DNA from: Cognatishimia activa
GTDB taxonomy: Bacteria; Pseudomonadota; Alphaproteobacteria; Rhodobacterales; Rhodobacteraceae
DNA length: 64,000 bases
Assembly: GCF_026016445.1 (NCBI RefSeq)
Contig: NZ_CP096147.1
Span: forward strand, 1,276,501 to 1,340,500
Reading direction: 5' to 3'
The notes beneath the pieces were generated by a model. That model was not told the origin of the DNA and searched no databases. It saw only the letters and a program-made list of their open reading frames with translations. Positions 1 to 64,000 of the stretch are shown in pieces; the first letter of the stretch is position 1; every line of letters begins with the position of its first letter. The translations under genes and the position numbers were made by a program.

Positions 1-1
1 C

Positions 2-535
<534 letters not shown>

Positions 536-552
536 ATCAGGTCAAAGATTTG

Positions 553-586
553 AAAAGCCCTGCTTTCGGCGGGGCTTTTTTCGTTT
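553..586 (+). terminator. Rho-independent terminator after eno
   Basis: A hairpin with arms AAAGCCC and GGGCTTT around a short loop is followed directly by a T-rich run (TTTTTTCGTTTT). It separates eno from the MEKHLA gene. Confidence 0.85.
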
Positions 587-598
587 TAGGAAGACTGC

Positions 599-1051
599 AT
601 GGACAGACCTTCAGATAAAAACGCCTATCAAGCCGAGCACGCAAAACTTCTGTTGCGCAGCTACCAAGAACGTATTGGTAAGCCGCTCATTGCTTCCACT
701 GATCCCAGAGAGGTCTATGAAGCGCCATTTGCAATCCTTTCACATGATACGTCTGAAGACCCGATTCTGACCTATGGCAATCTCGCAGCTCAGCGGCTCT
801 GGAATATCTCCTGGGAAGAGCTCACGCAGATGCCGTCGCGCCTGACCGCGGAGCCAGGGCATCGCAATCAACGTGCGGCGATGTTTGAAGAAATGCGCGA
901 ATCCGGTGCGATCAGGAACTATGAAGGCGTGCGCATCGCCAAATCCGGCCAAAGGTTTCGCATCCGTAACGCCACAATTTGGAACCTGACCGATCTGAAT
1001 GGCGAAAAGGTCGGAGAAGCCGCCACTTTCAAAGAGTACACCCTACTATGA
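599..1051 (+). CDS. MEKHLA domain protein
   Basis: A 150-aa protein that is essentially one MEKHLA domain, a PAS-like sensor/ligand fold. Features seen: FAILSHDTSEDPILTYGN near residues 45-62, a PSRLTAEP segment, and a C-terminal GQRFRIRNATIWNLTD strand region. These match the stand-alone bacterial MEKHLA proteins, whose ligand and biochemical role are not established. AGGAAG lies 7 bases before the ATG. The stop overlaps the next start (ATGA), so it is translationally coupled to the cupin gene. Family assignment is firm; function unknown. Confidence 0.85.
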   Translation: MDRPSDKNAYQAEHAKLLLRSYQERIGKPLIASTDPREVYEAPFAILSHDTSEDPILTYGNLAAQRLWNISWEELTQMPSRLTAEPGHRNQRAAMFEEMRESGAIRNYEGVRIAKSGQRFRIRNATIWNLTDLNGEKVGEAATFKEYTLL

Positions 1052-1470
1052 ACGCTGAGCAACTGATTGAAAAACTCGGCCTCCTACCGCATCCCGAAGG
1101 CGGTCATTATCGTGAGACTTGGGTTGCAGACAACGATGGGCGGCCTGTTGGCACCGCCATATATTTTTTGCTGAAAGCAGGCGAACGCAGCCATTGGCAC
1201 AAGGTCGACGCGGTAGAGATCTGGCACTACTACGCTGGTGCGCCTCTCATATTGTCGCTGTCGGAAACGGAAACAGGCCCCGCAAAAGACCACATTCTTG
1301 GTCCTGATATTTTCCAGGAACAAACCCCTCAGGTCATCGTACCAACTGACCACTGGCAAGCTGCCCGCACCACCGGAGATTTCACTCTTGTAGGGTGTAC
1401 TGTCTCACCGGGTTTTCAATTCGACGGTTTCACACTCGCAGCACCAGGCTTTGATATCCCAAGGACCTAG
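1048..1470 (+). CDS. DUF985/cupin_5 family protein
   Basis: A 140-aa single-domain cupin of the DUF985 type. The sequence shows LLPHPEGGHYRETW at the N terminus, AIYFLLKAGERSHWHKVDAVEIWHYYAGAP (given here as family hallmark spread over residues ~33-62) and a late LVGCTVSPGFQF strand, the usual order for the family. Cupins of this type bind a small ligand, possibly a sugar or a metal, but no reaction is established. The start is the ATG inside the 4-base overlap with the MEKHLA gene; an upstream in-frame start at 979 would overlap that gene extensively and is not favoured. Co-expression with the MEKHLA gene is inferred from the overlap. Confidence 0.85.
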   Translation: MNAEQLIEKLGLLPHPEGGHYRETWVADNDGRPVGTAIYFLLKAGERSHWHKVDAVEIWHYYAGAPLILSLSETETGPAKDHILGPDIFQEQTPQVIVPTDHWQAARTTGDFTLVGCTVSPGFQFDGFTLAAPGFDIPRT

Positions 1471-1532
1471 CCTTCTTCTTTGCTAAAATACTCTGGGGGA
1501 ATTTGCCAAAGGCAAAGGGGGGCAAAGCCCCA
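1471..1532. repeat. Dispersed AAATACTC element with nested hairpins
   Basis: Between the convergent cupin and anmK genes lies a CTTCTTTGcTaAAATACTC box (AAATACTC at 1486-1493). It is followed by a perfect TTTGCC-AAA-GGCAAA dyad (1502-1516) and a GGGGC-AAA-GCCCC dyad (1519-1531). The same AAATACTC box recurs at 42116 and 63906, also just after gene ends. I recall similar elements as frequent in Rhodobacteraceae intergenic DNA. The role is unknown; transcript end or mRNA stabiliser is possible. Confidence 0.55.
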
Positions 1533-1533
1533 C

Positions 1534-2640
1534 TCAGGCCGGAGAACTCAAAACCCCGCCCCCTACTAAAGCCTTTACCCCAGTGGTGCTTGGCCCTGAG
1601 GTCGGCAACCCGCGTGCAACCCGCGCGGCTAAAAACGCAAAAGCCTGTGCTTCAAGCATATCACCATCAAGTCCGACGGCCTCCACCGGCTGAACGTCGC
1701 AATCCAACGAGACCCGTAGCATCTCCATCATCACCGGATTCTTGCGCCCGCCTCCCGTGACCAGAAGCGTTGCCGGCAACGATGGGCAATGCTCAATGCC
1801 GTGCGCAACAGCGGCAGCAGCCATGCCGGTCAAAGTCGCGGCAGCATCTGCATCAGAAAGCTCCCGCACCAAATCAATCATCTCAGCAAAGTCGTTTCGA
1901 TCAAGCGACTTAGGTGGCATCCTTGAGAAATAGGCCTCTGCCAAAAAGAGCTCTAAGGCCCCGGTTTCCACCGCGCCTTTCATGGCCAGCGCCCCGTCTT
2001 CATCAAATCCTTTGCCAAGTCGTTCGCGCATCAGATCATCAATAGGTGCATTTGCTGGCCCGGTATCAAAGGCCAGCAATGCCCCCGCGTCTTCGGGAGC
2101 AGATTTTCGGGGGTCAACCCAAGTCAGATTACCAACGCCTCCCAGATTGAGAAATGCAACCGGTGCATCCGCCTTAATCCATTTCGCACAGGCAAAGTGA
2201 AAGAATGGCGCCAGCGGAGCGCCTTCTCCGCCCATTTGCACATCAGCCGAGCGGAAATCCCAAGCGACAGGAACTTTAAGTTCCTGAGCAAGCCCCTGAC
2301 CATCACCAACCTGCAATGTCCGCCCACCACGCGGGTCATGCGACAGGGTCTGCCCATGAAATCCAATCAGATCGAGGCCTTCAAAGCTTTTCAAGACCTG
2401 CTGATGCGCCACCTGAACCGTCACGGCAGCGCGATCCACATCCGGCCCGCTCCACTGCCCCATCGCGCGCGAAATCACCCGCTGTTCAGCCTCGCTATAA
2501 GCCCGATAGTCGGTCTCCCCAAAGCCGTAGATCCGTTCGCCGTCGGTTTCCAACACCGCCACATCGACTCCATCCATAGAGGTGCCTGACATGGTGCCTG
2601 CGATCCGCAGCGGTCCCTTGCTCAATTTGGCCTTCAACAT
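1534..2640 (-). CDS. anmK: Anhydro-N-acetylmuramic acid kinase
   Basis: AnmK phosphorylates and hydrolyses 1,6-anhydro-MurNAc to MurNAc-6-phosphate, a cytoplasmic step of peptidoglycan recycling. The 368-aa length is standard. Diagnostic residues are the N-terminal [12 protein letters not shown] phosphate-binding loop (about residues 16-27), [10 protein letters not shown], the [10 protein letters not shown] strand, [11 protein letters not shown] with the catalytic Asp region, and a C-terminal VTGGGRKNP motif. AAAGGAAAAGG sits just upstream of the ATG. It is divergent from tyrS with about 60 bases between them. nagZ, the hexosaminidase that feeds the same recycling pathway, is about 14 kb away in this window. 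Confidence 0.96.
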
Positions 2641-2700
2641 GGCCTTTTCCTTTGCGCTCTGCCTGCTATACAGCTTTCAACATCATATGAGACGGATACC

Positions 2701-3951
2701 ATGACCTACCACCCCAAATCTGACTTTATGCAGGTGATGATCGAGCGCGGCTTCCTGGCGGATTGCACCGATTATCAAGCGCTTGATGACGCTTTGATTG
2801 CAGGCGTGGTACCGGGCTATATCGGTTTCGACGCCACGGCGAAGTCATTGCACGTCGGCTCGCTGATCCAAATCATGATGCTGCGCTGGTTGCAAAAGAC
2901 TGGCCACAAACCAATTACCCTGATGGGCGGCGGCACAACAAAGGTGGGTGACCCATCGTTCCGTGCAGACGAACGACCACTTCTGACCGAAGAGCAGATC
3001 AACGACAATATCAGCGGAATTAAACAGGTCTTTGCGAAGTACATTCAGTACGGTGACGGTGAAACCGACGCGCTGATGCTGAACAACGCGGAATGGCTCG
3101 ATGATTTGAACTACCTTGAGTTTCTGCGAGACATTGGACGTCATTTCTCAGTGAACCGCATGCTGTCTTTTGAAAGCGTGAAATCCCGTCTGGATCGAGA
3201 GCAGTCTCTGAGCTTTCTAGAGTTCAACTATATGATTCTGCAGGCTTATGACTTCCTTGAGCTGAACCGTCGCTACGGCTGTCTGGTGCAGTTCGGCGGC
3301 TCTGACCAATGGGGCAATATCGTCAACGGCATCGATCTGACACGTCGCGTAATTGACCAGCAGATCTTTGGGATGACCTCTCCGTTGCTGACTACGTCAG
3401 ATGGCAAGAAGATGGGTAAGTCAGCCGATGGCGCTGTTTGGCTGAACGCGGACATGCGCAGCCCGTATGAGTTCTGGCAGTTCTGGCGTAACACTACGGA
3501 TGCGGACGTTGGTCGCTTCCTCAAGCTCTATACAGAGTTGCCATTGGAAGAATGCGAGCGTCTCGGCGCGCTTGCGGGTCAGGAGATCAACGACGCGAAG
3601 ATCATTCTCGCCAACGAAGTCACCACGCTTTGTCACGGTGCGGACGCCGCAGCGACCGCGGAAGCGACCGCGCGTGAAGTCTTTGAAAAAGGTGGCGTAG
3701 GTGCTGACCTACCAACGCTTTCATTGACGAAAGAAGACATTGGCGACGGAATTTCCGTTGTGCAGCTGATCGTGAAATCTGGCCTTGCGAAGTCAGGCAA
3801 AGAAGCCAAACGCCTCATTGCTGAAAACGGCGCAAAACTGGATGATCAACCGCTGACTGAAGTGAAGATATTTGATGCGGCAGCGCTGGCCTCTCCGATC
3901 AAGTTGAGCGCGGGTAAGAAGCGCCACGCTTTGGTACAGCTGTCAGACTAA
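2701..3951 (+). CDS. tyrS: Tyrosyl-tRNA synthetase
   Basis: Class I aminoacyl-tRNA synthetase that charges tRNA-Tyr; 416 aa, normal for the bacterial form. The HIGH-type signature is HVGS in the [13 protein letters not shown] segment (about residue 50) and the KMSKS-type signature is KMGKS in [12 protein letters not shown] (about residue 238). The C-terminal part (from about residue 345) is an S4-like RNA-binding domain ([20 protein letters not shown]). The gene stands alone, divergent from anmK, and ends in a strong terminator. Confidence 0.97.
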
Positions 3952-3972
3952 ATTGATCTGAATATTCAGATG

Positions 3973-4003
3973 AAAGAGCGCCCAATTTGGGCGCTCTTTT
4001 CGT
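3973..4003 (+). terminator. Rho-independent terminator after tyrS
   Basis: A near-perfect inverted repeat AAAGAGCGCCCAA / TTGGGCGCTCTTT is followed by TCGTTT, starting about 20 bases after the tyrS stop. Confidence 0.85.
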
Positions 4004-4094
4004 TTGGACGCGCCGTCATTGTGGACAGTGGGTATGCGCTTTCTCTATTTGAACACATGTTCATTAACTCGCCCTTTGCGCTCGGAGATAGCCC

Positions 4095-4850
4095 ATGAAA
4101 ATGTCTGAAACAGCTGCCGTCATCACCGGTGCCGCCTCTGGTCTTGGCGAGGCCACAGCCCGGCAATTCGCAAGCCAAGGGGCGAAGGTCACCATTCTGG
4201 ATCGCGATGTTGAAAAAGGCCAAGTTATTGCAGCGGAAATCGGCGGTACCTTTGTTGAAACCGATGTAACCAGCGAAGAGTCGGTTAAGGCGGCGATTGA
4301 AGCAGCGAAATCCGCGATGGGTAAAATCACTGCCGCCGTGAACTGTGCAGGCATTGCGCCTGCTTCCAAAACTGTTGGCCGTGATGGCGCGCACCCTCTC
4401 GGCCTGTTTCAAAAGACCATTGATATCAACCTTGTAGGCTCTTTCAACGTTGCGCGTCTGGCGGCGGAAGCCATGTCAGAGAATGAGGCGGACGAAGATG
4501 GCGCGCGCGGTGTGATCATCAACACCGCGTCTATCGCAGCCATGGATGGTCAGAAGGGCCAGGTAGCTTATGCAGCCTCCAAAGGTGGCATTGTGGGGCT
4601 TTCTTTGCCAATGGCGCGTGATCTGGGGCGGTCTGGTATCCGCGTCATGGCCATCGCGCCGGGGATTTTCAAAACCCCGATGTTGATCGGCCTGGGTCAG
4701 GAGATCATGGACGGTCTCGCGAAAGACGTCACTTGTCCGCCGCGTTTGGGTGAGCCAAATGAATACGCGCGACTGGCGCAGTTCATTGTTGAATGCGGCT
4801 ATCTGAACGGCGAAGTGATCCGCCTCGATGGCGCGTTGCGCATGCAATAA
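4095..4850 (+). CDS. SDR dehydrogenase, type II 3-hydroxyacyl-CoA dehydrogenase-like
   Basis: A 251-aa classical short-chain dehydrogenase/reductase. Visible: the TGAASGLG nucleotide-binding loop (about residues 11-18), NCAG (about 86-89), a catalytic Ser in NTASIAA, and YAASK with the catalytic Tyr and Lys. The insertion and the C-terminal pattern ([27 protein letters not shown]) resemble the HSD17B10/type II 3-hydroxyacyl-CoA dehydrogenase subgroup, so a role in beta-oxidation or branched-chain acyl-CoA breakdown is inferred. GGAGATAGCCC precedes the chosen ATG. A TGAAC-N4-GTTCA dyad lies about 35 bases upstream and could be an operator. A generic SDR is the alternative. Confidence 0.85.
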
Positions 4851-4853
4851 GGA

Positions 4854-6665
4854 TCAGGCGGTTTCCGCCTTTTCCTCCAGCATTAACCATTCCTCTTCAG
4901 CCTCGGCGAGCGCATTCTGGCGCTCGACCAGAGCTTCCGTTGCCTTTTGGAATTTTACCGGTTCTTTGGTGAATAGCTCTGGGTCAGACATGAACTCTTC
5001 GAGCTTTGCAATCTCGGCCTGAAGTCGATCCATCACAGCAGGCAAGGCATCCAGGCGTTTTTGTTCCGCAAAGGACAGGCCCAAAGGAGCTGTTTTCTCA
5101 GCCTTCGGCTTTTCCTTCTTAGCCTTTGGCTTTGCGGCATTTTCCAGTTTTACATCAGGCTGACGCTGGGCGCGATAGTCGCTCCAGCCGCCCGCATAAA
5201 CCACAGCCTCCCCATTGCCTTCCATGGCAATGGTCGTAGTCGCCACACGATCCAGAAAGTCGCGATCGTGGCTTACAAGCAGCACAGTGCCGTCGTAGTC
5301 ATCGAGCAGCTCTTGCAGCAGATCAAGTGTTTCTACGTCCAAGTCGTTGGTCGGTTCGTCAAGCACCAGAAGGTTGCTTTCTTTAGCCATCAGTTTAGCC
5401 AGCAACAGGCGGGCTTTCTCGCCACCAGATAGGCTGCGCACCGGTGCGCGGGCTTGGCGTTCATCAAAGAGGAACTCTTTGAGGTACCCCACAACGTGTT
5501 TTGGGTTGCCGCGCACCATGACCTGATCAGCTTTGCCTGAGACCCGCATATCGGGATCACCTGTAAGACTGTCCCAAAGGGACATCTCTGGATCAAGCTG
5601 CGCGCGGGTTTGGTCAAAGATTGCGGGGATAAGATTGGTCCCAAGCGTGACAGAGCCACTATCAGGCGCCTCCTGCCCCATCAGCATTTTGATCAGCGTG
5701 GTTTTGCCAACCCCATTTGGTCCGACAAACGCGATGCGGTCGCCGCGTTGCACAAGGATATCCAGCTTGCGCACGATGGTCTTGTCACCAAAGGCTTTGG
5801 CAAGTTCTTTGGCTTCAATGACCTTCTTGCCTGACTTGGGACCGGCCTGAAAATCCATCGCGGCCGCGCCTTGGCGTTTGATTTGGCTCGCGCGTTCCTT
5901 GCGCAGCTCTCCAAGCGCGCGCACGCGACCTTGGTTGCGCTTACGACGGGCAGAGATGCCTTCGACGGCCCAACGCGCCTCAGCTTTGATCTTACGATCC
6001 AGCTTGTGTCTCGCGACGTCTTCTTCTTCCCAGACCTTGTCGCGCCAGGATTCAAAAGCCTCAAAGCCCTTTTCCTGCCGACGCACCATTCCCCTGTCAA
6101 TCCAAAGGGTTGCGCGTGTTAATTCACGCAGAAAGGCCCTGTCGTGACTGATCAACACATAGCCAGCGCGGGTTTGTTTAAGTTCATTCTCAAGCCAAGC
6201 AATGGCTTCAATATCCAGGTGGTTGGTCGGCTCGTCCAAAAGCATCAGTTCTGGTGCTTCGGCCATAAGTTTCGCCAGAGCGGCGCGACGACGTTCCCCA
6301 CCAGATGCGGTTTCTACAGTGCGCGCAGGATCGAACTTCAGACCCTCACCAGCGCGCTCCACTTTATACAGTTCACCCGCATCCAGTCCTGACGAAGCGA
6401 AATCCCCAAGCGTGGCATGGCCTGCCATATCCGGGTCCTGCTCCATGTATCCAACGGAAATACCCGGCGGCACAACGATGTCGCCTTTATCAGCCTCAAC
6501 AAGCCCCGCCATGACCTTCATTAGCGTGGATTTGCCAGAACCATTACGCCCCACCAACGCCACCCGGTCGCCCGGTTGCACAACGAGATCAAGGTTATCA
6601 AAGACAGGATCGCCCCCGAAGGTCAGCGAGATGTCGTTCATCTGCAATAAAGGTACACGTGCCAT
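4854..6665 (-). CDS. uup: ABC-F family ATPase, Uup type
   Basis: A soluble duplicated ABC ATPase of 603 aa without transmembrane domains. ABC1 has Walker A GRNGSGKST (about residues 39-47), signature SGGERRR and LLDEPTNHLD; ABC2 has GPNGVGKTT, SGGEKAR and LVLDEPTNDLD. An interdomain linker rich in Arg/Lys follows ABC1, and the last ~90 residues are a charged coiled coil, as in Uup rather than EttA. ABC-F proteins act at the ribosome; Uup is also linked to precise transposon excision and ribosome quality control. The subtype call rests on the C-terminal extension and is less certain than the family. Confidence 0.9.
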   Translation of the reverse strand: MARVPLLQMNDISLTFGGDPVFDNLDLVVQPGDRVALVGRNGSGKSTLMKVMAGLVEADKGDIVVPPGISVGYMEQDPDMAGHATLGDFASSGLDAGELYKVERAGEGLKFDPARTVETASGGERRRAALAKLMAEAPELMLLDEPTNHLDIEAIAWLENELKQTRAGYVLISHDRAFLRELTRATLWIDRGMVRRQEKGFEAFESWRDKVWEEEDVARHKLDRKIKAEARWAVEGISARRKRNQGRVRALGELRKERASQIKRQGAAAMDFQAGPKSGKKVIEAKELAKAFGDKTIVRKLDILVQRGDRIAFVGPNGVGKTTLIKMLMGQEAPDSGSVTLGTNLIPAIFDQTRAQLDPEMSLWDSLTGDPDMRVSGKADQVMVRGNPKHVVGYLKEFLFDERQARAPVRSLSGGEKARLLLAKLMAKESNLLVLDEPTNDLDVETLDLLQELLDDYDGTVLLVSHDRDFLDRVATTTIAMEGNGEAVVYAGGWSDYRAQRQPDVKLENAAKPKAKKEKPKAEKTAPLGLSFAEQKRLDALPAVMDRLQAEIAKLEEFMSDPELFTKEPVKFQKATEALVERQNALAEAEEEWLMLEEKAETA

Positions 6666-6712
6666 GGGGTTGGGCTACTGCGCCCACCCCGGACCGTCAA
6701 GCAGGGAATGCG

Positions 6713-7444
6713 TCAGGAGGACATCGCCCGCAACAGACGTTTCCTTGCAGGAGGAATCGCCTTGATTTCCAGACCTGTAAAGACATGCAAAGTGTTCATG
6801 TCGTGATCAACCACAGCATGGTCAGAAACCCAGCCCCCCATCATCAAATAGGTGCGCAATAGAGGTGGCATTTTGGTTTGTGCCTGTTTCAGATCAGGTT
6901 TGCGCCGCAAACGAGCAGCGAATTGAAAAACCTTGGGCGCTTTCATACGCGGCACCCAGCGTTTTGGGGCAAGGTGCTTGTCGCGCAATACCGCAAAACT
7001 ATCCAGATATGGATCGGTGCTCGTGCCCTTGAAGGATGAACAACCAAAGAGCATTTCAACATTGTTATCATCGACATAGCCGGTCATGGCCGCCCATGCG
7101 ACGCGCAAAATATCTGGGTCATGCCAGTCAGGGTGAATACAGAAACGCCCCATTTCAACCATAGAGCCCTCAAAGGCTTCCAAAGCGCTGAGTTCATAGA
7201 ATTGCGCAGAATAGCTGCGAGATATTTCATTGCCTGTTGCGAGCGGCAACATGCGGAAACAGCAGACCAGATCACCTGATTTCCGCTCTTCCACCAAAAT
7301 ATGGTTGCAGATGACATCGTATTCATCGGCGTCCAGGCCATCTAAGCCATGAAATGCCAGATGGCGCAGTGCTTGCGCCGCACGTATATCTGCATCAGAT
7401 TTCGCCAAGCGGGCGACATAGCGCCCTTTTTTCAAGCCAACCAT
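6713..7444 (-). CDS. olsB: OlsB-like ornithine-acyl-ACP N-acyltransferase
   Basis: A 243-aa GNAT-fold acyltransferase of the OlsB group, which makes lyso-ornithine lipid by N-acylating ornithine with a 3-hydroxyacyl-ACP. Supporting pattern: the N-terminal GRYVARLAKSDADIRAAQALR, CNHILVEE, LVCCFRMLP, SMVEMGRFCIHPDW and a C-terminal YLMMGGWVSDHAVVDHDM. It resembles LuxI-type autoinducer synthases in fold but carries the OlsB pattern. The second enzyme, OlsA, is not next to it, unlike in many relatives. Ornithine lipids are phosphorus-free membrane lipids, useful in phosphate-poor sea water (inference). Confidence 0.8.
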   Translation of the reverse strand: MVGLKKGRYVARLAKSDADIRAAQALRHLAFHGLDGLDADEYDVICNHILVEERKSGDLVCCFRMLPLATGNEISRSYSAQFYELSALEAFEGSMVEMGRFCIHPDWHDPDILRVAWAAMTGYVDDNNVEMLFGCSSFKGTSTDPYLDSFAVLRDKHLAPKRWVPRMKAPKVFQFAARLRRKPDLKQAQTKMPPLLRTYLMMGGWVSDHAVVDHDMNTLHVFTGLEIKAIPPARKRLLRAMSS

Positions 7445-7511
7445 TGGTCACCTCGTCCTGCTGTTGCTGCACCCGATATAGTGCAGCATGCATGACATTT
7501 CAGTGACAGGT

Positions 7512-7964
7512 CTATTGCAAGATCGCGCTTGGATCGAAATTACCCAAGTTTCCAAGCAGTTGGCGAATGAAGGAAATGTTATTCAAACCGTTGTCAGTCA
7601 CACGACGCGACAGTGTCACAACCTGACCATCCTCAAGACCAAAACGCTCAATATTGGCCACGGTGCCGTTGGCATTAAACGTTACAGCCAGAAGCTCTCG
7701 TGTGGTTTCCTGTGGGCGAAATGGTCCAACTGTTTTGAATTGGCTGCGCACATAGTAGAAACCGCCATCGGTCAACACACCGCCTGCAGTTGGTGTTCCC
7801 AGCGTCTCTGAAACGCTTTCACGCGTGTCGACCCCGACAATCACATTGGCGATGTCTTCTTCGGGTGGCATATAGCCATGATTGCGATATTGAGCAGTAC
7901 AGGCGGCCGCCAAAAGGCACAGAGCCAGCGCACTTGCTTTGAGTGGTTTCAGTTTAAGTTCCAT
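7512..7964 (-). CDS. bamE: BamE/SmpA outer-membrane assembly lipoprotein
   Basis: Small outer-membrane lipoprotein of the BAM complex that folds beta-barrel proteins. From the chosen start it is 150 aa, with a signal peptide ending in a lipobox (LCLLAAAC; Cys near residue 22), then a BamE domain with VGVDTRESVSETLGTP and a later GGFYYVRS strand. I chose the ATG at 7964 rather than an in-frame start 22 codons upstream because an AGAGGGCAGGG Shine-Dalgarno precedes it and it places the signal peptide at the very N terminus. Divergent from the yceD gene; a 6-bp dyad lies between them. Confidence 0.85.
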   Translation of the reverse strand: MELKLKPLKASALALCLLAAACTAQYRNHGYMPPEEDIANVIVGVDTRESVSETLGTPTAGGVLTDGGFYYVRSQFKTVGPFRPQETTRELLAVTFNANGTVANIERFGLEDGQVVTLSRRVTDNGLNNISFIRQLLGNLGNFDPSAILQ

Positions 7965-8014
7965 CCCTGCCCTCTTGCCTTCGCATCTTTTGGCTTTTAA
8001 CGGCTTACAGAAGG

Positions 8015-8040
8015 AACGACCCATATTCAAGAATGGGTTC
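8015..8040. promoter_or_regulatory. Dyad between bamE and yceD
   Basis: GAACgACCCAT, an 8-base spacer and ATGGGTTC form an interrupted inverted repeat in the 111-bp gap between the divergent bamE and yceD genes. It could be an operator serving either direction. No regulator is identified. Confidence 0.35.
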
Positions 8041-8075
8041 TGCTAAGGTCACGAGATTGGAGGGATTATCCCATT

Positions 8076-8630
8076 ATGTCCGATAGAACATCTTCTAAAC
8101 GTGTGTTTCGCGTGGCTGACTTATCGCAGAATCAGCAGACCAAGTTTCTGATCACCCCTGAATCGGAAGAACTCGCGGAGCTGGCGAAAGCCGTCAAAGT
8201 CACTTCACTGAAAAAGCTCCGGTTTGAGGGGCGGATATCTGGTCTTGCGAAACGTGATTGGGGATTGAAAGCAGATCTGGGTTTTACAGTGGTCCAGCCC
8301 TGCGTCGTGTCGCTGGAGCCTGTCACGACGCGTGTTGATATTTCTGTCGAACGGCAGTTTGTCGCCGGATATGAAGCGCCTGAAGAAGAAGAATTCGAGC
8401 TGACGGATGATGAAAACACCGAAGCATTGGGGTCTGAGATCAATGTCGAGGAAGTGATGCTCGAAGCTTTGGCATTGGCTTTGCCGCTTTATCCGCGCAA
8501 AGACAGTGCAGAATTGTCGGAAACCAACTTTACGGAACCCGGCAAAAAGGCCATGACAGACGAAGATACGCGACCTTTTGCTGGCTTGGAAAGCCTACGT
8601 GACAAACTGGCTGGAAAAGGTGAAAAATAG
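8076..8630 (+). CDS. yceD: YceD/DUF177 family protein
   Basis: A 184-aa DUF177 protein, the conserved gene upstream of rpmF across bacteria. Visible: an LRFEGRISGLAKRD strand region, the FTVVQPCVVSLEPVTTRV motif with the family's single conserved Cys (about residue 76), an acidic loop EEEEFELTDDEN, and LVLEALALALPLYPR-type helix. The homologue has been linked to 23S rRNA metabolism, but a precise activity is not established. GGAGGGATTATC lies ahead of the ATG. Gene order yceD-rpmF-plsX-fabH is classical. Confidence 0.9.
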   Translation: MSDRTSSKRVFRVADLSQNQQTKFLITPESEELAELAKAVKVTSLKKLRFEGRISGLAKRDWGLKADLGFTVVQPCVVSLEPVTTRVDISVERQFVAGYEAPEEEEFELTDDENTEALGSEINVEEVMLEALALALPLYPRKDSAELSETNFTEPGKKAMTDEDTRPFAGLESLRDKLAGKGEK

Positions 8631-8770
8631 GGCTTGCGAAATAGGAATTTCTCACTATTTTCGCGCGCTCATCGGAATTTAGCGTTGGACTTGGCAGCGA
8701 GATACGCGTAAAGCCTCGGAACGCTCTGTAAATCGGGCCCCTAGCCCCCTAAAATATTGAAGGTTGCGAC

Positions 8771-8977
8771 ATGGCTGTCCAGCAGAACAAAGTATCCAAA
8801 TCGCGCCGCAACAACCGCCGCGCACATGACGCACTGGTTGCGGGCAACCCAAACGAATGCCCAAACTGCGGTGAACTGAAGCGTCCACACCACGTATGCG
8901 CATCTTGCGGCCACTATGACGACCGTGAAGTCGTTGCGATGGCTGACGAAGTCGATCTGGACGAAGACGCAGCATAA
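8771..8977 (+). CDS. rpmF: 50S ribosomal protein L32
   Basis: A 68-aa ribosomal protein with the L32 start [19 protein letters not shown] and two Cys pairs (CPNCGE and CASCGHY) that form the zinc-binding knuckle typical of the Cys-containing L32 paralogue. The acidic tail (EVDLDEDAA) is common in this group. It lies 140 bases after yceD; that gap holds AT-rich DNA that may include a promoter, but I see no clear box. Confidence 0.97.
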
Positions 8978-8998
8978 GACGGTTCGGATCGCGCCCGA

Positions 8999-10105
8999 AT
9001 GTCCGTAGTAAGCGATATCGCCAACACGGGTGCTGGGCGCACCATTATTTCCGTTGACGCCATGGGTGGCGATCGAGGGCCGGCAACCGTTGTTGCCGGC
9101 ATTGCTCGTTCGGCCAAGAAGAATCCTGATATTGGATTTATCCTGCATGGCCCCCGCGAAGAATTAGAGCGTCTGGTCGCCCGCAAGAAACATCTCGCGG
9201 GACGTTGTGAGATTCGCAACGCCGAAAGTGTCGTCTCGATGGATGACAAACCTAGTCAGGTGATGCGCTCTGGCAAGTCGACCTCCATGTGGTCGGCTGT
9301 CGAATCCGTGCGTAATAAAGAAGCCGATGTCTGCGTATCTTGTGGCAACACCGGCGCATTGATGATGATGTCCGTGGTGCGCCTACGGAAACTTCCAGGC
9401 GTTAACCGACCTGCGATCGCAATTCTCTGGCCAAGCCGGAACCCGCAAGGGTTCAACATTATGTTGGACGTAGGCGCTGACATTCGCGCTGATGAGCATG
9501 ACCTTCTGCAATATGCATTGATGGGTGCCTCCTATGCGCGCAACGGCATGGGAATCGAGCGCCCACGTATCGGTCTACTGAACGTTGGCACTGAAGAACA
9601 CAAAGGCCGCGCTGAGCTAAAAGCCGCGCATGAGATGATGGCGAACAACGCGGACATCTCTAATTTTGAATTTGTGGGCTTTGTTGAAGGTGGCGATATA
9701 CCCGGCGAAGTCGCCGACGTGATCGTCACTGATGGATTCACAGGCAACGTGGCTTTGAAGACAGGCGAAGGCACAGCCAGCCTGATCGGCGAGCTTTTGA
9801 GAGAAGCGTTTAAATTCACCCCACTGTCACGCCTGGCGGCCCTACTCGCGTACACATCCTTGCGCCGTCTGAGCAAACGCATCGATCCGCGCCGTGTGAA
9901 CGGTGGCGTCTTCTTAGGCCTCAACGGAACTGTTGTGAAATCGCATGGGAGCTCTGACGCAACAGGCGTATCTGCGGCCGTGAAACTTGCCTTTACGCTC
10001 TCCCAATCAGGCTTCTCAGAAAAACTGGCCGCTCGGGTTGCATCCGCTGTGCAAGTGCAGCAGGATGCCGAGACCTCAGGCGACCAAAACGGACTATCCA
10101 AATGA
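8999..10105 (+). CDS. plsX: Phosphate acyltransferase PlsX
   Basis: PlsX converts acyl-ACP and phosphate to acyl-phosphate, the donor for glycerol-3-phosphate acylation by PlsY, so it begins phospholipid synthesis at the inner face of the membrane. The protein is 368 aa with ISVDAMGGDRGP near the start, a SCGNTGALMM loop, LDVGADIRAD, LLNVGTEEHKG and VTDGFTGNVALKTGEG motifs, all typical. Its 3' end overlaps fabH by 4 bases (ATGA), so the two lipid genes are translationally coupled. Confidence 0.97.
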   Translation: MSVVSDIANTGAGRTIISVDAMGGDRGPATVVAGIARSAKKNPDIGFILHGPREELERLVARKKHLAGRCEIRNAESVVSMDDKPSQVMRSGKSTSMWSAVESVRNKEADVCVSCGNTGALMMMSVVRLRKLPGVNRPAIAILWPSRNPQGFNIMLDVGADIRADEHDLLQYALMGASYARNGMGIERPRIGLLNVGTEEHKGRAELKAAHEMMANNADISNFEFVGFVEGGDIPGEVADVIVTDGFTGNVALKTGEGTASLIGELLREAFKFTPLSRLAALLAYTSLRRLSKRIDPRRVNGGVFLGLNGTVVKSHGSSDATGVSAAVKLAFTLSQSGFSEKLAARVASAVQVQQDAETSGDQNGLSK

Positions 10106-11076
10106 CTCTACGCGCCGTCGTCAAAGGCGTTGGGCACTATCTCCCAGACCGCATCGTTCCAAACGCGGAATTCGAAAAAACGCTGGATACCTCGGACGAA
10201 TGGATTCGCACGCGTTCAGGCATTGAGCGCCGTCATTTCGCGGCAGAGGATCAAACCACTTCTGATTTGGCAGTCATTGCAGCAAAGCGCGCGCTTGAAA
10301 GCGCGGGACTTGAACCAGACGACATCGACGCCGTGATCGTCGCTACATCCACCCCAGATCTGACATTCCCATCTGTTGCCACCATGGTGCAGGACAAGTT
10401 GGGTATGACACGCGGGTTTGGATTTGACGTGCAGGCCGTTTGCGCTGGCTTCGTTTTTGCTTTGGCAAATGCGAACTCACAAATCCTGGGCGGCATGGCG
10501 AAACGTGTGCTGGTTATTGGCGCTGAGACTTTCAGCCGCATCATGGATTGGGAAGACCGCGCAACCTGCGTTCTTTTTGGAGACGGTGCAGGTGCTTTGA
10601 TTCTTGAAGGCGAAGACGCTGGAGGCACCAATTCAGATCGTGGTGTTCTGTCTGCTGATTTAAACAGCGATGGTCGTTACCGTGACATGCTCTATGTCGA
10701 TGGCGGCGTTTCCACCACAGGCACCAGCGGCAAACTGCGCATGCAGGGTAACGCTCTCTTCCGTCAAGCAGTTGGTAAACTGACATCCACTGCCGAAGCA
10801 GCCTTGGAAAAGGCGGGCCTTACTGACGATGATGTTGATTGGATTGTGCCTCATCAGGCCAATATTCGCATCATCCAAGGCACCGCGAAAAAGCTTGGCA
10901 TCTCGATGGACAAGGTTGTTGTGACTCTTCAGGATCACGGCAATACCTCTGCTGCGTCCATCCCTCTGGCGCTTTCTGTTGGTGTTGAACGCGGACAAAT
11001 CAAACCGGGTGATCTGCTTGTCACAGAGGCTATTGGTGGCGGTTTGGCTTGGGGTTCAGTGGTTTTACGCTGGTAA
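10102..11076 (+). CDS. fabH: 3-oxoacyl-ACP synthase III (FabH)
   Basis: KAS III condenses acetyl-CoA with malonyl-ACP to start each fatty acid. It has 324 aa. The catalytic triad is visible: Cys in FDVQAVCAGFVFAL (about residue 113), His in WIVPHQANIRI (about 250) and Asn in DHGNTSAASIPLAL (about 280). SGIERRH and GAGALILEG are further family motifs. Coupled to plsX by an ATGA overlap; ihfA follows after 113 bases with its own promoter. Confidence 0.97.
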   Translation: MTLRAVVKGVGHYLPDRIVPNAEFEKTLDTSDEWIRTRSGIERRHFAAEDQTTSDLAVIAAKRALESAGLEPDDIDAVIVATSTPDLTFPSVATMVQDKLGMTRGFGFDVQAVCAGFVFALANANSQILGGMAKRVLVIGAETFSRIMDWEDRATCVLFGDGAGALILEGEDAGGTNSDRGVLSADLNSDGRYRDMLYVDGGVSTTGTSGKLRMQGNALFRQAVGKLTSTAEAALEKAGLTDDDVDWIVPHQANIRIIQGTAKKLGISMDKVVVTLQDHGNTSAASIPLALSVGVERGQIKPGDLLVTEAIGGGLAWGSVVLRW

Positions 11077-11132
11077 CACCTGCGAAAAACGCCATCCTCA
11101 CGGTATAAACCCTTGAAAACACGTCATTGATA

Positions 11133-11171
11133 TTGACAGGTAAAATTGCTTACCCCTATGTTTGTTCAAAC
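11133..11171 (+). promoter_or_regulatory. Candidate sigma-70 promoter of ihfA with dyad at the start site
   Basis: TTGACA (11133-11138) and TATGTT (11157-11162) are separated by 18 bases, a good housekeeping promoter. GTTTG-TT-CAAAC (11160-11171) overlaps the -10 and likely start site, and may be an operator. A GGGGG Shine-Dalgarno follows at about 11178. Confidence 0.55.
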
Positions 11172-11189
11172 AATTTATAGGGGGATGTC

Positions 11190-11492
11190 ATGGCCGGAAA
11201 AACTTTGACGAGAATGGATTTAAGCGAAGCCGTTTTTCGTGAGGTCGGCCTGTCCCGAAATGACTCAGCACAATTGGTCGAGAGCGTTCTCGATCACATG
11301 TCAGATTCCCTCGTGAGCGGGGAACAGGTTAAGATTTCTTCTTTTGGGACTTTCAGCGTGCGCGACAAGGCTGCTCGCGTTGGTCGCAACCCTAAGACTG
11401 GTCAAGAAGTTCCGATCAATCCGCGCCGTGTGCTGACATTCCGCCCTTCGCATCTGATGAAAGACCGCGTGGCGGCTGGCAACAAGAAGTAA
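11190..11492 (+). CDS. ihfA: Integration host factor subunit alpha
   Basis: A 100-aa HU/IHF-fold DNA-bending protein. Seen: the [23 protein letters not shown] start, a [17 protein letters not shown] arm base and the [19 protein letters not shown] beta-arm with the intercalating Pro (NPKTGQ). The IHF-alpha hallmark F-S-V-R-D and the location upstream of a merR gene fit ihfA. It bends DNA in recombination, replication and transcription. The partner ihfB is not in the window. Confidence 0.95.
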
Positions 11493-11501
11493 GGCCACCC
11501 A

Positions 11502-12134
11502 ATGCCCAAATCCAAAGACGCATTTCGCACCATCAGCGAAGTTGCTGAATGGCTGGACGTTCAGCCACATGTTCTGAGGTTTTGGGAAAGCAAATTCTCG
11601 CAAGTACGCCCGGTGAAACGCGCCGGAGGTCGGCGGTACTATCGCCCCAATGACATGTTGCTGATCGGCGGCATCAAGCAGCTTCTGCATGATGACGGCA
11701 TGACGATCAAAGGCGTGCAAAAACTGTTGCGCGAAAAAGGCATTAAAGAAATCAGCGCCTTATCGCGCCCAATTGACGACGAAGATACGGTGACGATTGA
11801 AGAGATCGCTGATCCAGCACCAGTGACTGAAGCTGACCTGTTGGCAGAAGCAAATATTCCAGAAGAAGACGTCGCTGAAATTGAGGCCGTTCAGCCAACT
11901 CAGATTGAAGAGGAACCGTCTCCTATTCCAGAGGGCGCCGCGCCGGTTGCTGAGATCAAGACGCCTAGGAAACCACTGGCGGAAGAGTCCCCAGCTTGGG
12001 AAATCCGCCGTAAGATACTCGCGCGGCTGACAGAAATTCACACGATAGACGCCGATAAGAAGCCAGCGATTGCTGAGGCCATTGCTGCATTGGCCGAGGT
12101 TCAATCCAAACGTCAATGGCATGTAAATCCTTGA
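11502..12134 (+). CDS. MerR family transcriptional regulator
   Basis: A 210-aa MerR-type protein, 9 bases after ihfA. The N-terminal 75 residues are a winged helix: [55 protein letters not shown]. The rest is acidic ([17 protein letters not shown] to about residue 145) and then a basic C-terminal helix ([15 protein letters not shown]). There is no recognisable effector domain and no Cys cluster, so it is not a metal or SoxR-type sensor. The ihfA-merR pair is conserved in alphaproteobacteria, but target and ligand are unknown. Confidence 0.88.
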
Positions 12135-12196
12135 GCCGAATTCTGGATTTAAGGACTTGCCCTTGCTCCGCAATCCGTTATGAAGATTTTCACCGT

Positions 12197-12273
12197 CGGG
12201 CTATAGCGCAGCCTGGTAGCGCGTCCGTCTGGGGGACGGAAGGTCGCAGGTTCAAGTCCTGCTAGCCCGACCA
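12197..12273 (+). tRNA. tRNA-Pro (anticodon GGG)
   Basis: A complete cloverleaf of 77 bases with CCA encoded. The acceptor stem is CGGGCTA/TAGCCCG, the D arm GCGC/GCGC, the anticodon stem TCCGT/ACGGA with loop CTGGGGG (anticodon GGG, proline), and the T arm GCAGG-TTCAAGT-CCTGC. A terminator-like hairpin follows at once. Confidence 0.97.
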
Positions 12274-12275
12274 AC

Positions 12276-12313
12276 AAAAACGCCTGGGCCCGATCTGTGC
12301 TCGGGCGTTTTGT
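12276..12313 (+). terminator. Terminator after tRNA-Pro
   Basis: AAAACGCC and GGCGTTTT form the outer stem, with GGGCCCGA and TCGGGC inside. The hairpin ends in TTTT, 3 bases after the encoded CCA. It also rules out the longest possible start of the next gene. Confidence 0.65.
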
Positions 12314-12329
12314 GCATCTGGGGGATGAT

Positions 12330-13406
12330 ATGACAGGCGTATTGCCAAGCCAAATCCTTGAAACCATGTTGAAAAATGGTGAAATCCTGTTGGATGAGCC
12401 TTTGGTCGAGGGCCAAGTTCAACCTGCAAGTCTTGACCTGCGTCTCGGCAAAACCGCCTATCGCGTACGGGCCTCTTTCCTTGCCGGCGAAGGCAATACG
12501 GTCACTGATCGTCTATCCGAATTTGAAATGCATCAGGTCGATCTGAGCGAGGGCGCGGTCTTGGAAAAGGGCTGCGTTTACGTGGTGCCATTGATGGAGG
12601 GTTTGAACCTTCCTGAGGGCGTCAACGCTGTGGCCAACGCCAAAAGCTCCACCGGTCGTCTAGATCTTCTGACCCGTACAATCACAGATGGCGGCGTTGA
12701 GTTTGATCGCATCCCATCTGGTTACTCTGGTCCGCTTTATGCGGAAATCTGCCCCCGCTCTTTCTCCGTGTTGGTGCGTCCGGGCATGCGGCTCAATCAA
12801 ATTCGTTTTCGCGACGGTCAAAGTGTTTTGTCTGACGAGGAGCTTACGGCTGTTCATGCTGACACACCGCTTGTAGACGGTGAACCCCTGATTGATGACG
12901 GTCTGGGCTTTTCCGTAGATCTCAAGCCTGCCGATGGCACATTGGTTGGCTACCGCGCCAAACCTCATACCGGTGTCATCGATCTTGAACGCATTGGTGA
13001 ATACGATCCGGCGGAATATTGGGAAGAAGTGCGCAGCGACAACGGCCAGATCATTCTGGATCCGGGTGCTTTCTATATCCTGGTGAGCCGCGAAGCCGTG
13101 ACAATCCCGCCGCAATACGCTGCTGAGATGGCGCCATATCTCGCCATGGTCGGCGAATTCCGCGTTCACTACGCGGGCTTCTTTGACCCCGGTTTTGGCT
13201 TCGCAGATGCTGGCGGTGCAGGTTCACGCGGCGTGCTGGAAGTCCGCTGCCACGAAGCCCCCTTCGTGCTTGAGCATGGTCAGGTTGTCGGCCGACTGGT
13301 CTATGAAAAGATGTCAGAATTGCCCGAACAGCTTTATGGCGCGGGTATTGCATCCAATTATCAGGGCCAAGGCCTCAAGCTTTCCAAACACTTCAAAATG
13401 GGCTGA
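12330..13406 (+). CDS. dcd: 2'-deoxycytidine 5'-triphosphate deaminase (long alphaproteobacterial form)
   Basis: A 358-aa protein made of two dUTPase/DCD-fold halves, the long form found in alphaproteobacteria. It deaminates dCTP to dUTP for dTTP synthesis. Motifs: QPASLDLRLG (about residue 30), NAKSSTGRLDLLTR with the nucleotide-binding Ser/Arg region (about 100), GPLYAEICPRSFSVLVRPGMRLNQ (stretch about 135-155) and a second-half GFFDPGFG and EVRCHEAPF. The ATG at 12330 with GGGGA ahead of it is preferred over an in-frame ATG at 12297 that lies inside the tRNA terminator. The stop abuts the convergent Lrp gene with no gap. Confidence 0.88.
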   Translation: MTGVLPSQILETMLKNGEILLDEPLVEGQVQPASLDLRLGKTAYRVRASFLAGEGNTVTDRLSEFEMHQVDLSEGAVLEKGCVYVVPLMEGLNLPEGVNAVANAKSSTGRLDLLTRTITDGGVEFDRIPSGYSGPLYAEICPRSFSVLVRPGMRLNQIRFRDGQSVLSDEELTAVHADTPLVDGEPLIDDGLGFSVDLKPADGTLVGYRAKPHTGVIDLERIGEYDPAEYWEEVRSDNGQIILDPGAFYILVSREAVTIPPQYAAEMAPYLAMVGEFRVHYAGFFDPGFGFADAGGAGSRGVLEVRCHEAPFVLEHGQVVGRLVYEKMSELPEQLYGAGIASNYQGQGLKLSKHFKMG

Positions 13407-13934
13407 TCACTTCACCGTATCGCCCTCTGTCAGTTCCTGGGTCACTTCGGCCTGAACACCACGCTCCATGTGCGTGTTAAGCACAACATAGGTGTGCGTC
13501 CCGCGCACGCCGGTTTTGTGATAGAGCCGCCATAGAAAGCCTTCCATCGCGCGGGCGTTTTCAACACGAACCTTGAGTATCAAAGAGCTGTCTCCGGTGA
13601 TGGAGTGGATTTCCTCTACCTCAGGCAATTCACCAAGTTCAAAAACCTCTTTGGTTTTGCCCCAGCCTGATGATTCCACGTGAATGAAGGCTAGAAAATT
13701 CTTGCCCACAGCGGCCCCGTCGATCTGCGCCATGGTTCGCTTGATAGCCCCGCTAGCGCGCAACCGTTTAACGCGTTCATGTACCGCTGGTGCAGACAAC
13801 CCCACGTCCTTGCCTAATTCCGCATAGCTCACGCTCGCATCTTTCGCCAACGCGCCTAATATTTTTCGATCCAAAGCGTCCAGTGGACGCTCGCGGACTG
13901 GGTTTTGCCGAAGATTATCTGTTTCTTTTGCCAT
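13407..13934 (-). CDS. Lrp/AsnC family transcriptional regulator
   Basis: A 175-aa Lrp-type regulator. The winged helix is at about residues 18-75 (LDALDRKILGALAKDA, VGLSAPAVHERVKRLRASGAIK) and the RAM ligand-binding domain follows (FLAFIHVES, VEEIHSITGDSSLILKVRV). The N terminus is slightly longer than usual. It is divergent from an MFS transporter with 79 bases between the starts, which suggests that it controls that transporter, probably in response to an amino acid or similar molecule (inference). Confidence 0.9.
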   Translation of the reverse strand: MAKETDNLRQNPVRERPLDALDRKILGALAKDASVSYAELGKDVGLSAPAVHERVKRLRASGAIKRTMAQIDGAAVGKNFLAFIHVESSGWGKTKEVFELGELPEVEEIHSITGDSSLILKVRVENARAMEGFLWRLYHKTGVRGTHTYVVLNTHMERGVQAEVTQELTEGDTVK

Positions 13935-14013
13935 CGCATTCTTTTCTATTGCCGAACATGGTTCACAGGATCAGTCTATACTCCTAATCCAGTTTTGACT
14001 TGAAGGAAATGTT

Positions 14014-15159
14014 ATGACTTTTCTTCTGATGATCGCCGTCGGCTTGATCGGCGCGAACTCACTCATATTGTCTCCGATCGCGGCGGAAGTAGCGGCAGGA
14101 CTAGGGATCAGCAACCCTGCAGACGTGATGACAGCAGCCGGTGCTTATGGCGCAGGTGTGGCGGTTTCCGCGATGTTTCTCGCCCCCCTCTCAGATCGTT
14201 TCGGCGCGGATACAACGCTAAAACACGCATTGATCCTGGTCACGGCTGCTTTGGGTATTACTGCCGCAGCTCCGAATATAGAGCTGCTGATCGCAGGCCA
14301 GACGCTTGCAGGCGTCGGGGTGGGTATGGCCTTACCGGCGATCTACACCATGGCGGCGGTCATCGCTGCACCCGGGCAAGAGGCTCAGACGGTTGGAAAA
14401 GTTTTGACCGGCTGGACTTTGGCCATGGTTGGCGGTGTTACGTTCAGCGCCTATGGCGCAGAGCTTTTTGGCTGGCGCGCGGTCTTTGCAATTCTAGCCA
14501 TCGCAATCTTCTCTGTTCTGGTTCTGATGTACGCCATCCGATTGCCAGAGGCTCCACGGTCAGACCGTATCACTTCACCCGTCAGTGCAATGCGGGTTCC
14601 TGGCATCACAGGGGCACTCTTTAGCGTCGGTATGTTCAGCCTGGGCTTCTATGGTATCTATAACTACCTCGGCACCCATATCACAGAAAGCATGGGGCGT
14701 CCGATCACTGATGCAGGGCTTTACACCCTGCTCTATGGATTGGGATTTGGTTTCGCGATGTTTTTTGATCGCTACTTTGAAAATATCGGTCCACGTCGCG
14801 CTTTGGCCGCGATATTTGGGGCCGTTTTCCTGCTGATGACGGGATTTTATCATGTTGTGGATTGGTACTTAGGCTTTGCAGCGCTGATGTTTGCATGGGG
14901 TCTAATCAACCACTTTGGCCTCAACATGACCGTCAATCGCCTTACCCGCCTTGATCCGAGCCAGCGTGGTGCGATCATGGGGCTGAATTCATCTGTGATG
15001 TACTTCTGCGTCTTCGGCGCGACGCTTGGCTATCGACCGCTGTTTGATAACTGGGGACTTGTTGCATGCATCGTCGCATCCGCGATCATCGCAATCATCG
15101 GTCTCGGTGAAACACTTTATGCACGACGCACTGCAAAGACAGCGGGCGTAACAGCTTAA
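14014..15159 (+). CDS. MFS transporter
   Basis: A 381-aa integral membrane protein with about 12 hydrophobic segments. The cytoplasmic loop between helices 2 and 3 carries the MFS-type APLSDRFGAD motif (about residue 57-66), and a GVGVGMALPAIYTM helix follows. Drug:H+ antiporter-like or metabolite exporter roles are possible; nothing in the sequence sets the substrate. AAGGAAATGTT precedes the start. Probably controlled by the divergent Lrp regulator. Confidence 0.85.
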   Translation: MTFLLMIAVGLIGANSLILSPIAAEVAAGLGISNPADVMTAAGAYGAGVAVSAMFLAPLSDRFGADTTLKHALILVTAALGITAAAPNIELLIAGQTLAGVGVGMALPAIYTMAAVIAAPGQEAQTVGKVLTGWTLAMVGGVTFSAYGAELFGWRAVFAILAIAIFSVLVLMYAIRLPEAPRSDRITSPVSAMRVPGITGALFSVGMFSLGFYGIYNYLGTHITESMGRPITDAGLYTLLYGLGFGFAMFFDRYFENIGPRRALAAIFGAVFLLMTGFYHVVDWYLGFAALMFAWGLINHFGLNMTVNRLTRLDPSQRGAIMGLNSSVMYFCVFGATLGYRPLFDNWGLVACIVASAIIAIIGLGETLYARRTAKTAGVTA

Positions 15160-15162
15160 GCC

Positions 15163-15345
15163 CTAAAATTTAGAAACGCGGCGCACCATCCGCATGGATT
15201 GTTTGGCGCGTTTCATGTCCTGTTTGGGAGCATTCTTAGCATTGCCGCCCTTCTTGGTCGCAACTGCATTGATGCCCGCATCCACACCGCGATTTACCAA
15301 TTGCCGCATAATCCGGCGCAGCACCATATTGACGATTTGGTTCAT
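15163..15345 (-). CDS. Small basic conserved hypothetical protein
   Basis: A 60-aa, strongly basic protein: an amphipathic N-terminal helix (MNQIVNMVLRRIMRQLVNRG), a glycine-containing hinge (VDAGINAVATKKGGNAKN) and a basic tail ending in RMVRRVSKF. I recall similar short proteins in roseobacters but know no function. It sits alone on the minus strand, only 3 bases from the convergent MFS gene, and a perfect CtrA-type box lies 54-68 bases upstream of the ATG. It is the first gene after scpB, where other Rhodobacteraceae often carry tat genes. Confidence 0.6.
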   Translation of the reverse strand: MNQIVNMVLRRIMRQLVNRGVDAGINAVATKKGGNAKNAPKQDMKRAKQSMRMVRRVSKF

Positions 15346-15398
15346 TTAACTGCCCTTTTCCTGCATTTCGCAGTCTTTTAGCTGTAAAATGCGGCAAT

Positions 15399-15413
15399 TT
15401 AACGGCAAGTTAA
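15399..15413 (-). promoter_or_regulatory. CtrA-type box TTAA-N7-TTAA
   Basis: TTAA, CGGCAAG, TTAA is an exact match to the alphaproteobacterial CtrA consensus TTAA-N7-TTAA. It lies between scpB and the 60-aa gene and is oriented to act on the latter. One exact match is weak statistical evidence on its own. Confidence 0.5.
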
Positions 15414-15420
15414 AACTGAG

Positions 15421-16092
15421 TTAATCCTCAAAGAGCTCGGATTGTCCTTCATCGGTTTCTTCCGCAAGATCTTCATCTTCCGGTGTTGTTGGCAGCGTTC
15501 CCGGTGGCAGACGATTGTCGAGAAGTCCTGCTGCGCGTAGTTCTTTGAGTCCCGGCAAATCACGTGCACTTTCGAGGCCGAATTGGTCCAGGAACTGCTG
15601 TGTCACAACAAATGTCACGGGGCGGCCAGGGGTCATTTTACGACGACCAAAGCGGATCCACTCCATATCCAAAAGCTGATCGACCGTGCCGCGACTGACC
15701 GAAACGCCGCGAATTTCTTCTATCTCAGCCCGTGTCACTGGCTGGTGGTAGGCAATGATCGCCAGCGTTTCTATCGCAGCACGCGAAAGCTTACGCGTCT
15801 CAACCTGTTCTTTCTGCATGAGAAAACCCAGATCAGGCGCTGTCCGGATCGCATAAGCATCCCCGACTTTCACGACCCGCACGCCACGCCCTTCATAACG
15901 TTTTCTAAGATGCACCAAAGCCTCTGCCGCATCAGCCCCATGAGGCATACGCCCGTTAAGTTCTTTCACGGTCACAGGCTCAGCACTGGCGAAAAGTATG
16001 GCTTCGACCATTCGCTCCTGCTCCCCCATGGGCGGTGCTTCAAAAAGGCTTTCTTCCTGCGGTTCCTGTGTCTGATCGCTCTGGTCAGCCAT
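15421..16092 (-). CDS. scpB: Segregation and condensation protein B
   Basis: ScpB is the winged-helix kleisin partner that works with ScpA and SMC to condense and segregate chromosomes. From the chosen ATG the protein is 223 aa. VEAILFASAEPVTVKEL (about residues 28-44), IRTAPDL, LSRAAIETLAIIAYHQPVTRAEIE and RGVSVSRGTVDQLLD are typical. The C-terminal tail is acidic (EDEDLAEETDEGQSELFED, about 19 residues). The start overlaps the end of scpA by 8 bases; a second ATG two codons earlier is equally possible, and a longer in-frame extension would run deep into scpA and is rejected. Confidence 0.93.
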   Translation of the reverse strand: MADQSDQTQEPQEESLFEAPPMGEQERMVEAILFASAEPVTVKELNGRMPHGADAAEALVHLRKRYEGRGVRVVKVGDAYAIRTAPDLGFLMQKEQVETRKLSRAAIETLAIIAYHQPVTRAEIEEIRGVSVSRGTVDQLLDMEWIRFGRRKMTPGRPVTFVVTQQFLDQFGLESARDLPGLKELRAAGLLDNRLPPGTLPTTPEDEDLAEETDEGQSELFED

Positions 16093-16882
16093 GGTCATTC
16101 TCTTTTTGTCGTAATTCGATTTTGCCGAATGTGCCGTCTTGGCGAAGGTGAACCTTGCCTTCCTTGGCAAGCTGCAAGGAGGCCGCAAAGGTGGCTGCTG
16201 TCGCAGAGCGGCGGCGTTTGGGGTCTGTTTCCCAGCCCTCAGGCAGGTAGCTGAGAATATCCGTCCAGGTGCCAGCGTAACCGATCAGCCCACGCATGCG
16301 ATCAAGTGCTTCTTCCAAGGTGAAAACAGAATCCCGATCCATAACAAAGGGGCGGAATTCATCCTTTGTTTTCAATCGGGCATAACCCTGCATCAAATCC
16401 AAAAGGGTCGCCGTATAGGTCACAATCTTGGTTTTGGTGACATCTTCTGGAATGCCGCGCGCAAAGAAGTCGCGTCCTAATCGATCCCGCGCCATCAGTT
16501 GTGCCGCAGCATTGCGCATGGCCTGAAGCCGCTCCAATTGGAACGCTAGGTGCGCCGCAAGCTCTTCGCCACTTGGCCCTTCTTCTTCCGGGTCTGGTGG
16601 CAGTAGTAGTCGAGATTTGAGGAAGGCGAGCCAGGCCGCCATAACAAGGTAATCAGCCGCTAGTTCAATCCGCAGCTGCTTGGCCTTTTCCACAAAGGCC
16701 AAATACTGACGCGCAAGCTGGAGGATAGATATTTTACGAAGATCGACTTTTTGCGTGCGTGAAAGCGTCAGCAACAGATCTAGCGGGCCTTCAAAGCCAT
16801 CAACATCAACGATCAGGGCCTCAGCCGCCAGACGGTCTGCAACCGCCTCTCGCTTTGCCTGTTCGATGAAATCGTCTGTCAT
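16085..16882 (-). CDS. scpA: Segregation and condensation protein A
   Basis: The kleisin subunit of the SMC-ScpAB condensin, 265 aa. The N-terminal FEGPLDLLLTLSRTQKVDL helix region that binds the SMC neck is present (about residues 30-48), with LAADYLVMAAWLAFLKSRLLLP following and a winged-helix C terminus (FAASLQLAKEGKVHLRQDG). It overlaps scpB and lies 3 bases after nagZ, so nagZ-scpA-scpB is read as one operon. Confidence 0.95.
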   Translation of the reverse strand: MTDDFIEQAKREAVADRLAAEALIVDVDGFEGPLDLLLTLSRTQKVDLRKISILQLARQYLAFVEKAKQLRIELAADYLVMAAWLAFLKSRLLLPPDPEEEGPSGEELAAHLAFQLERLQAMRNAAAQLMARDRLGRDFFARGIPEDVTKTKIVTYTATLLDLMQGYARLKTKDEFRPFVMDRDSVFTLEEALDRMRGLIGYAGTWTDILSYLPEGWETDPKRRRSATAATFAASLQLAKEGKVHLRQDGTFGKIELRQKENDHG

Positions 16883-16885
16883 ACC

Positions 16886-17890
16886 CTACCCGCTCAAGTA
16901 GCTTTCAAGCTCCGTTGTCAGCGCATCAATGTCAACAGATTTGGGGGCTTTTCGCGCGTCTAACGCTGCCACAGCGCGCTTTTGCGCAGCCTCGGTCATC
17001 ATTCCGCTGGCGGCAACAACATCCTGCATCTCAGCCATATCGCCGTTACAGTGCAAAACCACATCGCAGCCCGCCTCGATGGAGGCAGCACTGCGCTCTG
17101 TCATGGTGCCATCTAGGGCTTCCATCGAGATGTCATCGGTCATGATCAGCCCGTCAAAACCGATCTTTTCCCGGATTATCCCCATCAGAACAGGAGAAAT
17201 TGTTGCTGGAACGGAATCCAAAGCGTCATAGACCAAATGCGCAGTCATCCCAAGCGGCAGGTCATTCAGCGATTTGAAGGGCGCGAAATCAACTTCCAAT
17301 TCTTCCGCGCTGGCTGAGACACGTGGCAGATCGAGATGGCTATCCACAACGGAGCGCCCATGACCGGGAATGTGCTTTAAAACCGGCAGTACACCACCAT
17401 CCAAATGTCCGTCACTCACGGCACGGCCAATCTCGGAAATCGATTTTGGATCAAAGCCATAGCACCGGTTCTTCAAGAATGGATGTGTGCTTTCAGTTGC
17501 GACATCCACCAGCGGAGCACAGTTACAATCGATGCCAAGCGCGCGCAGTTCATGCGCCTGAATGCGAGATCGCAGATACATCGAGCGCGCGGCATTCTTT
17601 CCTGCCCTTTCGATCTGATCCAAGGGTGGCAGCCATTCGCGTGCCAGGGGCTCTCGCAAACGCTGAACACGGCCACCTTCCTGATCAATTAGGATTGGAG
17701 CGTCATAGCCAACCGCTTCGCGAAGCTGGTCGCAAAGCGCGCGGATTTGATCTGCATTGTCAATGTTTCGGCTGAACAGGATGAAAGCAAAGGGCTTTGC
17801 CTCAGCAAAGAAGGTGCGTTCAGATGAGGTCAGAGCCAAGCCTTCACAGCCAAGGATCGTCGCACCAAAGCGGCTTGCCTGCTGGGTCAA
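16886..17890 (-). CDS. nagZ: Beta-N-acetylhexosaminidase NagZ
   Basis: Family 3 glycoside hydrolase that removes GlcNAc from anhydro-muropeptides in the cytoplasm. The 334-aa single domain is normal for NagZ. Visible: LILFSRNIDN, the LIDQEGGRVQRLR substrate loop (about residues 67-79), KHIPGHGRSVVDSHLDLP with the mobile-loop Asp-His pair (about 165-182) and the nucleophile Asp in GLIMTDDISM (about 245). The start overlaps the SPOR gene stop by 4 bases (ATGA). It cooperates with anmK elsewhere in the window in cell-wall recycling. Confidence 0.95.
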   Translation of the reverse strand: MTQQASRFGATILGCEGLALTSSERTFFAEAKPFAFILFSRNIDNADQIRALCDQLREAVGYDAPILIDQEGGRVQRLREPLAREWLPPLDQIERAGKNAARSMYLRSRIQAHELRALGIDCNCAPLVDVATESTHPFLKNRCYGFDPKSISEIGRAVSDGHLDGGVLPVLKHIPGHGRSVVDSHLDLPRVSASAEELEVDFAPFKSLNDLPLGMTAHLVYDALDSVPATISPVLMGIIREKIGFDGLIMTDDISMEALDGTMTERSAASIEAGCDVVLHCNGDMAEMQDVVAASGMMTEAAQKRAVAALDARKAPKSVDIDALTTELESYLSG

Positions 17891-18801
17891 CGGGTAACCA
17901 CCGGAATACAGTCAGCGTTTTCAGCTTTTAGCGCGGAACAGAGACGACGCGCATCGCTTAGATCGGCAAAGCCCATCGCGCGCAGGCGATAGAATGTCCG
18001 CCCGCCACTGGTGGCCTTTTGCACGACTCGTTTCTTGTCGCCGAGATAGTCGCCAAATTTGGTTTGCAGCTTGTCCCATTCAGCGCGAGCGATATCTGGG
18101 CTTGCATAGGCGCCCAGTTGGACAAGACGTGTGCCGGCTGGCAGAGTTTCTGGTGCAACATCAACGGAAACAGAGGCCACAACCTCTACCGGTGCAGGCG
18201 CACTGAATTGAGATGGGCGCAGCTTAGGCCGCAAAGATGTGCCTAAACCTTCTTTTACAACGGCGACTGCTGCTTCGGGCTTTGGTTCAGCAACTGGCTC
18301 TAGCTCGGTCAAAGGCGTTGCGTCAGCTACGATCTGGTTCACCAGCGCATCTACATCACCCGGTTGTATCGGAGGAGGCGCAGAAATCGCTTCTGGCGCC
18401 GCTGCAACGGTTGTCTCTTCAGAAACTGGCGGCGCGGTAACCGCCACATCTGTACCAGCCGCTGGCTCGTCAGTGTCATTCAGTTGAATCGGAGGTGGCG
18501 CAAGCACCAAGCGGTCTGCAGGCGCGGCAGCTGTGCCTTCTGCGGCCACGCTATTGACTGCAAGACCCTGATGAGCTGCCTGCTGTCCGCCGGGATCAAC
18601 TGGTTGCTCGCGCATTGGACCTTCAATGGCGCGCACGACAGGAACACCGGTTACGTCACGTACAAGAAGCTTGTAGCCCCAAACACCGGCTCCAAGGATC
18701 AATCCAAGGGAAACAACCGCACCAGCCCAATTGGCCAGACTACCCACAATCTGAGGGGACCCTGCCTGCGGAGCGGAACCGTTCATCGGGATTTGTGCCA
18801 T
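17887..18801 (-). CDS. SPOR domain protein
   Basis: A 304-aa single-pass membrane protein. After a short cytoplasmic tail there is one TM helix (WAGAVVSLGLILGAGVWGY, about residues 24-42), then a long Pro/Ala/Val-rich linker, and a C-terminal SPOR domain (RLVQLGAYASPDIARAEW to about residue 300) that should bind denuded septal peptidoglycan. The domain ends with a Cys (ADCIPV). I chose the ATG at 18801 because GAGGCGAGC precedes it; a GTG 12 codons upstream has no ribosome site. It lies between argS and nagZ, an arrangement I recall from other Rhodobacteraceae. Confidence 0.85.
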   Translation of the reverse strand: MAQIPMNGSAPQAGSPQIVGSLANWAGAVVSLGLILGAGVWGYKLLVRDVTGVPVVRAIEGPMREQPVDPGGQQAAHQGLAVNSVAAEGTAAAPADRLVLAPPPIQLNDTDEPAAGTDVAVTAPPVSEETTVAAAPEAISAPPPIQPGDVDALVNQIVADATPLTELEPVAEPKPEAAVAVVKEGLGTSLRPKLRPSQFSAPAPVEVVASVSVDVAPETLPAGTRLVQLGAYASPDIARAEWDKLQTKFGDYLGDKKRVVQKATSGGRTFYRLRAMGFADLSDARRLCSALKAENADCIPVVTR

Positions 18802-18871
18802 GCTCGCCTCGTTTTCGATTTCAGGACTGACTTCCACAGGAACTCAGAACCAAAACCCGGATCCGACGCGT

Positions 18872-18911
18872 AAAATCGTCGGGGTTTGTTGCCATTGCCT
18901 CAACCCCGACG
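18872..18911 (-). terminator. Likely terminator after argS
   Basis: A long inverted repeat (CGTCGGGGTT / AACCCCGACG, 15-base loop) lies directly downstream of argS on the minus strand and is followed by ATTTTA. It may end or attenuate transcription before the SPOR gene. Confidence 0.55.
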
Positions 18912-18920
18912 TCTTGTGCT

Positions 18921-20666
18921 TTAGCGCATCTCTTGTGCCGGAGTTACCCCCAAGATACCAAGTCCTGCGGAAATAACAATGGCGACGGCGCGCGCTAGGG
19001 CGATTTTCGCCTGTGTGGCTTGAGCATTATCTTCCTGAACAAAGCGCAGCTCAGGCTTGTCTTTACCTGTGTGGTAAAGGCTGTGCAGTTCGCTTGCGAG
19101 TTCATAGAGGTAGAAGGCCACGCGATGCGGTTCGTTGGTCCGGCCTGCGATCTCAACCAGACGTGGCCATTCAGCCACTTTCTTTGCAACCGCGATCTCT
19201 GCCGGATCAGCCAATTTGGACAGATCAGCCGCCGCGATCGTTGCATCAGCAACATCGATACCCGCTTCCGCGGCTTTCTTGACCGCTGAACACACCCGCG
19301 CATGGGCGTATTGCACGTAGAACACCGGGTTGTCCTTGGATTGCTCCAGAACCTTATCGAAATCAAAATCCAGCGGCGCGTCGTTTTTGCGGGTCAGCAT
19401 CACAAAGCGTGTAACGTCAGAGCCAACCTGATCCACCACATCACGCAGGGTCACGAAGGTGCCTGCCCGTTTGGACATCTTGAACGGCTCACCGTTTTTA
19501 AAGAGCTTCACCAGCTGGGTCAGCTTGATATCAATTGGCGTCTTGCCATCAGATAGCGCAGACACAGCCGCTTTCATCCGCTTGACGTAACCCCCGTGGT
19601 CTGCCCCGAAGATGTCGATCAGCAGGTCAAAGTCGCGAGACACCTTGTCATAGTGATAGGCAATGTCAGGCGCGAAATAGGTCCAGGAGCCATCGGATTT
19701 CTTCACAGGACGGTCAACGTCATCACCATGATCGGTAGAGCGGAACAGGGTTTGCTCCCGTGGTTCCCAATCCTCAGGCTTTTTGCCTTTTGGTGGCTCC
19801 AGCACACCTTCATAGATTAGACCTTTGTCTTCCAATGACTTCAGCGCCGCTTCAATACGGCCTGTGCCGTAAAGTGACTTCTCCGAATAGAAGACATCCA
19901 TCTCGATGTTTAGTTGTTTCAGATCAGCCCGGATCAGATCCATCATCTGCTCGGTCGCGTACTCCCGCACTTCTGCAAGCCACACGCTTTCGTCCTGGCC
20001 TACGTAGGCATCGCCGACTTTATTCTTCAGGGCTTCGCCGACCGGGATCAGATAATCACCCGGATAGGTACCATCCTCAAACGCAACCTCCTGGCCGTGC
20101 GCTTCGAGATACCGCAGGTAAACAGAACGCGCGAGCACATCGACCTGCGCGCCACCATCGTTGATGTAATATTCACGGGTGACGTCATAGCCTGCGAAAT
20201 CCAGCAGAGACGCCAATGCGTCCCCAAAGACTGCGCCACGGGTGTGACCGACGTGCAAAGGACCGGTTGGGTTCGCAGAGACATATTCCACGTTCACCTT
20301 CTTGCCCTGCCCCATCTGAGACCGGCCAAAGCCATTGCCTGCTTCCAGAACCGCTTTCACCAGATCACGCCACAGAACTGGCGCGAGACGCAGGTTCAAA
20401 AAGCCCGGACCTGCCACTTCGGCCGTCTCCACACGTGCATCCGCCGCCAGTTTCGCCGCCAGCGCCTCTGCAATGTCGCGCGGTTTCATCTTGGCAGGCT
20501 TCGCCAGCACCATCGCAGCATTCGTGGCCATGTCACCATGGGCAGCGTCACGTGGTGGCTCCACGGCAACATTGGTGAAATCCAAACCTTCCGGCAGCGC
20601 GCCCTCGCCCTGCAAAGCGGTCAATTGCTCGATCACCAGACCACGGATTTCAGAAAACAGGTTCAT
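18921..20666 (-). CDS. argS: Arginyl-tRNA synthetase
   Basis: Class I synthetase that charges tRNA-Arg; 581 aa. The HIGH-type motif is HVGHT in [18 protein letters not shown] (about residue 130), preceded by the N-terminal tRNA-core binding domain. The KMSKS-like motif is KMSKRAG in [17 protein letters not shown] (about residue 385). The C-terminal DALR anticodon-binding domain is present ([18 protein letters not shown]). AAGGACGTAATCG precedes the ATG. Confidence 0.96.
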
Positions 20667-20716
20667 CGATTACGTCCTTATGCTTTGCAGGCGGTTTACC
20701 ACCGCCAGCGCGCCCG

Positions 20717-21319
20717 TCAATGCGCCGCAGAAGCAATTGGGATGTGTACGCCTGTAAAATTGTCCCAACCTGCCTGAACGGCAACACTTACAGCCTTCGC
20801 CATAGAAGAGGCCGAGGCCCCCTGTTCTGGCCGCAGTACATTATAGGTGACCCGCCAGCGCGCCCATTTATCACCCAGAGTCTCGGCAAGCTTCAATTGC
20901 CCAGATTCTGCAACCTGGGTCGCGACGTCATCCTTAGGGTGGCTCTTGGGGATAATCGAAATGACACCCCCATCTGCGGACATCAAGGCAGGCTCAAAGG
21001 CCGCCAGCATTGCTTTGCAGGTTTCAAGGCGTTGCAGCGGCTTTCCGGCATCTGACAGAGCGATAAGGTCAAGAAAAACATCGATCGGTTCTTCACCCCA
21101 GATATCGCCAACAAAGGTGCAGGTTTTCGCATCCAGATGACCAACGGGAAGAGGTTCAATCAAAGATGGACCCTTTTGCGCCATTGCCATGAGCTCATCA
21201 GCGTCCACATCCATCAGAATGACCCGCGCTTCGGCACGCTCCAGAACTGGCATCAAACGCCAGGTCAAATCGGTCGCAGCCCCTGCGATGAACACCGTCT
21301 TGTCCGCGAAAATCTCCAT
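20717..21319 (-). CDS. SDR-like protein lacking the catalytic motif
   Basis: A 200-aa protein with a Rossmann start (KTVFIAGAATDLTWRLMPVLERAEARVILMDVDAD, residues about 7-41) that resembles short-chain dehydrogenases. The usual YxxxK pair is not evident and the protein is shorter than SDRs, so it is likely a divergent or non-catalytic member. It lies between dgt and argS in the same direction, with 50 bases to argS. I do not recognise a specific function; it may be lineage-specific. Confidence 0.6.
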   Translation of the reverse strand: MEIFADKTVFIAGAATDLTWRLMPVLERAEARVILMDVDADELMAMAQKGPSLIEPLPVGHLDAKTCTFVGDIWGEEPIDVFLDLIALSDAGKPLQRLETCKAMLAAFEPALMSADGGVISIIPKSHPKDDVATQVAESGQLKLAETLGDKWARWRVTYNVLRPEQGASASSMAKAVSVAVQAGWDNFTGVHIPIASAAH

Positions 21320-21387
21320 CTCTGCGGCTTACCTGAAGCCAGACCAAAGGAACAGTGATAATTCGGTGTAAGCCTTTTATATAGGGG

Positions 21388-22542
21388 CTAGAGCGGAAGC
21401 TTCTCTCCGAGCAGGCGCTCATATTCCATCAATGCAAACCGATCGGTCATTCCAGCAATGTAATCAGAGACTTTGCGAGCGATCGCCGTTTCGTCTGGAA
21501 GCTGCTTAACATCATCCTGCCACGTGAGAGGCAGTAAATCCGTGCGCTCCATAAAGAGCGGGAAAAGCGCCTCGACGACTTTCGTGACCTGCGCGCGCTT
21601 CTCCATCACCGAAGGCGCACGGTACATTTGGCTAAATAAGAACTTACGGATGACATTCAGCTGTTCGATGAAACCGTCTGAGAAAGCAATGACGGGTGCG
21701 CCGAAACCGCGGATGTCCTCAACCGACGTTGCTCCGCTGTCTTTCAGTAGCCCGCGCGACGTGTCGATCACATCCGCCACCATCACGCCAAAGACACGCC
21801 GCAACGCCTCATGCTTACGCCGGTTCTGACTGAGGCCGGGATAACGACTGTCAACTTCTGCAAAGGCTTCGCCAATCACCGGCAGTTTTTGAATATCAGC
21901 TTCCGTAAACAAACCCGCTCGCAGCCCATCCTGCAGATCGTGATTGTTGTAAGCGATGTCATCAGCCAATGCCGCAACCTGCGCCTCGGCACTCGCGTGG
22001 GTGTGCAACTCCAGATCGTGCAGCTCAACATATTCAGCAAGCGCATATGGGATCACCCCCAAAACCGGACCATTGTGTTTTGCGATACCCTCAAGGCATT
22101 CCCATGTCAGATTCAGCCCATCAAACTCCGCGTAATGTCGTTCTAGCGAGGTCACAATCTTCACAGCCTGCGCATTGTGATCAAATCCGCCATAGGGTGC
22201 CATCAGCTCATGCAGCGCATCTTCACCCGTGTGACCAAAGGGCGTGTGACCCAAATCATGCGCCAAGGCCACGGCCTCGGTCAGTTCCTGGTTCAACCCA
22301 AGTGAGCCGGCAATTGTCCGAGCAACCTGAGCAACCTCTATTGAATGAGTGAGGCGTGTGCGAAAATAGTCGCCCTCATGTTCCACAAATACTTGGGTTT
22401 TGTGTTTCAAGCGGCGAAAAGCGCTGGAATGGATGATCCGGTCTCGATCACGTTGAAAGCAGGACCGAAAAGCGCTCTCTTCTTCCGCAACACGCCGACC
22501 ACGTGCACGCTCCGGGTCTGAGGCAAAATCTGCAATCATCAC
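21388..22542 (-). CDS. dgt: Deoxyguanosinetriphosphate triphosphohydrolase-like protein
   Basis: A 384-aa HD-domain dNTPase that splits dGTP (or other dNTPs) to the nucleoside and tripolyphosphate. The metal ligands are visible as His in FRTRLTHSIEVAQVAR (about residue 67), the HD pair in AHDLGHTPFGHTGEDAL (about 98-99) and Asp in ALADDIAYNNHDLQDG (about 195). The R-G-R-R...F-R-D-R-D-R-I-I-H-S-S-A-F-R-R-L N-terminal pattern is typical. First gene of the dgt...argS block and divergent from erpA. Confidence 0.93.
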   Translation of the reverse strand: MMIADFASDPERARGRRVAEEESAFRSCFQRDRDRIIHSSAFRRLKHKTQVFVEHEGDYFRTRLTHSIEVAQVARTIAGSLGLNQELTEAVALAHDLGHTPFGHTGEDALHELMAPYGGFDHNAQAVKIVTSLERHYAEFDGLNLTWECLEGIAKHNGPVLGVIPYALAEYVELHDLELHTHASAEAQVAALADDIAYNNHDLQDGLRAGLFTEADIQKLPVIGEAFAEVDSRYPGLSQNRRKHEALRRVFGVMVADVIDTSRGLLKDSGATSVEDIRGFGAPVIAFSDGFIEQLNVIRKFLFSQMYRAPSVMEKRAQVTKVVEALFPLFMERTDLLPLTWQDDVKQLPDETAIARKVSDYIAGMTDRFALMEYERLLGEKLPL

Positions 22543-22639
22543 GCTTGTCCTTGTGGCCTGCTTATTGGCAACTTATATTGCACACTGCGTCGAACAACCC
22601 TTGGGTGCAACCGCCCAAATGCCTGTCAGGAGTGACAAA

Positions 22640-22963
22640 ATGCAATTGCCGCCGAAAGTAACGGACCGCGCCTTTGAACGTCTTGCCGAAATTGGAGCAA
22701 GCGATCAAGGGCAGGCTTTGCGCATTGCTGTTGAGGGTGGCGGCTGTTCCGGCTTTCAATATGAAATCAAACTGGACGCCCCTGCCGAGGATGATCTGGT
22801 GCTGGAAGGCCAAGGCGAAAAAGTCGTTGTCGACAGCATTTCTCTGCCGTTCCTGGCAGATGCCGTCATTGATTTCAGCGAAGAGCTGATTGGTGCGCGG
22901 TTTGTCATCGAAAACCCAAATGCGAGCAGCTCTTGTGGCTGCGGCACCAGTTTCTCGATGTAA
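22640..22963 (+). CDS. erpA: A-type iron-sulfur carrier (ErpA-like)
   Basis: A 107-aa HesB/IscA-fold protein that delivers Fe-S clusters to target enzymes. The three conserved cysteines are present: C36 in EGGGCSGFQ, and C99 and C101 in SSCGCGTSFSM. The ATG at 22640 with AGGAG ahead of it is preferred over in-frame starts up to 29 codons upstream, because homologues begin at MxLPPxVTDRA. Convergent with the next gene with only 3 bases between stops. A second A-type carrier is at 44183. Confidence 0.93.
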   Translation: MQLPPKVTDRAFERLAEIGASDQGQALRIAVEGGGCSGFQYEIKLDAPAEDDLVLEGQGEKVVVDSISLPFLADAVIDFSEELIGARFVIENPNASSSCGCGTSFSM

Positions 22964-22966
22964 GCC

Positions 22967-23398
22967 TTATCGCGCTGCGTAATCTGCGAAAGATTTCATC
23001 AAAGCCTGCGTCTGCATCTTGAAAGATGCCGGGCGCAACATCGCTAGCAACCCGTAAAGGCCCTTGAGTTTCATTTCGAGTTCAACACGCCAGAGGGTGC
23101 CGCCATCCTCGGTTTCTTCAAAACTGTTGCGAGAAATACTCGCCGACTGATCAGAGACGTAAGATACCATATAAGAATAGGGAATATCCTTCGCGAGGAT
23201 CGTTTCGATCATCTCAAAGGGGCGATCTCCGACTTTAAAATTCAGCAAGCTTGTTGCGCCGACAGTGCCGGGTTCCCCATCCAAAGGCTCCATGCTCTGA
23301 AACCCCGGCTGCCAGTGACGCCGATACCGGTGATCGGTCAAAAGTTCCACAACCCGATCACGGTGCAGGTCAATTTTCTGTTCGGCAAAGTATTTCAT
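22967..23398 (-). CDS. SRPBCC family protein
   Basis: A 143-aa START/SRPBCC-fold protein with a lipid- or ligand-binding helix-grip fold: MKYFAEQKIDLHRDRVVELLTDHRYRRHW at the start, a beta-rich middle with LLNFKVGDRPFEM, and a C-terminal helix (MLRPASFKMQTQALMKSFADYA). Ligand and role are unknown. The start is one of two adjacent ATGs; a longer in-frame start 17 codons upstream has no ribosome site. Divergent from xth. Confidence 0.75.
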   Translation of the reverse strand: MKYFAEQKIDLHRDRVVELLTDHRYRRHWQPGFQSMEPLDGEPGTVGATSLLNFKVGDRPFEMIETILAKDIPYSYMVSYVSDQSASISRNSFEETEDGGTLWRVELEMKLKGLYGLLAMLRPASFKMQTQALMKSFADYAAR

Positions 23399-23452
23399 CA
23401 TGGCACCTGAATTCGGGTTGAGCGCGCCCCTTGATAGCGCCATAGTCACCGC

Positions 23453-24232
23453 ATGAAAATCGCGACTTTCAATATCAACGGCATCAAAGCCCGGATCAAC
23501 GCCCTGCCCGATTACCTGGATGAAGCCCAGCCTGATGTGGTTTTATTGCAGGAAATCAAGTCAGTAGACGAAGCTTTCCCACGCGAGATCTTTGAAGATC
23601 GCGGCTACCGCGTCGAAACGCACGGGCAAAAAAGTTTTAACGGTGTGGCGATCCTGTCGAAATTGCCTTTGGAAGACGTGACCCGTGGTCTACCGGGAGA
23701 TGAGAGCGACGAACAGGCGCGTTGGATTGAGGCCACTGTGATGGGCGAAACGCCTATTCGGGTTTGTGGACTTTATCTGCCAAACGGAAATCCGACACCG
23801 GGGCCAAAGTATGACTACAAACTTGCCTGGATGGAGCGCATGCAGGCTCATGCGGAGAATCTTCTGGAAAGCGAAGAACCGTTTTTGATGGCTGGGGATT
23901 ATAACATCATCCCGCAAGACGAAGACGCGCGTCGCCCAGAGGCCTGGCAAGAGGACGCTCTTGCCCGCCCAGAAAGCCGCGCCGCCTATCGACGTCTGTT
24001 GAATTTGGGCTTCACGGAAGCCTTCCGCGCCCGCACCTTTGGGCCAGAGCATTATTCGTTCTGGGATTATCAGGCGGGAGCGTGGAACCGCGATGATGGC
24101 ATTCGCATCGACCACTTCCTGCTGTCCCCGCAATGCGCGGACCTGCTGGTAGATTGTCAGATCGACAAGGAAGTCCGTGGTCGGGAAAAACCGTCAGATC
24201 ACGTGCCGGTTTGGGTTGAGTTGGCGGCCTAA
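23453..24232 (+). CDS. xth: Exodeoxyribonuclease III
   Basis: AP endonuclease/3'-5' exonuclease of base excision repair, 259 aa. The active-site motifs of the EEP family are visible: FNINGIKAR (Asn7), LLQEIK (metal-binding Glu, about 34), LYLPNGNP, AGDYN (Asp/Asn, about 150), DDGIRIDHFLLS (Asp pair) and SDHVPVWVEL (catalytic His, about 252). Divergent from the SRPBCC gene with a 54-base gap. Confidence 0.95.
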   Translation: MKIATFNINGIKARINALPDYLDEAQPDVVLLQEIKSVDEAFPREIFEDRGYRVETHGQKSFNGVAILSKLPLEDVTRGLPGDESDEQARWIEATVMGETPIRVCGLYLPNGNPTPGPKYDYKLAWMERMQAHAENLLESEEPFLMAGDYNIIPQDEDARRPEAWQEDALARPESRAAYRRLLNLGFTEAFRARTFGPEHYSFWDYQAGAWNRDDGIRIDHFLLSPQCADLLVDCQIDKEVRGREKPSDHVPVWVELAA

Positions 24233-24274
24233 TTTCTAATTGTTCCTTAGAAACTGCGTTAAGGCGATAAAATC

Positions 24275-24634
24275 ATGGTTTTGTATTTCTTCGTCTTTAT
24301 TTGGCCGCTCTCAATGCTTGCGCTGAGTGTCTATTGTTTTTTCTTCTTAAGGAACCGGTTGCTTGCAGCGTTCATGCCGCTGAGCCTACTTGGAATCGTG
24401 ACTATTCTAATGTCACGCAGGTGGTCAGTAGAACGGCTAGAAAAAGCTGAATGTGTCAAAGGCGAAGCTTTGGCCTTTGATTGCAGCAAGAGTTCAACAT
24501 ACGGCATTGATACTTCGATTGCTGAAACCCTATTGACCCTGAATACAGCCGCTTTGATCTATCTCTATTTGGTCTTTCCATTTCTGGTGGTTCTGCTGTT
24601 TTACATCCAGTATCGCAAAAACCAGGACAACTAG
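24275..24634 (+). CDS. Hypothetical membrane protein
   Basis: A 119-aa protein with three hydrophobic segments (about residues 2-25, 29-46 and 84-112) and a polar loop with two cysteines (ECVKGEALAFDC). Its composition is more AT-rich than neighbouring genes. No homologue is recognised. AAGGCGATAAAATC lies before the ATG, so it is probably expressed, and its stop overlaps the convergent monooxygenase stop by 4 bases. Confidence 0.5.
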   Translation: MVLYFFVFIWPLSMLALSVYCFFFLRNRLLAAFMPLSLLGIVTILMSRRWSVERLEKAECVKGEALAFDCSKSSTYGIDTSIAETLLTLNTAALIYLYLVFPFLVVLLFYIQYRKNQDN

Positions 24635-25806
24635 TCTGCGCCAGTCACATCAAACCGATAAATCCAATCAAACTGACCCATCATCTTCTTAGGTGCGAGC
24701 GCTCCGAGAAGTCTCATGCCAGTATGAGCCGCCATTCTCATAGGCAAGCCCGATAGGTGGTATTTCCATGCATTACCAGAGGCTTGTACCACGATCCTCG
24801 AGCATCTTTCGTGACGTTTTGACTGATAAAGAGCCAAACCAGACGTAACAGCCTCGGTGCCTGCAAGGCTTTCTGCCAGCACCCAAGCATCTTCCATCGC
24901 CATCACCGCGCCTTGCGCCATAAATGGCAGCGTTGGATGTGCCGCATCCCCCAGTATGGCGGTGTTTTCTCCCCACCATTTCTGCGCAACTGGGTGGCGA
25001 AAGAGACCCCATAGACCAACATCTGTCACCTCGCGCAAAAGCGCGGGCACGTCGCCGCCAAAATCTGCAAAGGCCGCACGCAGGTTGTCTGGGTCGTCGC
25101 GATGGCTCCAGCCTTCCTCAACCCAATCCATACGCTCTTGCACAGCAACAAGATTAACCAACTCACCGCCACGCAGTGGGTAGCTGACCAAATGCCTTTT
25201 TGGCCCCATGTGAACCTGCGCGACATTGGGATGCCCCATGCTGTTGGGCACAGTAGCGCGCCAGGCAGTTTGTCGGGTGAAAAATGGGGCTGATGTACCG
25301 TTTAAGGCCTGTCGCGTGATCGAATGCAGCCCGTCAGCGCCGATGATCAGATCAGCCGTGAATGTATCCCCATTAGCCATACTCGCGCGCGGCTTTTCTC
25401 CGGGAGTGACAGATGCCACTTTCTGCAAAAGCCGAATTTCAACACCAGATTCACGGCATGCCTTGGAAAGAATATCAATTAAATCAGCACGATGGACAAA
25501 GAAATACTCTTGATCATCGTCCAAAAGACCCAAGTCCAGACGGGTGACCAAGCGTCCGGCCTTATAGTCATTCAGCTCAACCGCCTCAGCCTTGAGACAG
25601 GTCTTGCGAATTTCCTCTGCTAGACCCAGAGCCTTCAGAACGCAGAATCCATTTGGGCTGACCTGAATACCTGCGCCAACCTCGCTGATTGCATCCGCCT
25701 GCTCTAGCACCGTCACCTGCGCACCGCGTTGCGCCAGTGCCAAGGCTGCAGTGAGACCGCCGATGCCTCCTCCGAGAACGCCAATATTCATGCCCAAAAG
25801 ACTCAT
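24631..25806 (-). CDS. FAD-dependent aromatic-ring monooxygenase (salicylate hydroxylase-like)
   Basis: A 391-aa class A flavoprotein monooxygenase. It has the N-terminal GGGIGGLTAALALAQRG dinucleotide-binding fold (about residues 12-28), the DLIIGADGLHS DG motif and the GDAAHPTLPFMAQGA GD motif that binds the FAD ribityl chain. It resembles 3-hydroxybenzoate 6-hydroxylase and salicylate hydroxylase enzymes; the substrate cannot be set. I chose the ATG at 25806 because GAGAGGGGTGAAG precedes it. Possibly co-transcribed from the dksA side, though a hairpin lies in the gap. Confidence 0.85.
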   Translation of the reverse strand: MSLLGMNIGVLGGGIGGLTAALALAQRGAQVTVLEQADAISEVGAGIQVSPNGFCVLKALGLAEEIRKTCLKAEAVELNDYKAGRLVTRLDLGLLDDDQEYFFVHRADLIDILSKACRESGVEIRLLQKVASVTPGEKPRASMANGDTFTADLIIGADGLHSITRQALNGTSAPFFTRQTAWRATVPNSMGHPNVAQVHMGPKRHLVSYPLRGGELVNLVAVQERMDWVEEGWSHRDDPDNLRAAFADFGGDVPALLREVTDVGLWGLFRHPVAQKWWGENTAILGDAAHPTLPFMAQGAVMAMEDAWVLAESLAGTEAVTSGLALYQSKRHERCSRIVVQASGNAWKYHLSGLPMRMAAHTGMRLLGALAPKKMMGQFDWIYRFDVTGAD

Positions 25807-25826
25807 CTTCACCCCTCTCAAAGCAA

Positions 25827-25858
25827 AACCGCCAGCGCAAAAGGCCGGCGGTCTTGGT
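25827..25858 (-). terminator. Possible terminator after dksA
   Basis: On the minus strand, ACCGCC and GGCGGT flank a 13-base loop and are followed by TTTGCTTT. It sits in the gap between dksA and the monooxygenase gene. Confidence 0.5.
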
Positions 25859-25879
25859 CATTCAGTAAAGTCACAGCAA

Positions 25880-26302
25880 TCAATCGTCGCGGTGCACTTT
25901 TTCCCGGCGCTCGTGGCGTTCCTGTGCTTCCAGCGTCATGGTTGCAATCGGACGTGCATCAAGACGTTTCAGCGAAATCGGGTCGCCAGTCTTTTCACAG
26001 TAGCCGTACTCACCTTCATCGATCCGGCGCAGAGCAGAATCAATCTTGGCAACCAGCTTGCGCTGACGATCGCGAGTGCGCAGTTCCAGAGCCCGGTCGG
26101 TCTCTTCGCTGGCGCGGTCGGCAATGTCAGGAATATTGCGTGTGTTGTCTTGCAGGCCTTCGATTGTATCCCGGCTACCCGCCAGAAGTTCTTCTTTCCA
26201 ATCAATCAGCTTACGTCGAAAATATTCAATTTGACGGTCGTTCATAAACGGTTCGTCATCTGCAGGACGGTAATCTTCCGGCAGGAAAACTTCAGCTTTC
26301 AT
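25880..26302 (-). CDS. dksA: RNA polymerase-binding protein DksA (zinc finger degenerate)
   Basis: DksA enters the RNA polymerase secondary channel and, with ppGpp, adjusts rRNA and amino acid promoter activity. From the ATG with GAGGGAGCGG ahead, the protein is 140 aa. A coiled coil (about residues 25-95) carries the tip motif DIADRA (59-64; DxxDxA). In the globular part only C102 remains; the other three zinc-finger cysteines are replaced (GDPISLKRLDARPIATMTLEAQ). Reduced-cysteine DksA proteins are known in alphaproteobacteria and in P. aeruginosa DksA2, and can be functional without zinc. Confidence 0.93.
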   Translation of the reverse strand: MKAEVFLPEDYRPADDEPFMNDRQIEYFRRKLIDWKEELLAGSRDTIEGLQDNTRNIPDIADRASEETDRALELRTRDRQRKLVAKIDSALRRIDEGEYGYCEKTGDPISLKRLDARPIATMTLEAQERHERREKVHRDD

Positions 26303-26493
26303 TTCCGCTCCCTCATCGCGGTACAAGCCTGAGGTCTTAAACTCAACAGACCTGAACCCCCTAAACTGCGCAGGATGTATCGCAGTGATAGCGAATTGTC
26401 ACTACCTGAAGTGACGGCATTGAAGTGAAAAGACCTTCGGGCTAGGTTGCCCCCTGCCAGAGATCGGCTAATACCATGATGAGGCGCGATAAA

Positions 26494-27333
26494 ATGAAAT
26501 TTGAAGGCACGCAGGATTATGTGGCCACAGCAGACCTGACGGTTGCTGTAAACGCATCTGTGACACTAGAGCGCCCATTGCTGGTCAAAGGCGAGCCGGG
26601 GACCGGGAAAACCGAGCTTGCGAAACAGGTCGCCTCGGCTCTTGGGCTGCGCATGATTGAGTGGAACATCAAATCTACCACGAAGGCACAACAAGGTCTT
26701 TATGAATACGATGCCGTCAGCCGGTTGCGCGATAGCCAGTTGGGTGAAGAGCGTGTGCATGATGTGGCGAACTACATCCGCAAAGGCAAACTCTGGGAAG
26801 CCTTTGAAGCGGAAGAGAAAGTAGTGCTTTTGATCGATGAAATCGACAAGGCCGACATCGAGTTTCCGAACGATCTGTTGCAGGAACTCGATAAGATGGA
26901 GTTTCACGTCTATGAGACCGGTGAGACCATCAAGGCCAAGCAACGCCCGATCATCATCATTACCTCAAACAATGAAAAAGAACTGCCAGATGCCTTCCTG
27001 CGGCGCTGTTTCTTTCACTACATCAACTTCCCGGATGCAGAGACGATGAAGGCCATCGTGAAAGTGCATCATCCGGGCATTAAAGATCTGCTTTTGACAG
27101 CGGCCTTGACGCAATTTTACGAAATCCGCGAAACCCGCGGCTTAAAGAAGAAACCGTCCACTTCTGAGGTGATTGACTGGTTAAAGCTGCTTTTGGCGGA
27201 AGACCTCGCTCCCGAAGATTTGAAACGCGATGGCGCAAATGCGCTGCCAAAATTGCATGGTGCGCTGCTGAAAAACGAACAAGACGTGCATCTCTTTGAA
27301 CGTCTGGCCTTTATGGCGCGGTCTGGCCGGTGA
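26494..27333 (+). CDS. MoxR-type AAA+ ATPase (CoxD-like)
   Basis: A 279-aa MoxR-family ATPase, the kind that acts as a chaperone with von Willebrand A proteins. Walker A is GEPGTGKT (33-40), Walker B LIDEID (about 113-118), sensor 1 is ITSNNEKELPDAFLRRC, and an arginine pair follows in the latter. The ATG at 26494 fits a GAGGCGCG ribosome site and homologue starts. Its partner is likely the VWA protein three genes downstream; a CoxD/CoxE pair of this kind assembles the CO dehydrogenase metal site in Oligotropha. Here no dehydrogenase is nearby. The stop overlaps the DUF2927 gene by 4 bases (GTGA). Confidence 0.88.
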   Translation: MKFEGTQDYVATADLTVAVNASVTLERPLLVKGEPGTGKTELAKQVASALGLRMIEWNIKSTTKAQQGLYEYDAVSRLRDSQLGEERVHDVANYIRKGKLWEAFEAEEKVVLLIDEIDKADIEFPNDLLQELDKMEFHVYETGETIKAKQRPIIIITSNNEKELPDAFLRRCFFHYINFPDAETMKAIVKVHHPGIKDLLLTAALTQFYEIRETRGLKKKPSTSEVIDWLKLLLAEDLAPEDLKRDGANALPKLHGALLKNEQDVHLFERLAFMARSGR

Positions 27334-28709
27334 TTCTCAAGGTCAGAATACTCTGTGGCCTCGGGGCGCTTGCGCTTCTGATGGCCTGTGGGGTTCAAAC
27401 AACGAATACCGCGCACCCGACGCGCGCAACGCTGGCTGAAACAACTCTGCCACCGGTGAAGGCATTTCAGGCGCAGCCTGCTGCGCTGCCATCACGCTCC
27501 AACGCAGATATCGCGCGCGATTTCCTAGATCTCAGCTTTGCATTGGAATCTGGGCGTCCCTTGCAATTTCTCACGAAATTTGAAGGCCCTATCACGGTCA
27601 GACTGGAAGGCCGAACGAGCGCACTCTTAAGGTCAGATCTGTCGCAGTTGTTGGCGCGGTTACGCGCTGAGGCGGGCATTGATATCCGTCAGGTGCGTCA
27701 GGGGTCGGCCAATATCACGATCCAAGCCGTGGCCAAAAGCGAGATAAAACGCGCCCTGCCCCATGCGGCATGTTTTGTCGTGCCCAACGTCACATCGATC
27801 GGAGAATATCGCCGTGCGCGCGGTGCCGCCCGCACGGATTGGGCTGGTCTTCAAAATCGCGAGCGTCTTGCAATCTTCCTGCCTTATGACACCAGCCCTC
27901 AGGACATGCGGGATTGTCTGCACGAAGAGCTTGCGCAAGCGCTTGGGCCGCTAAATGATCTCTATCGGCTAGATGACAGCGTCTTTAACGACGACAACTT
28001 CCACGCGGTTCTCACGGGTTTTGATATGCTGATCCTCAGGGCATATTACGATCCGAGCATCCGCAACGGTATGACCCAACTTGAAGTCGCGGAGCGATTG
28101 CCTGCGGTTCTGGATCGCCTTAACCCACAAGGTCAACATAACCGCATTGCACCACGAAGCCGAACCGATCGGGCCTGGATCAATGCTGTGCAACGCGCGC
28201 TTGGCCCAACGGGCACATCAGGCAGACGTCTCGCCGCGGCACGAGATACGCTGGCGATCGCTCAAAACAAAGGATGGACGGACCATCGTCGCGCCTTCAG
28301 CCACTATATCTTTGCGCGCGTTCAGCAGCTCAGGGACCCGGACCTTTCCAACAGACACTACCAGTTGGCCGATCAATATTTTCGTGGCAGTGCGCCTGAC
28401 GGCCCGCATCGCGCGGCTGTTGCTGCGCCTCTCGCGGCCTTTGCTTTGGCAAGCGGAGACCCACAGACCGCTCTGCGTATCGTGGATCTGCGCATTCCAG
28501 ATGCGCGCAAGTACCAGAACGCCATTCACCTCTCCACGCTATTGATGATCAAAGCCGAAGCGCATGCTGCCTTGGGACAAACCGCAGCAGCCCAGGCCGC
28601 GCATCTGGACAGTCTTGGATGGGCGCGATACGGCTTCGGCCCGGAATGGATTGTGCGAGCAAAGCAGCGTGAAATTGCCTTGCTCAACGCGAACAACAGG
28701 ACAAACTGA
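27330..28709 (+). CDS. DUF2927 lipoprotein
   Basis: A 459-aa exported lipoprotein with a GTG start in the GTGA overlap with the MoxR gene. The signal peptide ends in the lipobox ALLMAC (Cys20). The DUF2927 region spans about residues 60-230 (RDFLDLSFALESGRPLQFLTKFEGPI is its opening, about 26 residues). It contains CLHEELAQALGPLND (196-210), which looks like a metallopeptidase HExxH with the second His lost. After about 240 there are helical TPR-like repeats. No activity is known. The coupling to MoxR suggests that it is a substrate or partner of the MoxR/VWA system outside the cytoplasm (inference). Confidence 0.8.
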   Translation: MILKVRILCGLGALALLMACGVQTTNTAHPTRATLAETTLPPVKAFQAQPAALPSRSNADIARDFLDLSFALESGRPLQFLTKFEGPITVRLEGRTSALLRSDLSQLLARLRAEAGIDIRQVRQGSANITIQAVAKSEIKRALPHAACFVVPNVTSIGEYRRARGAARTDWAGLQNRERLAIFLPYDTSPQDMRDCLHEELAQALGPLNDLYRLDDSVFNDDNFHAVLTGFDMLILRAYYDPSIRNGMTQLEVAERLPAVLDRLNPQGQHNRIAPRSRTDRAWINAVQRALGPTGTSGRRLAAARDTLAIAQNKGWTDHRRAFSHYIFARVQQLRDPDLSNRHYQLADQYFRGSAPDGPHRAAVAAPLAAFALASGDPQTALRIVDLRIPDARKYQNAIHLSTLLMIKAEAHAALGQTAAAQAAHLDSLGWARYGFGPEWIVRAKQREIALLNANNRTN

Positions 28710-28711
28710 CG

Positions 28712-28876
28712 ATGTATCTGATCACTGGCCTTATTGGCATTCTCATTGGCGCAATCACAGCCAAACGCCGAAACGGCAAAACCGCAGACATCCTGCACTA
28801 TGCTGCGGGCTACGGGATCGCCTTTGCTGTCGCTGGCTTTATCCTGACGCTGATCATCGAAAAAAACTTCCTCTGA
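28712..28876 (+). CDS. 54-aa two-helix membrane protein
   Basis: A short gene between DUF2927 and VWA, starting 2 bases after the DUF2927 stop and ending 4 bases before the VWA start. The 54-aa product has two hydrophobic helices (about residues 2-16 and 31-50) with a basic loop AKRRNGKTAD between them, so both termini are probably on the same side. Tight packing in the operon and an in-frame uninterrupted reading support it as real. Small proteins of this type are poorly annotated; function unknown. Confidence 0.65.
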   Translation: MYLITGLIGILIGAITAKRRNGKTADILHYAAGYGIAFAVAGFILTLIIEKNFL

Positions 28877-28880
28877 TCCG

Positions 28881-30065
28881 ATGTTTCAGCCGCTCTTTGA
28901 AAACCTTAGATCCGCTGGCGTGCCTGTCTCGCTGCGTGAGTATCTGAGTTTTCTGGCAGCGCTGAAAACCGGCATCGCGACATACGATACAGAGGTCTTT
29001 TACTACCTGGCGCGTACCGCCATGGTGAAAGACGAACGTAACCTCGACAAGTTTGACCGCGCGTTTGCGGCAACTTTTGAGGGGCTGGAAAGCCTTTCTG
29101 CGGATGATGTGCTGAACGCCGTGGACATCCCCGAGGACTGGCTGCGTAAGATGGCTGAGAAACACCTCAGCCCAGAGGAGATGGCCGAGATTGAATCTCT
29201 CGGTGGCTTTGACAAGCTGATGGAAACCCTGAAGGAACGTCTGAAAGAACAGGAAGGGCGTCACCAAGGGGGCAACAAGTGGATCGGAACCGCAGGTACC
29301 AGCCCCTTTGGCGCTTATGGATATAATCCCGAAGGTGTGCGCATAGGCCAGAAAGAAAGCCGCCATAAGCGCGCGGTGAAGGTCTGGGACAAACGCGAGT
29401 TTCGCAATCTGGATGACAGTGTTGAGCTTGGCACCCGCAATATCAAAGTCGCTCTGAAACGTCTGCGCAGTTGGGCGCGTGATGGGGCCGCTGATGAGCT
29501 TGATCTGGATGGCACCATCCGCTCAACTGCTGAGCATGGCTATCTGGATGTTAAAACCCGCCCGGAACGGCGCAATGCTGTAAAAGTGCTTTTATTCCTC
29601 GACGTTGGCGGTTCAATGGATCCGCATATCAAGGTGGTGGAAGAGCTCTTTTCCGCCGCCCGCGCAGAGTTCAAACACCTTGAATATTTCTACTTCCACA
29701 ATTGCCTTTACGAAGGCGTTTGGCGTGACAATGCGCGACGCTGGAATGACCAGACGTCCACCTGGGACGTGCTGCGCACCTATGGGTCTGACTACAAATG
29801 TATTTTTGTGGGAGACGCATCCATGTCGCCATATGAGATCGCCTATGCAGGTGGTGCCAATGAACATTGGAACCAAGAGCCGGGTCAGACATGGCTTGAA
29901 CGTGCGCGAGAACAGTGGCCTGACAATCTCTGGATTAATCCGGTACCAGACGGCCATTGGGATTATACCCATTCCATTGGCATGATCCGCGAGATTTTTG
30001 AGGATCGCATGGTCCCGATGACTTTATCTGGTTTGGACGACGGAATGCGGCTACTTCTGCGTTAA
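28881..30065 (+). CDS. VWA domain protein (CoxE/COG3825-like)
   Basis: A 394-aa cytoplasmic protein with an N-terminal helical domain (MFQPLFENLRSAGVPVSLREY onward, to about 125) and a C-terminal von Willebrand A domain (about 230-390). The metal-ion-dependent adhesion site reads DVGGS (241-245) rather than the usual DxSxS, with a second acidic site GDASMSPYE (about 311-319). No signal peptide is seen. It is expected to work with the MoxR ATPase upstream, as CoxE does with CoxD. A segment with GGNKWIGTAGTSPFG lies between the two domains. Confidence 0.85.
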   Translation: MFQPLFENLRSAGVPVSLREYLSFLAALKTGIATYDTEVFYYLARTAMVKDERNLDKFDRAFAATFEGLESLSADDVLNAVDIPEDWLRKMAEKHLSPEEMAEIESLGGFDKLMETLKERLKEQEGRHQGGNKWIGTAGTSPFGAYGYNPEGVRIGQKESRHKRAVKVWDKREFRNLDDSVELGTRNIKVALKRLRSWARDGAADELDLDGTIRSTAEHGYLDVKTRPERRNAVKVLLFLDVGGSMDPHIKVVEELFSAARAEFKHLEYFYFHNCLYEGVWRDNARRWNDQTSTWDVLRTYGSDYKCIFVGDASMSPYEIAYAGGANEHWNQEPGQTWLERAREQWPDNLWINPVPDGHWDYTHSIGMIREIFEDRMVPMTLSGLDDGMRLLLR

Positions 30066-30092
30066 AGGCTTAATGGCTTTGCAGGGAAACTT

Positions 30093-30422
30093 ATGCTCGC
30101 GCTTTTTAAACGACATCCAATTGCTGGTACCGGATTTGTCCTAGCAACAGTTGCTACGCTTTTCTTTGCGTTTCAACTGATCGCCGGGGCCATCTATTGG
30201 GCTGATCCAGAACATCGTAACCAACCACCTGCCGGTTGGATGACGCCCGCATATATCTCCCATTCGTGGGATATAGATAACCGTGCGCTCAGGGATCACC
30301 TGGGTATCACGCGCGATGATGTCAAAGGTCGCCCGACATTGAAGCGCATCGCCGAAGCGAAAGGTGTTTCGGTCGCCGAAGTCATTGAAGAGGTGAATGC
30401 GTTTTTGGATCAGGCAAAATGA
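30093..30422 (+). CDS. Hypothetical single-TM protein
   Basis: A 109-aa protein with one TM helix (FVLATVATLFFAFQLIAGAIYW, about 16-36) and a C-terminal soluble half containing a helical region (DHLGITRDDVKGRPTLKRIAEAKGVSVAEVIEEVNAFL) like a small helix-turn-helix or SAP-like fold, here probably periplasmic or cytoplasmic depending on topology. AGGGAAACTT precedes the ATG. Its stop overlaps the DedA start by 4 bases. I do not recognise its function. Confidence 0.7.
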   Translation: MLALFKRHPIAGTGFVLATVATLFFAFQLIAGAIYWADPEHRNQPPAGWMTPAYISHSWDIDNRALRDHLGITRDDVKGRPTLKRIAEAKGVSVAEVIEEVNAFLDQAK

Positions 30423-31027
30423 CCGAAACGCTGATCATATACCTCGCCGACTATGGCCCTGCTCTATTGTTTTTTGTGACCTTCTTCAGTTGCTTGGCCG
30501 TTCCTATACCTTCGTCACTACTGATGCTCACCAGCGGGGCATTTGTGGCCACAGGCGATATGCAGGCCGTTTCTGTAATTGGAGCTGCTCTATTGGGGGC
30601 GGTCGCAGGCGACGCGACCGGATACCTCATTGGAGGCAAAGCGCGTACACGGATTTACCACTTCATGCATGGTCACCCCAAACGCAGCAAATTGCTTTCC
30701 AAAGCCGAAGGCATTCTGGAGCACCGCGGCGCGATTGGTGTCTACCTGAGCCGCTGGCTGTTTTCACCGCTCGGCCCATATGTGAATTTCACAGCTGGGG
30801 CAACAGCGATGCACTGGATGCCATTTGTCATTGCTGGCGCGCTTGGAGAAGCAACCTGGGTCAGCATCTATGTGGGTCTCGGCTATGGATTTGCAGATAA
30901 TCTAACAATGGCTGCGGATTTGGCGGGCAGTGCGCTGGGTGTTTTGGCTGGCGGCATGACGATGCTTGGCACCGGTGCTTGGCTTTATCACAACCGTCGC
31001 AAACAGATCGCCCAAACCAGCGGTTGA
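30419..31027 (+). CDS. DedA family membrane protein
   Basis: A 202-aa integral membrane protein with the VTT/SNARE-associated domain of DedA proteins: VPIPSSLLMLTSGAFV (about 27-42), a GDATGYLIGGKAR motif (about 60-72) and SRWLFSPLGPYVNF (about 107-120), which contains the conserved Arg. DedA proteins are likely undecaprenyl-phosphate or lipid flippases and influence membrane homeostasis. Translationally coupled to the TM protein before it. Confidence 0.88.
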   Translation: MTETLIIYLADYGPALLFFVTFFSCLAVPIPSSLLMLTSGAFVATGDMQAVSVIGAALLGAVAGDATGYLIGGKARTRIYHFMHGHPKRSKLLSKAEGILEHRGAIGVYLSRWLFSPLGPYVNFTAGATAMHWMPFVIAGALGEATWVSIYVGLGYGFADNLTMAADLAGSALGVLAGGMTMLGTGAWLYHNRRKQIAQTSG

Positions 31028-31059
31028 CCCGCTGCGGTCTCAGCCCCATATCCTAAAGC

Positions 31060-31746
31060 ATGCTGAAGTTCACACCGATCCTGCTGGCGATCCTTTATGC
31101 CCTTGTGATGTATCGCTTTTCTGCTTGGCGCACAGCGCGTACCTTGGATGAGCAATCCACGGAACTCGCTGATCCGGGGCTGAAAAAGCTGATTGACCGT
31201 ATGGCTGCGGCTTTAGAGCTGCCACGCATCCGTGTGCATATCTATGAGATTGATCCAGTGAACGGGCTGGCGGCACCTGATGGCCGGATTTTCATCACCC
31301 GTGGGTTTTATCGCAAATACGCAAATGGTGAGGTCAGCAAGGAAGAACTGGCCAGTGTCATTGCCCATGAACTAGGTCATGTCGCCCTGGGTCACTCCCG
31401 CCGTCGGATGATCGATTTCTCAGGCCAGAATGCCCTGCGCACGGCGCTAGCGATGGTTCTGACGCGATTTATTCCCTTTGTTGGGGTTTGGATCGCAAAT
31501 GCGCTGACGACCCTGCTGGCGGCGCGCCTGTCGCGTGGGGACGAGTATGAAGCGGATGAATATGCAGCGGCACTACTGACTAAATCTGGTATTGGGACAG
31601 AGCCGCAGAAAAGTCTCTTCCTCAAACTCGAAGCGTTGACTGCGAACCGCGCGGGCTCCATTCCGGCTTGGTTGATGAGCCACCCAAAAACGGATGAGCG
31701 CATCAAGGCGATTGAAAATCTTGAGCAGAAATGGGGTACGGCGTAA
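31060..31746 (+). CDS. M48 family zinc metalloprotease
   Basis: A 228-aa peptidase with an N-terminal membrane helix (LLAILYALVMYRF, about 8-20) and the zinc site HELGH at about 103-107. The downstream acidic ligand is in SRGDEYEADEYAAALL (about 158-173), as in HtpX-type M48 enzymes. It probably degrades misfolded membrane or envelope proteins at the cytoplasmic face. It lies 32 bases after DedA, and the cluster ends in a strong bidirectional terminator. Confidence 0.88.
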   Translation: MLKFTPILLAILYALVMYRFSAWRTARTLDEQSTELADPGLKKLIDRMAAALELPRIRVHIYEIDPVNGLAAPDGRIFITRGFYRKYANGEVSKEELASVIAHELGHVALGHSRRRMIDFSGQNALRTALAMVLTRFIPFVGVWIANALTTLLAARLSRGDEYEADEYAAALLTKSGIGTEPQKSLFLKLEALTANRAGSIPAWLMSHPKTDERIKAIENLEQKWGTA

Positions 31747-31748
31747 CG

Positions 31749-31784
31749 AAATCGTAGGCCGGACTTCAAACCGGCCTACGATTT
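31749..31784. terminator. Bidirectional terminator, M48 gene / PIN gene
   Basis: A perfect 14-bp inverted repeat (AAATCGTAGGCCGG, 8-base loop, CCGGCCTACGATTT) lies between the convergent genes. The minus-strand PIN gene's last two codons and stop lie inside its right arm. Confidence 0.85.
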
Positions 31785-32324
31785 GTAACTCAAAGCCTTC
31801 GCCAATTTTGGCAATCGCGCCTTTTTCAACAGCCCACGCGTTTCCCAATCTTTCCCAGACAGGCGACACGCTTCTTGACGGATGCGCTCAGCAACCTCTG
31901 CCACCATCTCCGGTTCTCGCTCCCAAACCCCGCGCAGCAGCTCGTCTGGCCCTAAACGTTCCAAACCTTCTTCTGCGAGAATATGTTTGGGAAAATCCTT
32001 CGTATTAACCGTCACAATCGCATCGGCATGACCATCAATCGCGGCGGCAAGAACATGGATATCCGCTTCATCCGGCAAATAGAGCCGCGCTTCGGTGCTT
32101 GGTCGATAATTGATGCTTGCCTTAGGCCAAGCGGCTCTTACCAACGCAATTTCACCCCGCGCCTGTGCTTCGCCGGTCGGGCCGATTTTACGCGCCGCAC
32201 GCGCCCATTCTTCCAAGATACGTTCAGACCAGAGCGGCTCAAACGCCCCAGCCTTGGCAACACCCAGCAACACCTCCCGCATCACGGTTGGGTAAATCAC
32301 ACAGGTGTCGAGCAAGAGCTTCAT
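31776..32324 (-). CDS. PIN domain nuclease (RSP_2648-like)
   Basis: A 182-aa PIN-fold ribonuclease candidate. The acidic metal-binding residues are visible: D6 in LLLDTCVI, E39-region in RILEEWARA, and DEADIHVLAAA and VTVNTKDF (about 87-112). The length and sequence recall a Rhodobacteraceae-specific PIN family (RSP_2648 type) rather than a classical VapC toxin, and no small antitoxin gene lies upstream. Its ATG overlaps the stop of the upstream methyltransferase gene (ATGA), so the two are translationally coupled. A function linked to RNA is inferred from the pairing. Confidence 0.8.
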   Translation of the reverse strand: MKLLLDTCVIYPTVMREVLLGVAKAGAFEPLWSERILEEWARAARKIGPTGEAQARGEIALVRAAWPKASINYRPSTEARLYLPDEADIHVLAAAIDGHADAIVTVNTKDFPKHILAEEGLERLGPDELLRGVWEREPEMVAEVAERIRQEACRLSGKDWETRGLLKKARLPKLAKALSYKS

Positions 32325-33511
32325 AGGCGGAAGAACAAAGCCTTAAGGTAGCCGCTTTCGGCCAGCTGCGGCATCAGGGGATGATCAGGTCCGGCAAAGC
32401 CAGTGTGGATCAATTGACCTCGACGACCTGCTCGCCCAATGCCACGCGCAGAAGCATTGCGGAAAAGCGAGAGTTCAGCGGCGTGAGAACACGAACAGAG
32501 GCCTAGATAGCCGCCCTCTTCCACCAAAGGAGCCGCCATACGCGCCACACGCTCATAGGCGCGCAAGCCCTTCTCAAGCGCTGGTTTATTTGGCGCAAAG
32601 GCCGGTGGGTCGCAGATGACAACATCATACTTTTGACCTTCTTCAGCGAGGGCTTCCAGAACCGCAAAAGCATCTCCTTTGCGGGTTGAGAAACGATCCG
32701 CAACGCCAGCTGCTACCGCTCCTTGTTCGGCCAATGACAAGGCAGCAGCCGAGCCATCAACCGCCATCGCAGAGGATGCTCCGCCAGCGAGAGCCGCCAA
32801 GGAAAAGCCGCCTACATGGGAGAAGACATCCAGCACGCGTGCGCCATTGCTGAGACGCGCTGCAAAACCATGGTTGGCGCGTTGATCAAAGAAGAGACCT
32901 GTCTTCTGACCACCTGTCAGGTCCGCCATATAGGTCGCGCCGTTCATGATGACGGGAAGAGGCTCGCTTGGCGCTGAACCAAGAAGCACCGCGTTTTCTT
33001 CGTCTAATCCTTCCAAGGTGCGCGCCCGGCCAGAGGCGTTTTTCAGGATATTACGAACGCCGGTTATCGCTGCGAGAGCTGCGGTCAGCGGTTCAATCAA
33101 AGCATCCGCCCAAGCGGCGTTGGGTTGTACAACGCATGTGTCGCCAAATCGGTCAATCACCACGCCCGGAAGCCCGTCAGCCTCAGCATGGACCAAACGA
33201 TAAAATGGAGCTTCATAAAGGCGCTCTCGCATCGCAAGCGCTTTCGCAAACCGCGCTTCAAACCAAGCCTGATTGATCACCGCTTCCGGATTTCGATCGA
33301 GCATCCGGCAAATGATCTTGCTGTTTGAATTGACCGCCACCAGCCCCATTGGACGACGCTCTGCATCCTCCAGAACTGCGAGATTTCCCGCGTCCAGTTT
33401 TTTGGTGCGGCGGTCAGTCACCAACTCGTTTTCATAGACCCATGGAAATCCATGGCGTATGGCACGAGCATTGGCTTTGGGTTTTAGGCGAACAATGGGC
33501 AGATCAGTCAT
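32321..33511 (-). CDS. RlmI-like SAM-dependent rRNA (cytosine-C5) methyltransferase
   Basis: A 396-aa enzyme with an N-terminal PUA domain (about residues 1-80, RLKPKANARAIRHGFPWVYENE onward), an EEHUD-like middle domain and a C-terminal Rossmann methyltransferase: VLDVFSHVGGFSLAALAGGA (about 226-245, SAM-binding), VICDPPAFAPNK (motif IV) and GLCSCSHAAELS with the catalytic Cys. This order matches RlmI, which makes m5C1962 in 23S rRNA. The exact target in this organism is not known. Coupled to the PIN nuclease gene by a 4-base overlap. Confidence 0.85.
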   Translation of the reverse strand: MTDLPIVRLKPKANARAIRHGFPWVYENELVTDRRTKKLDAGNLAVLEDAERRPMGLVAVNSNSKIICRMLDRNPEAVINQAWFEARFAKALAMRERLYEAPFYRLVHAEADGLPGVVIDRFGDTCVVQPNAAWADALIEPLTAALAAITGVRNILKNASGRARTLEGLDEENAVLLGSAPSEPLPVIMNGATYMADLTGGQKTGLFFDQRANHGFAARLSNGARVLDVFSHVGGFSLAALAGGASSAMAVDGSAAALSLAEQGAVAAGVADRFSTRKGDAFAVLEALAEEGQKYDVVICDPPAFAPNKPALEKGLRAYERVARMAAPLVEEGGYLGLCSCSHAAELSLFRNASARGIGRAGRRGQLIHTGFAGPDHPLMPQLAESGYLKALFFRL

Positions 33512-33550
33512 GTGGCCCTCCTACAGGCAAGCTGATCCGGTGAAAAGCGA

Positions 33551-33820
33551 TTAACGCCGACGACGTCCGGTTCTGCGTGCTCCGTCAGATGCACCCATCT
33601 TGTTTGAAGTTCCTTCACGCAGCACTTCGGTCATAGGATGATCCGGGTGATCTGGTTCATACTTCGCCAGCAACGCTTCGATCTGCGCTTTTGCTTGGGT
33701 CGGGTCATCGGTACCAAGAGCCCAATCCATGAAGATAGATCGACACTGGGACGCATCGATGCCTTCGATATTGTAGCTCTCTCGGATCAGACCCTTCGGG
33801 TCATTGATGTCTTGGTTCAT
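33551..33820 (-). CDS. Small conserved hypothetical protein
   Basis: An 89-aa protein whose start lies 5 bases beyond the stop of glnE, so it is the last cistron of a glnE transcript. It has a helical N-terminal part (NDPKGLIRESYNIEGIDASQCRSIFMDWALG, about 31 residues long) and a basic tail rich in Arg (GARRTGRRRR). The reading from an ATG 18 codons upstream would overlap glnE and is not favoured. I know no function; similar proteins seem to accompany glnE in Rhodobacteraceae (from memory). Confidence 0.6.
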   Translation of the reverse strand: MNQDINDPKGLIRESYNIEGIDASQCRSIFMDWALGTDDPTQAKAQIEALLAKYEPDHPDHPMTEVLREGTSNKMGASDGARRTGRRRR

Positions 33821-33824
33821 AGAA

Positions 33825-36611
33825 TTATCCGCTAAAGGGTCGCGCCAACATATGGTCGATTGCTTTGCTGGCACGGGTTGCGGATTCGGTCAATTGGTCT
33901 TGTAAGGAAGCGAAGGATTCCGCACCTGTTTCGCGCAGTATAAAGGCCACACCGCCTGCCCCGATGGCTTCAGGATCAAGCGCCTTTTCTCCTAAAAGCC
34001 GCGTTGCGACCTGTAGTGTTCGGTGCAGATTATAACTCTCTGACAAATCGTCATATTCCTGTTCAGAACACCATTTGGAAGCCAAGCCGTGGCGTAGGCT
34101 TTCAGCCACATCGCGAGAGGCATTTCCAGTTAGCAACGCCGCTGCTTGCGAAGTCAGTTCGATATCTTGAAGCCGCCCCGTGCCGATTTTGGCATCCCAC
34201 ACCCCTTCAGGTGATTTGGCCGCCGCAATACGTTCGCGCATTTCCAAAACATCTGTTCGAATCTTTGATTCATCTGATGGCTGGGCAATCAATTCCTGCC
34301 GGAAAACCTCGATTTCCTGCATCAACTCTTCTGTGCCTGCCACCGGACGCGCCCGCGTCAATGCAAGATGTTCCCAAGTCCAGGCTTGGTTTCGCTGGTA
34401 ATCGGTGAAAGACACTATGGAGGTTGCAACCGGTCCCTGCGTTCCGCTTGGGCGCAGGCGCATGTCGACTTCATAAAGGCGCCCCTCAGACATCTGAGCA
34501 GTCACAGCTGTCACCAGAGCTTGAGTAAGCCGCGCATAATAGGCACGCGATGCCAATGGCCGTCGCCCGTCGGAGAAATCCACGCCATCGGCGTCATAGA
34601 TGACGATCAAGTCCAAATCAGATGAGGCATTCAAGCGTTGCGCCCCCAATGATCCCATGCCCAGCACCATGGCACCGCGGCCTGGCATTGGGCCGTGCTT
34701 GGCCGAGAACTGCTCTAGCACCGAGGGCCACAATCCGCTCAGAACCGCCTCTGCAAGGTCAGAATACTGCTGACCGGCCTGAATACCGTTGATCAAGCCG
34801 CGCAGGTGATGCACGCCAATGCGAAAGTGCGTCTCTTTCATCCAGCGCCGAGAAGCGTCCAGACGGCGCTCATAGTCGCTCTCAGCGCTCAGGAGTTTTG
34901 TTAGATCAGCCGTTAATTCATCTACGCTTGGCCAATCAGAGAAGAACGATCCACCTAATACGCCGTCCAGCACAGAGGCGTTACGAGAAAGATAGCGCGC
35001 CAGTGCGGGCGATGTACCAAAGATATCAACAAGCAAATCAACAAGTTGCGGGTTGGCCTCAAAGAGAGAGAAGACCTGAACACCTGCAGGTAGCCCCGCC
35101 AGAAACCCATCAAGCGCAATCAACGCTTCATCTGGCTTCGCAGCCTCAGACAACCGGCGCAGCAACTCTGGTCGCAGTCGATTGAAAATTTCAACAGCAC
35201 GCGATGATCTAAGTGCCGGATAGGTATTCCAGCGGGCGATCACCTCTTCATCAAATGAATACCCCTGTTCGACCTCCTTTGGCGCCATCATATCCGGCGC
35301 AAAGAAATCCTCGGTCAGCCGGTGTACCTCTTCAATGCGATCACGCCATTCGGCTTTCAGTTCCGCTAGATTGCGGCCCATCAAACAGGCAATGCGTTCC
35401 AGTCCTTCTTCGGTCTTTGGAAGGTCATGAGTCTGGGCATCGTTGATCATTTGAATGCGATGTTCGACCTCACGATGCGCACGATAGTGTTCGGATAGCT
35501 GATCGGCCACCTCGGGCTTTACCCAGCCTTTGTCCGCGAGTTTTTTCAGTGAGGAAACGGTTTCCCGACCTCGCAATTCTGGGTCTCGACCACCGGCAAT
35601 CAGCTGACGGGTTTGGGTGAAAAACTCGATCTCTCGAATGCCCCCGCGCCCTAGTTTCATATTGTGGCCTGCAAGTTCAACTTTGCCGCCTAAGCCTTTG
35701 TGTTCACGTATTCTTAGCCGCATATCATGGGCTTCGTGAATGGTCGCGAAATCCAGATGCTTACGCCAAACGAAAGGTCTCAACGTTTTTAGAAACTTCG
35801 CGCCCGCCTCTTTGTGACCCGCGGCAGGGCGCGCTTTGATATATGCTGCCCGTTCCCAGGTGCGACCAAGGCTTTCGTAGTAGCGTTCCGCCGCTTCCAT
35901 CGCGAGACAGACAGGTGTGACGGCCGGATCAGGTCTGAGGCGCAGGTCCGTGCGGAACACATAGCCCTCACCAGTGATGTCACTGAGCAAGGCCATCGCA
36001 CGCCGGGTTGCCCTCACCAATGAGGCGCGCGCATCGTGAAAGTCGTCACGGTCATAGCGCGTCTCATCAAACAGACAGATCAGGTCGATGTCACTGGAAT
36101 AGTTAAGCTCATGAGCACCCATCTTGCCCATCGCCAGTGCCACCATGCCCCCGGCCTCAGCGATATCGTCTTCGGTTGCGCCAGGAAGCTTTCCGCGCGC
36201 GATTTCTTTCGCCACCATGGCTTCCAGCGCGATTTGACAGGAAAGATCAGCGAAATCTGTGAGTGTGCTTGTGACCTTCTCTAACGTCCAAACACCAGCG
36301 ATATCCGCCAGAGCTGTGATCAATGCGATCCGTCGTTTTCCCTGTCGCAATGCATGGCTTAACGCATCTGGGGCAACCTCTTTCAGCTCCGCATATAAAT
36401 CAGTTACAGCCTGATCAGGATCATCCAGAGCAGGTTCCAGCCAGGTTTGCTCCTTAAGAAGTAATCCACGCAGATAGGGACTGCTGGCACCCACTCCGAT
36501 CAGAAGAGGTTTTATCTCTCCGTCGACAATGGTCAGTTGATCAGACAGATCATCCGCGATTTCCTGATCGAACGGCCGCGGTAAACGGCTCATGTTATTG
36601 GCAAAACTCAT
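33825..36611 (-). CDS. glnE: Bifunctional glutamine synthetase adenylyltransferase/deadenylase
   Basis: GlnE adds AMP to glutamine synthetase and removes it, under PII control, tying assimilation to nitrogen status. The 928-aa protein has two nucleotidyltransferase domains: the N-terminal one with MGKMGAHELNYSSDIDLICLFD (about residues 155-176) and the C-terminal one with GMGSLGAQRLNASSDLDLIVIYD (about 645-667), each with the G-S/A-x...SDxDL metal site. A PII-responsive linker lies between. The gene is long and stand-alone except for the small downstream gene. Confidence 0.95.
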   Translation of the reverse strand: MSFANNMSRLPRPFDQEIADDLSDQLTIVDGEIKPLLIGVGASSPYLRGLLLKEQTWLEPALDDPDQAVTDLYAELKEVAPDALSHALRQGKRRIALITALADIAGVWTLEKVTSTLTDFADLSCQIALEAMVAKEIARGKLPGATEDDIAEAGGMVALAMGKMGAHELNYSSDIDLICLFDETRYDRDDFHDARASLVRATRRAMALLSDITGEGYVFRTDLRLRPDPAVTPVCLAMEAAERYYESLGRTWERAAYIKARPAAGHKEAGAKFLKTLRPFVWRKHLDFATIHEAHDMRLRIREHKGLGGKVELAGHNMKLGRGGIREIEFFTQTRQLIAGGRDPELRGRETVSSLKKLADKGWVKPEVADQLSEHYRAHREVEHRIQMINDAQTHDLPKTEEGLERIACLMGRNLAELKAEWRDRIEEVHRLTEDFFAPDMMAPKEVEQGYSFDEEVIARWNTYPALRSSRAVEIFNRLRPELLRRLSEAAKPDEALIALDGFLAGLPAGVQVFSLFEANPQLVDLLVDIFGTSPALARYLSRNASVLDGVLGGSFFSDWPSVDELTADLTKLLSAESDYERRLDASRRWMKETHFRIGVHHLRGLINGIQAGQQYSDLAEAVLSGLWPSVLEQFSAKHGPMPGRGAMVLGMGSLGAQRLNASSDLDLIVIYDADGVDFSDGRRPLASRAYYARLTQALVTAVTAQMSEGRLYEVDMRLRPSGTQGPVATSIVSFTDYQRNQAWTWEHLALTRARPVAGTEELMQEIEVFRQELIAQPSDESKIRTDVLEMRERIAAAKSPEGVWDAKIGTGRLQDIELTSQAAALLTGNASRDVAESLRHGLASKWCSEQEYDDLSESYNLHRTLQVATRLLGEKALDPEAIGAGGVAFILRETGAESFASLQDQLTESATRASKAIDHMLARPFSG

Positions 36612-36791
36612 GCTTCGAAGATGCGTTGCCTCTCTTCTCTGGTCAATGTGGCATCACGGTTTTTGCGGTGAACGGGCAACATAAATCCATGCACTGAACG
36701 CCTGGGCCTCTGTGTCCTTGACTTTAAGGGGCCAAAATCCGAGGCCAGCATCAGGAATACTTAACGAGTTCATTTAATTGTGGGGGACACA

Positions 36792-36977
36792 ATGAAAACT
36801 ATTGTTGCAATTCTGGCGATTGTCGCCGCGACATCACCTGCCATCGCAGGAGGCATGGCTGATCCAGTGATCGAAGCACCCGTTATCGAAGCAGATGCTT
36901 CTTCTAGCGGCAATGAGGCCGCAACTGTGATGGCGATCATGACCATTGCGATGCTTTGGGCCGCTTTAGACAACTGA
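36792..36977 (+). CDS. 61-aa exported protein
   Basis: A short protein with a signal-peptide-like start (MKTIVAILAIVAATSPAIAGG, cleavage after AIA) and a short acidic segment (EAPVIEADASSSGNE), ending in a hydrophobic helix (VMAIMTIAMLWAAL). A GGGGG ribosome site lies 5 bases before the ATG. Similar small secreted or membrane proteins occur in roseobacters, but no role is known. It is followed by a strong bidirectional terminator facing lon. Confidence 0.65.
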   Translation: MKTIVAILAIVAATSPAIAGGMADPVIEAPVIEADASSSGNEAATVMAIMTIAMLWAALDN

Positions 36978-36998
36978 TCAATCAAATCACATGACATG

Positions 36999-37033
36999 AA
37001 AAAAGGCGCTCTGTTCAGAGCGCCTTTCTTTTG
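36999..37033. terminator. Bidirectional terminator, small gene / lon
   Basis: A perfect stem AAAGGCGCTCT / AGAGCGCCTTT around GTTC, with an A-run on the left and a T-run on the right, lies between the convergent 61-aa gene and lon. Confidence 0.88.
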
Positions 37034-37048
37034 TGTGTCCAGGATAAC

Positions 37049-39451
37049 TTAGTGCGCGACAGCACCTGGTTTGTCAGCTGCTTTCAAAGCGGCAGCTGCG
37101 GCCTCTTCTGCCGCCTCATCCCATTCGATAGGCTCAGGCTTAGCAACCAATGCACGCTCAAGAACTTCAGAAACGTGGGTCACAGGGATAATTTCCAGCC
37201 CTTCTTTCACGTTATCCGGGATCTCAGCCAGATCCTTTTCATTCTCTTCCGGGATCAGCACGGTTTTGATCCCGCCACGCAATGCTGCGAGCAGTTTTTC
37301 TTTCAAACCACCGATCGGCATCGCGTTGCCCCGCAATGAGACCTCACCAGTCATGGCAATGTCTTTACGGATCGGAATGCCTGTCAGCACGGAGACAATC
37401 GACGTCACCATCGCAAGACCTGCAGATGGGCCATCTTTTGGTGTCGCGCCATCCGGTACGTGCACGTGGATGTCGATCTTATCGAACTTCGGAGGTTTCA
37501 CCCCGATCTCCGGCGCAATCGAGCGCACATAAGAGCTTGCCGCATCGATGGATTCCTTCATCACATCGCCAAGCTTACCGGTGGTCTTCATGCGACCTTT
37601 ACCCGGCAGTTTCAGCGCTTCGATGTGTAGAAGATCACCGCCCACGCTGGTGTAAGCCAGCCCTGTCACAACGCCGATCTGATCTTTGCTTTCAGCCAAA
37701 CCATAGCGGAACTTCTTCACCCCAAGGAATTCGTCGAGGTTATCCGCAGTAACAGTCACGCTTTCAGCCTGCTTGCGCACGATCTTGGTGATCGCCTTAC
37801 GCGCTATCTTACCAATTTCACGTTCAAGGTTTCGAACGCCCGCTTCGCGCGTGTAAGTGCGTACGATTTCCTGCAGCGCTTCTGGTTCCAGAGCAAACTC
37901 TTTCGCCTTCAAACCGTGGTTCTTCACCTGCTTCGGAATAAGGTGACGATGCGCGATCTCAGCCTTTTCCTCTTCGGTGTAACCCGCCAGTGGAATGATC
38001 TCCATCCGGTCCAAAAGCGGACCTGGCATGTTGTAGCTGTTGGAGGTGGTTAGGAACATGACGTTTGAGAGATCATATTCCACCTCAAGGTAGTGATCCA
38101 CAAAGGTGCTGTTCTGTTCTGGGTCCAATACCTCCAGCATCGCAGAGGCCGGATCGCCACGGAAGTCCTGACCCATCTTGTCGATTTCATCAAGCAAGAT
38201 CAGTGGGTTAGTCGTCTTTGCCTTCTTCAGTGCCTGAATGATCTTACCTGGCATAGAGCCAATATAAGTCCGGCGGTGACCACGGATTTCGCTCTCATCG
38301 CGCACACCACCAAGGGAGATGCGGATGAACTCACGACCAGTCGCTTTCGCCACGGATTTACCCAGAGAGGTCTTACCAACACCCGGAGGGCCAACAAGGC
38401 ACATGATCGGGCCTTTCAGCTTCTTGGAGCGTTGCTGAACCGCAAGGTATTCGACGATGCGTTCTTTGACTTTCTCAAGCCCGTAGTGATCGTGATCCAG
38501 CGTCTCTTGCGCTTTGTTCAGGTCTTTTTTGACGCGGGATTTGGTGCCCCACGGAATAGAAAGCATCCAATCCAGATAGTTGCGCACAACTGTGGCTTCC
38601 GCGGACATCGGCGACATGTTCTTAAGCTTCTTCAGCTCAGCGTCGGCCTTTTCCTTAGCTTCCTTAGACAGCTTGGTCGCGGCAATCTTTTCTTCCAGCT
38701 CCTGGATTTCACCAGAACCGTCTTCGCCATCGCCCAGTTCCTTCTGAATGGCCTTCATCTGCTCATTCAGATAGTACTCGCGCTGGGTCTTCTCCATCTG
38801 CGATTTCACGCGGGTTTTGATCTTTTTCTCAACCTGCAGCACGGACATTTCGCCCTGCATCAGGCCAAAGACCTTCTCCAGACGCTCAGACACTGACAGC
38901 GTTTCCAGAAGTTCCTGCTTCTGATCAACTTCCACACCCAGATGGCCAGACACAAGATCAGCCAATCGCGCAGGCTCTTCGGTTTCAGAAACCGCGCTCA
39001 GCGCTTCTTCAGGTATGTTTTTCTTGATCTTGGCGTAGCGTTCAAACTCATCACCAACGGAACGCAGCAGCGCTTCGATGGTCGTCGCATCGCCTGGAAT
39101 TTCATTCAGATATTCAGCAGTCGCTTCAAAGAAAACATCGTTTTCCAGGAAGTCATTGATCTGCACACGCGCCTGACCTTCGACGAGCACTTTTACTGTG
39201 CCGTCTGGCAGCTTCAAAAGCTGCAGAACGTTCGCCAAAACGCCGGTGCGGTAGATGCCTTCTGCTTCTGGATCGTCCTCTGCCGGATCGATCTGGCTCG
39301 CCAGAAGGATTTGTTTGTCGTCCTGCATCACTTCTTCAAGCGCGCGGACGGATTTTTCACGGCCCACAAACAGCGGCACAATCATATGTGGGAAGACCAC
39401 AATGTCGCGCAGTGGTAGGACGGGATAGGATGAATTGAGTGGCTCTTGCAT
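37049..39451 (-). CDS. lon: Lon endopeptidase La
   Basis: ATP-dependent serine protease that removes misfolded and regulatory proteins. The 800-aa protein has the N-terminal LON domain (about 1-200), an AAA+ module with Walker A GPPGVGKTS (about 355) and LLDEIDKMG Walker B, and the C-terminal protease domain with the catalytic Ser in TPKDGPSAGLAM (about 675) and the Lys in RGNAMPIGGLKEK (about 718). No adjacent clpX-clpP is in the window. The 231-bp upstream region is discussed under rejected items. Confidence 0.97.
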   Translation of the reverse strand: MQEPLNSSYPVLPLRDIVVFPHMIVPLFVGREKSVRALEEVMQDDKQILLASQIDPAEDDPEAEGIYRTGVLANVLQLLKLPDGTVKVLVEGQARVQINDFLENDVFFEATAEYLNEIPGDATTIEALLRSVGDEFERYAKIKKNIPEEALSAVSETEEPARLADLVSGHLGVEVDQKQELLETLSVSERLEKVFGLMQGEMSVLQVEKKIKTRVKSQMEKTQREYYLNEQMKAIQKELGDGEDGSGEIQELEEKIAATKLSKEAKEKADAELKKLKNMSPMSAEATVVRNYLDWMLSIPWGTKSRVKKDLNKAQETLDHDHYGLEKVKERIVEYLAVQQRSKKLKGPIMCLVGPPGVGKTSLGKSVAKATGREFIRISLGGVRDESEIRGHRRTYIGSMPGKIIQALKKAKTTNPLILLDEIDKMGQDFRGDPASAMLEVLDPEQNSTFVDHYLEVEYDLSNVMFLTTSNSYNMPGPLLDRMEIIPLAGYTEEEKAEIAHRHLIPKQVKNHGLKAKEFALEPEALQEIVRTYTREAGVRNLEREIGKIARKAITKIVRKQAESVTVTADNLDEFLGVKKFRYGLAESKDQIGVVTGLAYTSVGGDLLHIEALKLPGKGRMKTTGKLGDVMKESIDAASSYVRSIAPEIGVKPPKFDKIDIHVHVPDGATPKDGPSAGLAMVTSIVSVLTGIPIRKDIAMTGEVSLRGNAMPIGGLKEKLLAALRGGIKTVLIPEENEKDLAEIPDNVKEGLEIIPVTHVSEVLERALVAKPEPIEWDEAAEEAAAAALKAADKPGAVAH

Positions 39452-39682
39452 ACTCGGTCCTTATTCTTGGCAAGACAGCCCGGCCCCGCTTTGCGGCAAC
39501 ACTTGCTGTCTCCTCTTTCGAGTTTTCTATCTGGTACGGCTCGGCATGGGTTTCAACCCGCGCACCTCTTTGTTGTCCTCAGCATGCCCTTTGGTGACGA
39601 GGACCACAAGAGTGGATTTGTTGGAATTCACCCGGAATTAAGGAATGTTATAGGGCCTTAACCAGAGCTATCCGTTGAAGCA

Positions 39683-40816
<1,134 letters not shown>

Positions 40817-40922
40817 TCACCTTTTTAGCTTTGCGCTCTCCTTACGCTGACTTAGTAAGGTTGTAAAACAGCTCATCGGCAACCACGTTATAAGCGGGTT
40901 ATAGATTTTTAGGGGGACATTT

Positions 40923-41801
40923 ATGATCGAAGAAATTCTATCGGAAAACATCGTTCTGCTCGCAGCAGCGGTATTTGTAATTATTGTTATTCTCAAAGGT
41001 GTTCGGATCGTTTCACAATCTGAGAAACATGTTGTGGAGCGTTTTGGGAGACTGCATTCCGTGCTTGGGCCGGGTATCAACTTTGTCGTGCCCTTCCTGG
41101 ATGTGGTGCGTCACAAGATTTCCATTCTGGAACGTCAGCTGCCAACAGCCAGCCAAGACGCGATCACCAAGGACAACGTTTTGGTGCAGGTAGACACCTC
41201 GGTGTTCTATCGCATCACTGAACCAGAAAAGACCGTCTACCGGATCCGCGACGTTGATGACGCGATCTCAACCACAGTAGCCGGCATTGTGCGGGCCCAG
41301 ATTGGCCGGATGGATTTGGATGAGGTCCAGGCCAATCGTGCGCATCTGATCGATACAATCAAATTGTCAGTCGAAGACGCGGTGGATGACTGGGGTATCG
41401 AAGTAACCCGGGCGGAAATTCTGGATGTGAACCTAGATCAGCAAACCCGCCAAGCGATGTTGCAGCAGCTGAATGCGGAACGTGCCCGCCGCGCTCAGGT
41501 AACAGAAGCCGAAGGTCAGAAACGCGCGGTGGAACTGCACGCCGATGCCGAACTCTATGAGGCAGAACAAAAAGCCAAAGCGCGCAGGATTTCAGCTGAA
41601 GCCGAAGCCTATGCAACTGAAGTTGTGGCGCAAGCCATTAAAAATAACGGTATCGAAGCCGCTCAGTATCAAGTTGCTTTGAAACAGGTTGAGGCTCTGA
41701 ATGCGCTGGGCAATGGTGATGGTAAACAGACCATTGTGGTGCCAGCCGCGGCACTTGAGGCCTTTGGCGACGCCTTTAAACTGCTTAAGGGAGGTTCATA
41801 A
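40923..41801 (+). CDS. SPFH/stomatin-like protein (QmcA-type slipin)
   Basis: A 292-aa band-7/SPFH protein with an N-terminal membrane helix (LLAAAVFVIIVILKGVRIV, about 10-28), an SPFH domain (SQSEKHVVERFGRLHSVLGPG from about 29, VSILERQLPTASQDAIT) and a C-terminal coiled coil. It is the usual partner of NfeD-type proteins; the pair forms membrane scaffolds that interact with proteases. It overlaps the NfeD gene by one base (TAATG). AGGGGGACATTT is the ribosome site. Confidence 0.9.
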   Translation: MIEEILSENIVLLAAAVFVIIVILKGVRIVSQSEKHVVERFGRLHSVLGPGINFVVPFLDVVRHKISILERQLPTASQDAITKDNVLVQVDTSVFYRITEPEKTVYRIRDVDDAISTTVAGIVRAQIGRMDLDEVQANRAHLIDTIKLSVEDAVDDWGIEVTRAEILDVNLDQQTRQAMLQQLNAERARRAQVTEAEGQKRAVELHADAELYEAEQKAKARRISAEAEAYATEVVAQAIKNNGIEAAQYQVALKQVEALNALGNGDGKQTIVVPAAALEAFGDAFKLLKGGS

Positions 41802-42076
41802 TGGACGCACTTCTAACCACCTGGTGGGTTTGGCTAGCAGCGGCTTTGGTCTTAGGCATTCTCGAAATGCTCATCCCCGGCTTTATTTTCCTGGGTTTCG
41901 CAATCGGCGCGGCCGTGGTTGGCATCGCGCTGCTGGGACCTCTTGGTCTGCTATCTGTTCCAGCCATCCTTCTCATTTTCGCGGTGATATCTCTCGCGGC
42001 TTGGCTGGGCTTGAAAAAGCACTTCGCACTGCCAAAAGGTCAGGTCAAAACCTTTGATCACGACATCAACGACTAA
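41801..42076 (+). CDS. NfeD family protein (short)
   Basis: A 91-aa membrane protein with hydrophobic segments (about 8-28, 30-50 and 52-70). It lacks the ClpP-like protease domain of long NfeD proteins and also the OB-fold C terminus is short, so it is a truncated-type NfeD. It is translationally coupled to the SPFH gene, and this pair is common in bacteria. Followed by a terminator. Confidence 0.85.
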   Translation: MDALLTTWWVWLAAALVLGILEMLIPGFIFLGFAIGAAVVGIALLGPLGLLSVPAILLIFAVISLAAWLGLKKHFALPKGQVKTFDHDIND

Positions 42077-42077
42077 T

Positions 42078-42107
42078 TGAGGGCGCATGTGCGCCCTTCT
42101 CTTTTGC
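42078..42107 (+). terminator. Terminator after the SPFH-NfeD pair
   Basis: AGGGCGCA and TGCGCCCT arms meet with a 2-4-base loop, followed by TCTCTTTTGCTTTTTT. The AAATACTC box (42116) follows directly. Confidence 0.75.
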
Positions 42108-42126
42108 TTTTTTCCAAATACTCTCG
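42101..42126 (+). repeat. Dispersed AAATACTC element (copy 2)
   Basis: A CTTTTGCTTTTTTCCAAATACTC run shares the T-rich lead and AAATACTC core with 1471-1493 and 63889-63913. It lies after the terminator of the SPFH-NfeD pair. Confidence 0.4.
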
Positions 42127-42233
42127 TCGCATGCGCCTTCGGTTACCCGGTCCGTCAATCCAATTGCATGCCCCCTCTGGACGCCCCCTGCCTTATTCCC
42201 TATATCAACGCTCAGGAATAAACAGGTAATCAA

Positions 42234-42596
42234 ATGACTCAGGAAAACGATCCCGTAGAGGGCACACCTCTGATCACGCCATCAAGCATCGAACACCCGC
42301 TGTTTGATGCCTCTGTTGAAGCTGTGCGCAGCGTCTATGACCCTGAGATTCCAGTGAATATCTATGATCTCGGCCTCATCTACACCATCGACATCAACGA
42401 TGAAAACGAGGTGAATGTGATCATGACCCTCACTGCACCGGGCTGCCCTGTTGCTGGTGAAATGCCAGGCTGGGTACAAGAAGCCATCTCTGGTGTAGCC
42501 GGTGTGAAGACCGTGGATGTTGCCCTTGTGTGGGAACCCCCATGGGGCATGGAAATGATGAGCGACGAAGCCCGTTTGGAATTGGGCTTCATGTAA
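42234..42596 (+). CDS. SUF-associated Fe-S assembly protein (SufT-like, MIP18 family)
   Basis: A 120-aa DUF59/MIP18-fold protein. DPEIPVNIYDLGLIYTI (about residues 36-52) and LTAPGCPVAGEMPGW with the conserved Cys (about 64-78), then WEPPWGMEMMSDEARLELG at the C terminus, are diagnostic. It helps mature Fe-S proteins. In roseobacters it is usually within or near the suf operon; here it stands alone with its own terminator, but an A-type carrier follows about 1.6 kb later. About 40 N-terminal residues precede the domain. Confidence 0.88.
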   Translation: MTQENDPVEGTPLITPSSIEHPLFDASVEAVRSVYDPEIPVNIYDLGLIYTIDINDENEVNVIMTLTAPGCPVAGEMPGWVQEAISGVAGVKTVDVALVWEPPWGMEMMSDEARLELGFM

Positions 42597-42599
42597 ACC

Positions 42600-42622
42600 A
42601 CGGCCCTTCGGGGCCGTTTTTC
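42600..42622 (+). terminator. Terminator after the SufT-like gene
   Basis: A compact ACGGCCC-TTCG-GGGCCGT tetraloop hairpin followed by TTTTC. Confidence 0.85.
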
Positions 42623-42653
42623 GTTTGCGCTCAAAGTCGCACGCATTAACCTC

Positions 42654-42791
42654 GCACCCAATTTAGGGTGCGTTTGGCATTATGCAGCCTATTTTGGGCG
42701 CTATTGCAAATATGCAACCAAAATAGGCTGCATTATCCATATAGCAACCAAAATAGGTTGCGTTTAATCATTCGCAACCTATTTTGGGTGC
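42654..42791 (+). promoter_or_regulatory. Five 18-bp palindromes with exact 30-bp period upstream of satD-like gene
   Basis: Palindromes occupy 42654-42671, 42684-42701, 42714-42731, 42744-42761 and 42774-42791. Each has a 6-bp left arm (GCACCC, GCAGCC, GCAACC, GCAACC, GCAACC), a 6-bp AT core (AATTTA, TATTTT, AAAATA, AAAATA, TATTTT) and a 6-bp right arm (GGGTGC, GGGCGC, GGCTGC, GGTTGC, GGGTGC). The four 12-bp spacers are AT-rich. The start-to-start distance is exactly 30 bp each time. The last unit ends one base before the ATG at 42792 and covers the ribosome-binding region. The likely ligand is the satD-like gene product (autoregulation, inferred). Confidence 0.9.
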
Positions 42792-43436
42792 ATGACAAAC
42801 GACAAAATTCAGCTGGTAGCAGTGTTTACCGGGGATCTGGTTGGATCAACCAATCTGACGAAAGCGCAGATTGATGCTGCATTCAGCCTGCTCGAAAACT
42901 GCGCAAAACGGGCTGAAGAGTGGCATGGAACTTCACACAGTTTCTCCCGTCACCGAGGGGATGGATGGCAAGTCATTCTTGAGCATCCTAAGTACGTCCT
43001 TCGATTGGCGATCATATTCCGAGCAGCGCTGAAATCACTAGGCCCAGAATTTGACACCTATATCGGCATTGCTGACGGCAAAGTGGATGTTTCAGACCAA
43101 ACCGATCTAAACAAAAGAAATGATAGGGTTTTCATAGATTCTGGCCGCGCTTTAGAAGCTGTGAAATCCGGTCCAAAACTCGATATCCACATGGCATACG
43201 ACAGTAACTCAGCTGAAGCCGCGGCAATTACCCTAGCCGATAAAATTGTCTCCGACTGGACCCCAGCACAAGCTGAAGCAATCACGCAAATGCTAATCAA
43301 CACGAGTCCACCAAATTACACTAAATTAGCAAAAATTTTAGGAAAATCACGACAGACTGTTACCAAGACACTCACGGCTGCGGGTCTTCATAGTATTTCA
43401 ATTGCAATAAATCTCATGGAACAAACCGATGATTGA
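42792..43436 (+). CDS. SatD-like protein with C-terminal helix-turn-helix
   Basis: A 214-aa protein with a nucleotide-cyclase-like N-terminal fold: AVFTGDLVGSTNL (10-22, GDLVGS loop), RHRGDGWQVIL (53-63), IGIADG (91-96) and SGRALE (117-122). This is the SatD layout, and residues about 176-200 (YTKLAKILGKSRQTVTKTL) form a helix-turn-helix. The SatD family has no settled biochemical function; it was named in Streptococcus in an acid-tolerance operon. Sections of the gene (43081-43140, 43321-43380) are only 33-38% GC by count, unlike its neighbours. The ATG directly abuts a palindrome. It overlaps the DUF3307 gene by 8 bases. Confidence 0.75.
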   Translation: MTNDKIQLVAVFTGDLVGSTNLTKAQIDAAFSLLENCAKRAEEWHGTSHSFSRHRGDGWQVILEHPKYVLRLAIIFRAALKSLGPEFDTYIGIADGKVDVSDQTDLNKRNDRVFIDSGRALEAVKSGPKLDIHMAYDSNSAEAAAITLADKIVSDWTPAQAEAITQMLINTSPPNYTKLAKILGKSRQTVTKTLTAAGLHSISIAINLMEQTDD

Positions 43437-44160
43437 AACCATAGTCGCCCTCTTCGCGGCTCATGTTTTGGCCGATTATGTGTTTCAAACCAACAAGATG
43501 GTCACGCGCAAGAATGAACTGCCCTTTCTCGCTTACCATGGCGTCATCGTCCTTGGCACCGCCATTTTAGCGACCGGAAGCATTGCAATTCCGATCTTCA
43601 TTCTTACTGGCCTGCACATACTGACGGATTGGATCAAAACCCAATTCAATGACGGGATTGAAGCACATCTCTCCGACCAAATCGTACATCTGGCAACGCT
43701 GACTGCCGTTGCCGCCTTCGCGCCTGATATTTGGAGCGAAGGCGTTTGGGCCCCGGCCCCAGAATTTACGCCCCATGCCATGCTTCTTATAGCTGGCGCG
43801 ATCTACGCGACGCGTGCCGGAGGTTTTGCTGTTGGTATTCTGATGACCCCTTACGGCCCCTCCTTTTCCAAAGACAGCCTGCCCGGAGGCGGCAAGATGA
43901 TCGGCCTACTCGAAAGAGGACTGATCTATGTACTCGTGTTGGCGGGACTGCCGATCGGGATTGGTTTTCTTGTTGCTGCAAAATCCGTGTTAAGATTTGA
44001 GACAGCGAAGGAAGGCGATGCGGCCGAAAACAGAAAACGGTCTGAATACATCATCATAGGCACGCTGGCTTCTTTCGGCTGGGCCATTTTGGTCAGCCTC
44101 GCAATTTTGTTTCTTCTGGCACAGCTGCCAGACCTTGGCATTGCAATGCCCAAGCCCTAA
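43429..44160 (+). CDS. DUF3307 membrane protein
   Basis: A 243-aa integral membrane protein with about six hydrophobic segments. The family pattern is visible at the N terminus: FAAHVLADYVFQTNKM (about 8-23), LPFLAYHGVIV (about 31-41) and LHILTDWIKTQF (about 61-72). The C-terminal half carries LLERGLIYVLVLAG. Its ATG lies within the satD-like gene (8-base overlap), so the two proteins are made together. DUF3307 function is unknown. I recall SatD-like and DUF3307 genes as neighbours in other bacteria, which supports a functional pair. Confidence 0.8.
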   Translation: MIETIVALFAAHVLADYVFQTNKMVTRKNELPFLAYHGVIVLGTAILATGSIAIPIFILTGLHILTDWIKTQFNDGIEAHLSDQIVHLATLTAVAAFAPDIWSEGVWAPAPEFTPHAMLLIAGAIYATRAGGFAVGILMTPYGPSFSKDSLPGGGKMIGLLERGLIYVLVLAGLPIGIGFLVAAKSVLRFETAKEGDAAENRKRSEYIIIGTLASFGWAILVSLAILFLLAQLPDLGIAMPKP

Positions 44161-44182
44161 ATAGGCATCAAAGGAGCATCTT

Positions 44183-44533
44183 ATGTTCGGCATTCCAGGC
44201 AAACAGGCGGTCACTCTGACCCCGGCGGCAGCAAAGCAAATCGTGAAACTGATGGAACGTGATGGCCATCAGGGCTTGCGTATTGGCGTCAAGAAGGGCG
44301 GCTGCGCGGGCATGGAATACACCATGGAATATGTCGATGAGGTCAATCCGATGGATGAGACTGTCGAACAGGATGGTGCACGCGTCATGATCGCGCCGAT
44401 GGCACAGATGTTTCTCTTTGGTACAGAGATCGATTATGAGGTCTCTCTGCTTGAAGCGAGCTTCAAGTTCAAAAACCCAAATGTGACCGAGGCCTGTGGC
44501 TGCGGGGAATCCATTAAATTCGCTGATATGTGA
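44183..44533 (+). CDS. A-type Fe-S cluster assembly accessory protein (SufA/IscA-like)
   Basis: A 116-aa HesB-fold scaffold or carrier. C41 in KKGGCAGMEYTM and C105/C107 in ACGCGESIKF are the cluster ligands. A 22-base gap separates it from DUF3307; AAAGGAG lies before the ATG. It complements ErpA at 22640. A hairpin terminator ends the transcript. Confidence 0.93.
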   Translation: MFGIPGKQAVTLTPAAAKQIVKLMERDGHQGLRIGVKKGGCAGMEYTMEYVDEVNPMDETVEQDGARVMIAPMAQMFLFGTEIDYEVSLLEASFKFKNPNVTEACGCGESIKFADM

Positions 44534-44535
44534 TA

Positions 44536-44566
44536 GGCAGAACGGCAGGCCCGTTCTGCCTTGTCT
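44536..44566 (+). terminator. Terminator after the A-type carrier gene
   Basis: GGCAGAACGG and CCGTTCTGCC pair perfectly around CAGGC, followed by TTGTCTTC. The VOC gene converges on it. Confidence 0.7.
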
Positions 44567-44579
44567 TCAAAGCACTGAT

Positions 44580-44951
44580 TTAAGCCGCTGCTACCAGTGT
44601 GCCGAAACAGATTTTGTTCTGATCCAGATCCCGCACATAAGCCGAGAAATAAGGCCCACGCAGGTTTGGCGCGCCTTCACAGGTTCCACCTAAATCGATG
44701 GCTTTCTGATGCAGGCGCTCCACCTCATCATTGGAGCCAGCGTCAAAGCCCACCATCATCCCATTGCCCTTTGTCGCAGGTTCTTCATCAAACGGGGTTG
44801 CAACAGCAAACGCCGCACCCTCAGACATCCAATATGTCATCCGATCGGTCGCCATGGCTTGCGCAAACCCTGTTCCTTCAAACAGTGCATCATAAAATTT
44901 AGCTGCTGCGTCTCTGTCGTTTGTACCAACAACAAAATAGTTCATCTTCAT
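44580..44951 (-). CDS. VOC family protein
   Basis: A 123-aa glyoxalase/bleomycin resistance-fold protein. It starts MKMNYFVVGTNDRDAAAKFYDALFEG (about 26 residues, the first beta-alpha unit) and ends with LRGPYFSAYVRDLDQNKICFG, which carries a conserved metal-ligand-like pattern (RDLDQNKI). Substrate unknown. Two in-frame starts upstream are possible; 44951 gives the family-like N terminus. Convergent with the A-type carrier gene. Confidence 0.8.
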   Translation of the reverse strand: MKMNYFVVGTNDRDAAAKFYDALFEGTGFAQAMATDRMTYWMSEGAAFAVATPFDEEPATKGNGMMVGFDAGSNDEVERLHQKAIDLGGTCEGAPNLRGPYFSAYVRDLDQNKICFGTLVAAA

Positions 44952-45115
44952 AGAGTTAGGTCTCACTGAATTTTAGGATCAAGTGACCACGCGATGGGCG
45001 TCGTCATGCGCTTTACTTACACACCCTTCATGTCAATTTCTGTCGGCTGGAAATTCATCAGACAGGAAATATAAAAGTGCTCCCTCTGCTGTCTTGTGCT
45101 TTGCCGCGACAATAA

Positions 45116-45129
45116 TGTTAGCGCCATCA
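45116..45129 (+). promoter_or_regulatory. CceR-type palindrome upstream of tpiA
   Basis: TGTTAGCGCCATCA, 70 bases before the tpiA start, matches 12 of 14 positions of TGTTAGCGCTAACA, which I recall as the LacI-family CceR/PckR operator of central carbon genes in alphaproteobacteria. The rest of the 247-bp gap shows a CAGACAG...CTGTCTT dyad (about 45057-45095) but no gene. Confidence 0.45.
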
Positions 45130-45198
45130 CCTTGACCCTACTGAGCTGAACACGCAAAACACTCTCAGCTTATAGACACCTGCAGGAAGGAAGTTCCG

Positions 45199-45945
45199 AT
45201 GCGCCGCAAACTTGCCGCTGGAAACTGGAAAATGAATGGTACAGCTGCCCAATTGGCCGAGCTGACCGCAATGACAGAAGTTGCCAACACAGAGCAAACG
45301 GATGTTCTGATTTGCACCCCAGCGACTTTGGTGAACCGTGCTGCGGATACAGCATCTGGCTCAGCTGTCGCCATCGGCGGACAGGATTGCCATGCCAATG
45401 CATCCGGCGCGCACACAGGTGATATCTCTGCGGCCATGCTCGCAGACGCAGGCGCAAGCCACGTAATCACTGGTCACTCTGAGCGCCGCGTGGATCATGC
45501 TGAGACCGATGCTGTGATCGCTGCAAAGTCCGAAGCGGCTTATGCCAACGACCTTATTGCCGTGATCTGCATCGGTGAAAGCTTGCAAGAGCGCGAAAGC
45601 GGTCAGACACTAGACGTTGTAGGCACCCAACTTCAGGGCTCGACACCAGATGCGGCCACTGGTGCAAACACTGTGATTGCTTATGAACCTGTATGGGCGA
45701 TTGGCACCGGTAAAGTTCCAACGCTGGATCAAATCGCCGAAGTGCATGACTTCATCCGTGCAAAACTGGTAGAACGTTTCGGTGCCGAAGGTGAAGCAAT
45801 CCGTGTGCTCTATGGCGGTTCCGTGAAACCATCCAATGCATCAGAGATTTTTGCTGTCTCTAACGTGGATGGCGCCTTGGTGGGTGGCGCGAGCCTGAAA
45901 GCCAGCGACTTCAACGCGATTATCTCAGCGCTCGACGAAGCCTGA
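45199..45945 (+). CDS. tpiA: Triosephosphate isomerase
   Basis: Interconverts dihydroxyacetone phosphate and glyceraldehyde 3-phosphate. The 248-aa protein has Lys in AAGNWKMNG (about 11), the catalytic His in ITGHSERR (about 94), the catalytic Glu in [12 protein letters not shown] (about 163) and the phosphate loop [10 protein letters not shown] (about 209-218). GGAAGG precedes the ATG. The enolase fragment in this window belongs to the same pathway. The upstream gap may carry a CceR operator. Confidence 0.97.
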
Positions 45946-45977
45946 TCTGGTCGTCTTCGTTTCGGCAAGAACTTCCG

Positions 45978-46310
45978 ATGATCTTAGAAATCAGACATTA
46001 CACGATTAAGCCCGGTTTCCGGGAAAGCTTCATAGAATTCTTTGAACGAGAAAATCGTCAGGCTTTGCGTGACGCTGGCATGCTGGTGTTTGGTCCTCTC
46101 CGAGATTTGGAAAACCCAGACAAGGTTCATTGGGTCAGAGCATTTTCGACATTGGAAGACCGAGAGCGGATCAAAAACGAATTCTACCATGGCCCCGTAT
46201 GGCACAAAGACATTGAACCAAAGGCCATGTCGATGATCGCCCATTACGAGTGTGAAGTAACAGAAACGACAGGTGGTTTTGAAAACTTCTCTGGAGAAGC
46301 GACACTCTGA
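45978..46310 (+). CDS. NIPSNAP family protein
   Basis: A 110-aa ferredoxin-like-fold protein: MILEIRHYTIKPGFRESFIEFF (about 22 residues, the hallmark start), HWVRAFSTLEDRERIKNEFYHGP and a C-terminal YECEVTE. NIPSNAP-type proteins are small dimeric domains without settled function. It follows tpiA by 32 bases and probably shares its transcript. Confidence 0.8.
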   Translation: MILEIRHYTIKPGFRESFIEFFERENRQALRDAGMLVFGPLRDLENPDKVHWVRAFSTLEDRERIKNEFYHGPVWHKDIEPKAMSMIAHYECEVTETTGGFENFSGEATL

Positions 46311-46331
46311 ACTTCAAGTCATTATCAAATC

Positions 46332-46364
46332 AAAAAAGGCGCGTCTCGAAAGACGCGCCTTTTT
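46332..46364. terminator. Bidirectional terminator, NIPSNAP gene / SLC13 gene
   Basis: A perfect inverted repeat AAAAAGGCGCGTCT-CGAA-AGACGCGCCTTTTT lies between the convergent genes. Confidence 0.9.
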
Positions 46365-46383
46365 ATTTCAGTTGCCTGACGGA

Positions 46384-48267
46384 TCAGAACACGATGTTCA
46401 TCATCACCATTGAAACGATCAGGAACAGGATCGTCATGATGCCGCCGGACTTCACAAAGTCGATCACCTTGTAACCAGCTGGGCCCATGATCAACGCGTT
46501 CACCTGGTGGGTCGGGATCAAGAAACTGTTGGAGGTTGAGATCGCAACCGTCAAAGCAAAGATCGCCGGATCGCCACCTGCGGCGACTGCGATGGACACC
46601 GCGAGCGGCACCAGAAGAACTGTTGCACCTACGTTGGACATCACCAGAGTGAAGATGGTTGCGAGGACAGCCACGCCAACCTGTAGAGACCAAATGGGCC
46701 AGCCTTCCAAGAGCGAAAGAATCTGATGTGCAATCCATTCAGCCGTCCCGGTACTTTGTACTGCCATACCCAATGGTATGAGGCTGGCTAAGAGGAAAAC
46801 GGTTGTCCAGCTGACGGCCTCGTAAGCTTCGTCAATATCAAGAACACCCGTCAGGATCATGCCCACGGCTCCTGTGAGCAGACAGAGTGACAGGCGAATG
46901 TCGGTGAAAAGGATCATGCTCAGCGCAATTGCGAAGAAGAGCACCGCAAAACCGAGTTTACGCGGGCGCAGCTCCTCACGTGGGAAATCCTGTGTCACAA
47001 CCACAAAGTCACGGTCGCGGGTCAAACGGGTCAGAGACTCCCAAGTGGAGTGGATGACCAGAGTGTCCCCTGCATGGAAAGGCTCTTCACCCACCGCTGT
47101 CGGTTCGTGATCTTCTGTCTGCATATAGCTGAGTGTTTCTTCATCTCGGTGGATCGCGAGAAGAGACGCGCCGTATGTCTTACGGAACATCAGGTCATGC
47201 GCACATTTGCCGATGATGCCAGAACCAGGTGGGATAACGACCTCGGCCACGCCGGATTTGGTGGCCGCATAGTCTTCCGCGAATACATCCAATTCTGTGT
47301 GCAGCGTGAAGCCTTCATCCAGAACCATAGAGCGCACTTCTTTGCGCGCGCCGAGGATGGCCAAACGACATGGGGTTTCAACTGGCGTTGAAATCATCGG
47401 GGCGAACCATCGCTTACCATGCAGCGCCGAACCGATGATATAGACGTGATACTGCTGCATCAGCTCATCAAAGGTTTTACCTTCACAAGGGTGACCCGCT
47501 GGAATGGAAATCTCGTGAATATCTGTGCGCAAGCCATAGATATTCTTGAGGAATTCTTTCAGAGATTGGGCGCTTGTACCGTCCCCTGTCTTGGCACCGG
47601 CTGGTAGAACCCAGCGGCCAAAGACCACAAAATAGATAATGCCTGTAATCACGAGGCAGACCCCAATTGGCGTCACTGCGAAAAGATCGAAGATCTCCAT
47701 CTTCTGCCCCTCAGGCAGGCTCGCATTGGATGTTAGGATCAGGTCATTCAGCAGGATCAAAGGAGAGGAACCAACCATTGTCATGGTGCCGCCGAGGATG
47801 GCGCAGAAACCCATCGGCATCAGCAGACGCGACATCGGAATTTCTGTCCGTACTGAAATCCGGCTGACAACTGGCAGGAAGAGCGCCGCAGCACCCACGT
47901 TTTGCATAAAGGAGGAAATAACACCCACTGTGCCCGAAATGATCGGAATAATACGGCCTTCAGTTTTACCGCCGCGCTTCAGGATAACCGCGGCCACCTT
48001 ACTCATGATGCCCGTTTTATCGAGCCCGGCCCCGATGATCATCACGGCTATGATGGAAATCACCGCGTTCGAGGCAAAACCATTGAACAGCTGAGTGACG
48101 TCCGCAACGCTCGAAGTTGCAGGAATCTGAGAGATCAGCCCCAATAGAACCATCACAAGGATAGCGGCTAAGTCGATCCGAACAATCTCTGAGACAAATA
48201 GAAAAACGGTAAATGCCAGCAATCCTAAGACCACCATCATTTCCAAAGTAAGGGTAATAGATTCCAA
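46384..48267 (-). CDS. SLC13-family permease with internal TrkA-C (RCK_C) domains
   Basis: A 627-aa inner-membrane transporter of the SLC13/DASS (divalent anion:Na+ symporter) group. Hydrophobic helices occupy residues about 10-220 and 420-627; between them two RCK_C-like soluble domains occupy about 230-410 (with LMFRKTYGASLLAIHRD and VVIPPGSGIIGK). The ion-motif-like segments SFMQNVGAAALFLPV and MSNVGATVLLVPLA mark the two transport halves. The start is TTG at 48267, chosen because an AGGAGG is placed 9 bases ahead (48277-48282) and the next ATG is much farther. Sulfate, sulfur compounds or dicarboxylates are candidate substrates. Confidence 0.85.
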   Translation of the reverse strand: MESITLTLEMMVVLGLLAFTVFLFVSEIVRIDLAAILVMVLLGLISQIPATSSVADVTQLFNGFASNAVISIIAVMIIGAGLDKTGIMSKVAAVILKRGGKTEGRIIPIISGTVGVISSFMQNVGAAALFLPVVSRISVRTEIPMSRLLMPMGFCAILGGTMTMVGSSPLILLNDLILTSNASLPEGQKMEIFDLFAVTPIGVCLVITGIIYFVVFGRWVLPAGAKTGDGTSAQSLKEFLKNIYGLRTDIHEISIPAGHPCEGKTFDELMQQYHVYIIGSALHGKRWFAPMISTPVETPCRLAILGARKEVRSMVLDEGFTLHTELDVFAEDYAATKSGVAEVVIPPGSGIIGKCAHDLMFRKTYGASLLAIHRDEETLSYMQTEDHEPTAVGEEPFHAGDTLVIHSTWESLTRLTRDRDFVVVTQDFPREELRPRKLGFAVLFFAIALSMILFTDIRLSLCLLTGAVGMILTGVLDIDEAYEAVSWTTVFLLASLIPLGMAVQSTGTAEWIAHQILSLLEGWPIWSLQVGVAVLATIFTLVMSNVGATVLLVPLAVSIAVAAGGDPAIFALTVAISTSNSFLIPTHQVNALIMGPAGYKVIDFVKSGGIMTILFLIVSMVMMNIVF

Positions 48268-48396
48268 AACGCGCTTCCTCCTGGAAATTTTATTACAAGG
48301 ACAGTCAACGATGGGCAACGGCAGCTGGCGCGCTAATTGACGCGGAGATGTAAATAATTCGGTTGCAATTGTGCCTGCGATTGTAAATCTGACGCT

Positions 48397-49578
48397 ATGC
48401 TCAAGTTGCACCAACCACCGACAGACTCAGGTTTCGTTCAGAACCCCTATCCTTTTTACGAACAGGCTCGTGAAAACGGCCCAATTCACTATTGGGACGA
48501 CTACGGCATGCCTGCAGCGTTCAGCTATGCGACTGTGTCGATGTTGCTTAAGGACCGGCGTTTAGGACGTGAGGTGCCCCCTGATCTGGCGACCGAGCCC
48601 GCACCTCATACAAAGCCGTTTTACGCAATCGAAGCGCACTCCATGCTGGAGCTGGAACCTCCTCGACACACCCGTCTCAGGGGCCTTGTAATGCGCGCTT
48701 TCACCAGCCGTCGCATTCAAAGTTTGGGTCCGGAGATCGAAGTCTTATGCAAAGAGCTTTGCGAGACCTTTCCAAGTGAACCCTTTGATCTTCTTGAACA
48801 TTACGCAACGAAAGTCCCTGTTATTATCATTGCGCGCATGTTGGGTGTACCGGAGACAATGTGCGATCAGCTTTTGAAATGGTCCAACGCAATGGTCGCC
48901 ATGTATCAGGCGTCGCGCAGCCATCAGACAGAGCTTGATGCAGCGACTGCCTCGCAGGATTTTTATAACTTCATGCGGGACTATATCGAAGAGCGTCGAG
49001 AGACACCGGGAGATGACCTGTTAACGGAACTGATCGCAGCGGAGGAGGACGGAGATCGGCTGACAACGGATGAGATGATCTCGACCTGCATTCTGCTTCT
49101 CAACGCAGGGCATGAAGCAACAGTACACACGATCGGCAATTCCGTAAAAACGCTTTTGGAAACCAAGACGGATCTTGGATGCCTAACCGAAGACCGCATT
49201 CAATCGGCCGTGGAAGAACTGATCCGCTTTGATCCACCCCTGCACATGTTTACACGCTACGCCTATGAAGAGGTTGAGGTTGGCAATCACACTCTGAAAC
49301 CCGGAGATCAGATTGCTCTATTACTGGGGGCGGCGAACCGCGATCCAAACATGTGGGAAGACCCGAATACCTTCAATCCGAACCGTGTGATCAAAACCAA
49401 TATGGCTTTTGGAGCAGGCAGGCATTTCTGCATCGGCGCGCCGCTCGCGCGCCTAGAGATGCAGATCGCCCTGCCCGCGCTCTTTGAACGCCATCCTGGG
49501 CTCTCACTCGTTGAGCCGCCTGAATACGCGAATGTCTATCACTTCCATTGCCTCAAGAAGCTGATGGTGAAAACCTAA
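48397..49578 (+). CDS. Cytochrome P450
   Basis: A 393-aa heme monooxygenase. The I-helix oxygen-activation motif is AGHEAT (237-242), ExxR is ELIR (274-277) and the heme-binding loop is FGAGRHFCIGAPLAR with the axial Cys at 345. The lack of a membrane helix shows a soluble bacterial form. The ATG has no clear ribosome site and lies 130 bases from the divergent SLC13 gene. Ferredoxin and reductase partners are not adjacent. The substrate cannot be named. Confidence 0.93.
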   Translation: MLKLHQPPTDSGFVQNPYPFYEQARENGPIHYWDDYGMPAAFSYATVSMLLKDRRLGREVPPDLATEPAPHTKPFYAIEAHSMLELEPPRHTRLRGLVMRAFTSRRIQSLGPEIEVLCKELCETFPSEPFDLLEHYATKVPVIIIARMLGVPETMCDQLLKWSNAMVAMYQASRSHQTELDAATASQDFYNFMRDYIEERRETPGDDLLTELIAAEEDGDRLTTDEMISTCILLLNAGHEATVHTIGNSVKTLLETKTDLGCLTEDRIQSAVEELIRFDPPLHMFTRYAYEEVEVGNHTLKPGDQIALLLGAANRDPNMWEDPNTFNPNRVIKTNMAFGAGRHFCIGAPLARLEMQIALPALFERHPGLSLVEPPEYANVYHFHCLKKLMVKT

Positions 49579-49584
49579 ACTCCG

Positions 49585-50046
49585 TCAGAGCGGTAGATGT
49601 GTGGTCGATTTGATCTCTTCCATCGACAGGAGCGCCGTTACATTGTGCACGCGCACTTCTGAGATCAGCGCCTGATAAAACGTGTCATAGGCCCGCGCAT
49701 TGGCGACTCGGACTTTCAGGATGTAATCTATGTCGCCTGCCAAACGGTGCGCTTCCTGAACTTCAGGACGATCTTTCAACGCTTTTAGGAACTTCGCCTG
49801 CCAATCTGCCTCATGGGCGCTTGTGCGGATCAGAACAAAGAAGCAGGCCTCAAAACCAAGCGCCTCTGCATCGAGCAAAGCCGTTTGTTGCTTGATGATT
49901 CCACCCTCGCGCAGCTTGCGAATACGGTTCCAAACCGGGGTCTTGGAAGACCCCACGCGCTTGGCAATTTCGTCCAATGAGAGCGCTGCATCCTGCTGCA
50001 GCTCGTTGAGGATTTTCCGATCCATATCGTCTATTCGCAACGCCAT
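49585..50046 (-). CDS. Lrp/AsnC family regulator, divergent from the cys operon
   Basis: A 153-aa Lrp-type regulator: winged helix (MDRKILNELQQDAALSLDEIAKRVGSSKTPVWNRIRKLREGG, about residues 8-50) and RAM domain (FLKALKDRPEVQEAHRLAGDIDYILKVRV, about 90-120). GAGGAAATTGGA precedes the ATG at 50046; an earlier in-frame start at 50103 lacks one. It is divergent from cysG. Three dyads in the 143-bp gap suggest that it controls the assimilatory sulfate operon, as Lrp-like regulators do for sulfur genes in some alphaproteobacteria (inference). Confidence 0.88.
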   Translation of the reverse strand: MALRIDDMDRKILNELQQDAALSLDEIAKRVGSSKTPVWNRIRKLREGGIIKQQTALLDAEALGFEACFFVLIRTSAHEADWQAKFLKALKDRPEVQEAHRLAGDIDYILKVRVANARAYDTFYQALISEVRVHNVTALLSMEEIKSTTHLPL

Positions 50047-50064
50047 TCCAATTTCCTCGCTTAT

Positions 50065-50151
50065 CAGGAATATTCTGCCCAACTGCGCCAACACATAGAA
50101 CAAACGTTTCTATTTTTCCAGACATCTAGCGCCACATAGGAACATTTTCCT
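50065..50151. promoter_or_regulatory. Three dyads between lrp and cysG
   Basis: CAGGAATATTCTG (50065-50077), ATAGAA-N7-TTCTAT (50095-50113) and AGGAA-CATT-TTCCT (50138-50151) share an A/T-rich, G/C-edged dyad style. Their centres are about 33 and 41 bases apart, close to 3 and 4 helical turns. This pattern fits multi-site Lrp binding. Confidence 0.5.
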
Positions 50152-50189
50152 GTATTGCGCTCGAAATCGCAAGAAATTGAGACGCCAAA

Positions 50190-51584
50190 ATGAAACACTA
50201 TCCCGTCTACTTGTCTGTTAAAGGACAGCGCATCGCCCTCTCTGGCGGTGATGAGGCGGCTGTGGCGAAGTTGCGTCTCCTGATGAAGACCGAAGCTGAC
50301 ATCGTGGTTTACGCTAGTGATCCGGTTGCAGACATACAAAATTGGGCAGCGCGGGGCAAAATCTCCCTGATTCCACGCGCTCTTGAGGCGGGTGACCTAT
50401 CTGATGAAGTTCTCTTCTATGCAGCAGATGAGGATGAGGAAGAGGACGCCCGCACCTCAAACATCGCCCGCGACGCCGGCGTATTGGTGAACATCGTCGA
50501 CAACCTTGAAGACAGCCAGTTCATCACCCCAGCGATTGTGGATCGTGATCCGGTCACAGTGGCCATCGGCACGGAAGGCGCAGCACCTGTGTTGGCGCGC
50601 GCCATTAAGGCCGACCTTGAAGAGCGTCTCTCGCCAAATCTCGGCATGCTGGCACGTGTTGGTAAGACCTTCCGCAAGGCTGTAGAGGCCCTGCCCTTTG
50701 GTCGTCCGCGCCGTGACTTCTGGGCGGATTACTACTTCAAAGCGGGTCCTCGCGTAGAAACCAAAGGCGAAGTTGCAGCACAGCAAGAGCTCGACGAGCT
50801 TCTGTTTCAGCACATCTATGCTGACAAACAGCCGGGTCACGTGGCTTTCGTTGGTGCAGGCCCGGGTGACCCTGAACTACTGACCCTGAAAGCGCGCAAG
50901 GCTTTGGATGTGGCGGATGTTGTGATCTACGACCGTCTTGTTGCGCCAGAAATTCTGGAACTGGCCCGTCGCGAAGCGAAGCTGATCGATGCAGGCAAAA
51001 CGCCTTATGGTCAGCATACTCCTCAGGAACACATCAACGGCCTGATCGTAGACCACGCTTTGCAGGGTCATCTGGTTGTCCGTCTGAAATCTGGCGATCC
51101 AACCGTCTTTGGCCGCCTCGATGAAGAACTCGAAGCCTGCGATGAGGCCCATGTGGCTTACACCGTTGTACCAGGCATCACCGCGGCCTCTGCAGCTGTT
51201 GCTTCCGTTGGTCAAAGCCTGACCAAACGCGGACGTAATACAAGCGTGCGCTTTCTGACCGGCCACGCGATCGATGGCTTTGCTGACCATGATTGGCGCG
51301 AACTGGCACAACCCGGTGCCGTCGCAGCCATCTACATGGGCAAAAAAGCCGCTCGTTTCATTCAGGGTCGTCTGATTATGCATGGTGCGGATCACGCAAC
51401 CCCAGTCACCGTTGTGGAAAACGCATCCCGCGCAGATCAGCGCGTGATTGCATCCACACTTTCCTCTCTTCCACAGGATCTGGCCGAAGCCGATCTGACC
51501 GGACCAGCGCTGACTTTTGTCGGCCTCACTCCGCGTCGTGCCGCCGCCACCCTGACCAAGTTTCAACAACAGGAGCTCGCCTGA
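50190..51584 (+). CDS. cysG: Siroheme synthase
   Basis: Multifunctional enzyme that converts uroporphyrinogen III to siroheme, the cofactor of sulfite reductase. In its 464 aa, residues about 1-200 form the NAD-dependent precorrin-2 dehydrogenase/ferrochelatase part. From about 212 comes the SAM-dependent uroporphyrinogen methyltransferase part: HVAFVGAGPGDPELLTLKA (about 212-230), RLKSGDPTVFGR and VPGITAASAAVASVG. First gene of the sulfate operon and 1 base from DUF2849. Confidence 0.95.
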   Translation: MKHYPVYLSVKGQRIALSGGDEAAVAKLRLLMKTEADIVVYASDPVADIQNWAARGKISLIPRALEAGDLSDEVLFYAADEDEEEDARTSNIARDAGVLVNIVDNLEDSQFITPAIVDRDPVTVAIGTEGAAPVLARAIKADLEERLSPNLGMLARVGKTFRKAVEALPFGRPRRDFWADYYFKAGPRVETKGEVAAQQELDELLFQHIYADKQPGHVAFVGAGPGDPELLTLKARKALDVADVVIYDRLVAPEILELARREAKLIDAGKTPYGQHTPQEHINGLIVDHALQGHLVVRLKSGDPTVFGRLDEELEACDEAHVAYTVVPGITAASAAVASVGQSLTKRGRNTSVRFLTGHAIDGFADHDWRELAQPGAVAAIYMGKKAARFIQGRLIMHGADHATPVTVVENASRADQRVIASTLSSLPQDLAEADLTGPALTFVGLTPRRAAATLTKFQQQELA

Positions 51585-51585
51585 T

Positions 51586-51888
51586 ATGGCCCGCGCTTTC
51601 ACACCTAAAGTCGTCACAGCAAACCACCTTCTGGAAGGTGATGTGATCTATATGACGGTCTCTGGCGAATGGACCCGCGATCTGTCCGAAGCAGAGCTGC
51701 TGACCGACGAAGCAGTCGCTGAAGAGCGACTGATCACAGCACAACAACAAGCGGCCGTCACTGTGGGCGCTTACCTTGCAGACGCAAAAGCAGGTGACGA
51801 TGGTCGCCCTGCTCCAACCCATTTCCGCGAAGAGTTCCGCCGCACCGGCCCATCGAACTACTTCCACGGCAAACAGGCAGAGGCATAA
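51586..51888 (+). CDS. DUF2849 protein
   Basis: A 100-aa protein of unknown function found in alphaproteobacterial sulfite reductase operons. It begins FTPKVVTANHLLEGDVIYMT (about residues 4-23), followed by RDLSEAELLTDEAVAEE and a C-terminal segment with YHGK-like residues (SNYFHGK). It could be a small partner of the reductase. It sits between cysG and cysI with 1-2-base gaps. Confidence 0.85.
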   Translation: MARAFTPKVVTANHLLEGDVIYMTVSGEWTRDLSEAELLTDEAVAEERLITAQQQAAVTVGAYLADAKAGDDGRPAPTHFREEFRRTGPSNYFHGKQAEA

Positions 51889-51890
51889 TC

Positions 51891-53561
51891 ATGTATCAGT
51901 ACAACGACTTTGACAGCGCCTTCCTCGCAGAACGCAACCGCCAGTTCCGCGCACAGGTTGAACGCCGCGTCGACGGCTCCCTGACAGAAGACGAATTCCG
52001 TCCGCTGCGTCTGATGAACGGGTTGTACCTGCAACTGCACGCCTACATGCTGCGCGTTGCTATTCCTTACGGCACCCTGTCCTCTGATCAGATGGACACT
52101 CTGGCTGTGCTGGCTGAGAAATGGGACAAGGGCTACGGCCACTTCACCACACGTCAGAACATCCAGTACAACTGGCCAAAGCTGAACGACGTGCCTGATA
52201 TGCTGGACGAGCTGGCCAAGGTGAACATGCACGCCATCCAGACGTCCGGGAATACGATCCGTAACGTGACCGCTGATCATTTCTCTGGCGCGGCGGCGGA
52301 TGAAGTGGCGGACCCACGTCCGATTGCGGAATTGATCCGCCAGTGGTCTACAGATCACCCTGAATTCCAAGCGCTGCCTCGGAAATTCAAAATCGCTGTC
52401 TCTGGCGCGATTGAAAACGATCGTGCGGTGATCAAGGCGCATGACATCGGCATCTACATCGTCAAGAACGATGCCGGTGAGATCGGTTACCAGATCGTTG
52501 TGGGTGGTGGCCTTGGCCGTACACCTATGATCGGTAAGGTTCTGAAAGACTTCGTAAAACAGGAAGACCTGCTCTCTTACCTGGAAGCGACTGTCTCTGT
52601 CTGGAACCTGCTGGGTCGCCGCGACAACAAGTACAAAGCGCGTATCAAGATCACCGTACACGAGCACGGCATCGAAGAAATCCAGCGTCGCGTGGAAGAG
52701 CGTTTTGCCCTGATCCGCCCAACGTTCGAAGGCTTTGACGTTGAACTGCTGAAAGAAATCGAAGCGCATTTCGCAAGCCCTGAGTTCCGCAGCGCGCCAA
52801 CCGATGCATATGAAGCAGCATACAATGCGGACCCACTGTTCCGCAGCTGGGTTGACACCAACCTTGCCGCGCACAAGCAGGACGACTACGCGATTGTAAC
52901 CATCTCGCTGAAGAAACACGGCGCGACACCGGGTGATGCATCCGCCGCGCAGATGCGCGTGATGGCGGATATCGCACGAAACTATGCGCACAATGAGCTG
53001 CGCATCAGCCACGAGCAAAACGTGATCCTGCCGCATGTGCATAAATCAGACCTTCCAGACATCTACGCTGCGCTGAAGGAAGCTGATCTGCACACGGCTA
53101 ACATCGGTCTGATTTCGGACATCATCGCCTGCCCGGGCATGGACTACTGTGCGCTGGCGACCGCGCGCTCTATCCCAGTGGCTGAACAGATCGCTGAGCG
53201 TTTTGACGAGCTGAAAATCGAACATGACATTGGTCACGTTCAGATCAAGATCTCTGGCTGCATCAACGCATGTGGTCATCACCACGTCGGCCACATCGGC
53301 ATCCTGGGTCTGGATCGCGCAGGCGTTGAAAACTACCAGATCACTCTGGGTGGTGACGCGACTGCGACAGCCGCTGTTGGTCAGCGCGTTGGTCCGGGCT
53401 TTGCCTATGACGAGATCGTCCCAGCGATTGAACGCATCATCGAAGGCTATCTGCAGCTGCGCGAGAGCTCCGATGAAACCTTCATCGAGACCTACCGTCG
53501 TGTCGGCCTGGAAGCGTTCAAAGGCTATATTTACCCTGAGAAACAAGCCAATGCAGCATGA
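51891..53561 (+). CDS. cysI: Nitrite/sulfite reductase (sulfite reductase hemoprotein)
   Basis: A 556-aa siroheme/[4Fe-4S] reductase that reduces sulfite to sulfide. Cysteine ligands are in ACPGMDYCALAT (CX5C) and SGCINACGHHH (CX3C), about residues 414-425 and 455-465. The FTTRQNIQYNWPKL and NEISHEQNVILPH-type motifs (here NELRISHEQNVIL) bind the siroheme. The gene belongs to the sulfate operon, so sulfite is the likely substrate. The last codons overlap cysH by 11 bases. Confidence 0.93.
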   Translation: MYQYNDFDSAFLAERNRQFRAQVERRVDGSLTEDEFRPLRLMNGLYLQLHAYMLRVAIPYGTLSSDQMDTLAVLAEKWDKGYGHFTTRQNIQYNWPKLNDVPDMLDELAKVNMHAIQTSGNTIRNVTADHFSGAAADEVADPRPIAELIRQWSTDHPEFQALPRKFKIAVSGAIENDRAVIKAHDIGIYIVKNDAGEIGYQIVVGGGLGRTPMIGKVLKDFVKQEDLLSYLEATVSVWNLLGRRDNKYKARIKITVHEHGIEEIQRRVEERFALIRPTFEGFDVELLKEIEAHFASPEFRSAPTDAYEAAYNADPLFRSWVDTNLAAHKQDDYAIVTISLKKHGATPGDASAAQMRVMADIARNYAHNELRISHEQNVILPHVHKSDLPDIYAALKEADLHTANIGLISDIIACPGMDYCALATARSIPVAEQIAERFDELKIEHDIGHVQIKISGCINACGHHHVGHIGILGLDRAGVENYQITLGGDATATAAVGQRVGPGFAYDEIVPAIERIIEGYLQLRESSDETFIETYRRVGLEAFKGYIYPEKQANAA

Positions 53562-54345
53562 TCGGGTGAATAATCAATCGGCGATTACGCCTTTGTCCTT
53601 TGGAGGGGAAGCTTCCGCTGACCCGCTAAAGGAAAAGGTGGATCAGCTGAACGCGCGCTATAAGCACCACTCGGCGACGGCCGTGCTGGAGCGGGCGTTG
53701 AAAGACGATGACGTGGGCAAGCTTGCCCTCGTCAGCTCCTTTGGCGCGGAAAGCGTGGCCCTGCTGCATCTGGCGGCCATGGTGGATCGCAACATCCCTG
53801 TGCTGATGGTCGATACAGAGATGCTTTTCACTGAGACGCTGGAATATCAGCTAGAAGTGGCTGAACGTCTGAACTTGCAAAATATGCAGATCATCCGCGC
53901 TTCTGAGGTCTCTTTGGATGCAGAAGACCCGGATGGTACACTGCATCAGCGCGACACGGACGCTTGCTGTTCATTGCGCAAAACCCGCCCATTGCAGCGC
54001 GCGCTGCGGGATTACAATGGCTGGATTTCAGGCCGCAAACGCTTTCAGGCAGGTACACGTGCTCAGCTGGAGTTCTTTGAAGTCGAAGACTTTACCGGCC
54101 GTATCAAGGTGAACCCGCTCGCCTATTGGGCCCCTGAAGACGTCAAAGCCTACATGGAAGAAAACAACCTGCCGCGTCACCCTCTGGTGGCGAAAGGCTA
54201 CCCGTCTATCGGCTGTGCGCCTTGCACAAGCCCTGTGAAACCGGGTGAAGACCCACGCTCCGGCCGTTGGCGCGGACAAGATAAAACCGAATGCGGCATC
54301 CATTTTGAAAACGGCAAAATGGTGCGCAATGGAGTAAACGCATGA
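53551..54345 (+). CDS. cysH: Assimilatory APS-type sulfonucleotide reductase (CysH)
   Basis: Reduces adenylylated sulfate to sulfite. Of 264 aa, the four iron-sulfur ligands are seen at C139-C140 (DACCSLRK) and C222/C225 (GCAPCTS), a pattern of APS-type reductases that carry a [4Fe-4S] cluster, not PAPS-only enzymes. The catalytic Cys is C248 in ECGIHFENG. SSFGAESVALLHL is the PP-loop. The start at 53551, 11 bases inside cysI, is chosen because a longer in-frame extension would run far into cysI. It overlaps DUF934 by 4 bases. Confidence 0.92.
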   Translation: MQHDRVNNQSAITPLSFGGEASADPLKEKVDQLNARYKHHSATAVLERALKDDDVGKLALVSSFGAESVALLHLAAMVDRNIPVLMVDTEMLFTETLEYQLEVAERLNLQNMQIIRASEVSLDAEDPDGTLHQRDTDACCSLRKTRPLQRALRDYNGWISGRKRFQAGTRAQLEFFEVEDFTGRIKVNPLAYWAPEDVKAYMEENNLPRHPLVAKGYPSIGCAPCTSPVKPGEDPRSGRWRGQDKTECGIHFENGKMVRNGVNA

Positions 54346-54770
54346 CTGTGATCATCACCGATACTGGCTTTGCAGCCGATGACTGGACTGAAGGTTTCGT
54401 TGCGCTTAGCAATGAAGACGAAGCGGCCAATGATATCAAAGCCTTGGACCTCGCATCTGATGTGTTCCCAGAAAACCTCGGCAACGCGATTGCCAATGTG
54501 GAATTCATCCGCATCGACTTTCCAAGCGCCGCTGATGGCCGCGGTTTCACCATCGCCCGCCAACTGCGTCTGATGGGTTTCAAAGGCCGCCTGCGCGCCA
54601 AAGGTCACGTTCTTGCTGACCAATACGCTATGGCGCGTCGCTCTGGCTTTGATGAAGTTGAAATCTCTGATGAACTCGCTGCCCGTCAGCCAGAAGATCA
54701 ATGGCAGTTCCGCTCGGACTGGCAGGCACACGATTATCAAAACCGCCTGCGCGCCAAAGCAACAAGCTGA
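54342..54770 (+). CDS. DUF934 protein
   Basis: A 142-aa protein of the DUF934 family, which is confined to cysI/cysH-type operons. The pattern FIRIDFPSAADGRGFTIARQLR (about 50-72) and GHVLADQYAMARRSGFDEVE (about 86-105) is diagnostic. The role is unknown, possibly electron transfer or assembly of sulfite reductase. Translational coupling with cysH by an ATGA overlap. Confidence 0.88.
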   Translation: MTVIITDTGFAADDWTEGFVALSNEDEAANDIKALDLASDVFPENLGNAIANVEFIRIDFPSAADGRGFTIARQLRLMGFKGRLRAKGHVLADQYAMARRSGFDEVEISDELAARQPEDQWQFRSDWQAHDYQNRLRAKATS

Positions 54771-54798
54771 AGGCCCCATCTGACGCAGACATGTGCGA

Positions 54799-54834
54799 AT
54801 TGGACATGTCGGCTATTCCCAGATTGGACCTGTC
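54799..54834 (+). promoter_or_regulatory. Direct repeat ATTGGACmTGTC upstream of fpr
   Basis: Two 12-base copies (54799-54810, 54823-54834) are 24 bases apart in the 99-bp gap before fpr. This could be a regulator site. There is no hairpin terminator of note between DUF934 and fpr. Confidence 0.35.
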
Positions 54835-54869
54835 AAAACACGTAGAAACTGATAGATGGAAGGCGGTGT

Positions 54870-55745
54870 ATGCCGCCTAATTGCACGATGAACGAGCTGA
54901 CCAAAGTGACTGAAGCAACTGCTGTAGAAGCAAAAAAACCCGTCCTGCCAGACGCGCAGACCGTGACCGAAGTGAAACATTGGACCGATCGCCTGTTTTC
55001 CTTCAAGTGCACGCGCCCTGCCTCCCTGCGTTTCCGCTCTGGCGAATTTGTCATGATCGGCCTGATGGGAGATCCGCACCCAGAGACAGGCAAGCAGAAA
55101 CCTTTGCTACGTGCCTACTCCATCGCCTCCCCATCCTGGGGCGAAGAGATGGAGTTCTACTCGATCAAAGTCCAAGACGGCCCGCTGACCTCGAAGCTCC
55201 AGCACATCAAGCCAGGTGATGAGATCATCCTGCGTCCAAAGCCTGTGGGCACATTGGTTCATGACGCGCTGATCCCCGGCAAGCGCATCTGGTTCTTTGC
55301 AACCGGCACCGGCTTTGCACCTTTTGCATCTCTGTTACGTGAGCCAGAGACTTACGAAAAATTCGATGAGATCATCATCACCCACACCTGCCGGGAAGCA
55401 GGTGAGCTGACCTACGGTCGAGAACTGATCGAGAGCCTAAAAGAAGACGAGCTCTTGAACGAAGTGATCGGCGAAGGCTTCTGGAAGAAGATCAAATACT
55501 ACCCAACCACCACGCGCGAAGAGAGCGCCAAGATGGGCCGCATCACCGACCTGATGCGTTCTGGCGAAGCCTTCAAGGATCTGGGCGTGGAACCACTGAA
55601 CCCAGACACAGACCGCGCGATGATCTGTGGCAATCTGGCGTTTAACCTGGAACTGAAGGACCTGTTTGAAAACGAATACGGTCTGGAAGAAGGGGCAAAC
55701 TCCAAACCAGCGCATTATGTGGTTGAGAAGGCCTTCCTCGACTGA
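54870..55745 (+). CDS. fpr: Ferredoxin--NADP reductase
   Basis: A 291-aa FNR-fold flavoprotein. FAD binding is shown by LRAYSIASPSWGEEMEFYSIK (RxYS pattern near residue 88) and the NADP part by FATGTGFAPFASLL (about 145). The C-terminal AHYVVEKAFLD with its final aromatic region is the bacterial Fpr type. It probably supplies electrons via ferredoxin to the sulfite reductase of the same region and to redox stress repair. The ATG at 54870 with GGAAGG ahead is favoured over 54888. Confidence 0.92.
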   Translation: MPPNCTMNELTKVTEATAVEAKKPVLPDAQTVTEVKHWTDRLFSFKCTRPASLRFRSGEFVMIGLMGDPHPETGKQKPLLRAYSIASPSWGEEMEFYSIKVQDGPLTSKLQHIKPGDEIILRPKPVGTLVHDALIPGKRIWFFATGTGFAPFASLLREPETYEKFDEIIITHTCREAGELTYGRELIESLKEDELLNEVIGEGFWKKIKYYPTTTREESAKMGRITDLMRSGEAFKDLGVEPLNPDTDRAMICGNLAFNLELKDLFENEYGLEEGANSKPAHYVVEKAFLD

Positions 55746-55767
55746 TCGAGACGATATGAGTTTAAAT

Positions 55768-55800
55768 TAAGCCGCTCAGTCATCTGGGTGGCTTATTTGC
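55768..55800 (+). terminator. Weak terminator after fpr
   Basis: TAAGCC and GGCTTA pair with additional imperfect inner pairing and are followed by TTTG. It is less convincing than the other terminators. Confidence 0.4.
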
Positions 55801-55884
55801 GTATATAACCTAACTTTCAGATGTAAATTTTCATCCCCAGCCACAGCCGTTAAAGCGGCGCAGACCTTTTCTTGGCTGGCGATC

Positions 55885-57534
55885 ATGACACACCATCGTT
55901 CCGAACTTCTGATGCCTGCGGGCAATTTGCGCAAACTCAAGATGGCGATCCTTTATGGTGCGGATGCTGTCTATCTGGGTACGCCGGATATGTCCCTGCG
56001 CACGAAATCTCAGTTCTCGTTAGAGGACGTGATTGAAGGCGTGAATTTCTGCCATGAGCACGGCAAACGCGCCTACCTGACGCTCAATCTCTTCTCGCAC
56101 AACAAAGACATTCCAAAGCTTGATGAGTACATCGAGACCGTGCGTAAGGTGAACCCGGACGGATTGATCATCGCTGATCCGGGCGTGTTCCAATATGTGC
56201 GTGAGCGTGCGCCGGAAATCCCGCTGCATATCTCGACCCAAAGCAACATCTGCTCTTGGCTTTCTGTGAAGTTCTGGGAGCAGCAAGGTGCGCAGCTTTG
56301 CGTTTTAGCGCGGGAGGTTTCCTACCCGGAACTCAAAGAAATCCGGGAAAAATGCCCGGATATCAAACTGGAAGCCTTCGTGCATGGCGCCATGTGCATG
56401 ACCTATTCAGGCCGTTGCCTGCTGTCGAATTTCATGGCGGAACGCGGCGCCAATCAGGGCAATTGCGCCAATTCCTGTCGCTGGAATTACACCTTCCGCC
56501 TGCGCCTGAAGGATGGCACCGTGCAGGACCTCAACATCACCGATGAAAACGCCGAGATGTTCGAATTCCTTCTGGAAGAAGGCTGTCGCCCGGGTGAGCT
56601 GATGCCGATCGAGGAAGATGCGCGCGGCTCTTATATTCTGAACTCCAAAGACCTCTGCATTATGCCCAAACTCGACGAATACCTGTCGATTGGCGTCGAT
56701 AGCCTGAAAGTCGAAGGACGCGGGAAATCCGAATATTACGCCGCCATCGTAGCCCGCGCCTACCGGATGGCGATTGATGACTATTATGCAGACCCAGAAA
56801 ATTGGGACCCCAAACCCTATATGCGCGAACTCGAGGCGGTCGGAAACCGGGGCTACACGCTGGCCTTCCATGATGGCCGGCTGACGAACTACGCTCACGG
56901 TTTTGAACACACTGCCTCTCTTGCTCAGTGGGAGTATGCAGGTGTGGTCACTGAGGTGACCGAAGATGCCTTCCTGATCGAGGTGAAGAACAAGCTTGAA
57001 GCCGGAGACGTTCTGGAATTCGTTTCGCCTATTGCGCGAGAGACCATCCTTCTACGTGCCTATGACTTTGAGGAGGCCGCCACAGGCAAGCGATTGGATG
57101 TGGTTCACGGCAGCACCAAGACGGTGATCCGCATCCCATTCGATTTGTTTGATCACGAAGAGCTGGACGTTTTAAAGACGCTCTTCCCGGTCTATTCGGT
57201 CCTACGCAAAGAACGCGCTCTGACAGAAGAACAGTGGAGCCGCATTCGATTGGATAAGCTCACGCAAGGCCTGGAAACCAGCGGTAAGGACAATCCGAAA
57301 ACCTATGCGCGCCGGCGAGACAGTCTGATCGAAAACATTGGCGACGCGTCAGAAGAGCGTCGCTTCAAAACCAATCGCGTTGGAACGGAAGGCTGTTGTG
57401 GACGTGGGTGCAATGGCTGCCTGATCTTCTGGCAAGATGATCAATACGCAAAGGCGCGCGACGCGCTCTTGCGGCGCAAACAGGGTGAGCAGCTGAGCCG
57501 GGAAGAAGCCAAAACACTCAAGCTGGTGCCATAG
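55885..57534 (+). CDS. U32 family peptidase-like protein (TrhP/YegQ type) with Cys-rich tail
   Basis: A 549-aa U32 protein. The N-terminal domain (LLMPAGNLRKLKMAILYGADAVYLG, about residues 9-33; SQSNICSWLSVKFWEQQGA, about 120-138) and the GAMCMTYSGRCLLSNFM and NQGNCANSCRWNY Cys clusters (about 160-215) match YegQ/TrhP, which is needed for prephenate-dependent 5-hydroxyuridine tRNA modification. The protein is about 100 aa longer than TrhP; the tail ends with CCGRGCNGC (C504, C505, C509, C512). The tail may bind a metal or cluster, and the exact substrate in this organism is not known. Confidence 0.85.
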   Translation: MTHHRSELLMPAGNLRKLKMAILYGADAVYLGTPDMSLRTKSQFSLEDVIEGVNFCHEHGKRAYLTLNLFSHNKDIPKLDEYIETVRKVNPDGLIIADPGVFQYVRERAPEIPLHISTQSNICSWLSVKFWEQQGAQLCVLAREVSYPELKEIREKCPDIKLEAFVHGAMCMTYSGRCLLSNFMAERGANQGNCANSCRWNYTFRLRLKDGTVQDLNITDENAEMFEFLLEEGCRPGELMPIEEDARGSYILNSKDLCIMPKLDEYLSIGVDSLKVEGRGKSEYYAAIVARAYRMAIDDYYADPENWDPKPYMRELEAVGNRGYTLAFHDGRLTNYAHGFEHTASLAQWEYAGVVTEVTEDAFLIEVKNKLEAGDVLEFVSPIARETILLRAYDFEEAATGKRLDVVHGSTKTVIRIPFDLFDHEELDVLKTLFPVYSVLRKERALTEEQWSRIRLDKLTQGLETSGKDNPKTYARRRDSLIENIGDASEERRFKTNRVGTEGCCGRGCNGCLIFWQDDQYAKARDALLRRKQGEQLSREEAKTLKLVP

Positions 57535-57544
57535 TGCAAAACAA

Positions 57545-57580
57545 AAAAGCCGCAGCGTTTATAGCTGCGGCTTCCTTTTT
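57545..57580. terminator. Terminator between U32 gene and coiled-coil gene
   Basis: AAGCCGCAGC and GCTGCGGCTT form a 10-bp stem with a 7-base loop, flanked by an A-run and CCTTTTT. It likely serves both convergent genes. Confidence 0.85.
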
Positions 57581-57594
57581 GTGAACGTTTAAGA

Positions 57595-58320
57595 TCAGAG
57601 ACCCAGCGCTTCTTTGACTTGTGTCAGAGCTGCTTCCAGAAGTTCAGGATTGTTCTGTGCGGCTTCTACAGCCTTCGTCAAAGCAACCTTCTTCAGACCA
57701 TCAAGCTCTGATCCGTCGATCAGCTCTGCCACTTTTTCCATGCTGAAATTCTCTGGAGACAAAAGATCGAGCGCAGACATGCCTGTGTCAGCCGCCGCAT
57801 CTGCGGTTTCTGCTACAGTCTCAGCAGCTGCGTCTGTTGTTGCATCGACCGCTTCGCTCGTGGCTTCGGTCACAGCTTCAGTTGTGCCTTCCGCGGTTTC
57901 TGCAGCGTCTTTCACCATCTCAGCTGCGCCTTCAACGACTTCGCCAGCGGCCTCTTCGGTAGCTTCAACGGTGCCATCAACGGCATCAGTCGCCGCATCA
58001 CCAGCGCCAGTCAGGGCGTTGGTCGCATTCTCAAGAGCGTTATTCACCGCTTCTTCTGCGTCGTCTTTTGCCGCTTCGACGGCTTCTTCGACTTTCTCTC
58101 TCGCTTCCTCGACTGCGTTTTCAGCCTGTTCTTTCACGTCTTCAACCGCTTCGGTGACGGCATCTTGCGCTTCTTCAGCTTCTTCAACTACTTCCGCAGG
58201 TGCCTCGATTTCAGCAACGGGTGCTGCGTCCTCAGCGACCTCCGCGTCTTTCTGACCAAACAACACATAGCCTGCGACTGCGAGGCCAGCTGCGATAACA
58301 ACCCAAATCAAATTTTTCAT
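57595..58320 (-). CDS. Ala/Glu/Val-rich coiled-coil membrane protein
   Basis: A 241-aa protein with an N-terminal TM helix (LIWVVIAAGLAVAGYVLFG, about 4-22) followed by about 160 residues of low-complexity sequence built of Ala, Glu, Val and Thr in repeats such as AEEAVNNALENA and EATEEAAGEV. It ends with a compact conserved-looking domain (SPENFSMEKVAELIDGSELDGLKK, about 24 residues) near 190-240. The long charged helix probably forms an extended coiled coil in the periplasm. GGGAGAAAGTCC precedes the ATG at 58320. An in-frame extension upstream is rejected. No function known. Confidence 0.75.
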   Translation of the reverse strand: MKNLIWVVIAAGLAVAGYVLFGQKDAEVAEDAAPVAEIEAPAEVVEEAEEAQDAVTEAVEDVKEQAENAVEEAREKVEEAVEAAKDDAEEAVNNALENATNALTGAGDAATDAVDGTVEATEEAAGEVVEGAAEMVKDAAETAEGTTEAVTEATSEAVDATTDAAAETVAETADAAADTGMSALDLLSPENFSMEKVAELIDGSELDGLKKVALTKAVEAAQNNPELLEAALTQVKEALGL

Positions 58321-58515
58321 GGACTTTCTCCCATGTCCTTTCACCACGAAACCGTGGCATCTTTTCCATGATGACCAAATGCAGGCAGACAGGAAGGACA
58401 ACAAGGGGGAAAGACTTGCGTTTTGGCGCAGAACCGCTGATTAACCGCTTGTATCGGCACAATCTCGCATATAGTTTGCAAACCCAAATCTGCTAATTAT
58501 CGAAGGAAGAAAACC

Positions 58516-59061
58516 ATAGCCCGCAGACCACACAATGCGCCTCCACAGCGCGACACTGGCCCACGTATCAACGACCGCATCCGTGCACCTGAAATTCGCC
58601 TGATCGGCGCCGAAGGTGAAAACGTAGGCGTCGTGCATCCCGCTAAAGCTCTGCAAATGGCGCGCGATGCTGAACTGGATCTGGTTGAAATCTCACCAAA
58701 CGCCAACCCGCCCGTCTGCAAGATCATGGACTATGGTAAGTTCAAATACGAACAGCAGAAACGCGAATCTGAGGCTCGGAAGAAGCAGACCACCATTCAG
58801 GTGAAAGAAGTTAAATTCCGTCCAAACACCGACACGCATGACTATGACGTGAAAATGCGCAACGTGGTGAAGTTCCTGGAAAAGGGTGACAAGGTCAAAG
58901 TGACCCTGCGCTTCCGTGGCCGTGAAATGGCCCACCAGAACCTTGGTCGCGAACTGCTGGAGCGTGTTGCCGAAGACACCAAAGAAATCGGTAAAGTTGA
59001 GAACTTCCCTAAGATGGAAGGTCGTCAGATGATCATGTTGATCGGCCCACTGCCGAAGTGA
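58516..59061 (+). CDS. infC: Translation initiation factor IF-3 with ATA start codon
   Basis: IF-3 binds the 30S subunit, checks the start codon and blocks early 50S joining. The 181-aa reading starts with ATA at 58516, AGGA eight or nine bases ahead (CGAAGGAAGAAAACC). The next in-frame stop upstream is at 58438-58440, and there is no ATG, GTG or TTG in that frame until 58633, which would remove 39 residues of the conserved N-terminal domain ([21 protein letters not shown] and so on). Starting codons of this rare type are the classic autocontrol of infC, because IF-3 rejects them. Motifs of the C domain such as [20 protein letters not shown] are present. Confidence 0.92.
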
Positions 59062-59081
59062 TCAACAGCTAATCGAGTGAG

Positions 59082-59110
59082 AAAACCCGGCCTTTTGGCC
59101 GGGTTTTTTG
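59082..59110. terminator. Terminator after infC
   Basis: AAAACCCGGCC and GGCCGGGTTTT pair around TTTT and are followed by a T-run, 21 bases after the infC stop. It also lies at the end of the convergent dmdA gene. Confidence 0.88.
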
Positions 59111-59141
59111 TTGTCCATGCGATAGGTATTCAGTCAGGTTC

Positions 59142-60245
59142 TCAGTTCCAGAAGCTCTGTTGCACGACTGCAGATCGAATGCCTTCAGAGGTCTCAACTG
59201 TTAACTGCATACCAGCATCCCAGTATTTTGCATCGACCATGCCTATCGCAACATTTGTTTTGAAATCTGGCGACCAGGCCGCCGACGTCACCTGCCCCAC
59301 TTTCATCCCATCCTTCATCAGCGGCCAGGCAGCGGTGGGCGGCTTCACAGCGTCTCCTGAAATGGAAATCGCACGGATTTGCTGAACCGGGCCGCTCTCT
59401 TTTTCCCGTTTCATTGCCGCCAGTCCTGTATGATCACTGTCTTCAGTTGGATTGCAGAATTTACCCAACCCACATTCCATAGGTGTGTTTTCCATCGTCA
59501 TGTCATTGCCATAGCTTAACAAGCCGCTTTCGATACGTTCGATGAGGTTGGGGCACCCCGGCCGCACATTGAGGTCAGCACCAGCCTCAAACAGCGCATT
59601 CCAAAGCGGCATGCCACAAGTCCCGCCCTCAACATAGACTTCATAGCCGCCTTGCTTTGAATACCCGGAGCGCGCGACAACGAAAGACGTGCCCTGAAAC
59701 AACAGGCGCTTGTAGCGGAAGAAGCGAATATCCCGCACCTCATCCCCAAACACCCGCGCCATCAATTCGTCTGCTTTCGGACCTTGAATGGCAAGCGGTG
59801 AGACGTCAGGTTCAAAGACATTCACATCCAAACCGGCGCCAAGCGCCAGCCCCTTTACCCAGAACAAGAGATCGCTATCAGCGATAGAGATCCACCATCT
59901 GTCGTCACTGTGTTTGATCGCCACCGGGTCGTTCAGCATGCCACCGGTTTCATCAACGATGGGCACGTAATAGCACTGATCGTCTTGCATCTTATCCAGA
60001 TTGCGCGGGGTCAGGCGTCTCATCAATTCGGATGCATCCGGACCTTTCAGCTCAACCTGTCTCTCACAGGAAACATCCCAGACCTGCACATGTTCTTTCA
60101 AGTGACGATAATCCGCTTCGACACTCTCAAAGACAGTTGCCAATAGCATCCGGTTGTAAACGGTGTAGGCCTTCACACCTTCTCTTTCGACACCTTCTGT
60201 AAAAGGTGTTTCGCGTAGGCGACGTGATCTAGACAGCATACTCAT
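59142..60245 (-). CDS. dmdA: Dimethylsulfoniopropionate demethylase
   Basis: DmdA transfers a methyl group from DMSP to tetrahydrofolate, the first step of the demethylation route that dominates DMSP use in marine roseobacters and SAR11. The 367-aa protein is a GcvT-fold enzyme. It starts MSMLSRSRRLRETPFTEGVE (20 residues) and shows VWDVSCERQVEL, LTPRNLDKMQDDQCYY, DPVAIKHSDDRWW, YKRLLFQGTSFVVARSGYS and SGLLSYGNDMT, a close match to the R. pomeroyi enzyme as I remember it. I chose the ATG at 60245; a much longer in-frame start (60344) would add sequence not seen in homologues. Two dyads lie upstream. Confidence 0.88.
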   Translation of the reverse strand: MSMLSRSRRLRETPFTEGVEREGVKAYTVYNRMLLATVFESVEADYRHLKEHVQVWDVSCERQVELKGPDASELMRRLTPRNLDKMQDDQCYYVPIVDETGGMLNDPVAIKHSDDRWWISIADSDLLFWVKGLALGAGLDVNVFEPDVSPLAIQGPKADELMARVFGDEVRDIRFFRYKRLLFQGTSFVVARSGYSKQGGYEVYVEGGTCGMPLWNALFEAGADLNVRPGCPNLIERIESGLLSYGNDMTMENTPMECGLGKFCNPTEDSDHTGLAAMKREKESGPVQQIRAISISGDAVKPPTAAWPLMKDGMKVGQVTSAAWSPDFKTNVAIGMVDAKYWDAGMQLTVETSEGIRSAVVQQSFWN

Positions 60246-60330
60246 ATTCGTGAACCTAATTCGGGGCGTTCCTGTTCCTGTGAATTCAGGAGATTGCCGG
60301 TTGACCAACACGGGGTAAGAAACGTGAGGT

Positions 60331-60379
60331 TTGTGTGGCCCCACAAGAAAAGATTTGCCGCGATCAAGCGATCGGGCAA
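60331..60379 (-). promoter_or_regulatory. Two dyads upstream of dmdA
   Basis: TTGTGTGGCCCCACAA (60331-60346) is a near-palindrome, and TTGCC(G)CGATC-AAGC-GATCGGGCAA (60355-60379) pairs over 10 bp with one bulge. They lie about 85-135 bases before the dmdA ATG and could be operators. A third CCTG-N6-CAGG dyad is at 60277-60290. The rest of this 228-bp gap holds no gene that I can support. Confidence 0.4.
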
Positions 60380-60473
60380 GCGCCTAAATACTGTGCAATA
60401 TGATAACGCTGCGTAACGGGTTTTCGAATTACGGGTTATTTCTGTCTCTCAGGGACCGCGCGGCCTCTCAGAC

Positions 60474-61025
60474 TTATCGCCACTTGATCGAGCAGCCCAT
60501 CGACGGAACCTGTTCAAGTGGCCCCTGCCCGGTTTTCGCGACCTGAATCATCGCATGGAACAGCTCACGTTCGGCCTCACTCGGCCTATTCATCCGCCCC
60601 GCCGCATCCAGGCGTCCGCGATATTGCAGGCCACCCACCGCATTGAAACCAAAGAAATCCGGGGTACAGACCGCACCATAAGCTTTCGCGACAGATTGGT
60701 CTTCGTCGTGGAGATAGGGAAAAGTGAACCCATGATCCCTTGCAAAATCTGTCATCGGATCAATTCCGTCCTGCGGATACATCTCCGCATCATTTGAACA
60801 AATCGCTGCAACGCCGACCCCATTTGATTGCAGTTCACCTGCGTCGCGCACAAGGCGATCAATCACGCCAACCACATAGGGGCAGTGATTGCAGATAAAC
60901 ATGATCAATGTGCCATTTGAACCGGCGACATCGGACAAGGCATAGGCCTTGCCATCGGTTGCAGGTAACAAAAATGCAGGCGCTGGCCAATCAAAGTCAC
61001 AAACAGGTGGGTTCAATGCAGGCAT
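60474..61025 (-). CDS. Thioredoxin-like/AhpC-TSA family protein
   Basis: A 183-aa redoxin. The motif ICNHCPYVVGVIDRLV (about 45-60) carries the CxxC and VCTPDFFGFNA (about 117-127) a second Cys; the C terminus ends SMGCSIKWR, a pattern seen in a thioredoxin-like group. It probably reduces disulfides or peroxides; the precise substrate is unknown. Downstream of dmdA on the same strand but with a 228-bp gap. Confidence 0.85.
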   Translation of the reverse strand: MPALNPPVCDFDWPAPAFLLPATDGKAYALSDVAGSNGTLIMFICNHCPYVVGVIDRLVRDAGELQSNGVGVAAICSNDAEMYPQDGIDPMTDFARDHGFTFPYLHDEDQSVAKAYGAVCTPDFFGFNAVGGLQYRGRLDAAGRMNRPSEAERELFHAMIQVAKTGQGPLEQVPSMGCSIKWR

Positions 61026-61044
61026 GAAATATTCTTTCGCTGAC

Positions 61045-61428
61045 TCAGTATTTCTGAATATGCGGAGCGTCTTCGGGTATCTGGTAGTACGCGCCCTTAT
61101 CTTTCACAAAGATATGCCGACCCATCTTGAAATCGCTTGGATCATCCAAACAGCCCGCGCCGACAGACATGTGGTCTTCTTTGAACATCCGGTAAAATAG
61201 GCTCGATCCACATTTCGCACAGAACCCGCGCTCAGCCCAGTCCGAAGACTTGTACCATGTAAGCCCTTCTTCACTGAGAAATGTGTAATCCTCCCGACCA
61301 GCTGTTGTGGACGCCCAGACATGACCGCTGGTGCGCTGGCATTGTTTGCAATGGCAGGCCGTAATCGTTTCCCGCAAGTTTTTCACTTCAAATCGAACGG
61401 ATCCACATTCGCATCCACCTGTGTGCAT
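61045..61428 (-). CDS. GFA family protein (zinc-binding, CENP-V/GFA)
   Basis: A 127-aa protein of the glutathione-dependent formaldehyde-activating enzyme fold. The zinc-binding cysteines are C6 and C8 (GGCECG), C25, C27 and C30 (ACHCKQC), and C70 and C73 (GFCAKCGSSL). These are the two zinc sites of the family. Whether this protein has GFA activity is unproven. The ATG at 61428 has AGGAG 10 bases ahead; a longer in-frame start adds 28 residues not matching the family. Confidence 0.88.
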   Translation of the reverse strand: MHTGGCECGSVRFEVKNLRETITACHCKQCQRTSGHVWASTTAGREDYTFLSEEGLTWYKSSDWAERGFCAKCGSSLFYRMFKEDHMSVGAGCLDDPSDFKMGRHIFVKDKGAYYQIPEDAPHIQKY

Positions 61429-61549
61429 TGATCTAAATCTCCTAGTTAGTCCAGTAAGCCTCCTTCCATTCACTATGCCAATCAAGCCAATTTTCGTGAT
61501 GCCTCCCATCATTCATCCTTTTGGTTGACTGAATATGTCTCACATGTTA

Positions 61550-61567
61550 TTCACCCATATGGTTGAA
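61550..61567 (+). promoter_or_regulatory. Palindrome over the arsR start region
   Basis: TTCAcCCATATGGtTGAA is an 18-bp dyad with CCATATGG in the centre, ending 3 bases before the ATG at 61571. It may be an autoregulatory site for the ArsR protein. Confidence 0.35.
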
Positions 61568-61570
61568 CGA

Positions 61571-61909
61571 ATGGATCAAACCCAGCTCACGGAAATCATG
61601 AAGGCCGCCAGCGACCCGACGCGCCGCGCCCTGCTGACGCTGCTCGCACAGCATGGACCCAGCCGTGTCACCGCCCTGGCTACGCATTTCGATATGAGCC
61701 TCAACTCCGTCTCCAAACACATCAAGGTGCTGGAGAAGGCCGGGCTTGTTGTGCGCCGCACCGAGTGGCGCGAGCACATCATAGAAGTGCAGATGGAGCC
61801 TTTACGCCTCATCGACATGTGGTTCGCCGAGTTGCGTTCGATCTGGGCCATGCGCCTTGAGGCGCTGGACGATATTTTGACAATGGAGACTGCCAATGAC
61901 GACGACTGA
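61571..61909 (+). CDS. ArsR family transcriptional regulator
   Basis: A 112-aa winged-helix repressor. MDQTQLTEIMKAASDPTRR is the family start, followed by LLTLLAQHGPSRVTALATHFDMSLNSVSKHIKVLEKAGLVVRR (HTH about 28-68). There is no Cys pair of the metal-sensing ArsR types, so the ligand is probably organic. A longer reading from 61535 is open; I prefer 61571, which matches family starts. It overlaps the SRPBCC gene by 14 bases, a common ArsR-SRPBCC arrangement. Confidence 0.85.
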   Translation: MDQTQLTEIMKAASDPTRRALLTLLAQHGPSRVTALATHFDMSLNSVSKHIKVLEKAGLVVRRTEWREHIIEVQMEPLRLIDMWFAELRSIWAMRLEALDDILTMETANDDD

Positions 61910-62339
61910 TGTAAGACCCGACCTGAGCCTATCGGTTGACCGCGTGATCGCGGCGGCGCCAGAGAAAGTATTCAATGCCTGGCTGAACCCAGAAATGCTC
62001 GCCAAATTTATGCGCCCCGGCCCTGATATGGGCGCGCCAGATGTCACAACCGATGCCAAAGAAGGCGGTGGTTTTGAGATCATCATGAAAGCAGGCGATC
62101 AGGACCTACCCCACCGCGGCACCTATAAAAAGATCGATCCGCACAGCCAGATCATCTTCACCTGGGAAAGCGCCTTTTCGCCCGCAGAATCCGAGGTGAC
62201 CCTCGACATCCGCCCGGAAGGTGACGGCAGCCACATCCGGCTCACTCATGTGACCTTCTATGACGAAGAAAAGCGCGACAATCACGAGGGCGGCTGGACA
62301 CAGATTCTGGCGACCTTAGACAGCGCTTTGGCGGCCTAA
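61896..62339 (+). CDS. SRPBCC/AHSA1 domain protein
   Basis: A 147-aa AHSA1-type helix-grip protein, with LSLSVDRVIAAAPEKVFNAW at the start, PHRGTYKKIDPHSQIIFTW in the middle and HIRLTHVTFYDEEKRDNHEGGW near the end (about 22 residues). These proteins bind hydrophobic ligands; the substrate is unknown. Translationally coupled to the ArsR gene, which probably represses it. Confidence 0.85.
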   Translation: MTTTDVRPDLSLSVDRVIAAAPEKVFNAWLNPEMLAKFMRPGPDMGAPDVTTDAKEGGGFEIIMKAGDQDLPHRGTYKKIDPHSQIIFTWESAFSPAESEVTLDIRPEGDGSHIRLTHVTFYDEEKRDNHEGGWTQILATLDSALAA

Positions 62340-62360
62340 GCAAAAACCGGAGGGACAATC

Positions 62361-62741
62361 ATGGAAAGCGAAGCATTGAACATGACAGCCGTCTTGGTTG
62401 GCACAGTCGTAGCCTTCTTTGCGGGCTGGATTTACTACAGCGTGAAACCAATTCGCGTCCTTTGGGCCGAAGGCACGCGCATCAGCAGCGAGCCGCCTGA
62501 AAAGATGCCAATGATGGCGATGGCGCTGCAAATTGCCGGACTTTTCCTGCTGGCCCTGGTTGTTGGAATGACCGCGCAAACCAATGCGCTCTTCACGGCA
62601 ATTGCTGCGATTTTGGCGACAGCGGTCATGGTTATGGCGCAGGACGCCTTTTCACAGAAATCAACAGCAGCCATCGTGATAGACGGCATATTTGTCGTAC
62701 TGGCTGGCGTTATCATGATAGTCTGTCAGGGCATTTTTTGA
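62361..62741 (+). CDS. DUF1761 membrane protein
   Basis: A 126-aa membrane protein with four hydrophobic segments (about 9-28, 50-70, 75-95 and 103-124). The DUF1761 hallmark is the first helix with an FAGWIYYSVKPIRVLWAEG loop. GGAGGGACAATC is a strong ribosome site. Third gene of the ArsR-SRPBCC set, 21 bases after SRPBCC. Function unknown. Confidence 0.8.
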   Translation: MESEALNMTAVLVGTVVAFFAGWIYYSVKPIRVLWAEGTRISSEPPEKMPMMAMALQIAGLFLLALVVGMTAQTNALFTAIAAILATAVMVMAQDAFSQKSTAAIVIDGIFVVLAGVIMIVCQGIF

Positions 62742-62757
62742 CCACTCAATCAAATCC

Positions 62758-62793
62758 CAAAGAAGCCTGCCCCATCGGCGGGCTTTTTCTTTG
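62758..62793 (+). terminator. Terminator after DUF1761 gene
   Basis: AAGCCTGCC and GGCGGGCTT form a hairpin with one G-T wobble, followed by TTTCTTT. Confidence 0.8.
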
Positions 62794-62847
62794 CAAGACA
62801 CGGCAAACCCTCTAGCACCGATCCGCCAACCGGTGTAATCGGCAGAC

Positions 62848-63888
62848 ATGACCCAAAGCCTGACAATCACCCGCCCCGATGATTGGCACCTTCACCTGCG
62901 CGATGGCGCAATGTTGGAAGCCGTTCTGCCAGAGTCCGCCCGCCACTTCGCCCGCGCGATTGTCATGCCAAACCTGGTTCCCCCGGTTGTCACAGGCGCT
63001 CAGGCCGCAGCTTACAAAGACCGCATTATGGCAGCCCTGCCGGAGGGCATGTCCTTTGACCCGCTGATGGTGCTTTACCTCACTGAAGACACAGACCCGG
63101 AAGATGTCGCTGCTGCGCATGCTTCTGGCTTGGTGAAAGCAGTAAAGCTCTATCCAGCTGGCGCGACAACCAATTCTGCCTCTGGCGTTCAGAACTTTGA
63201 CAACGTCCGCCCAACTCTGGAGAAAATGGCCGAGATCGGCCTGCCGCTTTGTGTGCATGGCGAGGTTACCAATCACGACGTCGATATATTTGACCGCGAA
63301 GCGGTTTTCATTGACTGCGTGCTTGATCCAATTCGCAAGGCCAACCCGGACCTCAAGGTGATCATGGAGCATATCACCACCAAAGACGGCGTCGATTACG
63401 CCAAATCCGGCGGCGATAACCTTGGCGCAACCATCACCACGCACCACCTGATCATCAATCGTAACCACATCCTCGCAGGTGGCATCAAACCGCACTACTA
63501 CTGCTTGCCGGTTGCGAAACGCGAGAACCACCGGCTCGCCCTGCGCGAAGCAGCAACCTCTGGTGATAAGACCTTCTTCCTCGGGACCGATTCCGCACCG
63601 CATACGGACGAAAACAAACTTCTGCCCTGCGGCTGCGCGGGTTGTTTTACAGCCACCAACACCATGGCCTTGCTCGCCCATGTGTTTGAAGAAGAAGGCG
63701 CGCTCGATATGCTTGAAGGTTTCGCATCTCAGAACGGCCCAGCCTTCTACGGCCTGCCACTAAACAGCGACACCATCACGCTGACCAAATCTGACACGGC
63801 CACAACCTTCCCAGAAAAGATCGAAAGCGGCGACGGCCCTGTCACCGTCTTTGATCCGGGCTTCCCGGTTTTCTGGAATGTGACCTAA
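62848..63888 (+). CDS. pyrC: Dihydroorotase
   Basis: The third step of pyrimidine synthesis, cyclising carbamoyl-aspartate. The 346-aa protein resembles E. coli PyrC. The HxH zinc ligands are in [10 protein letters not shown] (about 14-17), the carboxylated Lys in [11 protein letters not shown] (about 100-105), His in VHGEV and DGLGA-like segments, and the catalytic Asp in [13 protein letters not shown] (about 252). It is followed by pyrE, consistent with a pyrC-pyrE pair. The AAATACTC box lies between the two. Confidence 0.96.
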
Positions 63889-63915
63889 GCCCTTCTTCTT
63901 TGTCTAAATACTCAA
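63889..63915 (+). repeat. Dispersed AAATACTC element (copy 3)
   Basis: GCCCTTCTTCTTTGTCTAAA and then ATACTC follow directly on the pyrC stop. It is closest to the copy at 1471 (CCTTCTTCTTTGCTAAAATACTC), which also lies just after a gene end. Confidence 0.5.
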
Positions 63916-63957
63916 AACAACCACGCTGCCACGCCCATACCGCCAAAGGAACGCACC

Positions 63958-64000
63958 ATGCTCCCAACCAGCTACCCGACCAAAGAAGAAATCGCCCGCC
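63958..64000 (+). CDS. pyrE: Orotate phosphoribosyltransferase, N-terminal fragment
   Basis: Only 14 codons are visible (MLPTSYPTKEEIAR) and the gene runs off the window. The start follows AAAGGAACGCACC. The N terminus and the position after pyrC match roseobacter pyrE, which makes OMP from orotate and PRPP. The identification rests on a short stretch, so it is tentative. Confidence 0.7.
   Translation, partial: MLPTSYPTKEEIAR

Follow-up and report, generated by a model that had tools for sequence, protein, structure and literature searches.

A phased array of five dyads adjoining a SatD-like gene of Cognatishimia activa: a probable autoregulatory operator with a predicted built-in leaderless promoter

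Among described regulators, NrdR works most like the system reported here. The available part of PMC12051234 presents it as a nucleotide-sensing repressor with an ATP-cone, whose dimers need two palindromes at a fixed spacing in the promoter; it adds that an NrdR box can include the -35 element, that three boxes can occur, and that binding is best at integer helix turns, with a 15–16 bp spacer and about 3 turns from centre to centre. Cooperative binding along repeated DNA sites has been described for BldC, whose sites are direct repeats according to the portion of PMC5859096 that was accessible. On the protein side, the SatD family (PF16264) represents the same general protein type as the regulator studied here, by way of weak matches of 5/60 relatives, and the class III nucleotidyl cyclases (Ma1120, bPAC, Rv1900c) share its cyclase-like domain, which is here fused to a helix-turn-helix. 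In the accessible portions of the literature, the SatD family is mentioned in a Fusobacterium annotation paper and DUF3307, the family of the partner protein, in a phage genome paper; PMC4886424 was rejected as a relevant source, as its available part treats DUF2652 and not this protein family. Literature searches found no published description of the array and regulator as a system.

The locus lies in a stretch of 64,000 nucleotides of C. activa DNA, which is called the window below. The two palindromes, fixed spacing and promoter overlap that the cited part of the NrdR source describes are also found in its array of dyads. The spacing differs from that given for NrdR, as the centres of the dyads here and in relatives are 28–30 bp, or 2.7–2.9 turns, apart, and so does the protein, NrdR combining a zinc-ribbon with an ATP-cone where this regulator has a helix-turn-helix and a cyclase-like fold. 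Neither zinc-ribbon nor ATP-cone was found in the fold of the regulator, among its Pfam matches, or among the 25 families shown for 60 relatives. Unlike NrdR, the only target seen here is the regulator's own operon, with up to five units. The likeness to BldC lies in the repeated sites, and the difference in their form, dyads at a strict period of 28–30 bp here as against the direct repeats of the BldC source cited. We consider it highly likely that the array is an autoregulatory operator of the gene that follows, the dyads of which would be bound by dimers of the encoded protein that block a built-in leaderless promoter; it would be a multi-dyad operator with an unusual period, a promoter coincidence and a sensor domain in its regulator. 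The features of the locus, in order along the window, are the following.

42234–42596: SUF-type gene (Pfam FeS_assembly_P), upstream of the array.
42600–42617, + strand: intrinsic-terminator-like hairpin behind the SUF-type gene (one found by the scan, mean of 0.4 in shuffles).
42654–42671, no strand: dyad unit 1, GCACCC.AATTTA.GGGTGC, read directly and matched by pattern.
42684–42701, no strand: dyad unit 2, GCAGCC.TATTTT.GGGCGC, read directly; the weakest, with arms 4/6.
42714–42731, no strand: dyad unit 3, GCAACC.AAAATA.GGCTGC, read directly and matched by pattern.
42744–42761, no strand: dyad unit 4, GCAACC.AAAATA.GGTTGC, read directly and matched by pattern; its right arm supplies the predicted -35.
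42758–42763, + strand: predicted -35, TTGCGT (conserved part TTGC), from the class-wide pattern, with a 16-bp spacer to the -10.
42774–42791, no strand: dyad unit 5, GCAACC.TATTTT.GGGTGC, read directly and matched by pattern; adjoins the start codon.
42780–42785, + strand: predicted -10, TATTTT, the core of unit 5, from the class-wide pattern; transcription would start at about 42792, the A of the ATG.
42792–43436, + strand: SatD-like regulator of 214 aa, with a class III cyclase-like domain (about residues 4–155) and a C-terminal helix-turn-helix.
43350–43379, + strand: recognition-helix codons, residues 187–196 (R187, Q188, K192), with helix limits from the predicted structure, and covariation.
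43429–44160, + strand: all-helical DUF3307 protein; its gene shares 8 bp with the regulator gene and is likely co-transcribed with it.
44183–44533: second Fe-S type gene, after the DUF3307 gene.

Direct reading of the array (42654–42791) confirmed the five palindromes and the drift-free 30-bp period of the original prediction, all four spacings between the 18-bp dyads being 30 bp, and the last unit does abut the ATG, ending at 42791 with the start codon at 42792. The complementarity of the arms, counted by eye, is 6, 4, 5, 6 and 5 of 6 for units 1 to 5, unit 2 being a weak palindrome. Within 42684–42791 of the window, inverting unit 3 or unit 4 nearly reproduces unit 5. The orientation switch that had been claimed for the 6-bp core is present in the window, with TATTTT in units 2 and 5 and AAAATA in units 3 and 4, but the cores listed for the relatives, compared by eye, do not repeat it.

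A protein search for relatives of the gene matched 65 of 295 genomes of the family Rhodobacteraceae, own genome included, and 75 named loci bore Rhodobacteraceae-type or unclassified alphaproteobacterial names, except one 'Proteobacteria bacterium'. The 140 family loci reduced to 125 distinct ones (15 duplicate pairs) and to 124 usable ones after the truncated L146 was dropped. A scan free of any motif, which required arms of at least 5/6, half-site identity of at least 9/12 and a spacing of 28–30 bp, found a similar pair of dyads in 75 of these 124 loci, compared with 2 of 369 control regions and with an average of 0.0 loci in 20 rounds of dinucleotide shuffling; distances between paired dyads other than 28–31 and 56–60 bp occurred in one case. 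Strong phased chains were present, in the motif-free scan of Rhodobacteraceae and other Pseudomonadota, upstream of 129 of 165 relatives (100/124 in the family set and 29/41 outside it) and upstream of 0 of 825 shuffled sequences. The array is therefore conserved with the gene, and the possibility, raised with the original prediction, that no relative would carry it clearly does not apply.

The period of the array is 30, 29 or 28 bp, by lineage. Within the Rhodobacteraceae, classes and half-sites were assigned with a relaxed scan that was informed by the motif and excludes some bases, giving a 30-bp class of 49 loci with half-site GCANCC (spacings of 30 in 98 cases, 29 in 15 and 31 in 1) and a 29-bp class of 67 loci with mostly NNAAGY half-sites (29 in 90, 28 in 15 and 30 in 4). 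The same scan reported no array in 8 of the 124 family loci, two of which were explained by eye: L099 was counted as 'none' with a mis-called start and has a 30-bp array, and L068 has a degenerate array that the scan missed. The six remaining relatives without an array (L023, L042, L044, L046, L052 and L054) all carry Q or K instead of R187. In L052 there is an overlap between the gene and the stop of the one before it, as though the gene had been drawn into that operon.

Matches to the gene were found in 5 of 337 genomes of a class-wide sample (3 from the family, the other 2 only over about residues 5–97), in 16 of 349 of a phylum-wide sample (6 from the family and 10 from other classes, one of these weak and partial), and in 35/207 and 7/194 genomes of two orders outside the class. 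Six relatives are on plasmids, of Pseudoalteromonas (2), Vibrio, Enterobacter, Sphingomonas and Segatella copri (Bacteroidota). The 41 loci outside the family comprised 36 from the phylum-wide and two-order samples and 5 of the 6 plasmid records; duplicates, the weak and partial match L189, and L225 and L226, which had no tblastn hit, were left out, as were 5 of the 35 matches in one order that came without a locus, and L177, from the family, was viewed and not counted. Periods in these outside loci were 28 bp (33 spacings) or 29 bp (14 spacings), and their 29 strong chains include that of L228, which runs into the gene start and is probably spurious. In Vibrio lentus there are three TTAGCC dyads at 28-bp intervals, all with perfect arms. 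By eye, the Sphingomonas and Segatella plasmid copies had no convincing array upstream, and viral contigs yielded no relative in a search whose single-protein query picks up close relatives only.

Exact two-unit sites of the two main half-site types were found nowhere but at this gene. Among the 295 family genomes, two exact GCANCC dyads at a period of 30 bp occurred in 8 (14 sites) and two exact GCAAGY dyads at a period of 29 bp in 9 (10 sites); every one of these two-unit sites lies directly upstream of this gene, so that they are found in 17 of the 65 gene-bearing genomes and nowhere else, and the reversed-pattern control gave none. Single dyads were scanned in the own genome only, where GCANCC-N6-GGNTGC had 11 forward-strand matches, 4 of them in the array, and the reversed control had 2. 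A genome-wide regulon is unsupported in this genome, as the other 7 matches all sit inside open frames of 549–1477 nt. A search with a two-mismatch pattern was too noisy for use.

The regulator was predicted with a pLDDT of 93 as a protein with a C-terminal helix-turn-helix, the recognition helix of which spans residues 187–196, and both the predicted structure and its Foldseek matches, which include the cUMP synthase 7r65, indicate a class III cyclase fold for the N-terminal domain. D15 is present in 164 of 165 relatives (one has a gap) and D57 in all 165; both align to aspartates of Ma1120, and we take them to be the two metal-binding aspartates of class III cyclases. Residues F114, S117 and G118 dominate at what is presumably the place of the catalytic (transition-state) Asn and Arg in these cyclases (positions 114 and 117–118), the sequence alignment to Ma1120 ending at residue 96. 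Because the expected catalytic positions read otherwise, the domain is probably a sensor, likely for a nucleotide, and not an enzyme. The regulator had no Pfam match at E 0.001, and SatD PF16264 was not among its matches at E 1; of 60 aligned relatives, 5 matched that family with E no higher than 1, the lowest value being 7e-4. Since the window protein does not reach the PF16264 gathering cut-off, we call it SatD-like only. Its best NCBIfam match, parB_part (E 6e-4, 19.6 bits against a cut-off of 58.45), reflects a resemblance of the helix-turn-helix only.

A DUF3307 gene follows the regulator gene in all 161 testable loci, 4 of the 165 being too short, and the SUF-type gene precedes it in 102 of the 161. 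The DUF3307 protein probably resides in the membrane, judging from its hydrophobic sequence. Its model is all-helical (pLDDT 90), and a Foldseek search against the PDB returned nothing better than E 0.68, an outcome that points neither to a new fold nor to a function. H12, D16, H37, H63, D67, D83 and H87 are invariant among 44 aligned sequences, and these seven His/Asp residues in the first 90 positions resemble the metal site of a membrane enzyme. The constancy of this partner, the patchy distribution of the gene (65 of 295 family genomes), the plasmid copies and the cyclase-like fold with its cUMP synthase match could also indicate a defence function of the pair, as a module of Pycsar-like or toxin-antitoxin-like kind, of which the array would merely be the autoregulation. 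One of the plasmid copies, L227 of the Sphingomonas insulae plasmid NZ_CP048421.1, has the pair between a TIR-domain gene and Pycsar-effector and nucleotide-cyclase genes, a neighbourhood that suggests a possible defence link; it has an overlapping upstream ORF and no array. However, PADLOC-DB 2.0.0 returned 0 families at E 1 for both window proteins, the recurring position behind the same SUF-type gene is unlike that of a mobile island, and the presumed catalytic Asn/Arg positions are occupied by F114 and S117–G118. We regard a defence role as rather unlikely, and it is compatible with the autoregulatory operator proposed above.

A terminator-like hairpin stands behind the upstream SUF-type gene, so that a new transcription unit probably begins at the array. 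The window hexamers TTGCGT and TATTTT are weak, and a generic promoter scan of the window found no promoter at the array; the prediction of a promoter comes from the pattern across the loci of the 30-bp class. Last dyads of this class have a TATAWT-like core: TAnnnT occurs in 44 of 49 of them, in 11 of 49 next-to-last dyads and in 2 of 63 further upstream. The free position of the right arm is T, giving TTGC, in 48 of 49 next-to-last units, as against 22 of 63 units further upstream (p 3e-13) and 17 of 49 last units. TTGCNN, 16 bp and TATAWT would form a sigma-70-type layout, as read from the sequences. In the 29-bp class, the last dyad stands at -20 in 26 loci; there, 17 bp separate a TTGC at -35 from a TA at -12, and the remainder of the -10 is less canonical (T96 A88 T53, with C69 at the last place).

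The array adjoins the ATG in 87 of the 116 Rhodobacteraceae loci of the two classes. In 12 loci of the 30-bp class the last dyad stands at -18, and in 26 of the 29-bp class at -20; the -10 then falls at -12 to -7 from the ATG, and transcription should therefore start at the ATG itself. A further 35 loci of the 30-bp class have their last dyad at -20 or -21, and for these the same geometry would predict a leader of a few bases. Shine-Dalgarno-like motifs occur in 5 of the 87 loci with the array near the ATG as against 14 of 29 loci where it is far away (p 1e-6), some 'far' loci being mis-calls of the start or the chain (L021 has a later ATG with a unit at -18, and L053 a weaker unit at -20). 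The original prediction had unit 5 covering the region of the ribosome site; a Shine-Dalgarno is indeed missing there, but its absence is better explained by the predicted leaderless promoter in the last two dyads than by a covered site.

The simplest reading of this arrangement, and the most likely mode, is that the regulator-DUF3307 operon is under negative autoregulation, since proteins on the last two dyads should exclude RNA polymerase, as judged from the promoter overlap. Many loci have more dyads than would be needed over the -35 and -10 (45 of the 49 loci in the 30-bp class and 33 of the 67 in the 29-bp class have at least three), which would suit an activator or a ligand-dependent dual switch, with upstream dyads recruiting polymerase and the last two repressing. 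We judge this distinctly unlikely: the -10 and -35 of the 30-bp class fall within the last two dyads (in 44 and 48 of 49 loci), the classical place for repression, and nothing tested points to activation.

The identity of the binder was addressed by comparing half-site bases with residues of the encoded protein at 145 loci. Six of these (L195, L199, L204, L205, L208 and L209) were re-phased by hand to relatives with a like helix-turn-helix, L187 and L199 were added below the threshold, and L228, L180 and L069 were removed. Bases 1, 2 and 5 track residues 187, 188 and 192, each the best of columns 3–210, with phi values of 0.98, 0.92 and 0.92 and runners-up at 0.58, 0.82 and 0.74. At base 1, G goes with R187 (117/118), A with Q (10/10), and T with P, T, A or K (17/17). 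At base 2, C goes with Q188 (112/112), T with V, S, P or A (26/26), and A with Q, P and A (4, 2 and 1), 4 of the 7 loci with A thus keeping Q188. At base 5, C goes with K or R192 in 66 of 67 loci, and other bases with K/R in 1 of 78. In the Rhodobacteraceae set alone (116 loci, 214 columns), residue 187 was best for base 1 and residue 192 for bases 5 and 6, residue 189 led narrowly for base 4 (0.27 vs 0.26), and for base 2, where 7 loci have A, no column stood out and 188 was not best.

On a tree built from residues 3–154 only, a quick tree with many weak branches, base 1 and residue 187 changed 6 and 7 times, with 6 changes on common branches; base 2 and residue 188 changed 9 and 5 times, with 5 in common; and base 5 and residue 192 changed 6 and 4 times, with 4 in common. 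The four runner-up columns had 0 or 1 branch in common with the base changes. Well-supported branches provide 2–4 independent pairs per trait, concordant or neutral and none discordant, which is too few for significance. K185, a column that follows the half-site class too, was rejected as the reader of base 5, because L135 combines K185 with Q192 while its base 5 is G, and because 1 of its 7 changes falls on a branch where base 5 changes. This covariation of putative DNA-contacting residues with site bases, together with the occurrence of the exact two-unit patterns at this gene alone, backs the earlier proposal that the encoded helix-turn-helix protein is the binder, which we regard as very probable.

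Binding of the array by another regulator would be in keeping with L229, on the Enterobacter kobei plasmid, which has R187 and T at base 1, against the base-1 rule, and whose dyads do not fit the code. By eye, L229 has two 17-bp TCAACC dyads with a 5-base core, 29 bp apart and about 90–135 bp upstream of 2492, and the exception reflects either another binder or a different core geometry. For the array in general, a foreign regulator is very improbable, as the half-site bases follow the encoded recognition helix at three positions, changing on the same tree branches, and this gene is the sole place in 295 genomes where the two-unit patterns were found. Two loci outside the class, L180 and L217, have upstream repeats of ambiguous dyad phase together with R187 and R192; the L180 phase can be read as TCACAT or GTGATT, and the two loci could show which of two phases is the real dimer site.

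The + strand of the array folds far better than shuffled sequences (-74.1 vs -37.2 kcal/mol, z -10), as such palindromes would anyway, with long hairpins joining units 2–3 and units 4–5, but an RNA role of the repeats, as a structured leader or as hairpins controlling translation or termination, was rejected as highly improbable, given that promoter elements within the last two dyads would leave the array untranscribed, that no Rfam match was found at gathering scores, that the hairpins need core orientations which the relatives, by eye, do not have, and that RNA gives no reason for half-sites that follow a helix-turn-helix.

Returning to the autoregulatory operator, we propose that each 18-bp dyad is contacted by dimers of the encoded protein, whose C-terminal helix-turn-helix would read every half-site with residue 187 at base 1, residue 188 at base 2 and residue 192 at base 5. 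A sigma-70-type promoter would lie within the last two dyads, with TTGC of the next-to-last right arm as the -35 and the last A+T core as the -10, and transcription starting at or just before the ATG would give a leaderless mRNA without a Shine-Dalgarno. Occupied sites would shut this promoter, and the cyclase-like domain, with both presumed metal-binding aspartates conserved, would act as a sensor, probably of a nucleotide. Neighbouring dimers would touch, which is the likely reason for the constant spacing of the upstream dyads. These dyads, spaced at 30 bp in 55 cases and 29 bp in 10 in the 30-bp class, and at 29 bp in 35, 28 bp in 5 and 30 bp in 2 in the 29-bp class, are held as strictly as the promoter pair, so that promoter geometry alone does not set the period. 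This strictness indirectly favours the cooperative filament or wrapped complex of the original prediction, which we regard as conjectural. At 10.5 bp per turn, neighbours placed 28–30 bp apart should wind round the DNA and not lie on one face.

A tentative extension, which we hold as conceivable and no stronger, is that a retired cyclase domain has become a nucleotide-gated coupler. The helix-turn-helix domains would pair on the dyads and the cyclase-like domains would pair between neighbouring dyads, in the manner of a daisy chain, to build a helical filament with one step per 28–30 bp over the leaderless promoter. The filament would be made or broken by a nucleotide, the dimer of the cyclase domain would set the period, and the task of the DUF3307 protein would be to produce the ligand, degrade it or respond to it.

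With the binder, sites, code, promoter and start all predicted in silico, a gene pair annotated as a hypothetical protein and a DUF3307 protein becomes a testable regulatory system, one that is found in Pseudomonadota and on one Bacteroidota plasmid. The relatives form a natural set in which changes of the recognition helix go with changes of the operator, and the locus offers a case of predicted promoter elements built into a phased operator array. The system may also serve as an entry to the roles of DUF3307 and of the cyclase-like sensor.
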